Shown in pieces: positions 1 through 28,025 of a stretch of 28,025 bases of DNA. The position numbers and the translations under genes are program-made. The notes under the pieces were generated by a model. The model ran no database searches. It was not told where the DNA came from and saw only the letters and a program-made list of their open reading frames with translations. This stretch comes from a virus, in the IMG/VR virus record IMGVR_UViG_3300050026_001190, positions 1-28,025 of that record; one strand, given 5' to 3'. The stretch's first letter is position 1. Each line of letters starts with the position of its first letter.

Positions 1-3000
1 ATGCCCAATCCGGCGACCAATTCAGGCATCAGGGACAACCACAAGCGCGGTGTTGTCGCCGATTTCCTGAAGGCGAAGATTCAATCCGGCTCTCGGCTCT
101 CGGTTGTCTCCGCTTATTTTACCATCTACGCCTACGACGCGCTTCGCGAACATCTTGACCAGATTGACCATCTCGATTTCCTTTTTGGCGAGCCGCGCTT
201 CATCGCATCGCTCGACCCGGACAAGACGAAAAAAAAAGCGTTCATCATTGATGGCACCGGTTTGCAGCTCGCCAACCGCCTTGAGCAAAAGCACGTCGCC
301 CGCGATTGCGCGGAATGGATTCGCCAGAAGGTGGACATCAAATCCATCCGCCACGCCCAACTACTTCACGGGAAGATGTATCACATTGCCAACGCGGGCG
401 TGGAGGAGGCGATTCTTGGCAGTTCCAATTTCACCGTGCGCGGCCTCGGCCTCGGCGCGGGCAACAACAACATTGAACTGAACCTCGTGGTTGACAGCAA
501 TCGTGACCGGCAGGATTTGAAGGCATGGTTTGATGAACTGTGGAAAAGTGATGGCACAAAAGGCACTGAAAAACTGGTGGAAGATGTGAAGGCGGATGTC
601 CTGCAATACCTCGACCAACTTTATCAGAACCACGCGCCGGAATTCATTTATTATAAAACCCTCTTCCACATTTTTGAAAATTTCCTCGCCGATCAGGAAA
701 AGGGCGGACTGCTTGACCAGAACATCAAAATCGTGGACACAGGAATTTGGCAGGCTCTTTTCGAGTTCCAGCGCGACGGCGTGAAAGGCGCGATCAACAA
801 AATCCTAAAGCACAACGGCTGCATCCTTGCCGACAGCGTCGGCTTGGGCAAAACCTTCGAGGCGCTGGCTGTCATCAAATATTTCGAGCTCAAAAACGAC
901 AAGGTGCTGGTTCTCTGTCCCAAAAAACTCAAGGAGAACTGGACTGTTTATCAGGCACATATCAACAGCCCGCTTAACCCCTTCCTTGCTGACAGATTTG
1001 GCTACACCGTGCTCGCACATACTGATTTGAGCCGTGATGGCGGTTACTCCGGCGACATCAATCTCGAAAATTTTAACTGGGGCAATTTCAACCTCATCGT
1101 CATTGATGAATCCCATAACTTTCGCAACAACACCCCCGGCACGCGTGATGACGAGGGCAAGATCATCCGCAAGAGCCGCTACCAACGGTTGATGGACGAC
1201 ATCGTCAAGAGCGGTGTAAAAACCAAGGTTCTTTTGCTCTCTGCCACGCCGGTCAACAACGACCTGCGCGATTTGCGTAACCAGATTTACTTTCTTACCG
1301 AAGGCGAGGATGCTGCGTTCAAGGACACCATCGGCATCGGCAGCCTGAAGGACACGCTCGCCGTCGCGCAAAAAACGTTCACCGTCTGGGCAAAAAAACA
1401 GTCAGGTGAACGCAAAACCAAAGACCTGCTGGAAAAACTTAGTTCCGCATTTTTCAAGCTGTTGGACGAACTGACCATTGCCCGCTCGCGAAAACACATC
1501 CTGCGCTACTACAAGAGCAGCATCGCCGCGCTTGGCGGATTCCCGGAGCGACTCAAGCCCGTTTCCATTTTCCCGGACATTGATTTGCAGCGTCGTTTTC
1601 TCTCTTACGACAAGCTCAATGACGAAATCAATGGCTACAAGCTTTCGGTGTTCGCCCCGTCACGTTACCTCAAGGAAAAGTTCAAGCAGTTGCCTCTCTA
1701 CCAAACTCACGTCAGCGACCCCTTCAGTCAGGCCGACCGTGAAAAATTTCTCGTCGGCATGATGAAGATGAATTTCCTAAAGCGCCTCGAAAGTTCCGTG
1801 GAATCATTTGAAATCACCATGGGGCGGACTATTGGCAAGATTGAAGACCTGGAGCAGAAGATCCGAAATTATCAGGCCACGCCCAATCAGAACCCGGAGT
1901 CAGAAGAACTGGAACTGAATATCGCTATTCCCGAAGCGGAAGGCGAAGGCGATGACCCGATGGAGGTTGGCGGCAAGTTCAAATATCGTTTGGAGCATCT
2001 GAATCTCAATGACTGGCTGAAAGACCTTCAACTGGACAAGCAGCAATTGAGTTTGCTTCATTCCTCTGCCGAAGCCGTTACACCGGAGCGCGACGCGAAG
2101 CTCAAAGAGTTGAAACAACTCATCGAATGTAAAGTCAAAGGCCCCACCACGAACAAACGCGGCGAATTGAACAAGAAGGTGCTCGTGTTCACCGCCTTTG
2201 CTGACACCGCAGAATACCTGTTCAAGGCGCTGAATTCCTGGGCGCACAAGGAACTTGGCATTCACATCGCGCTGGTCACTGGCGGCGGTGGCAACCACAC
2301 GACGTTCGGCAAAACGGACTACAACCAAATCCTCACCAACTTTTCCCCGCGCTCTAAAAACCGCGACAAAATTCCGTCCATGCCACAGGACGCCGAGATT
2401 GATTTACTCATCGCAACCGATTGCATTTCCGAGGGCCAGAATCTCCAGGACTGCGATTACCTCGTCAACTATGACATCCACTGGAATCCCGTCCGCATCA
2501 TCCAACGCTTTGGCCGCATTGACCGTATTGGTAGTGTCAACTCCACCGTCCAGTTGGTGAACTTCTGGCCGACCCAAGACCTCGACAAATACGTCAACCT
2601 GAAGAATCGTGTCGAAGCACGCATGGCGTTGGTGGACATCGCCGCCACATTTGAGGACAACCTCCTCAAAAATGATGAAATCGAGGAAATCATCCACGAG
2701 GACATGCGCTACCGGGACAAGCAACTCCTGCGATTGCGAGAGGAAGTCCTCGATCTCGAAGATTTCAGTGAAAGCGTCGCGCTCAACGAATTTACCCTCG
2801 ACGATTTCCGCATCGAGTTGAGCAAATACATCGAAGCTAATCGCCAATTGCTCGAAGACGCGCCGCTCGGTCTTTACGCCGTTGTGCCTCCGCACCCGGA
2901 TCAACAGATCATCGCACCGGGTGTCGTGTTTTGTTTCAAGCAAAAGGGTGAGGCCAAAAGTGGCGACACCGTTAATCCTCTCCAGCCTTATTATCTCGCT

Positions 3001-3330
3001 TATGTGCGTGACGACGGCACCGTTCGATTTTCATTCGCCCAACCCAAACAGATTCTTGAAATCTACCGGCTGCTCTGCTCCGGCAAGGCGGCTGCCTACG
3101 AACAGCTCTGTCAGTTGTTCGACACCGTGACAAAAAACGGCACCGACATGAGCCAATACAATCGACTACTGACTTCCGCCGTGGATTCCATCGCCAAGAC
3201 ATTCCAGAAACGGGTTGCTGCCGGGCTGCAAACCGGACGCGACTTCGTCATCCCCGATCATCAGCCGAAGGCAAATGAAACCACCGACTTTGAGCTTGTT
3301 ACCTGGCTTGTAATTCAGAAACCACTGTAA
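1..3330 (+). CDS. PLD-nuclease/SNF2-type helicase fusion protein (defence-type)
   Basis: A 1109-aa protein that probably translocates on or remodels DNA using ATP and may cleave it. The N-terminal part (about 1-190) has a phospholipase-D-type half site: H123-x-K125, then GSSNF at 140-144 and a downstream acidic residue near 159. The helicase core follows, with motif I ADSVGLGKT (277-285), DESH (369-372), SAT (414-416), and motifs V/VI at about 800-845 (SEGQNLQ and QRFGRIDR). The combination of DxxGLGKT with QRxGRxxR is typical of SNF2-like superfamily 2. The next gene starts 5 nt downstream, so the two are likely co-translated. SNF2 helicases beside large adenine methyltransferases are known from class 1 DISARM (drmD/drmMI), where the PLD protein is a separate gene; here it is fused. 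The start codon is the first base of the window, so a promoter and possible longer start cannot be judged. Restriction by this protein is inferred. Confidence 0.88.
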   Translation: MPNPATNSGIRDNHKRGVVADFLKAKIQSGSRLSVVSAYFTIYAYDALREHLDQIDHLDFLFGEPRFIASLDPDKTKKKAFIIDGTGLQLANRLEQKHVARDCAEWIRQKVDIKSIRHAQLLHGKMYHIANAGVEEAILGSSNFTVRGLGLGAGNNNIELNLVVDSNRDRQDLKAWFDELWKSDGTKGTEKLVEDVKADVLQYLDQLYQNHAPEFIYYKTLFHIFENFLADQEKGGLLDQNIKIVDTGIWQALFEFQRDGVKGAINKILKHNGCILADSVGLGKTFEALAVIKYFELKNDKVLVLCPKKLKENWTVYQAHINSPLNPFLADRFGYTVLAHTDLSRDGGYSGDINLENFNWGNFNLIVIDESHNFRNNTPGTRDDEGKIIRKSRYQRLMDDIVKSGVKTKVLLLSATPVNNDLRDLRNQIYFLTEGEDAAFKDTIGIGSLKDTLAVAQKTFTVWAKKQSGERKTKDLLEKLSSAFFKLLDELTIARSRKHILRYYKSSIAALGGFPERLKPVSIFPDIDLQRRFLSYDKLNDEINGYKLSVFAPSRYLKEKFKQLPLYQTHVSDPFSQADREKFLVGMMKMNFLKRLESSVESFEITMGRTIGKIEDLEQKIRNYQATPNQNPESEELELNIAIPEAEGEGDDPMEVGGKFKYRLEHLNLNDWLKDLQLDKQQLSLLHSSAEAVTPERDAKLKELKQLIECKVKGPTTNKRGELNKKVLVFTAFADTAEYLFKALNSWAHKELGIHIALVTGGGGNHTTFGKTDYNQILTNFSPRSKNRDKIPSMPQDAEIDLLIATDCISEGQNLQDCDYLVNYDIHWNPVRIIQRFGRIDRIGSVNSTVQLVNFWPTQDLDKYVNLKNRVEARMALVDIAATFEDNLLKNDEIEEIIHEDMRYRDKQLLRLREEVLDLEDFSESVALNEFTLDDFRIELSKYIEANRQLLEDAPLGLYAVVPPHPDQQIIAPGVVFCFKQKGEAKSGDTVNPLQPYYLAYVRDDGTVRFSFAQPKQILEIYRLLCSGKAAAYEQLCQLFDTVTKNGTDMSQYNRLLTSAVDSIAKTFQKRVAAGLQTGRDFVIPDHQPKANETTDFELVTWLVIQKPL

Positions 3331-3335
3331 TTGAC

Positions 3336-6300
3336 ATGCCCGCCACCCCGACAAATCTTCGTTCCGAAATTGCAGTTCGACTTGGCGCGCTCGCCAGCGG
3401 GACGCTGGCCACCGGGGCCGAAGCGCTCTTTGAATGTCTTGGCTACCGCAGTCCCCGCCGGCTTGCTATCCATTCGTTGGCCGAGTTACAGGAGCACCTT
3501 GACCAGAATGGCTCGCTCACAGAGCAAAATGCCTTACTTTCCCGCTGGCGTGGCATTGATTTTCTATTTCAAATCACCAGTTCTGAACTGGCGGACAACG
3601 GCGGGCAAGGTTTGCTGTTGGAGGAATCCGCCGACTTTGAAGCCAAGGAGGTTAAATCCTACGTTTTCTTCGCGGTGGATTTGACCGCCCGTTCACCCGG
3701 CGAGTCGCCCACGCGCACGGAATTGTCGAGTATTACTCGTGCGCTAAACCGGCTCGTGCCCATGCCGGTGTTGGTGTTGTTCCGCCACGACGCCTCTATC
3801 TCGCTCGCCATCATTAATCGCCGCAAGAATCTCCGCGACGGCACTCGCGACGTGCTGACGCGCGTCTCGCTTATCCGCGACATTGATTGTCGGCAACCGC
3901 ATCGCGCCCACTTGGAATTGCTTGAACGCTTCTCGTTACATCGTCTCCGCGAAGAAGCTGGCGCAATTCACACCTTCGCGCAACTGGATGATGCGTGGCA
4001 GAAAATCTTGTCCATTCAGGAATTGAACCAGCGATTCTACCGCGAACTTGTGGACTGGTTCACTTGGGCCATCGCCGAAATCAAACTCGCGTGTCTGCCC
4101 GAACATGTGACCGACGACGCGAAGCACCGCGCCCGCGCAACGCAGGAATTTACCGTCCGGCTCATCTGTCGTCTGCTCTTCGCTTGGTTTCTAAAAGAAA
4201 TGCGCCTCGTTCCCACCGAGTTGCTGGAGCTTTACGACATCGCCGACCGCCGCCGGGTGCTCACCCAGGGCGGAAGCGACCGCCGTTTTCTCGACGGCGA
4301 CCAATACTATCGCGGCATCCTCCAAAACATTTTCTTTCAGGCGCTCAATCAGCCGATGAATCAGCGGCGCAAGTCCGGGCCGGAAGCCGCATCCGACCGC
4401 ACCGTGACCAAGGCCGAGTTGAAAAATCTTGCCTATCTCGGTAAAAACAAGCTCCCCGAAGATTTTAATTACGACCTATTTGACCGCATCCCGTATCTCA
4501 ACGGCGGGTTGTTTGACAAACTCGCCGAGGATAACGCTTCCGACACCATTAATGACGGTGCGTTTCGCATCCCGAACAAACTCTTTTACGCCACACGGAA
4601 TGATGGATTTACCATTGCTGTCGGCACGGGACGTCGCCAGAACGTTCGTGTGGTCGAAGGTATCAATCGTATCTTTGACCGCTACCGTTTCACCGTCGCG
4701 GAAAATACGCCGCTCGAAGAAGACGTGGCGCTTGACCCCGAACTTCTTGGCTTGGTCTTTGAAAATCTTCTGGCCGAAATTGACCCGGAAGATGAAGCGG
4801 CTGCTGAAACCGCCCGCAAGGCATCCGGCTCCTATTACACGCCGCGCCGCATTGTAGATTACATGGTCAACGAGGCGTTGCATCTGCATCTGCGCACCCG
4901 GTTCGAGCAGGGCGTGGCAACCCGTGAAGACATTCAACTTCTTTCGCGTCTCTGCTACGAAACACCGGATGATGTGGATTTCTCACCCATTGCCGACCGT
5001 ATTGTGGAATCTCTCGATGTTGTGCGAGTGCTTGACCCCGCCTGCGGTTCAGGCGCGTTCCCGATGGGTATGTTGCACCGCATGGTGGAATTGCTGGCCC
5101 GCGTTGACCCGGACAACGAACTTTGGAAACAGCGTCTCCTTGCCCGTTTGCCCGCCGCGATTCGCGCCGATGCCGCTCGCGGCATGGAAGGTAAAAGTTA
5201 CAACTACCTCCGCAAACTCGGCGTGATTCAAAAAAATCTTTACGGCCTCGACATCCAGCCGCTCGCCTCGCTCATTGCCAAGCTCCGCTTCTTTCTTACG
5301 CTCGTCATCGAACAAGACGTGCGGCCTGAAGACCGCGCCCACAACTACGGCCTCCAGGCTTTACCGAATCTGGAAACCAATCTGCTTTGTTGCAACTCCC
5401 TTCGTGATTCCGAACACGGACTGCTCTCCGCTCCGGTGCTGGCGAATCTTCGCGCGGCGCGTGAAGAATACTACCAGCCACAGACCACGCGAGACCGCCG
5501 CGATCAAATTGCTGAGCAAATCGGTCGTGAACTGGCGGCACTTTATCCGGGCTTTGCCGAGCAGACCAAAGAGATCAAGCCTACGGGTGCATCCGAGCAT
5601 GACCGGCGCACGATGCGTCAGCAGCAGGATGTCCGCTGGATTGCCGAATGGTTCAAGCACGCCACGCTCGCCGCTCCATTCTTCAACGTCGAAACCTTCT
5701 TCCCTGAACTCGTAGGCGAAGGTGCAACACGGAATCTCGCACCATTCCACATCGTCATCGGCAATCCACCTTATGGCGGCACGAAGATTCCAGAGGAAGT
5801 CCAGACCGCGCTTGGCCTCGGCTCGAAAGACCCTTATGGCGCGTTCATCGCGCGGTTTCTCGGCTCGCGCCAGCGGCCCGGCCCGCTCGCGGAGAGCGGC
5901 GTACTCGCCTACATCGTCAGCGACACGTTCATGACCATCAAGACGCACCGGCCTTTGCGCGAGCAGATGCTGGATCACCGTGTCCACAAGATGGTTCGCG
6001 TGGCGGGCGACACCTTCAAGGCCGTTGTCAACTGCGCGGTGATTTTCTGCCAGCGCGGCGCTGCCCCGGCGGAGCACACTTGCCAGATGGCCGATCTGAC
6101 CAATGTATCTATTCACGACCGATACGAGTATTTCCTTCATCTGCTCTATCAGACCGAAGGCTTCGCGCGCCGCCAGAATGTCGCCAACCAGACTTACGCC
6201 ATTTACCATTACCGCCAATCGCTTATCCACACGAACACCAATTCCCCATTCTTTGTCGCGTCGCCCAAGCTTTTCGCGCTGATGAATGATGTCATCGCAC

Positions 6301-8018
6301 CGGTGAATTACGAAATTATTGGCGGCAAGCGTGTGCCCGTCCGAACAGTGCAACTCAACAGCAACGAAGTGCGCCTAGTGAAACTCGGCGATATCGCAGA
6401 GGTTAAAGTTGGTTTGCAAACCGGCGACAACGATGAATATCTGTTTCAAAAACCGGAAACTCGCGGTTCTTATCGTTCCATCGACAATTTTTCCCAATTC
6501 TTGTTAACCGATATCGACCTAAATCGCATTCGCTCAGAAGCAAACTTGCGAAGGGCGGTTGTCGAACAGGGCATATCAAAAGAGGATGCTAACTCAAATC
6601 GCTATTTTGGTGGACGTTACATTGTGCCATACGACAAAGGTGGGGAGTCTGATAGTGATGAAGGTTGGATGCCTAACTATTGGGTTCCAACGGCTTATTT
6701 TATTGATTGGAGCGACTGGGCTGTCCAGCGTATGAAAACGCTTACCTTGAGAGAAAAGAATCGCCTAAACGGGATCGCTGGAGGGAACGATAAATTAACC
6801 TCCCGTTTTCAGAACATAGAATTTTATTTTCAACAAGGAATCACTTTTTCCGACACAGGTTTCTACGCACCAACCTTTCGCCTTAGCAGCGGCGCAGTTT
6901 TCGACGTGATGGGGATGACACTTTTTGGAGAATTTGAGCCATATCGAACCTGTGCCCAGCTTTCCTCGAAGTTCACTCGATTCTGCATTAAGAATTTTGT
7001 CAATGCTTCGGTTCACACACAGGTGGAGGGTTTGAAGCCCATACCTGTTCCCGCGCGGACTGTGAATGGAGATAGACTTGCTGAGTTAGCAATGAAGGTA
7101 GTGGAGAACCAACATGCTGACCCCCGCTACGACTACGCGAGTAACGAACAGATTGATATAGACCAACTAGTGTATGACGCCTATGGATTGAACGAAACGG
7201 ACATTCGTGAAGTTGAAGACTGGTATGCTAGGCGCTATCCCAAGCTCGCCACTGCCCAACGGAAATCACTTGCAGTGAAACAAGGCAAGACAGAAGCGCA
7301 ACTCATTGCCCGAACAACGTGGCACCTCTACTGCGATGAAAGCCGCCATTTGCCACACGACCGCGAGCCAACCATGCTCATGGGATCGCTCGCCTGTCCG
7401 GCGGATCGCGCCCATGCGCTCAACGCGGAACTCTCCGCCCTCTGCCAACAGCACAGCCTACCCAAGCATTTTGAGTTCAAATGGACCAAGGTGAGTCCCG
7501 GTAAACTGGATTTTTACCGCGCCGTGCTGGAATGGTTCCTCGCCGCCAAGGATGTTTCATTCCGCGCACTGGTGCTGCCGGACAAGCAGCGGGAATACGC
7601 TCGCGTGCCGGAAGAAAAGCGGGAACATGTTTATTACGTCCTGTATTACCAACTGCTCCGCCGGGCGATGGAGCCGGAAAACCGTTACCGCGCCTTCCTC
7701 GACATGAAAGACACGCGCGGCCGGGAAAAACTCCGGGAGTTAAAGCAATTGCTTGAGACGAACAACGCATCGCTGACGGCGGAAGATAAACCGACGCTGC
7801 AACACGTCCGCAGCCATGAAATCCGTCTGATGCAGGTTTCCGACCTGCTACTTGGCGCAGTGGGTTTCGCCCGGCGTGCCAAGTCGGAAAAAACTTCGCC
7901 CGCGAAACAGGCGTTGGTGTCCATGCTCGAAGAAAAGCTCGATTTCTCGCTCATCGGCAACAGCCCGCCCGGCTCGACCAAAGTAATCGTGGAAACCTGT
8001 GACGCGCTGCTGCTATGA
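3336..8018 (+). CDS. Eco57I/PglX-like adenine DNA methyltransferase with C-terminal DUF3800 domain
   Basis: A 1560-aa protein expected to methylate adenine in DNA using S-adenosylmethionine. The helical N-terminal region includes LICRLLFAWFLKEMRLVP near 275-292, usual in this family. SGSYYTPRRIVDYM begins near 497, the SAM-binding DPACGSGAF is at 567-575, and the catalytic NPPY is at 810-813. A likely target-recognition region follows, with LGDIAEVKVGLQTGDN near 1015-1032 and FYAPTFRLSSG near 1176. The usual family ending (IDQLVYDAYGLNE, about 1275-1290) is followed by a linker and a further domain at about 1327-1560. That domain has YCDES (1332-1336), FLD with D1456 and SDLLLGA with D1503, the acidic pattern of DUF3800, an RNase H-like family. 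PglX/DrmMI-type enzymes usually end near 1200-1300 aa, so about 235 aa are extra. The stop overlaps the next start (ATGA). Nuclease activity of the fused domain is inferred. Confidence 0.9.
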   Translation: MPATPTNLRSEIAVRLGALASGTLATGAEALFECLGYRSPRRLAIHSLAELQEHLDQNGSLTEQNALLSRWRGIDFLFQITSSELADNGGQGLLLEESADFEAKEVKSYVFFAVDLTARSPGESPTRTELSSITRALNRLVPMPVLVLFRHDASISLAIINRRKNLRDGTRDVLTRVSLIRDIDCRQPHRAHLELLERFSLHRLREEAGAIHTFAQLDDAWQKILSIQELNQRFYRELVDWFTWAIAEIKLACLPEHVTDDAKHRARATQEFTVRLICRLLFAWFLKEMRLVPTELLELYDIADRRRVLTQGGSDRRFLDGDQYYRGILQNIFFQALNQPMNQRRKSGPEAASDRTVTKAELKNLAYLGKNKLPEDFNYDLFDRIPYLNGGLFDKLAEDNASDTINDGAFRIPNKLFYATRNDGFTIAVGTGRRQNVRVVEGINRIFDRYRFTVAENTPLEEDVALDPELLGLVFENLLAEIDPEDEAAAETARKASGSYYTPRRIVDYMVNEALHLHLRTRFEQGVATREDIQLLSRLCYETPDDVDFSPIADRIVESLDVVRVLDPACGSGAFPMGMLHRMVELLARVDPDNELWKQRLLARLPAAIRADAARGMEGKSYNYLRKLGVIQKNLYGLDIQPLASLIAKLRFFLTLVIEQDVRPEDRAHNYGLQALPNLETNLLCCNSLRDSEHGLLSAPVLANLRAAREEYYQPQTTRDRRDQIAEQIGRELAALYPGFAEQTKEIKPTGASEHDRRTMRQQQDVRWIAEWFKHATLAAPFFNVETFFPELVGEGATRNLAPFHIVIGNPPYGGTKIPEEVQTALGLGSKDPYGAFIARFLGSRQRPGPLAESGVLAYIVSDTFMTIKTHRPLREQMLDHRVHKMVRVAGDTFKAVVNCAVIFCQRGAAPAEHTCQMADLTNVSIHDRYEYFLHLLYQTEGFARRQNVANQTYAIYHYRQSLIHTNTNSPFFVASPKLFALMNDVIAPVNYEIIGGKRVPVRTVQLNSNEVRLVKLGDIAEVKVGLQTGDNDEYLFQKPETRGSYRSIDNFSQFLLTDIDLNRIRSEANLRRAVVEQGISKEDANSNRYFGGRYIVPYDKGGESDSDEGWMPNYWVPTAYFIDWSDWAVQRMKTLTLREKNRLNGIAGGNDKLTSRFQNIEFYFQQGITFSDTGFYAPTFRLSSGAVFDVMGMTLFGEFEPYRTCAQLSSKFTRFCIKNFVNASVHTQVEGLKPIPVPARTVNGDRLAELAMKVVENQHADPRYDYASNEQIDIDQLVYDAYGLNETDIREVEDWYARRYPKLATAQRKSLAVKQGKTEAQLIARTTWHLYCDESRHLPHDREPTMLMGSLACPADRAHALNAELSALCQQHSLPKHFEFKWTKVSPGKLDFYRAVLEWFLAAKDVSFRALVLPDKQREYARVPEEKREHVYYVLYYQLLRRAMEPENRYRAFLDMKDTRGREKLRELKQLLETNNASLTAEDKPTLQHVRSHEIRLMQVSDLLLGAVGFARRAKSEKTSPAKQALVSMLEEKLDFSLIGNSPPGSTKVIVETCDALLL

Positions 8019-8569
8019 GTGACGCCACGAAACCGGCACCGGCAAAACCGGCATGGTTGCCGCCGCACATCCCATTTAACGGCGATTGGGACACGTTTGT
8101 AAAAGCCCTTTACCTCGTTTTTGATCGGGATTTCAAAAGAGCGTTTCCGCGCTTCCGCACGTTTCCGGTTTGGCATAACCGCCGACTTGATCCAGAGGAC
8201 AAATATAATTTTGAAGAAGGTTTCTGGCATCTTGTGACCCGTGACCAGTGGGTTTACAACCGCGAAATCCGCCGCAATGAAAAGCAACGCCTGCCGGAAT
8301 TGGATCGCGCCGGACGATTGCCTTGGGCAAAACCCGTAATCGAACACGCCGCCGACGTCGAAATGCTGGCTTGGGATTTCGATGACGAAATGAAATGGGG
8401 GAAAGTCGTTCGCACCTACGTTTGGCTTAAAAACCACGACTTTGTCGTAATTTTGGAACGTCAGCCGAAGCAGAGGGGTGATGTTTTTATGCTCGTGACG
8501 TCGTTCTTGGTGGAATTTGAAGCCAAGCGCCGCGACCTCCAAAGCCGTTATGAACGTCGCCGAAAATAA
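8015..8569 (+). CDS. Conserved small protein of unknown function, third gene of the defence-type operon
   Basis: A 184-aa protein whose ATG overlaps the stop of the methyltransferase gene (ATGA), so it is probably translationally coupled. I cannot name its family with certainty. Visible features are FNGDWDTFVKALYLVFDRDF near the N-terminus, a FWHLVT segment, a central LPWAKPVIEHA motif, then VRTYVWLKNHDFVVILE and VTSFLVEFEAKRRDL near the C-terminus. There is no signal peptide or membrane segment. The layout, two conserved aromatic/charged strands ending in an R-x5-Y-x2-R tail, recalls small hypothetical proteins in defence islands and phages, some of which are proposed to have a barnase/RelE-like fold. 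That comparison is weak and from memory. It could be a toxin, an accessory factor or an inhibitor of the two large enzymes. The reading frame itself is secure. Confidence 0.75.
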   Translation: MSDATKPAPAKPAWLPPHIPFNGDWDTFVKALYLVFDRDFKRAFPRFRTFPVWHNRRLDPEDKYNFEEGFWHLVTRDQWVYNREIRRNEKQRLPELDRAGRLPWAKPVIEHAADVEMLAWDFDDEMKWGKVVRTYVWLKNHDFVVILERQPKQRGDVFMLVTSFLVEFEAKRRDLQSRYERRRK

Positions 8570-8641
8570 TACAGGCCCCGCCGAAGCGAGGCCCGAGCTC
8601 CTATCACACATGGTGATTGAGTTGCCTGAACATCGTCAAAT

Positions 8642-8778
8642 ATGGCTATGAAGGCAAGCCCTAATTTGCGCTATTGGATGGTGAAGTTCGCGCCATTCCG
8701 CACTCCTTGGCCGGAAGTTGTTAAGCGTGGGGCATTTACGTTGCGTGGTGCCCGCAGCCATGCAGCCCGCAAAAATCT
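8642..8778 (+). pseudogene. Truncated EVE-domain protein (N-terminal fragment)
   Basis: The first 46 or so codons read RYWMVKFAPFRTPWPEVVKR and then GAFTLRGARS-AARKNL. This matches the opening strands of EVE-domain proteins, which bind modified bases in DNA or RNA and are frequent neighbours of restriction-modification genes. A full EVE domain is about 140-150 aa. Here the resemblance stops near 8778, and the frame then runs through the 3-prime end of the oppositely oriented protease gene to a stop at 8876-8878. I read this as a gene cut by a rearrangement or by insertion of the neighbouring element. The break point is estimated from where the pattern stops, to within about 10 bases. A short chimeric protein could still be made. 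Confidence 0.6.
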
Positions 8779-8794
8779 TGTCATCTCGAATTAC

Positions 8795-9709
8795 TTAAAT
8801 GTTTTTGATCCAAAACTTTCCGTTGTTGCTGGAGATAATTTTGCAACAAGGTGTTTTCTCAAAAACCAGCGTGCTTAAGTGGTAATTGGTAAGAATTATG
8901 TCCTGAAGTTCAGCGTCAGCTTCAATATCTTCAATAACAAGCTCTTGAGCTCGTGCTTCCTCCCTATCGATACGCCTACCGTGGCTCTTATGGTTATCCG
9001 ACCGATTAAAATAATTGGCGACTGATGCTGCTTTCTTTTCACAGTCTTCAATTCCCTTGAACCGATATTTCGCCAACCATTTGGCAACCATGGCTTCGCC
9101 ATAATCTAAAGCATTCTTGGCTTCAGTGAGCAATGCTGGTCCAAGATGTTGCAGAGCAGGAGCCCAAACAACTGCGAGCTTTGCATCTGCAATTATCTCC
9201 TCCTTTGCTTGATCAAATTGATCCACAATTGCTCGCGCTGAAACAGTTCGCCCACCATGCGGCATCTGCGGGTCAATGGGACCGAGTTGACTTTGTCGTC
9301 CCATTAAAATCCGATGAGCAGAGAGAGAAATCATGGTTCCAGCAGACATCGCATATGTCGGAATCACGACCTCTATAAACTCAAATTTTTGGTGAAGATA
9401 CTCAACAATGGTTTCAGCCGCGTTTGTGATACCACCAGGCGTATGAAGCACGAGTGTAAGTCCTTTGGACCAGTCCATGCCCTTCATAACTGACATGAAA
9501 CCATTGATGTCTTCCGGTGATATTTGCAGAAAAATCCCTGCAACTTGTGGCTTTTGAAGAAACCCGGAACCGTAAAAAATAACATTCCGGCCATCGCGCT
9601 TAACCGAGAGCTTCTGCAAGTATTCGCAGCTTTTTCCCTTGATCCAATTTCCGCTCTGTTCTAACGGTACACCCGCCATCTCATCAATCAACTCATTCCA
9701 TGGGGGCAT
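8795..9709 (-). CDS. SDH-family ClpP-fold serine protease
   Basis: About 304 aa from the chosen ATG. The SppA/ClpP-like fold is shown by VLHTPGGI (oxyanion region), YAMSAGTMISL with the likely nucleophile serine, and SQLGPIDPQM, a hallmark of the SDH (serine dehydrogenase proteinase, PF01972) family. The N-terminus has no membrane segment, so it is probably cytoplasmic. I chose the ATG at 9709 because it lies 2 nt after the stop of the small ORF upstream; a TTG at 9748 would extend it by 13 codons into that gene. It is the last - strand gene of the phage-like block. Phage prohead proteases of the S14 type share this fold, but their place is next to portal and capsid, so this gene is more likely accessory cargo than a maturation protease. 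The substrate is unknown. Confidence 0.8.
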   Translation of the reverse strand: MPPWNELIDEMAGVPLEQSGNWIKGKSCEYLQKLSVKRDGRNVIFYGSGFLQKPQVAGIFLQISPEDINGFMSVMKGMDWSKGLTLVLHTPGGITNAAETIVEYLHQKFEFIEVVIPTYAMSAGTMISLSAHRILMGRQSQLGPIDPQMPHGGRTVSARAIVDQFDQAKEEIIADAKLAVVWAPALQHLGPALLTEAKNALDYGEAMVAKWLAKYRFKGIEDCEKKAASVANYFNRSDNHKSHGRRIDREEARAQELVIEDIEADAELQDIILTNYHLSTLVFEKTPCCKIISSNNGKFWIKNI

Positions 9710-9711
9710 AA

Positions 9712-9906
9712 TTAGCGGTTGAAAACGATGGTTAACGGCCGATCCCAATTATAGCTTGGTAGCGTTGGAACTACGGGATCGCAATGCACTAAATGTTGGC
9801 AGTTTAAAAAGGATTTGTATTGCTCGTTGGTTTGCCGGATTAATTCAAGAACATGTTTGTCATCCTTTGTCAAACCACCCCGACGCTTAACATCAATTTG
9901 TTCCAT
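9712..9906 (-). CDS. Small hypothetical protein, paired with the SDH protease
   Basis: A 64-aa ORF with an ATG at 9906 and a TAA at 9712-9714, 2 nt before the chosen protease start. The close spacing suggests a two-gene unit. The sequence is mixed charged (MEQIDVKRRGGLTKDDKHVL at the start) with no membrane helix and no motif I recognise. The two genes sit at the end of the head-gene block, where phages and satellites often carry accessory genes. It might be an adaptor, inhibitor or antitoxin-like partner of the protease, but nothing in the sequence proves that. No Shine-Dalgarno sequence is visible, as for most genes in this block. Confidence 0.55.
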   Translation of the reverse strand: MEQIDVKRRGGLTKDDKHVLELIRQTNEQYKSFLNCQHLVHCDPVVPTLPSYNWDRPLTIVFNR

Positions 9907-9976
9907 AATGATTTATTGTCGAGTGCTAAAACGCGCAAACCGTATCCATGACATTAGTTCAGCACAAGCTCATTTT

Positions 9977-10531
9977 TCACACCCTCACCAGCCGCACCGA
10001 GCCGCTCTTGGCGCTGATTTGCGAGCCATACTTCGCCAGCATCACTTGCGCGACTTGTGAAAGCACCGAGCGCTTGTCAGTTTTGTCGTAACCCGTCTGC
10101 GTCGTGCCGGCGTTCTGGTATTTTAAGCCTTCACCCGCTGGCGCGACCGTCCTGTCGGCAATCAAAAGTTCCCGCGCCATTTCACACGTCGCCTGGACAA
10201 CCGCTTTCGGCACCTTGTCATATTGAACGTAGTCATACGGAATCGGCAGCAGCACCGAGATCGGCACATGCACGTTGTCCGGTTCGGGACACATGGCACG
10301 CGGCCATTGAAGACTTTGCCCGGCAGTGGTCCGCGTGCCGTTGAATTGAAACTCCGCATCAATCAGCCGCGTCGCCATCACCAGTGCCACGGCCTTTTGA
10401 TCCGCCGTCGCCGCCGTCCACGCTGTGGCATACAAGTGCCCGGCATGATAGGCATCACCATCCGCCACATCCGCGTAAGCGTTGGCGTCGGCCTTGCCGA
10501 TTCCGTCTTCTTTAACGAGAGTGAGCGCCAT
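9977..10531 (-). CDS. DnaT-like phage head-tail connector protein
   Basis: A 184-aa protein. The N-terminal segment ANAYADVADGDAYHAGH, the central LIDAEFQFNGTRT-x-GQSLQWPR and the later VPKAVVQATCEMARELL fit the phage family annotated as DnaT-like ssDNA-binding protein (DnaT_2). In phage genomes that family sits directly after the capsid genes and is probably a head-completion or connector subunit rather than a replication factor. It begins 5 nt after the stop of the preceding gene and is the last recognisable structural gene; no tail-tube, tape-measure or tail-fibre gene follows. The name rests on recalled family patterns, so the exact role is an inference from position. Confidence 0.72.
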   Translation of the reverse strand: MALTLVKEDGIGKADANAYADVADGDAYHAGHLYATAWTAATADQKAVALVMATRLIDAEFQFNGTRTTAGQSLQWPRAMCPEPDNVHVPISVLLPIPYDYVQYDKVPKAVVQATCEMARELLIADRTVAPAGEGLKYQNAGTTQTGYDKTDKRSVLSQVAQVMLAKYGSQISAKSGSVRLVRV

Positions 10532-10536
10532 AAAAA

Positions 10537-10887
10537 TTACAAGCCGTCCGAATACACGGCGTTCGAGTAAGGCGGCACATCAATGCCGTCATCATCGCAA
10601 ATACAGATACGGAAATAGCCCGCGTCGCCGCTGCAATCCCGGTTGCCAGCCGCCAAGTCCCAACCATCGTAGGCACCGCTGGGCCACGTCACGCCATCAG
10701 CGGACTTGTAAATGTTAATGCCATCGTATGGAACTCCTGGTTGGGAAACGTCGCTGGGTGGAACGAAGTTCAGCGTCCATGTCAAATGACCGTGGCCATC
10801 CGAAGAAAGCAGGATAGCCGGCAATCGCGCCCGGCGACGCTTTTGTTCTTCCAGCGCAAGCCAAACCCGCCGCTGACCGACCGTCAT
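10537..10887 (-). CDS. Hypothetical phage structural-block protein
   Basis: A 116-aa protein beginning MTVGQRRVWLALEEQKRRRA. The frame is open up to 11070, but the upstream 61 codons are arginine/tryptophan-rich and overlap a better small ORF in another frame. I therefore start at the ATG at 10887, which lies 7 nt after that ORF ends and has GGAG about 11 nt upstream. The second half contains LTWTLNFVPPSDV, GINIYKSADGVTW and a cysteine-containing YFRICICDDDGIDVPPYSN. This could be a small beta-sandwich (fibronectin-like) domain, as found on phage capsid decoration or head proteins. That fold is a guess. It is not a family I can name. Confidence 0.6.
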   Translation of the reverse strand: MTVGQRRVWLALEEQKRRRARLPAILLSSDGHGHLTWTLNFVPPSDVSQPGVPYDGINIYKSADGVTWPSGAYDGWDLAAGNRDCSGDAGYFRICICDDDGIDVPPYSNAVYSDGL

Positions 10888-10894
10888 CGGCGGG

Positions 10895-11095
10895 TTACTC
10901 CGATTCGGGGTTGGAAGGGATTTTACCATCGTCAGGCTTGGAAATTTTCGCCGGTTCAACCAATGGAACTGTCGCCACGGGTTGAACCGACTTGGTTTTG
11001 GTCGGAATCGGCGGAACGTCCGCCACCACCAGCGGACGCCGCTTGCGCCGGATGATGGGAAATAATCCATTCATAATGGCAGGTGCAGCTCGCAC
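10895..11095 (-). CDS. Small phage-block protein, unknown function
   Basis: A 66-aa ORF starting with GTG directly after the stop of the preceding gene, or 59 aa from the ATG at 11074 (MNGLFPIIRRKRRPLVV). The C-terminal half is rich in proline, lysine and valine (PPIPTKTKSVQPVATVPLV) and looks unstructured. Small proteins with a basic IIRRKRRP-type stretch are frequent between capsid and connector genes of phages in this group, as far as I recall. It is preferred over the overlapping longer frame because its ends fit neatly between its neighbours. The function is unknown. Confidence 0.5.
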   Translation of the reverse strand: MRAAPAIMNGLFPIIRRKRRPLVVADVPPIPTKTKSVQPVATVPLVEPAKISKPDDGKIPSNPESE

Positions 11096-11320
11096 TTAAG
11101 AGGCGTTGGCCGCGAATGGGATGGCCTTCCAAACCGTGCCGTCCGAAAATGCCACGCAAGGTCCACCGGCCAGACCAGACGTCAGGTAAATCATGCGGCG
11201 CGGAAACTTGGCCGCCGTGATGCCCGCTGCCGCCGCCGCCGCCACGTTCGCGAAGCCGGGAATCTGGATTTGTTCACCTGAACGAATCCGCTCAAAACTG
11301 CGAGGTTGAAGTTTGCCCAT
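11096..11320 (-). CDS. Small head-associated phage protein
   Basis: A 74-aa protein, first gene after the capsid gene and its terminator. It opens MGKLQPRSFERIRSGEQIQI, has an alanine-rich middle (VAAAAAAGITAAKF), and ends MIYLTSGLAGGPCVAFSDG-TVWKAIPF. Position and size suggest a capsid decoration or head accessory protein, but no motif proves it. The upstream region contains GAGAAAGAAA, a modest purine-rich stretch that may serve as a ribosome binding site, unlike most genes of this block. Confidence 0.6.
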   Translation of the reverse strand: MGKLQPRSFERIRSGEQIQIPGFANVAAAAAAGITAAKFPRRMIYLTSGLAGGPCVAFSDGTVWKAIPFAANAS

Positions 11321-11334
11321 AAATTTTCTTTCTC

Positions 11335-11367
11335 AAAAAGCGGCGTGCCAGCGCGAACCGGCACGCC
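11335..11367 (-). terminator. Rho-independent terminator after the capsid gene
   Basis: On the - strand, 8-bp arms GGCGTGCC (11360-11367) and GGCACGCC (11342-11349) enclose a 10-nt loop. They are followed by GC and then a run of five T (complement of 11335-11339). The hairpin lies in the 53-bp gap between the capsid stop and the next gene. It would separate abundant capsid mRNA from the smaller downstream head proteins, probably as a partial terminator. Confidence 0.72.
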
Positions 11368-11373
11368 TTTGGT

Positions 11374-12384
11374 TTAGATGTTGTGAGTGACCGCCACGAC
11401 CGGGACGTTTTTGTTTTCCCAAACGCGCACCCAATTTGCGGCCGTTTCCAATTCCGTGTTCGTCGGGTTTGCACCCGCTACACTGGCGCTGGTGAACTTC
11501 ACGCCACGCGGATGCAGGATGAAGCGGCGACGGTTGACCAGGAATGTGTCGCTGTTCAGAGCATCACGCGCCGTTTCGCAACCTTCCGTGCCGTGACCGC
11601 CTTCCACCGGAGCGCCGTTCAGATCGGCGAAACCCATACCAAACGAGCCGAGGCCGAACAGATAGGTCGTATAGACCAAGCCGTCAGTCGTGCCTACACG
11701 AGAAGGACAGCCGTCATCCACGATGACGCGGCGACCTTGGAATGTGCGAATTTGAGTTTCACCCTGGCTGTCCGGGATGAAGTCAATCAGGTCGAGTTTC
11801 CGCAATGCGGCTTCCGTTGCCGAGTGCATCGCCACGGCCACCAGCCGGTCGCCACGGTCGCCAAGGCGCTGCGTCGAATCCACGAACGTCGCGCCGTTCA
11901 AGCGAGTGGCAGCCGTTTGCGCGGCCACGCTTTCACTTTGAATCGCCAACAGGTTGCCGGCCATCGAAGCCGCCGAGAACACGCCCTTCAGCGAGCTGAT
12001 GAGCATGTATTGATTCTGGCGATTCCAGTAATCGGCCATGAAGTTCGCCAACGCCAACGCCGGATCATCACCAGCAACGACCGTTGCCAGATGATTCCAC
12101 GACCACGCATTGCCGTCGTTGTGAATGCGGGCAATGTCTTGGTCAGCGGTGAGCTTTGCCGGCACGAGCGGTGCCGAATCACTCAGCGGTTGCCGGTTGC
12201 CGGTCAGGTCATTCCAGTGCGGCATGTTGACTTGCGTGCCGCCCAGCGCGGCGCGCTCGTCATAGTCCGGCGTCCGCACAACAATGCCGGATTGAAACAA
12301 GTCGGATTTCTCCGCCGTGCGTTGTAACACATATCCGGCGAACTGTGCCGGAACGATGATGTCTGCTAATTGTGTCTTTGCCAT
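11374..12384 (-). CDS. Phage major capsid protein
   Basis: A 336-aa protein forming the capsid shell. The opening (QLADIIVPAQFAGYVLQRTA), the segment VNMPHWNDLTGNRQPLSD, the catalogue-like middle (VAVAMHSATEAALRKLDLID), the RRFILHPRGVKF motif and the ending NWVRVWENKNVPVVAVTHNI fit the gp13-like major capsid family (PF20036). No maturation-protease gene lies beside it, and a separate scaffold gene sits immediately upstream in transcription order, which fits a scaffold-dependent capsid. No Shine-Dalgarno sequence precedes the ATG; the leader is AATCTGAATT. The family name is from recalled motif patterns, but the capsid role is well supported by order: portal, scaffold, capsid, connector. Confidence 0.85.
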   Translation of the reverse strand: MAKTQLADIIVPAQFAGYVLQRTAEKSDLFQSGIVVRTPDYDERAALGGTQVNMPHWNDLTGNRQPLSDSAPLVPAKLTADQDIARIHNDGNAWSWNHLATVVAGDDPALALANFMADYWNRQNQYMLISSLKGVFSAASMAGNLLAIQSESVAAQTAATRLNGATFVDSTQRLGDRGDRLVAVAMHSATEAALRKLDLIDFIPDSQGETQIRTFQGRRVIVDDGCPSRVGTTDGLVYTTYLFGLGSFGMGFADLNGAPVEGGHGTEGCETARDALNSDTFLVNRRRFILHPRGVKFTSASVAGANPTNTELETAANWVRVWENKNVPVVAVTHNI

Positions 12385-12410
12385 AATTCAGATTTGTGTT
12401 TGTGAACCGC

Positions 12411-13181
12411 TTACGCCGCCGCCTTGAGACGGGCAGCAAGCTGCGGATCGGATTTTTGTAATTTCATTTGTTCTGTGAGATTCCAACTTTCCTTGCGGAA
12501 CGGATTCTTCACAGACCGGTTGCCAACCCCACCGGAGCCGGAGCCGGCGGCACCGCCACCAGCATTTGCCTCGAACAGGTGCGGTGCATCGGACACCAAC
12601 GCATCCACCCACTCGGCCAAAGTCATCGGCGTGACGCCATCCTTGCCCATCCGGGCCGTTTGGCCGTCCGCCTCGAAAGCTTGGGGAACGCCGTTCACCA
12701 ATTTGAAATTCGTGCGCGCCCGCGAAGTAATGTCAGGAATCGCCGTCGGGCGCAGACCGCGCTTGGTCGCTTCATTCACGACGGCTTGATCAATTTGAAT
12801 CGCCGACAGGCGGCCATGCAGCGCATCACGTTCAGCGACCACGACTCCATGCTGTTTCTCCCAATCAGCACGGGCGGCCTTGAGCCGCTTTTCAACGATT
12901 TTCTCGATTTCTTCCGGCTTGTGCCCTTGCGCCAGCAGTTCGAGACGTTGCTTCTCTTCGGCCAACGTGCGGACGGCTTCCGGGTCAATGCCTTCAAATT
13001 TTTTGGCGAGATCATCACGCTCTTTCATCAGCGCAACGTTGGTCGTGCGGAACTCATCCAGCTTGGATTTTTCAACGACGCCATCGGCGTCTAACATCCA
13101 AGCGCCGTCGCGCTCGACATAAAAGGATTGTTGTTCAGCAGGAATTTCCTGTTTCGTTGCGTATTTGAATTTTAGGGCCAT
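12411..13181 (-). CDS. Phage scaffolding protein
   Basis: A 256-aa protein with a long charged helical centre, about 45-130 (MKERDDLAKKFEGIDPEAVR, then KRLKAARADWEKQHG), which should form a coiled coil. A glycine/serine-rich linker (GGGAAGSGSGGVGN) and a short basic tail follow. This architecture and its place between portal and capsid are typical of internal scaffold proteins that template procapsid assembly and are then lost. The gene starts 3 nt after the portal stop. There is no protease signature, so scaffold removal would be by exit or by another enzyme. Confidence 0.78.
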   Translation of the reverse strand: MALKFKYATKQEIPAEQQSFYVERDGAWMLDADGVVEKSKLDEFRTTNVALMKERDDLAKKFEGIDPEAVRTLAEEKQRLELLAQGHKPEEIEKIVEKRLKAARADWEKQHGVVVAERDALHGRLSAIQIDQAVVNEATKRGLRPTAIPDITSRARTNFKLVNGVPQAFEADGQTARMGKDGVTPMTLAEWVDALVSDAPHLFEANAGGGAAGSGSGGVGNRSVKNPFRKESWNLTEQMKLQKSDPQLAARLKAAA

Positions 13182-13184
13182 AAA

Positions 13185-14708
13185 TCAGGTTATCGGTTGA
13201 GGGTTTGCAGTTGTCGCCGCCGACACCGGCGGTTTGACCGCGACTGGCGCAGTCGGTCGTTTTTCAGTAGAGAGAAGTTTGATTTCTTCTTCATTCGTGC
13301 GGCCAGGCGCGATGACTTCACCGGCGCGGAACAGGTCAAGCATCGTGTCCTGACTGATTGCACCGGCCTGCCACGCCGCGACCAGCGCCGTGATTTCCTG
13401 AAAGGACATTCCCGTGATGCTGAAATCCGCGTTCAGGCTGGCGAGCACAAGGTCGGGACCGATGGCGTCAGGAATCGGCTCGGTCGAGTTCCACCAATAA
13501 ACCCAGCGCAACACTTGCGTCAGCGACGCACTGACGCTCAATGAAACTGTGTTCAAAATGCTGTTCTCGCCGCTTTGACGAAGTTCAATGGCAGCAGCCG
13601 TTTCACCAACGCGCTTTCGCGATTCGAGCATCCGCGTGCCGAGGACGGCCATGAGTTGCTCGTCGCGATCCATCGCGCGTTCAAAGGTCGTCAGACCTTG
13701 ACCATGAAATTCAAGATAGCCAGCCGTTGCACCGGGCGTTTCGGCGACCCATGCCGTGCTGGAGCCGATGCGAAGGGATGAATTTTTGTCGAAGCCGCTA
13801 ACCCAAGCCGTCGGCAATGCGGTGAAGTGCATCCCATGCTTGTAGTCGGCGGTGAGCCGGTAATGGTCGAGATTGACGGCGATGATGTCAGCCAGCGGGA
13901 CTTTATCCACTTCCGGCAGCGAATGGCGCGGCCCATGAAAGACAAAGGGAATTAGTGGCAGCGGTTTGCCAAGGCGAAGCGGCGTCAGGGACTCCACCAG
14001 TTTCCATTTCCTTTTGCCACGCTTTGAGATGCCGCTTGCATTCTGTCCGTCCGCGAGGAATTGCCAGATTTCAACCTGGTAAGACCAATCGGCTTTCGCG
14101 TTGTCAGCCGTGGCTTGCGGCGAAATGAGTTTCAGGACGCGAAGTTGCTGGATTTCATCAGGCACGAAAGGATCAGTTTCCGTGGCGGGCATAACACTGA
14201 CTTCCTTGAGGACGACAAGCGTCAGCACGTTGCGGCCATTCACCCGTTCCGTGTGCCAGTTGATGATGTCTTCAGCGGAATAAGCGACAGCATAGGCGCG
14301 TTGCTCGGCTTCCTCGTTCCAATCCACCAGCGTGCCAGCCCGACCGACGCCGATGATTTCCGTGATGAGCTTTTTCGAGAAGGCAGACAGCGACGTGCCA
14401 AGCATGTCGGCATCTTCCACAAATTCGATGAGCGCATCGCCGACGCCGGTGCCGGCGTCCGGCAATTTGAAGGTTGGATCACGGCGGAAAATCAGTCCAA
14501 CGAAACCATCCGCCGTGCGGGCTGAGGCGTTAAAGAAGGATGCCCGGTTTTTGTAGGCGAGATATTCCTTGTCGTCCTGACAATCCAGACGCGGCAGATA
14601 TTTTTCAGCAGCGGCTTTGACGGCATCCTCACCGGCGAAGACATCGCGAGCCCGCAGCCAGGCCGGTAGGCTGGCATCGTATTCAAGATGTGTGCTGTTT
14701 GCAGGCAT
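13185..14708 (-). CDS. Phage portal protein (DUF4055)
   Basis: A 507-aa protein forming the ring through which DNA enters the head. The N-terminal pattern YLPRLDCQDDKEYLAYKNRA, followed by FFNASARTADGFVGLIFRRD, is the recognisable signature of DUF4055 (PF13264) portal proteins. The usual central GRAGTLVDW and the late LRQSGENSILNTVSLSVSAS segment are also present. The length is normal for the family. It heads the head-gene operon. In most phages the terminase large subunit gene lies directly upstream, but here 6.5 kb of other DNA separates them. No convincing ribosome binding site precedes the ATG. Confidence 0.85.
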   Translation of the reverse strand: MPANSTHLEYDASLPAWLRARDVFAGEDAVKAAAEKYLPRLDCQDDKEYLAYKNRASFFNASARTADGFVGLIFRRDPTFKLPDAGTGVGDALIEFVEDADMLGTSLSAFSKKLITEIIGVGRAGTLVDWNEEAEQRAYAVAYSAEDIINWHTERVNGRNVLTLVVLKEVSVMPATETDPFVPDEIQQLRVLKLISPQATADNAKADWSYQVEIWQFLADGQNASGISKRGKRKWKLVESLTPLRLGKPLPLIPFVFHGPRHSLPEVDKVPLADIIAVNLDHYRLTADYKHGMHFTALPTAWVSGFDKNSSLRIGSSTAWVAETPGATAGYLEFHGQGLTTFERAMDRDEQLMAVLGTRMLESRKRVGETAAAIELRQSGENSILNTVSLSVSASLTQVLRWVYWWNSTEPIPDAIGPDLVLASLNADFSITGMSFQEITALVAAWQAGAISQDTMLDLFRAGEVIAPGRTNEEEIKLLSTEKRPTAPVAVKPPVSAATTANPQPIT

Positions 14709-15111
14709 TAAGTTGCCAGAACAGCAGTTGATTTTCCGTCACACCATCAACGAGTCACGGCATCAATGCCATGAAGTCAAAGGCGTCGCCTATTCTGACA
14801 TTCCCTTTATAGCACACGTTTTTTTGAGGATTTTTGCTGATGGTGCAGGCTCGTGAAAGTTGATGCTGACAGATGCCCCCGCGATGAAAGGTGATGAAGA
14901 AAATCGGTCGAAATAAAATTTGACAGGTTCCAGAAATAGACACCGCCGCCTTTCTATTTCAGCGTTTCAGCTTTTGCCTTTGTCCGTTAGTTGGTAGATA
15001 CGCCCATGCCAGCCATCACGGCGTTCGGAAGGTGACGAGGGCAAATGGGAGACCGCTGTCAATAAATGGAAATTCCTTAACGTTAGCTCTGTGTCTGGTT
15101 AAACTGGCTGC
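14709..15111. other. Intergenic region between divergent portal and nuclease genes
   Basis: About 400 bases with no credible coding frame and no tRNA. Promoters for both the leftward head operon and the rightward nuclease/TPR operon should lie here. A TTGACA at 14920-14925 on the + strand resembles a -35 box, but I see no matching -10 box at the right distance. I cannot place a promoter with confidence. Confidence 0.4.
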
Positions 15112-15615
15112 ATGAAATCAGTAATGCTCGCCTTTTTTTTAGCCGTCTCAATTCAAGCCGCCGACATCCAGGTTTATTTTTCTCCAACTGGCGGATGCAC
15201 AGAAGCCGTGGTTGAAAATCTGAACAAGGCAACGAATACGGTCTTGGTTCAGGCTTATTCCTTCACCTCCGCCCCAATCGCTAAAGCTTTGGTTGATGCA
15301 GAGAAAAGGGGAGTGAAAGTGCAGGTCATTCTCGACAAATCACAGAGAACTGAAAAATATTCGTCAGCCGATTTTGTTCAACACGCCGGCATTCCAACCT
15401 ACATCGACGCCAAACATGCCATCGCCCACAACAAAATCATGATTATCGACAGCAAGACCGTTCTGACCGGCTCGTTTAATTTTACGAAAGCGGCGGAAAT
15501 GAACAATGCCGAGAATCTTCTAGTGATTCAGGACCCTGCACTGGCAATTAAATACACGACGAACTGGCATGCTCATTTACAGCATTCAGAACCGTATTTA
15601 GGTAAAGGGAATTGA
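15112..15615 (+). CDS. Secreted phospholipase-D-type nuclease (Nuc-like)
   Basis: A 167-aa protein with a signal peptide (MKSVMLAFFLAVSIQA, cleavage about residue 16-17) and one PLD active-site motif. H106-x-K108-x4-D113 is followed by GSFNF (120-124) and NNAENL with E134. Single-motif PLD proteins of this size (Nuc of Salmonella plasmid pKM101) act as dimers and cut DNA without metal ions. The enzyme should act in the periplasm or outside. It lies 1 nt upstream of a TPR gene, probably one operon. Inside a phage-like element this is cargo: it could degrade incoming DNA, as a periplasmic nuclease would, or merely scavenge nucleotides. Confidence 0.85.
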   Translation: MKSVMLAFFLAVSIQAADIQVYFSPTGGCTEAVVENLNKATNTVLVQAYSFTSAPIAKALVDAEKRGVKVQVILDKSQRTEKYSSADFVQHAGIPTYIDAKHAIAHNKIMIIDSKTVLTGSFNFTKAAEMNNAENLLVIQDPALAIKYTTNWHAHLQHSEPYLGKGN

Positions 15616-15616
15616 C

Positions 15617-16126
15617 ATGCCAGATCAGATCAAACCATTGCAACCACCGGACAACATGCATTTGCAAGCCGCTGAGGGATGGCTTGGGCTAGGCAATCAG
15701 GTCGAGGCGTTTGAGGAATTAGAACAGATTTCGCCACAACTCCGCGTTCATCCCGATGTTTTAGAGCTTCGATGGCAGATTTACGCGAAGGAAAAGAAAT
15801 GGGATGCCTGTGTTGATATTGCACGAGCTATTACCAAATTCACTCCGTCGCATCCAAATGGCTGGATTCACCTAGCATTCAGCCTTCACGAACTGAAACG
15901 GACAAAAGAATCAAAAGAGGTGTTGTTGCTAGTTGTGGACAAATTTCCTGAAGAATCCGTCATGCGCTACAACCTGGCCTGCTATGAATGCGAGCTAGGA
16001 AATTTGAAGGAATCAAGGGCTTGGTTGGAAAAAGCGTTTAACCTTGGTGATGCAAAACAACTCAAACCCACGGCACTGGATGACCCCGACCTTGAACCGT
16101 TGTGGAAAAAGATTGGGGAGACTTGA
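15617..16126 (+). CDS. Tetratricopeptide-repeat protein
   Basis: A 169-aa all-helical protein with about four TPR-type repeats: AAEGWLGLGNQVEAFEELEQ, then VLELRWQIYAKEKKWDACVD, then GWIHLAFSLHELKRTKESKE, then MRYNLACYECELGNLKESRA. A C-terminal DPDLEPLWKKIG is often seen at the end of bacterial TPR proteins. TPRs bind partner proteins. It starts 1 nt after the PLD nuclease stop, so they are probably co-expressed. There is no signal peptide. It resembles ordinary chromosomal TPR genes, which suggests this pair came from a host genome. Confidence 0.8.
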   Translation: MPDQIKPLQPPDNMHLQAAEGWLGLGNQVEAFEELEQISPQLRVHPDVLELRWQIYAKEKKWDACVDIARAITKFTPSHPNGWIHLAFSLHELKRTKESKEVLLLVVDKFPEESVMRYNLACYECELGNLKESRAWLEKAFNLGDAKQLKPTALDDPDLEPLWKKIGET

Positions 16127-16201
16127 AAAAGCATAGTTACCACAATATTTCATGACGTAAAAAAAGATGCATTCAGAAACAAATTTTCGGAATATCAGAC
16201 C

Positions 16202-16723
16202 ATGCAAGATTTGCGGCGAATAATTCCCGTCATCTTCCTGTCAATCGGCTGTTTCGTTGGCTTCGGTTTTCTGCCGGACGGCGAATTAATCTATTTAGTC
16301 CTTCTTGGTGCGGCCCTGATTATTACCTTGGCAACCGGCACCCGTCATCTTTCCATGCCAGCCCGCATTTTTATCACCACGCAGATTTTTTGCTGGAATT
16401 TTATGCTGTGCTTACTCGGGCGTACAGTCGAGCCGGGCATAACAAGGGGCAATACCAGTATGGCTTTGCTTTATTTCGGGATTTACGGATTTGTCCCCGG
16501 ACTGTGCCTGTTGCGGCTATGGCGTTGGAAACTCGGAGCGATTTTCCTCGGTTCACTTCTACCAGTGGGATTCGCGTTGGCTTTGGTCGTGGCAGGAATC
16601 GAGGAACGTGTGTTTATAATCAAATATCGCGATACGGGGGTTGGCCCTACACCACGCTGGACTGTTGGAATACATTGGCTGGCGTATGATCGTGACACAG
16701 GTAGGCTCTACGGATCGGACTGA
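16202..16723 (+). CDS. Small integral membrane protein, unknown function
   Basis: A 173-aa protein with four likely membrane helices (about 7-24, 29-46, 57-72 and 108-133, plus a weaker stretch near 85-100) and a soluble C-terminal tail of about 40 aa (VFIIKYRDTGVGPTPRWTVG). No family recognised. It begins 75 nt after the TPR gene, so it may have its own promoter. Base composition and codon use look like the surrounding chromosome. The frame has no competing ORF of similar quality. Confidence 0.65.
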   Translation: MQDLRRIIPVIFLSIGCFVGFGFLPDGELIYLVLLGAALIITLATGTRHLSMPARIFITTQIFCWNFMLCLLGRTVEPGITRGNTSMALLYFGIYGFVPGLCLLRLWRWKLGAIFLGSLLPVGFALALVVAGIEERVFIIKYRDTGVGPTPRWTVGIHWLAYDRDTGRLYGSD

Positions 16724-16773
16724 GAAAAATTTGCGCTTCTCTTGCAGACTCGTCCCTCTTGCCCCAAAAGTTG

Positions 16774-16980
16774 TTAGGCAGGCTTGATACAATCTGCGTC
16801 ATCAATGCGTGCGTTGTTCACACGCGGGCTCACGGCGTAGGCAGTCAAATCTTCTTTCGCAGGACTATTCAGCACTGACAGGTGCAAAGTGTTTTGCGGG
16901 TTAGCATCCATCCACCAATCGTAATGCTGAGGGCTCACAATGAACGGCATGCGATGGTGAATCGGGGAAGCCAACTCCAT
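16774..16980 (-). pseudogene. C-terminal fragment of an SRAP (YedK/HMCES-type) peptidase
   Basis: The frame reads SPIHHRMPFIVSPQHYDWWM and then ends LTAYAVSPRVNNARIDDADC. This closely fits the C-terminal third of SRAP proteins, which shield abasic sites in single-stranded DNA through their second-residue cysteine. The N-terminal two thirds, including that catalytic cysteine, are missing. Upstream the frame runs into unrelated sequence (NFLGLWGRGVKL) and soon into palindrome-rich DNA. It is therefore a remnant. The boundary near 16980 is estimated from where similarity ends. Confidence 0.68.
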
Positions 16981-17223
16981 GTCCCCGGATAATTTCACCC
17001 CCCTGCCCCACAACCCCAAAAAATTTTCGATGCGGTTCAGGTAAATACAATGCGCAACCACCATGACGCTTCGTTCGCTCGTCGGCAGGCATCAGTCGCG
17101 CCAGCCTGCCGCAGGCGCAACACAGGCTGTCACGCCTGCTGCTGATCTGCCGTTGAGCTGCCACTTCGCTTCGGAAAAGGCAAAGTTAGTTGAAACGACT
17201 CCTTCGGGCTTCCACGGTTTTTT

Positions 17224-17259
17224 GCCCGCCGCAGCCTATGTGCAGCACTCGCGGCGGGC
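17224..17259. repeat. Short inverted repeat, 9-bp arms
   Basis: GCCCGCCGC at 17224-17232 and its exact reverse complement GCGGCGGGC at 17251-17259 enclose 18 bases. It lies 6 bases before a longer perfect palindrome. The whole stretch 16985-17609 has no gene I can support. Confidence 0.6.
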
Positions 17260-17265
17260 GGTGAC

Positions 17266-17313
17266 GTAGTAGGTGCGTGCCATCACAAAAGGTGTATGGC
17301 ACGCACCTACTAC
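17266..17313. repeat. Perfect 18-bp inverted repeat with 12-nt loop
   Basis: The arm at 17266-17283 (GTAGTAGGTGCGTGCCAT) is the exact reverse complement of 17296-17313, with loop CACAAAAGGTGT. Both arms, read outward from the centre, begin ATGGCACGCACCTACTAC, which creates mirror-image start codons on both strands. There is no T-run, so it is a poor terminator. It could be a REP-like element, an IS200/IS605-type end or a recombination relic. Confidence 0.8.
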
Positions 17314-17609
17314 ATCACAGCCCCGCCTGCAGTCGCGGGTTCTCACATTCGCTACACAGCGCACGAGGTTCGTTGCATCGTTGCGCTGTTCAGTCTCCGC
17401 TCGCAGTCGCAGGGTTTGCGTCGCTGGTTGCGGTTGCGCTGGTGGTTGCTCGTATCGTCCGAGCGCGTCATCCGCCATGTCCGCACTTGCACCTATCACC
17501 AGTATTACGCCAGCCAGCGCCGTCATGTGCGGCCAGTTTGAGCCGCGACGCGGCTTTTGATTGGCATAGAAAGCAATTGGGAATAGTATCTGCACCAACT
17601 TCAACTGGC

Positions 17610-18098
17610 ATGTTTTGGAATCGCAAAAAAACAGCCAAGGCGGATTCGTTTATTAAACGGATTCACCAAATTATGTTTTTCTCCGCTTCGCTCGCTGGCA
17701 AAGACAAAAATCAAGTTGTTGAGGCGTTGCGTGATGGCCTCGGCATTAAAATTCAGAGCATTGAGGATACCGAGGAACGAACATGGCAAGACAGTTTGAA
17801 CGAAGACATCGCCGTATCGTTCTCTCTGGATTTCAACAATCCCAAGCTGGTTTCGCAAATTCAAATTACTGGCTACGGTGAAATTGATGGCCTTTTAGCT
17901 TTTGCAAATGGTTTGGAAATAGGAAAACCCAAGTCGGTCAATTTTGGTGTGAATGTTGTGGAGCATCGAACCCGAAGAACACCACAACTGGCCAGAACAG
18001 TCGGTAAGGGTTTGCTTGAACACCCGGATCTGGAGTGCGAACATTTTGGTTCAAATATTATTCTTTCGCAGCGCAGTCGAAATTCTGGATCGGGATAA
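17610..18098 (+). CDS. Hypothetical protein, possibly degraded
   Basis: A 163-aa frame from the ATG at 17610. The open frame extends upstream to 17277, but those 111 codons cover palindromic, non-protein-like DNA, so I exclude them. The first 120 residues look like a real soluble protein (VVEALRDGLGIKIQSIEDTE, then VSFSLDFNNPKLVSQIQITG, then LLAFANGLEIGKPKSVNFGV). The last 40 residues are less convincing; from about 17953 a second frame also looks plausible (PEEHHNWPEQ), which may point to a frameshift. No family recognised. It stands alone between palindrome-rich stretches, as a cargo gene or remnant would. Confidence 0.5.
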   Translation: MFWNRKKTAKADSFIKRIHQIMFFSASLAGKDKNQVVEALRDGLGIKIQSIEDTEERTWQDSLNEDIAVSFSLDFNNPKLVSQIQITGYGEIDGLLAFANGLEIGKPKSVNFGVNVVEHRTRRTPQLARTVGKGLLEHPDLECEHFGSNIILSQRSRNSGSG

Positions 18099-18311
18099 AA
18101 TCAACTGCGGTTTGGCAACTCGACACATTCCAACCGTTCAGGTTGACGAATGGTTTTAGGCGCAGTGTCAGGCATCGAAACCTCGTCGCTTCACTCCTCG
18201 CCGGGGAAAGTAAACAGCCCGGCGTCACCGAGCCGACACTTGCGCTTGGTCGCGGCCAGACGCAGGCGCCGAACCACTCCCGACGCGCCAAACCTCGGCA
18301 CGGTTCCGCCC

Positions 18312-18442
18312 GCGCACGATGACTGACTCGGCAGTTTGCAACCGCTCCACTCCATTTCACTTCAATTTCGCAGACTGCATTTCCGTTCCATTGCGTTCCG
18401 ACGGCCGCAAACTGCCGAGACAGTCAGGGACGAATCGTGCGC
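18312..18442. repeat. Long imperfect palindrome, 27 paired bases
   Basis: The left arm 18312-18339 pairs with 18407-18442 in three blocks: GCGCACGAT with ATCGTGCGC, GACTG with CAGTC, and CTCGGCAGTTTGC with GCAAACTGCCGAG. There is one A-A mismatch, and 8 extra bases (18426-18433) sit on the 3-prime arm only. The loop is 67 nt. A stem this long is not expected by chance in DNA of this composition. Confidence 0.8.
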
Positions 18443-18465
18443 ACCCGAAGATTCAGGATTCCAGA

Positions 18466-18636
18466 GGCCGCGATGCTCCGCATATCGGCCAAGACCAGCA
18501 ATAGTCCGCTAGGCTTCGCCCGGACAAGCAAAGCAATAGCCCGCGATGCTTCGCACGGGCAAGACACCGCAATATACGGCGCGAGGCTTCGCCTGTCGCC
18601 GAGGACAAGCAATAGGCCGCGAGGCTCCGCCCGGCC
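18466..18636. repeat. Array of five hairpins with compensatory base changes
   Basis: Five hairpins of 22-25 nt lie in 171 bases. Outer stems are GGCCG/CGGCC (18466-18490), GTCCG/CGGAC (18504-18525), GCCCG/CGGGC (18539-18560), CGGCG/CGCCG (18577-18601) and GGCCG/CGGCC (18615-18636). Each has an inner stem (ATGC/GCAT, GGC/GCC, TGC/GCA, AGGC/GCCT, GGC/GCC) closing a TTC or TCC triloop. Linkers of 13-16 bases share an ending GCAATA. Both stems change between copies while pairing is kept, which indicates selection on a folded strand. Function unknown. Confidence 0.8.
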
Positions 18637-18654
18637 AAGACATCGGCAATAATC

Positions 18655-18730
18655 GTGAGCACGGACATTTTCCGACCGCTATACTACGCTGGCGCTCCGT
18701 TTCGCCGCTCGGAAAAATGCCCGACCTCAC
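18655..18730. repeat. Imperfect palindrome following the hairpin array
   Basis: GTGAG (18655-18659) pairs with CTCAC (18726-18730), then CGG with CCG, then CATTTTCCGA (18666-18675) with TCGGAAAAATG (18709-18719, one extra A). Two to three mismatches interrupt the stem. The loop contains a further small GGCG/CGCC hairpin. Confidence 0.65.
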
Positions 18731-18747
18731 TGATAAAACCAAATTAG

Positions 18748-18848
18748 TCTGACACCTCGCCATCAGGCTGCGTGCGGTGCTGCCGAGCACGCCCATGCAC
18801 CCATCGCGTCGCAACCCGCGCACTCCACTCTGCTGTCGAGGAGTCAGA
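18748..18848. repeat. Widely spaced 12-bp inverted repeat
   Basis: TCTGACACCTCG (18748-18759) and CGAGGAGTCAGA (18837-18848) are reverse complements at 11 of 12 positions and enclose 77 bases. It continues the series of palindromes in this region. On its own it would be weak; in this cluster it is worth recording. Confidence 0.5.
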
Positions 18849-18968
18849 GCAGTTGGCTTCGCGCTGACGCGCCGAAGCCGGAAACGATGCCAGCAGACAC
18901 GGCAAGGTTGGACATCGGCTACGCGGCTTCGTTGTCATGCAGGAATGCTTCCGGGACATCACACAACA

Positions 18969-19069
18969 CATATTGTGTGTTTGGTCGTTCCTCCCACATA
19001 AATTCTTTTCGTGCCGACATCTCCCCGCAAGCGGGACCCTTCGGCACGGAATTTATGTCACACAATATG
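18969..19069. repeat. Long composite palindrome with all bulges on the 5-prime arm
   Basis: Reading inward, CATATTGTGTG (18969-18979) pairs with CACACAATATG (19059-19069); 16 unpaired bases follow on the left only. ACATAAATTC (18996-19005) then pairs with GAATTTATGT (19049-19058); 4 unpaired T follow on the left only. CGTGCCGA (19010-19017) pairs with TCGGCACG (19041-19048). The apical loop holds CCCGC-AA-GCGGG. All 29 outer pairs are perfect and the 3-prime arm is uninterrupted. Confidence 0.8.
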
Positions 19070-19105
19070 GCATTGTGTGCTATCCCGCTGCTTCACTGTC
19101 ACGCT

Positions 19106-19143
19106 GACTGCTAATCCGCACCTTCGCGCTCGTGCGGGCAGTC
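19106..19143. repeat. 12-bp hairpin with a 4-nt bulge on the 5-prime arm
   Basis: GACTGC (19106-19111), four unpaired bases TAAT, then CCGCAC (19116-19121) pair with GTGCGG and GCAGTC (19132-19143), loop 10 nt. This repeats the one-sided bulge architecture of the larger palindrome 40 bases upstream with a different sequence. Confidence 0.7.
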
Positions 19144-19276
19144 ACCGCGCCAGTTCGCAGGCATCCTTCACGCCAACTTCGCCGCTACGCCTGTAATGCG
19201 AACAGCCGTGTCTGCAACCCTAAACCCCCGCCCATCCTCAATGCTCGCCTCCTTCCATCCCCAAGGAGGCTGCGCC

Positions 19277-19528
19277 TCATGTTTTCAGACTAGAAGGCGG
19301 TTTGGGGACATGATGCACCTTTGCAAAATCTCCTGCTTCAGCACGAGTGAGAAAGTCCTTTAACGCCCCACCGGTTAAATATGGTCGACCTGCAATGTTA
19401 ATGGTTTTTAGCCAACCATTTTTCCGCCAACGCCAAGTAGTGACGGGGGATACGCCAATTCCTTCTGTGAATCTATGTAAACTGACAATTGGCCGGTCAA
19501 TGTATTCGTTCATGCTCACTTTAATCAT
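19277..19528 (-). CDS. Helix-turn-helix DNA-binding protein (excisionase/AlpA-like)
   Basis: An 83-aa protein. LHRFTEGIGVSPVTTWRWRK followed by GWLKTINIAGRPYLTGGALKDFL is the winged-helix pattern of MerR/excisionase-type HTH proteins: helix-turn-helix, then a wing with G-R-x-Y. I start at the ATG at 19528; the frame is open further to 19813 but the upstream part covers a GC palindrome and the promoter area. An alternative ATG lies at 19513. It diverges from the + strand operon at 19812, so it may regulate that operon or direct excision of a nested element. A second gene of this kind lies at 25643-25876. Confidence 0.72.
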   Translation of the reverse strand: MIKVSMNEYIDRPIVSLHRFTEGIGVSPVTTWRWRKNGWLKTINIAGRPYLTGGALKDFLTRAEAGDFAKVHHVPKPPSSLKT

Positions 19529-19580
19529 AACTCTTCGTCGTTCCTTTCTTTGGTCTGCTCGCTTCACTCGTTTGGTTTGT

Positions 19581-19603
19581 AGCGGCGGTCTATGACCGCC
19601 GCT
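19581..19603. repeat. REP-like palindrome, 10-bp arms with 3-nt loop
   Basis: AGCGGCGGTC (19581-19590) and GACCGCCGCT (19594-19603) form a perfect palindrome around TAT. It lies between the divergent HTH gene and the + strand operon. I associate this sequence with a repeated extragenic palindrome in Verrucomicrobiota genomes, from memory. It could also act as an operator for the HTH protein. Confidence 0.65.
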
Positions 19604-19811
19604 GGTTGGTGTAGGCACCGCCTGCGTTTTCAGGTCCGGCTTTTTCTGCCCAGCGTTTCTCTCCATCGCCCTCACGGCGTCGCCGAAAATACCAGCCCGC
19701 CCACTCGTGGCTCCTTCTGAAGAGCACTTCCACGGGGGAGGGCTGCCAGCTCCGCTTTTTCGTGAAGGGCGACGGACAGAAGACGCACAGCAGAGCAGAA
19801 AAAAAAAGACC

Positions 19812-20243
19812 ATGAAAACAAATACAAAAAATCAAAAAATCGGGCTCGGGAGCAGATCCGCACAGTTGAGCAGCACAAACACCAACACACCGAAAGTAGC
19901 GGGCGCAGTTGCGCCAATTGAGAAGAAAGACAATCGCTTGCCGATTGACACCGAGGCGCGGAAGAAAAACCGCACCTTGCCCATCACGAAAGTTTTGGAA
20001 CTTTTGAAAACCAGCAATTCCGGTTTGTTCAATCTCGCCGAGGTTGTCGGGAAGTGGGTTTGGGTGACATTCCGCGAGACGCCCGCGCCGGAGTTGCGGC
20101 AGATGTTGGCGCAGCTTGGTTTTCATTGGAATCGCGAGCGCCAAGCGTGGCAGCACCCTTGCGGCGCATTTCGTTTGCGCGGCGCAGGCGACCCGCACGA
20201 GAAGTATCAGAGTTACTTTCCCGCCGACATCCGCACCAACTGA
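19812..20243 (+). CDS. Hypothetical mobile-element protein with a GKWVWVTF...GFHWNRERQAWQ domain
   Basis: A 143-aa protein. The first 60 residues are low-complexity and polar (asparagine, threonine, lysine), probably unstructured. The C-terminal part carries VVGKWVWVTFRETPAPELRQ and LAQLGFHWNRERQAWQHPCG. I have seen this short domain in proteins of plasmids, conjugative elements and phage-like islands, but I cannot name a function. I chose the ATG at 19812, since the 35 codons upstream in frame look non-coding. It heads a three-gene unit with gaps of 43 and 4 nt, transcribed away from the HTH gene. Confidence 0.62.
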   Translation: MKTNTKNQKIGLGSRSAQLSSTNTNTPKVAGAVAPIEKKDNRLPIDTEARKKNRTLPITKVLELLKTSNSGLFNLAEVVGKWVWVTFRETPAPELRQMLAQLGFHWNRERQAWQHPCGAFRLRGAGDPHEKYQSYFPADIRTN

Positions 20244-20286
20244 TTCATAACGGGCGCGGTTTATCCGCGCCCAATTTCTTCACACC

Positions 20287-20523
20287 ATGACTGATTTGCA
20301 CAAAACCATCCGCCGCCGTTCCCGTGAACAGTTCGCCCACTATCGCAGGCGCATTGTCGTTTCACTTGAACCCGGTGACGTAATCGGGATGCGACTTGAA
20401 CGCACCCGCACCACCTACCGCGCACCGCTCGCCAGTGTGTTCCGCACATTGGCCGACTGGCACGCACGAACCGAAGCCCGCGCCAAACGCGAAGCCCGCA
20501 AACTTAAACGCCTGAATCACTGA
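20287..20523 (+). CDS. Small basic mobile-element protein
   Basis: A 78-aa strongly basic protein (HKTIRRRSREQF-AHYRRRIVVSLEPGD, then IGMRLERTRTTYR, ending in a KREARKLKRL helix). Proteins with the core IVVSLEPGDVIGMR-E--RTTY are common small orphans beside DUF6573 genes on plasmids and islands, as far as I recall. It could bind nucleic acid given its charge. It sits 4 nt upstream of the DUF6573 gene. No defined function. Confidence 0.6.
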   Translation: MTDLHKTIRRRSREQFAHYRRRIVVSLEPGDVIGMRLERTRTTYRAPLASVFRTLADWHARTEARAKREARKLKRLNH

Positions 20524-20527
20524 CACC

Positions 20528-20929
20528 ATGAACACAAACCAAAATCAATCGCCGTTTGGCGAAGTCATTTACAGTTACACGAGAGCGCAAGCCGTCGCCG
20601 ACGGCTTGCAGGTTGATGTTTCAAAAGTTGCCGCCGAAGCGGGCATCCGCTTTCCGGTGTTTCTCACGCGCACGGTTTTTGATTCATTCGTGACCGTGCC
20701 GGAAGGCGTGACCGGACAGGATGAAGCCGGACGCCTTTGGGATATTGTCTGGATGCTCCGTTTCGGAATCCTTCGCAGCCGCCCAGGTTGCGACCGCATC
20801 CCCGTTGCGTTCTATGTCCGCAACGACAACCGCACAGCGCGGCTTGTAAAGTTGATTGCCACTTGCGGCGCACTGGACATTGACAACCCGCAGCCCGCCA
20901 TCACCTTAATGCTGCCGGACGAGGATTGA
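20528..20929 (+). CDS. DUF6573 family protein
   Basis: A 133-aa protein. IYSYTRAQAVADGLQVDVSK near the start, then FPVFLTRTVFDSFV, LWDIVWMLRFGI and a final VKLIATCGALDIDNPQPAIT fit DUF6573, a family of unknown function carried by plasmids, phages and integrative elements. It is the last gene of the + strand unit. Its role is unknown; the gene's value here is as a marker that this sub-block is mobile DNA rather than a host locus. Confidence 0.75.
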   Translation: MNTNQNQSPFGEVIYSYTRAQAVADGLQVDVSKVAAEAGIRFPVFLTRTVFDSFVTVPEGVTGQDEAGRLWDIVWMLRFGILRSRPGCDRIPVAFYVRNDNRTARLVKLIATCGALDIDNPQPAITLMLPDED

Positions 20930-20966
20930 CCGGCAGATAATCACCGCGCCCGACGACCACGCCGGT

Positions 20967-21046
20967 CGCGAAAATTTTCGCGGGTGAACACCTAGGTCGT
21001 TCACCCGCGCAGCCATTTGGCTGTTGGGAACTCGCGCAGTCCCCAA
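20967..21046. repeat. Cluster of four adjacent palindromes between converging genes
   Basis: In 80 bases: CGCGAAAATTTTCGCG (20967-20982, perfect); CGCGGGTGAAC with GTTCACCCGCG (20979-21009, loop 9 nt); CAGCCA-TT-TGGCTG (21010-21023); and TTGGGAACT with AGTCCCCAA (21024-21046, 8 of 9 match). They directly abut. The cluster follows the end of the DUF6573 gene and precedes the end of the oppositely oriented terminase gene. It may end transcription from both sides, or be a folded RNA or replication site. Confidence 0.75.
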
Positions 21047-21169
21047 ACCCGTGCGCCAAAGGGCAAGCCCTCTGGACTCCAATTTGTTCTCACGCGCCGA
21101 ACCGGCTAAAACGCCACGCACCCGCACCGCCCTTCCTTTTCAAAACTTTCCCAGGGCGATGCAGGCACT

Positions 21170-21229
21170 CTAGTCCTCAATCGCCGGACGGCTTTGCATC
21201 TAGTCCTTTGGCCGGACAGGCCATCACGT
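21170..21229. repeat. Two-copy imperfect direct repeat, 30-base period
   Basis: CTAGTCCT at 21170-21177 and again at 21200-21207, each followed within 4-6 bases by GCCGGAC. Each copy can pair GTCC with GGAC. The word TAGTCC...CCGGAC also appears in the second hairpin of the array at 18504-18525. The similarity is modest. Confidence 0.45.
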
Positions 21230-21243
21230 TCGGGCGCGCCCGC

Positions 21244-22641
21244 CTACACGCCGCGCAATTTCCTTTGGGAAATTGACCGCGATTTCGTCGCCACCAGATA
21301 GCGGAGACAATCCGCCGCGTCATCGCCGCCGATGCCATCCTCATCCGTGTCCACCTTGAGCACATCCTCTGGCCGATTCGGATCATGTTGCAGCGAAGGT
21401 AAAGTTTCCAGCAGTCGCCCGCACCGCTTGTGAATGAAAAGTGTTGTCTTCACACCGCCCTCGACATCGCCGAACCGCTGCAAAATTTCCGCCCAGCCGT
21501 TCACGCGGTCGGTATTCGCGCAGCGAAGTGTGATTCCAAGTTTCGCATATTGCGCCGCAATAGTTGTCCCGTCGCTCTGGCGCGAAAACATATCCGCGCC
21601 GGCCACAAATCGTTTCAAATCGTCGAGTCCGAGTTTGCGCTCGCCGATTTTGTGCCGCGCCAGCATCGCCTTGATTGCCGTCGCGTGACGTTGCGGCAGC
21701 CAAAACCGCTCCGCATGTTCGTCCACGATGAAAATATTCCCGTCCCCGTCGCGACAGCCGAGCAAAACAACGGTGTAATGCGCGAAACCATAATCCAGCG
21801 CGGCGAACCATTCCACCGCCCGCAAATCGTCGAAATCCTCGACGACGTGAACCTCGCGGCGCAGCGTCGTGAAGTATTGGCCGGCGGCAATGTCCCAATC
21901 GCCGTCTAGCCAAGCCCGTTTTTGCCAGCCGGTCAGATTTTCCAAAACTTTGCGATACTCCGGGTTGTTGAAAGCATTGTCGCCCACCCGCGCCGGGATA
22001 AACCGCGTTTCTGTTTCGCGCCGTTCCAACATCGGCACAACGAACCGCGTCCGATACCAGCCATGACCGACACCCCCCGGATTTGTTGTGGAATAGATGC
22101 GTGGTCGCCAGTCCGGTTTGCTCGTCCGGCAGCAGGTCGTGATGTCCTGGTATTTCCGGGCGGTGAGGGTGGTTGCTTCCTCGATGCCAATCACGTCGTA
22201 TTCCAATCCCAAGTAGGCATCAATGTCCTTTTCATTCTGAAAATGACCCGCGATGATCCGCGAGCCGTTGTTGAACGCCAGCACGCCACGGAACGCCGAG
22301 AACTCATGCGGCAGCCGATTGAACAATCGCCGCCGCAAGTCCTCAAAGTGTTCAAGATTTGCTTTTCCGACCTTGCGGAGCAACAGGCATTTCAACCCCG
22401 GCATCCGCTGGCAATCATCCGCCCCCATTTGCGCCAGCAACCAATGCGATTTGCCGCCACCGCGAGCGCCGCCGTAGCCAATGGCTGTCGGCCCGTCCGG
22501 TTGATCGCAAAGCCGGGCGGCAGCACTGGCGACCAGTTGTCGCTCTTGCAGCCAGATTCGCGCGGCCACCAGGTTGCGGGTCTGATTCTCTGGACACCCC
22601 GCAGCCACCGCCGCGCTCAGAAATGCCTCGCGCTCCATCAT
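21244..22641 (-). CDS. Phage terminase large subunit
   Basis: A 465-aa DNA-packaging motor with ATPase and nuclease domains. Walker A GGARGGGKS (57-65), Walker B VIGIEE (150-155) and the coupling motif STTNPGG (184-190) form the ATPase. The RNase H-like nuclease has LDYGF with D283, GAD with D350 and GGDDAADCLRYL with D440/D441. All expected acidic residues are present, so the enzyme looks intact. Its ATG overlaps the stop of the small subunit gene (ATGA). The gene ends at the palindrome cluster, and the portal gene is 6.5 kb away rather than adjacent. Confidence 0.92.
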   Translation of the reverse strand: MMEREAFLSAAVAAGCPENQTRNLVAARIWLQERQLVASAAARLCDQPDGPTAIGYGGARGGGKSHWLLAQMGADDCQRMPGLKCLLLRKVGKANLEHFEDLRRRLFNRLPHEFSAFRGVLAFNNGSRIIAGHFQNEKDIDAYLGLEYDVIGIEEATTLTARKYQDITTCCRTSKPDWRPRIYSTTNPGGVGHGWYRTRFVVPMLERRETETRFIPARVGDNAFNNPEYRKVLENLTGWQKRAWLDGDWDIAAGQYFTTLRREVHVVEDFDDLRAVEWFAALDYGFAHYTVVLLGCRDGDGNIFIVDEHAERFWLPQRHATAIKAMLARHKIGERKLGLDDLKRFVAGADMFSRQSDGTTIAAQYAKLGITLRCANTDRVNGWAEILQRFGDVEGGVKTTLFIHKRCGRLLETLPSLQHDPNRPEDVLKVDTDEDGIGGDDAADCLRYLVATKSRSISQRKLRGV

Positions 22642-23258
22642 GGCTTCAACTCCTTCGCCGGCACGACCTCCACATCCAAAACTGCCCCCCCTTTTTTTGC
22701 AGGTTCAACTTGATTGGCCGGTGGCGCTTGGTGGCCGTCCGCAAGGACTCCATAGGCTTTGCGGAGGGCAATTTCCCAATCCACATCAATTGTGGCGTGG
22801 ATATTCGTGTTGACCTCCTTGATCTCGCTCGGCATCCCGGCGGCAAACTGCTTGAGCTTGAACGCCAGTTCCAGCATCCGCGCCATCGCCTCAAACCCAG
22901 GCACCCGCCCTGATGCTCGCCAGCGGCGGCGCGCCTCCTGCACGTCCCGAATGGCTTCCTCGGCCTCCAGCCACGCCTGCCGGCGGGCCGGTTCATGCAG
23001 TTGCCACCATTCCACCGCCTTTTCGACCGCCAGCCGTTCGATGGCCTGACGCTCCAATTCGGCAAAGTGGGCATCCCGTGCTGCCACCCGCCCAGCCCAG
23101 TCATATTTCGCAGACCACCGTTTCAATAAACGTGAACTCTTGGTGAACTTCCGGGCAACCGCCTCCAAAGACCGTTCCGGTCCCAAGTCCAGGTATGCCT
23201 TGAACGCGGCAAACGCCTTGTTTGACTCTCGCGGCTGCTGTTCAAATGCGTGACTCAT
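22638..23258 (-). CDS. Phage terminase small subunit
   Basis: About 206 aa from the ATG at 23258; the frame opens 12 codons earlier at 23294, but those overlap a hairpin. The N-terminal region SLEAVARKFTKSSRLLKRWS, followed by KYDWAGRVAARDAH, is a DNA-binding helix-turn-helix typical of small terminase subunits that recognise the packaging start. A long charged helix and a proline-rich tail follow. It overlaps the large subunit gene by 4 bases. The imperfect hairpin just upstream (23281-23329) is a candidate for its binding site. Confidence 0.8.
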   Translation of the reverse strand: MSHAFEQQPRESNKAFAAFKAYLDLGPERSLEAVARKFTKSSRLLKRWSAKYDWAGRVAARDAHFAELERQAIERLAVEKAVEWWQLHEPARRQAWLEAEEAIRDVQEARRRWRASGRVPGFEAMARMLELAFKLKQFAAGMPSEIKEVNTNIHATIDVDWEIALRKAYGVLADGHQAPPANQVEPAKKGGAVLDVEVVPAKELKP

Positions 23259-23280
23259 AAATTCACATTCCATCCCTGAC

Positions 23281-23329
23281 AGACACCCACACACACGCCC
23301 CTATAAATAGGGGGCGTGCGAGTGTGTCT
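23281..23329. repeat. Imperfect hairpin upstream of terS
   Basis: AGACAC (23281-23286) pairs with GTGTCT (23324-23329), and ACGCCCC (23295-23301) with GGGGCGT (23311-23317). Pairs between them are broken by two mismatches and a 2-nt bulge. The loop is TATAAATAG. It fills the gap between the ATPase gene and the small terminase gene. Candidate roles are a packaging (cos/pac) site, an operator or a processing site. It has no T-run. Confidence 0.7.
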
Positions 23330-23394
23330 CTGGTCTGACGCGCACAACCCGCACGCACGCTGAATTGGCCCGTGTAAGTCTCCGTGTAGGTGTC

Positions 23395-24555
23395 TCATGG
23401 GATTAGCGCAGGTTCGTGTTGTGGAACACGGGCATACAGGATTTTGGGGTTTGTTCCGGGCCGTTTTTCGCGCCATTCATGCAAGTCGCCGTCGTCCAGC
23501 AGTTCGGCGATCATCGGATTGATTTTATTCAAAGCAATACCCGCCGCATTGGCCTTGGAACGGAGCGCCTCCTTGGAAATCGGTTTGTCCAGGGGAACAT
23601 GCGGAATCACGTCATCCTTGGTGTATTTTCGCTTCGTCTTGCTCGTCTCCGGCATTTCCGAGGGGTCTGCTTCCCGCCAGCAAATCACACCCGGCTCGTT
23701 TGCGTGCGCAATCAACTTGGTGAAGGTCCTTGTTTCACCGTCCGCTTCCGTCCATCCCAACCGTCCGCCACGTTTGGCCGCCCGGAGTTCAAAAACCGAA
23801 TGCGACCCCAGACTTCGCAACGCGATGACCGCTCGCGCCCAATTCGCCCATTCAGCGGAACCGCCGCCGAGATAGGCGAAATCACCACCATTCCAATCCG
23901 GTTTTTCCCGGCCTGACGGCGGTTTGTTCGTGTGATGCACCACCACCACACCACAGTTAAATTCACGCAACAGCGGATTCAATTGATTGCGCAGAAACCC
24001 GCCAACATCTTTTTGTGAATTTGCCTCCCCGCCGAGATACGACAGCACCGGGTCAATCCATAACAGGTCGGGGCGATGATCGGTAAGCAAGGGACGCACC
24101 GTTTCAGTGAAAAAACGCCAGCCTGTCCGCACATCCTCACGGGCCACAGTGACATTCTTCATTGCCGTCTGTTTTTCTTCGTCCGTCAAATTCATGCCCG
24201 CGATAACGCCGTCGCGCATCTCGGCCAGGTCGCCATCGTTGTTCTCCGCTTGGATGAGCAATGATTTCAAAGGCCACGCCGGCACAATTCCAAACGCCGG
24301 ACGCCCCAACACCCAAAGAATCATGTTCTGCATCGCCAGCGAACTTTTGCCGATGCCGGTCGGGCCAACCAAAAGCAGCCCGGCGCCCCGGCACAGAAAC
24401 CGATTTCGTAAAAGTTCAGACGGGTCGTTTGCGGCGTGCGCCACCAGTTCGTCCAACCGCTTTGCGACCGGCGGCAACACCGGCACCGCTGGGGCGGGCG
24501 AAACGCCATTCGCATCCGCCCAAGAGGCGACATCACTGATTATTGATTCACTCAT
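23395..24555 (-). CDS. RepA-like AAA ATPase/helicase
   Basis: A 386-aa protein from the ATG at 24555. RecA-like core with Walker A GPTGIGKS (64-71), Walker B LLWID (164-168) and VVVVHHTNKP (203-212), the pattern of AAA_25/RepA hexameric ATPases that unwind or remodel DNA at phage and plasmid origins. A C-terminal part of about 80 aa (SKEALRSKANAAGIALNKIN) looks like a winged-helix DNA-binding domain. The start lies inside the end of the primase-like gene (8-base overlap, ATGAGTGA), so the two are translationally coupled and probably form the replication module of the element. Confidence 0.85.
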   Translation of the reverse strand: MSESIISDVASWADANGVSPAPAVPVLPPVAKRLDELVAHAANDPSELLRNRFLCRGAGLLLVGPTGIGKSSLAMQNMILWVLGRPAFGIVPAWPLKSLLIQAENNDGDLAEMRDGVIAGMNLTDEEKQTAMKNVTVAREDVRTGWRFFTETVRPLLTDHRPDLLWIDPVLSYLGGEANSQKDVGGFLRNQLNPLLREFNCGVVVVHHTNKPPSGREKPDWNGGDFAYLGGGSAEWANWARAVIALRSLGSHSVFELRAAKRGGRLGWTEADGETRTFTKLIAHANEPGVICWREADPSEMPETSKTKRKYTKDDVIPHVPLDKPISKEALRSKANAAGIALNKINPMIAELLDDGDLHEWREKRPGTNPKILYARVPQHEPALIP

Positions 24556-25606
24556 GCGTCGGTTGCTCCCTTCTGATTGACTGCGAATAAAGAGCCGGTT
24601 GCGGTGGCTGTTGAAAAATCGGCACACCGTTCGGTTGTGGGTTCAAAAAAAGCAATCGTTGGCATCGCTCGCCGCGCATCGCTTGCGGCAGCCGCGACAA
24701 ACGGACGGCGGACAATGCGCCCCGATCCGCGCCGAGCGTAATCAGCACCGGCTTGATTGGCCCCATGAGCCGGTCCCAATCCGCCTTGTTCGCCGCGTCC
24801 AGCCTCACCAGCGCATGAATTGACCGCTTGCCGGACTCGCAAATGCACGAAATCCGCAGCGGCATTTGCACCAGACACCGCAACCAGTCATCGGCATCCG
24901 CCTCATCACTTTCCAGCACCGAATAACGAAATGCCGTTACCGCTTCCTCCGAACGCCGGGATAAATTCCCGTCGGAACGCGGATTCGGGAAAAAACCGCC
25001 GCTGACCGGTTGCGGCAGAAACCAGACGCCATCATTACCCCCCGGTAAATGCCGTTGCTGGATAAAATCGCTCCGGTCGGACTCCCACAAAAATTGCCCC
25101 TGTGATTTCATGTCCGTGAAAACCAAAATCTTTTCGCCCGACTCGCGAGCGTAAAGGTGCCGCAGCACGCTTGCCGAATCCTGCCTGTCCACATTTACCG
25201 GCGACCGCTCGGCAAGAAAACGAACCACATCCTTGATGGCCGCGACATTGTTGGCGACCCGCTTGAGCACATCCTTTTGAAATTTTGGTTTCGGTGGTGG
25301 CGGCGGAATCTGTTTCGCCGAAATCGGACTACTGTTTTCGTCGCCCAGCAAATGACCACGCGGCAACAGGTGAACCGTGTTTGCCGCCGACTTGATCTTG
25401 TGAATCAATTCGCTTTCGCTCCACGGTGGCGCACACCGTTGGTTGAACTCCCACAGCAACGCCAGTGCGTCCGCTTCACCGAGCGCGAACCCATGCACCA
25501 GCACCGCCGCGACATGAAATGTCGCGTTGTGTCCGCCCTGCCCGCTGACTGCCGGCGGACACTTGGCGATATATCGGCACGCCCGTTCTAATGGGGATAT
25601 TTTCAT
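24548..25606 (-). CDS. Primase-like replication protein
   Basis: A 352-aa protein. The N-terminal 80 residues (SGQGGHNATFHVAAVLVHGF, then PPWSESELIHKIKSAA) match the accessory helical domain usually attached to primase-polymerase proteins of phages and islands. After a proline-rich linker (IPPPPPKPKF), the C-terminal half has AFRYSVLESDEADADDWL and SCICESGKRSIHALVRLDAA, reminiscent of the archaeo-eukaryotic primase core where E-S-D and S-x-H residues bind metal and nucleotide. It may be active or a partial primase. It is coupled to the RepA-like ATPase downstream. Confidence 0.7.
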   Translation of the reverse strand: MKISPLERACRYIAKCPPAVSGQGGHNATFHVAAVLVHGFALGEADALALLWEFNQRCAPPWSESELIHKIKSAANTVHLLPRGHLLGDENSSPISAKQIPPPPPKPKFQKDVLKRVANNVAAIKDVVRFLAERSPVNVDRQDSASVLRHLYARESGEKILVFTDMKSQGQFLWESDRSDFIQQRHLPGGNDGVWFLPQPVSGGFFPNPRSDGNLSRRSEEAVTAFRYSVLESDEADADDWLRCLVQMPLRISCICESGKRSIHALVRLDAANKADWDRLMGPIKPVLITLGADRGALSAVRLSRLPQAMRGERCQRLLFLNPQPNGVPIFQQPPQPALYSQSIRREQPTHE

Positions 25607-25642
25607 CAGTTCATCACCGGTGAAGGTGAAATATCCGTGAAC

Positions 25643-25876
25643 TTATTTCCGCCCGGTAGCTTTGGCGTCGAGCGCGGCTTTGCAAGCGGCGGGATCAAAA
25701 AAAACTAAACGGCCAATTTTTGCAAAAGGCAGCCGTCTAGCTTTTTGTTGGTCCCGAATCCAGCGGAGGCTGGGACGGCTGGCTTCATCGAAAAGAATTT
25801 CGAGCAGCTTGGGCGCGTCAACGTAGCGTGTCGCCAGCGGGCTTTGTTTCTCGGTCTGCGATGTAATTTCACTCAT
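25643..25876 (-). CDS. AlpA/excisionase-like HTH protein
   Basis: A 77-aa protein: YVDAPKLLEILFDEASRPSL followed by RWIRDQQKARRLPFAKIGRL and VFFDPAACKAAL. This is a short winged HTH with a G-R-L-V-F-F wing, as in excisionase and AlpA-type regulators. It sits between the integrase side and the replication genes, the place AlpA-like activators occupy in Gram-negative phage-inducible islands. The start ATG has no Shine-Dalgarno sequence. The 213-base gap upstream holds no supported gene. Confidence 0.72.
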   Translation of the reverse strand: MSEITSQTEKQSPLATRYVDAPKLLEILFDEASRPSLRWIRDQQKARRLPFAKIGRLVFFDPAACKAALDAKATGRK

Positions 25877-26089
25877 AGTATCAACTGTGCCGAGTCAATT
25901 GGTTTAGCTGCGTTGACCTGCACGCCATGAGATTTACCACATGGCTTTTCGGCCTTTTCACTGGCGGGCAGTAACAAACCACAGCATCAGAGCAACAAAA
26001 TGCAGTTCGACCGTAACAAAAAGCAAATGCCGCCGAGCAAAACGCAAGGCGGCGGAAACAAGTGACAGGATTTGCCCGTCAGATATGGT

Positions 26090-26734
26090 TCAAAGCTTTT
26101 TTTTCAATTTTTTGTTGAAGGCGGAGATTTTACCGGCAGAGCGGCGGGCATCAAATATTTTATTCCTGTGGAAAGTTTCCCACCAATGATGAAATAAAAT
26201 CGCCCGGTGTTTTAATTCGGTGACGTTAACAATTGGCTTCCAATTGGCGTAATAGTTTGACACTTCTTCAGGAGTTGCGTTTCTGCCAGATTGCTCAATT
26301 TCTGACTTCGCGTATGCCTTGAGCACGCTAGCTATTTCACCTGTGCGGTATTTAAGTCGGGGTAACATTTTGAGCAGAAATTCATCGCGTTTTAATGGAA
26401 AGCGCAATGTCTTGTCGAAAGATATGTCGCATACAATATAATCAGTAAGCGCTTCATTGCATTTATCTTCTAACCGACCATGCAGTTTTTTCTCTGCCGC
26501 ATCCCAAAGTTTAATCGCAGCATCAACCAACTTTGAAGGCTCATTATTTATACTTTTGGCGAGCGAGGCGGCAACCAGTGCAAGTTGTTCGGTTGTCGGC
26601 TCTGTGGCTTCCGCGGATACTTTTACTGCTAAATTTAGGAATTTAGATTTTAGTGATTCTTCCGGTGTTTGCACGTTCGCCGATTTTGCGGCGGGCTTCC
26701 TGACAGGCTTGGTCTTGGATTTTGACTTCTTCAT
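26090..26734 (-). CDS. Hypothetical basic protein beside the integrase
   Basis: A 214-aa protein from the ATG at 26734; the frame extends to 26797 but would overlap the integrase end. The first 25 residues are lysine-rich (MKKSKSKTKPVRKPAAKSAN), then a helical body (LVAASLAKSINNEPSKLVDA, then AIKLWDAAEKKLHGRLEDKC), and a basic C-terminus ending in KKLKKKL. I do not recognise the family. The gene is more AT-rich than its neighbours, which is common for element-specific regulators or recent acquisitions. It begins 28 nt after the integrase stop, so it is probably expressed with it. Confidence 0.68.
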   Translation of the reverse strand: MKKSKSKTKPVRKPAAKSANVQTPEESLKSKFLNLAVKVSAEATEPTTEQLALVAASLAKSINNEPSKLVDAAIKLWDAAEKKLHGRLEDKCNEALTDYIVCDISFDKTLRFPLKRDEFLLKMLPRLKYRTGEIASVLKAYAKSEIEQSGRNATPEEVSNYYANWKPIVNVTELKHRAILFHHWWETFHRNKIFDARRSAGKISAFNKKLKKKL

Positions 26735-26762
26735 TTTGAAATAATGCCCGGATGTCTCGACA

Positions 26763-28025
26763 TCATTTACCAGTCTTCTGTTGCGGTGCAATCGCAAACC
26801 ACTCCGCCGCCGCCGCCGGTCGAATCCGCTTCAAATAATTCGTGCGGATAACCTGCGGGCTGTTACCGGCTTCATCAGCCACGCGGGGAACATCGCCGCA
26901 TTCGGCCACACGGGCGGAAATGTAAGTGTGCCGGAGCGCATTGTGTTTCCATTCCAGCGCCTCGATTTCATTTTCCTCATCGCCGGTATCCGCCGCCGCT
27001 TTCAAAAGATATTTTGTCGTGTTCACCACCGAAACCACCTTCCCGCTTTTCTTCACCAGCGGCGAAAGGAACGCTTTCAAGTTGTCTTTCAACGGCACGA
27101 TCCGGCGAGTGTCGGTTTTGGCGTTGTCCGCTTTGACCTCAATAAATCCTTCGGCCAGGTCAATATCCCGCCACTCCAGCCGTGCAATTTCAGCGTGACG
27201 CAAACCGGCGAATCCGCCAATGACAATCATGGGTAAAATCTTGTCATCGGCAGCCGCAATCAGCCGCCGCATTTCGTCGGCGGTGTAGGTGGATATTTCG
27301 CCCACCTTGCGCGCCGTGTAGTTTTGAACGCCTTCAAGCCAGTCCGTGCCCTTCGCCAGATAGCCGCGCAAGACCAACCAGCGGTTGAAAAACCCGATCA
27401 CGTCGCGATGATTCCGGCGCGTCCGCTCGGCCAATGCCAGCGCGGTCAAATAGTCCGCAATCAATTTCGGTGTGAGCGTGTGGACCTCCTGATTGAAAGA
27501 CACCGTGAAACGGTCGAGGACATTTGCCAACTGTTTCCGGCGCAAGGTGGATTTCCCATCAGATTCGGCCTGTGTCTTCAACTGCTCGACGGCAATGGCC
27601 ACTGTGACGCGGGGAAGTTCTACGGCGTTGCGCTTGAGCCAGTCGCGGATGACTTCCAGCGGAGTTGCCCGCCCCCCCAACATCCGGCGGATTTCGCAAA
27701 TTTCCCCGACAAGCTCGTCTATCTCTTTTTCTATCTTCGTCTCGCCCTCCTTGCCTTTTATAAAGGCGCGTGCACGGATGATTGCGTGAGCATCGGCGGA
27801 TTTGAGATTGAGGACTTCCGACTGGCCTTCCGTGATCTTGTCAACGGCTTCGACAGCGGCTTTACGGGCCTCGGCCATTGAGGAGCGCCAGACCAGTTTG
27901 CGCTTCCCGTTTGCGCGATAATCCAGCACAAAATAATTTGTGCCGTTCTTGATTGTGGGTCGGATACGGACGGAGATCCCGTTTTTCTTTACTTCCTTAA
28001 CGTCGTTTGATGTATCGTCTTTCAT
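26763..28025 (-). CDS. Tyrosine-type integrase/recombinase
   Basis: A 420-aa site-specific recombinase. The C-terminal catalytic domain has R276 (GGFAGLRHAEI), K303 (ADNAKTDTRRIV), R365 in HNALRHTYIS (361-370) and the nucleophile Y397 (RTNYLKR). The N-terminal part has an arm-type segment (KKNGISVRIRPTIKNGTNYF) and a core-binding SAM-like domain (about 140-235). Two usually conserved histidines are asparagine: N362 in the HxLR box and N388 in the GHS box. I associate that pattern with a Verrucomicrobiota subfamily. The start is the last base of the window, so the attachment site, expected beyond it, is not visible. Confidence 0.88.
   Translation of the reverse strand: MKDDTSNDVKEVKKNGISVRIRPTIKNGTNYFVLDYRANGKRKLVWRSSMAEARKAAVEAVDKITEGQSEVLNLKSADAHAIIRARAFIKGKEGETKIEKEIDELVGEICEIRRMLGGRATPLEVIRDWLKRNAVELPRVTVAIAVEQLKTQAESDGKSTLRRKQLANVLDRFTVSFNQEVHTLTPKLIADYLTALALAERTRRNHRDVIGFFNRWLVLRGYLAKGTDWLEGVQNYTARKVGEISTYTADEMRRLIAAADDKILPMIVIGGFAGLRHAEIARLEWRDIDLAEGFIEVKADNAKTDTRRIVPLKDNLKAFLSPLVKKSGKVVSVVNTTKYLLKAAADTGDEENEIEALEWKHNALRHTYISARVAECGDVPRVADEAGNSPQVIRTNYLKRIRPAAAAEWFAIAPQQKTGK

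Follow-up and report, generated by a model that had tools for sequence, protein, structure and literature searches.

Genomic setting

The window, which comprises the whole 28,025-base virus record, is judged by its gene content to be a provirus. It encodes an integrase (matching Phage_integrase, with Arm-DNA-bind_3 below the cut-off), an AAA protein, a primase-like protein, the small and large terminase subunits, a portal-like DUF4055 protein, a scaffold protein and the major capsid protein, and it also holds a restriction/defence block. Despite the integrase, primase-like, terminase, portal, scaffold and capsid genes, and with the defence block present, no tail gene was recognised in the window; the provirus could be a capsid-forming satellite. 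Both ends of the record fall at gene starts, so the record has probably been trimmed. The stretch 1–8569 holds a candidate defence system, with an HKD+Snf2 helicase, a type IIG-like methyltransferase that carries a fused DUF3800 domain, and a gene resembling PDC-M04B, and a PLD-domain protein resembling DrmC models is encoded at 15112–15615.

Between the gene for the terminase large subunit (TerL; 21244–22641, minus strand) and the portal-like DUF4055 gene (13185–14708, minus strand), both assigned by Pfam and synteny, no gene was recognised from 18.1 to 19.28 kb. This stretch contains an array of five hairpins at 18466–18636 and additional long inverted repeats. Two genes towards TerL lie on the plus strand: a DUF6573 gene (20528–20929; Pfam) and a small conserved gene of 143 amino acids (19812–20243), whose start is likely at 19812 and for which no Pfam match above the cut-off was obtained.

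The hairpin array and the surrounding element

The plus-strand letters of the array units are GGCCG CGA TGC TCC GCA TAT CGGCC (unit 1, 18466–18490), GTCCG CTA GGC TTC GCC CGGAC (unit 2, 18504–18525), GCCCG CGA TGC TTC GCA CGGGC (unit 3, 18539–18560), CGGCG CGA GGC TTC GCC TGT CGCCG (unit 4, 18577–18601) and GGCCG CGA GGC TCC GCC CGGCC (unit 5, 18615–18636). Direct reading bore out the stems, loops and linkers described in the initial annotation: the outer 5-bp and inner 3-bp stems are fully paired in all five units, three nucleotides (CGA or CTA) are left unpaired on the 5′ side of each, and GCAATA is present in every linker. The period of 35–38 was also picked up by repeat finders. Read in the minus sense, a unit consists of X5, an inner stem of 3 bp around a GNA loop, a UCG bulge and X5′, with linkers of the form UAUUGC...CUU; the loops in the window are GAA or GGA, and the linker motif is UAUUGC.

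Pairing was counted in the array hairpins of 54 element copies, which were chosen by their loop and bulge letters alone, with pairing not used. In this set 90% of the cells pair, compared with 69% (maximum 73.5%) when the 3′ arms were shuffled. This motif-defined test is the one to be trusted, as free shuffles in the unit census give about 65 loose units against 168 real ones. For the 37 distinct 22-nt units, 95.9% of the cells are paired versus 77.2% after shuffling, and double-change cells number 51 versus 13, a value reached in none of 500 shuffles. Six of the eight stem pairs have changed on both sides. In the census, 52 of the 54 copies carry between one and six array hairpins; L223 and L225 have none, though the element is present. 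Among fully paired units there are 11 outer and 5 inner stem types. The C-GNA-G loop was found in 142 of the 168 units. The stems change around a constant GNA loop and UCG bulge; this suggests the unit's unpaired part as the feature that is read.

The five hairpins make up only a small fraction of the structured element to which they belong. In the window the element spans approximately 18118–19275, possibly extending to 19811, and is folded on the minus strand; it is about 1.2 kb long here, and some relatives reach about 1.5 kb or more. Judged by coverage depth, the 1.2-kb span is kept in up to 46 of 53 copies, and in some copies the element is interrupted by large indels and inserted genes. 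No open frame is kept across the D5–array stretch in all copies. The order of domains in the minus sense is D0, D1, the D2 hairpin, D3, a conserved single-stranded stretch, D5, the array, D7, D8, D9 and D10. D0 (19247–19270) is a hairpin of GCCUCCUU/AAGGAGGC in the window and of GUCCCCCC/GGGGGGAC in L144, with pairing assigned by eye. D1 (18893–19214) is a large nested domain with GCAGACACGGC/GCCGUGUCUGC, described from sequence and fold; when its pairing was compared by eye, the CACACAA stem was seen to be swapped for an unrelated paired stem in L010. The D2 hairpin (18857–18890) is visible in sequence and fold. UCUGAC/GUCAGA closes D3 (18748–18849), a branched stem in which an A.A mismatch is conserved (alignment A4, helices 1–5). 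D4–D5 (18643–18757; model R1, 110 bits; covariation) combines the conserved single-stranded CAGACYAAUUUGGUUUUAUCAGUGAG with a long stem-loop that GUGAG/CUCAC closes. D7–D8 (18226–18426; model R2, 169 bits; covariation), which in the RNA sense follows the array on its 3′ side, forms two long stems, and D9–D10 (18118–18215) is a 3′ part with a hairpin at 18126–18153, recognised from coverage depth and from shortened "mini" elements, with pairing by eye. All of these domains were assigned to the minus strand.

Past a window-specific insertion, a conserved fold-rich block of unassigned strand lies at 19620–19811 (blastn blocks, coverage and sequences); it may represent the element's 5′ end or a leader of the opposite gene. 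A minus-strand helix-turn-helix, excisionase-like gene with a weak PHROG match (19277–19530) is situated between the element and this block, and no relative of it was found at that place in other copies. Just past the 3′ end of the element sits a variable gene (17277–18098), the start of which overlaps a 68-nt self-complementary stretch at 17256–17323. A search with this ORF gave no relative, and L002 holds a relative of its C-terminal part at the matching place. A structure model of a neighbouring gene's protein is of moderate quality (mean pLDDT 72), and no PDB match was obtained at E ≤ 0.001.

Homologues and their distribution

A pattern derived from the array unit led to five true homologues in virus contigs, and a second pattern, taken from a conserved stretch, led to more homologues and to four contigs of Verrucomicrobia subdivision 3 genomes. 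The pattern-found homologues have the wider architecture in common, not the array alone, and nearly all carry the same provirus genes. Further relatives were brought in by TerL and portal alignments; L006, a pattern match without the architecture, and L226, which has no array, were set aside. In total, 54 element copies were found in virus contigs and Verrucomicrobia genomes. A blastn search of 18100–19280 against phage and plasmid records gave no match.

Two covariance models were used, R1 for the domain adjoining the array and R2 for D7–D8. Within one order of Verrucomicrobia, R1 matched 26 of 320 genomes, and in one family it matched 18 of 49; a single genome had up to five copies. A class-wide and a phylum-wide sample, both scored with strict filters, gave matches in 4 of 384 and in 1 of 388 genomes, respectively. 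R2 matched 43 of the 320 genomes of the order and, in addition, the syntenic place in four TerL relatives that are 74–78% identical (L020, L021, L023 and L025). These R2 places, together with the missing array in L223 and L225, indicate that the element is distributed more widely than the array.

The order TerL–element–portal was found in 17 of 17 copies with both genes, TerL being 5′ and the portal 3′ of the element, and both genes are in sense with the element. The small gene corresponding to 19812–20243 is antisense to the element in all 37 copies that hold it. TerL and portal are lacking in L144 and L224, where the setting is satellite-like with a DUF3854 primase, and in L193 and L197, where the element lies beside TraG/D, TrwC and serine recombinase genes. 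From these neighbours we infer the satellite-like and conjugative element types, many copies being on short MAG contigs.

Folded strand and nature of the element

Paired changes were found in the flanking domains as well as in the array. In D3–D5 (14 sequences), 95.2% of the cells are paired and 25 of 54 pairs have changed on both sides, which was matched in 0 of 500 shuffles; controls in which the structure was slid gave 33–44% paired. D4–D5 had 88.6% of cells paired and 20 of 28 pairs changed on both sides (54 sequences, in an alignment fitted to the model), and in D7–D8 (26 sequences) 96.9% of the cells were paired, with two-sided changes in 15 of 41 pairs. Since RNAalifold derived the structures from these very alignments, the share of paired cells is biased towards them; the double changes are not. 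Pairing is thus kept through double changes across homologous loci, and the selection on a folded RNA or single-stranded DNA that the initial annotation had proposed from the window alone is supported by these changes.

The consensus folds much better in the minus than in the plus sense (−62 versus −32 and −39 versus −17 in two consensus sets). Single-sequence folding energies did not separate the strands once composition was allowed for. Because composition explains most of the single-sequence difference, and because folding programs allow G.U pairs, a strand-symmetric mismatch count was adopted, for which inverted repeats were picked by a criterion that makes no distinction between the strands. 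It gave 159 distinct G.T against 62 A.C mismatches, compared with 30 against 19 in the flank control and a ratio of about 1.16 to 1 predicted from base composition alone. The excess of G.T over A.C marks the strand of TerL and portal as the folded one. The hairpins, which had been read on the plus strand, are therefore most likely folded on the minus strand. The mismatch bias tells which strand folds, not whether it is RNA or DNA.

RNA is preferred over single-stranded DNA for three reasons: in 17 of 17 copies TerL and portal are read in the same sense as the folded strand, D3–D8 contain many G.U pairs that are conserved, and most carriers are proviruses equipped with genes for double-stranded packaging. 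If the element instead acted as single-stranded DNA exposed in replication or transfer, for example as a Frpo/ssi-like promoter or priming site for early genes (19812), its neighbourhood of TraG/D and TrwC genes and the divergent small gene that is always nearby would be accounted for, and Frpo promoters of plasmid leading regions do fold in single-stranded DNA (PMC11541004). Its C-GNA-G loop also follows the rule for extraordinarily stable DNA mini-hairpins (GCGAAGC), so that GNA loops between GC pairs count against the RNA reading. We nevertheless consider this explanation unlikely. A consensus scan for sigma-70-like promoters on either strand gave 2 sites versus 2.0 expected by chance, so −35/−10 boxes were not found in the folded strand; this result also counts against the RNA reading, as does the finding that TTGA[CT]-TANNNT had no conserved match upstream of the element. 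TerL, portal and capsid genes in most carriers imply double-stranded packaging, G.U pairs in D3–D8 argue for RNA, and the span far exceeds the 50–350 bp regions searched for Frpo (PMC11541004). The fixed place between terminase and portal genes and the presence in satellite-like elements would fit a DNA packaging site or a phi29 pRNA-like motor RNA. Satellites often use the same packaging sites as their helper phages. A packaging role is nonetheless rather improbable: the element also adjoins conjugation genes, up to five R1 copies occur in one genome, and a DNA site would not need single-strand pairing.

The array itself calls for a separate weighing of mutation and selection. One-sided standard changes were zero in the 8 pairs of the 37 distinct units, as opposed to 51 both-side cells, whereas the flanking domains differ in this respect. 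Single-side changes in the array are A.C as often as G.U, and a few unit types recur, identical in distant copies. DNA-level template switching or module swapping, rather than selection on a folded strand, may have produced these paired changes; according to PMC8794818, a single template-switching event can create or maintain a hairpin with compensatory changes. Against this, the arms change around a 3-nt bulge and a GNA loop that stay fixed, though the process tends to perfect arms, and in the flanking domains G.U intermediates occur and G.T strongly outweighs A.C. Moreover, template switching explains the route of mutation, not conservation. We regard it as a possible but minority explanation. 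The discrete recurring types and the paired changes without G.U intermediates leave either whole-unit swapping, or template switching that keeps the arms perfect, or intolerance of G.U; the array hairpins may be module-swapped or kept perfect by template switching. Of the "several independent double substitutions" noted at the outset, the keeping of paired changes stood, while their independence is less certain, as some may have arisen by such events. REP sequences are typically GC-rich hairpins of a size similar to the array units, and one genome has as many as 11 occurrences of the unit pattern, as might be expected of a REP/BIME-type host repeat piled up in a phage. This origin, raised in the initial annotation as a counter-hypothesis, is very improbable and was rejected, because the units are not scattered in the host chromosome. 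Of 15 loci with the unit outside R1 matches, 14 are further or "mini" element copies and one is a chance match with one mismatch; a mini element consists of an array and the D9–D10 part and is often found next to portal or the 19812 gene. Four element-free genomes gave zero matches, and the domain order around the array is conserved.

On the sequence evidence, the element is a previously uncatalogued folded nucleic acid of more than 1 kb, most likely an RNA, and the five hairpins are one exchangeable part of it, present in 0 to 6 copies. A noncoding sequence of more than 600 nt with covarying multi-domain structure is one of the traits of a large structured phage RNA, and such a sequence was found here. 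We think it likely that Verrucomicrobia proviruses encode, on the minus strand, a large structured RNA of which the hairpins form one domain, and that satellite-like and conjugative elements share it. The predicted RNA would be transcribed with or within the late region and would fold, like GOLLD and ROOL, into a scaffold of several domains. Each array hairpin, with its rigid stem, UCG bulge and GNA loop, would be one of several interchangeable sites at which a protein or further copies of the RNA could dock, and the number of hairpins would set the valency; this docking role is the least certain step and more doubtful than probable.

GOLLD, found in phages and prophages, is a giant structured RNA made up of a conserved and a variable part; ROOL, from the same sources, is a large ornate RNA of unknown function, and both form RNA cages (PMC12286853). 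Like GOLLD and ROOL, the element is a giant, ornate, phage-borne fold, but it lies between TerL and portal, contains a hairpin array and occurs in Verrucomicrobia, and in contrast to GOLLD no tRNA was found in the window. It is longer than 1.2 kb, compared with about 660 nt for ROOL. In line with the earlier remark that no known family came to mind, Rfam cmscan of the window gave no match at gathering score (GOLLD, ROOL, OLE, HEARO and others), and only chance-level miRNA/snoRNA matches at E ≤ 5 for eight loci. By this test the element belongs to neither the GOLLD nor the ROOL family, and a new family of large structured phage and mobile-element RNA, GOLLD/ROOL-like in its working, is the best explanation. 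That it represents a new giant RNA class whose variable-number hairpin cassettes are exchanged among phages, satellites and conjugative elements and set binding valency or specificity is a tentative extension. Few large structured phage RNAs are known, and their functions are open; the element adds a comparison with many covarying pairs, from a different phylum, with a modular array and in proviruses, satellite-like and conjugative elements, and makes the generality of cage or scaffold formation testable.

Other repeat-built or mobile-element systems resemble the locus in part. The phi29 pRNA is a phage RNA linked with packaging genes; it is shorter than 200 nt and has another gene setting, and the element has no Rfam match. 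CsrB/RsmY RNAs are built from repeated hairpins, and were rejected as a model because only 41 of 168 units have a GGA loop, the loops being of GNA type, the stems bulged and the hairpins embedded in a larger fold. ToxI antitoxin RNA of type III TA consists of 35–40 nt tandem repeats, whereas the array repeats are diverged hairpins, with no toxin gene recognised beside them. A CRISPR array was rejected, as the repeat copies are only 72–94% alike and the linkers are conserved, in place of near-identical repeats and unique spacers. Frpo/ssi regions are alike in having a folded strand near early genes of mobile elements; the element is far larger.

Two further observations concern D5 and D7. Model R2 (18226–18426) weakly matches D5 (18641–18731; 19.4 bits), so D5 and D7 may be duplicated domains. 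In L011 and L012, a short palindromic insert (GGTGCGAGCCGCACCGGCGA and variants) lies inside the element in the D5 and D7 regions; it also occurs within the portal coding sequence of L012 and is a separate short mobile repeat.
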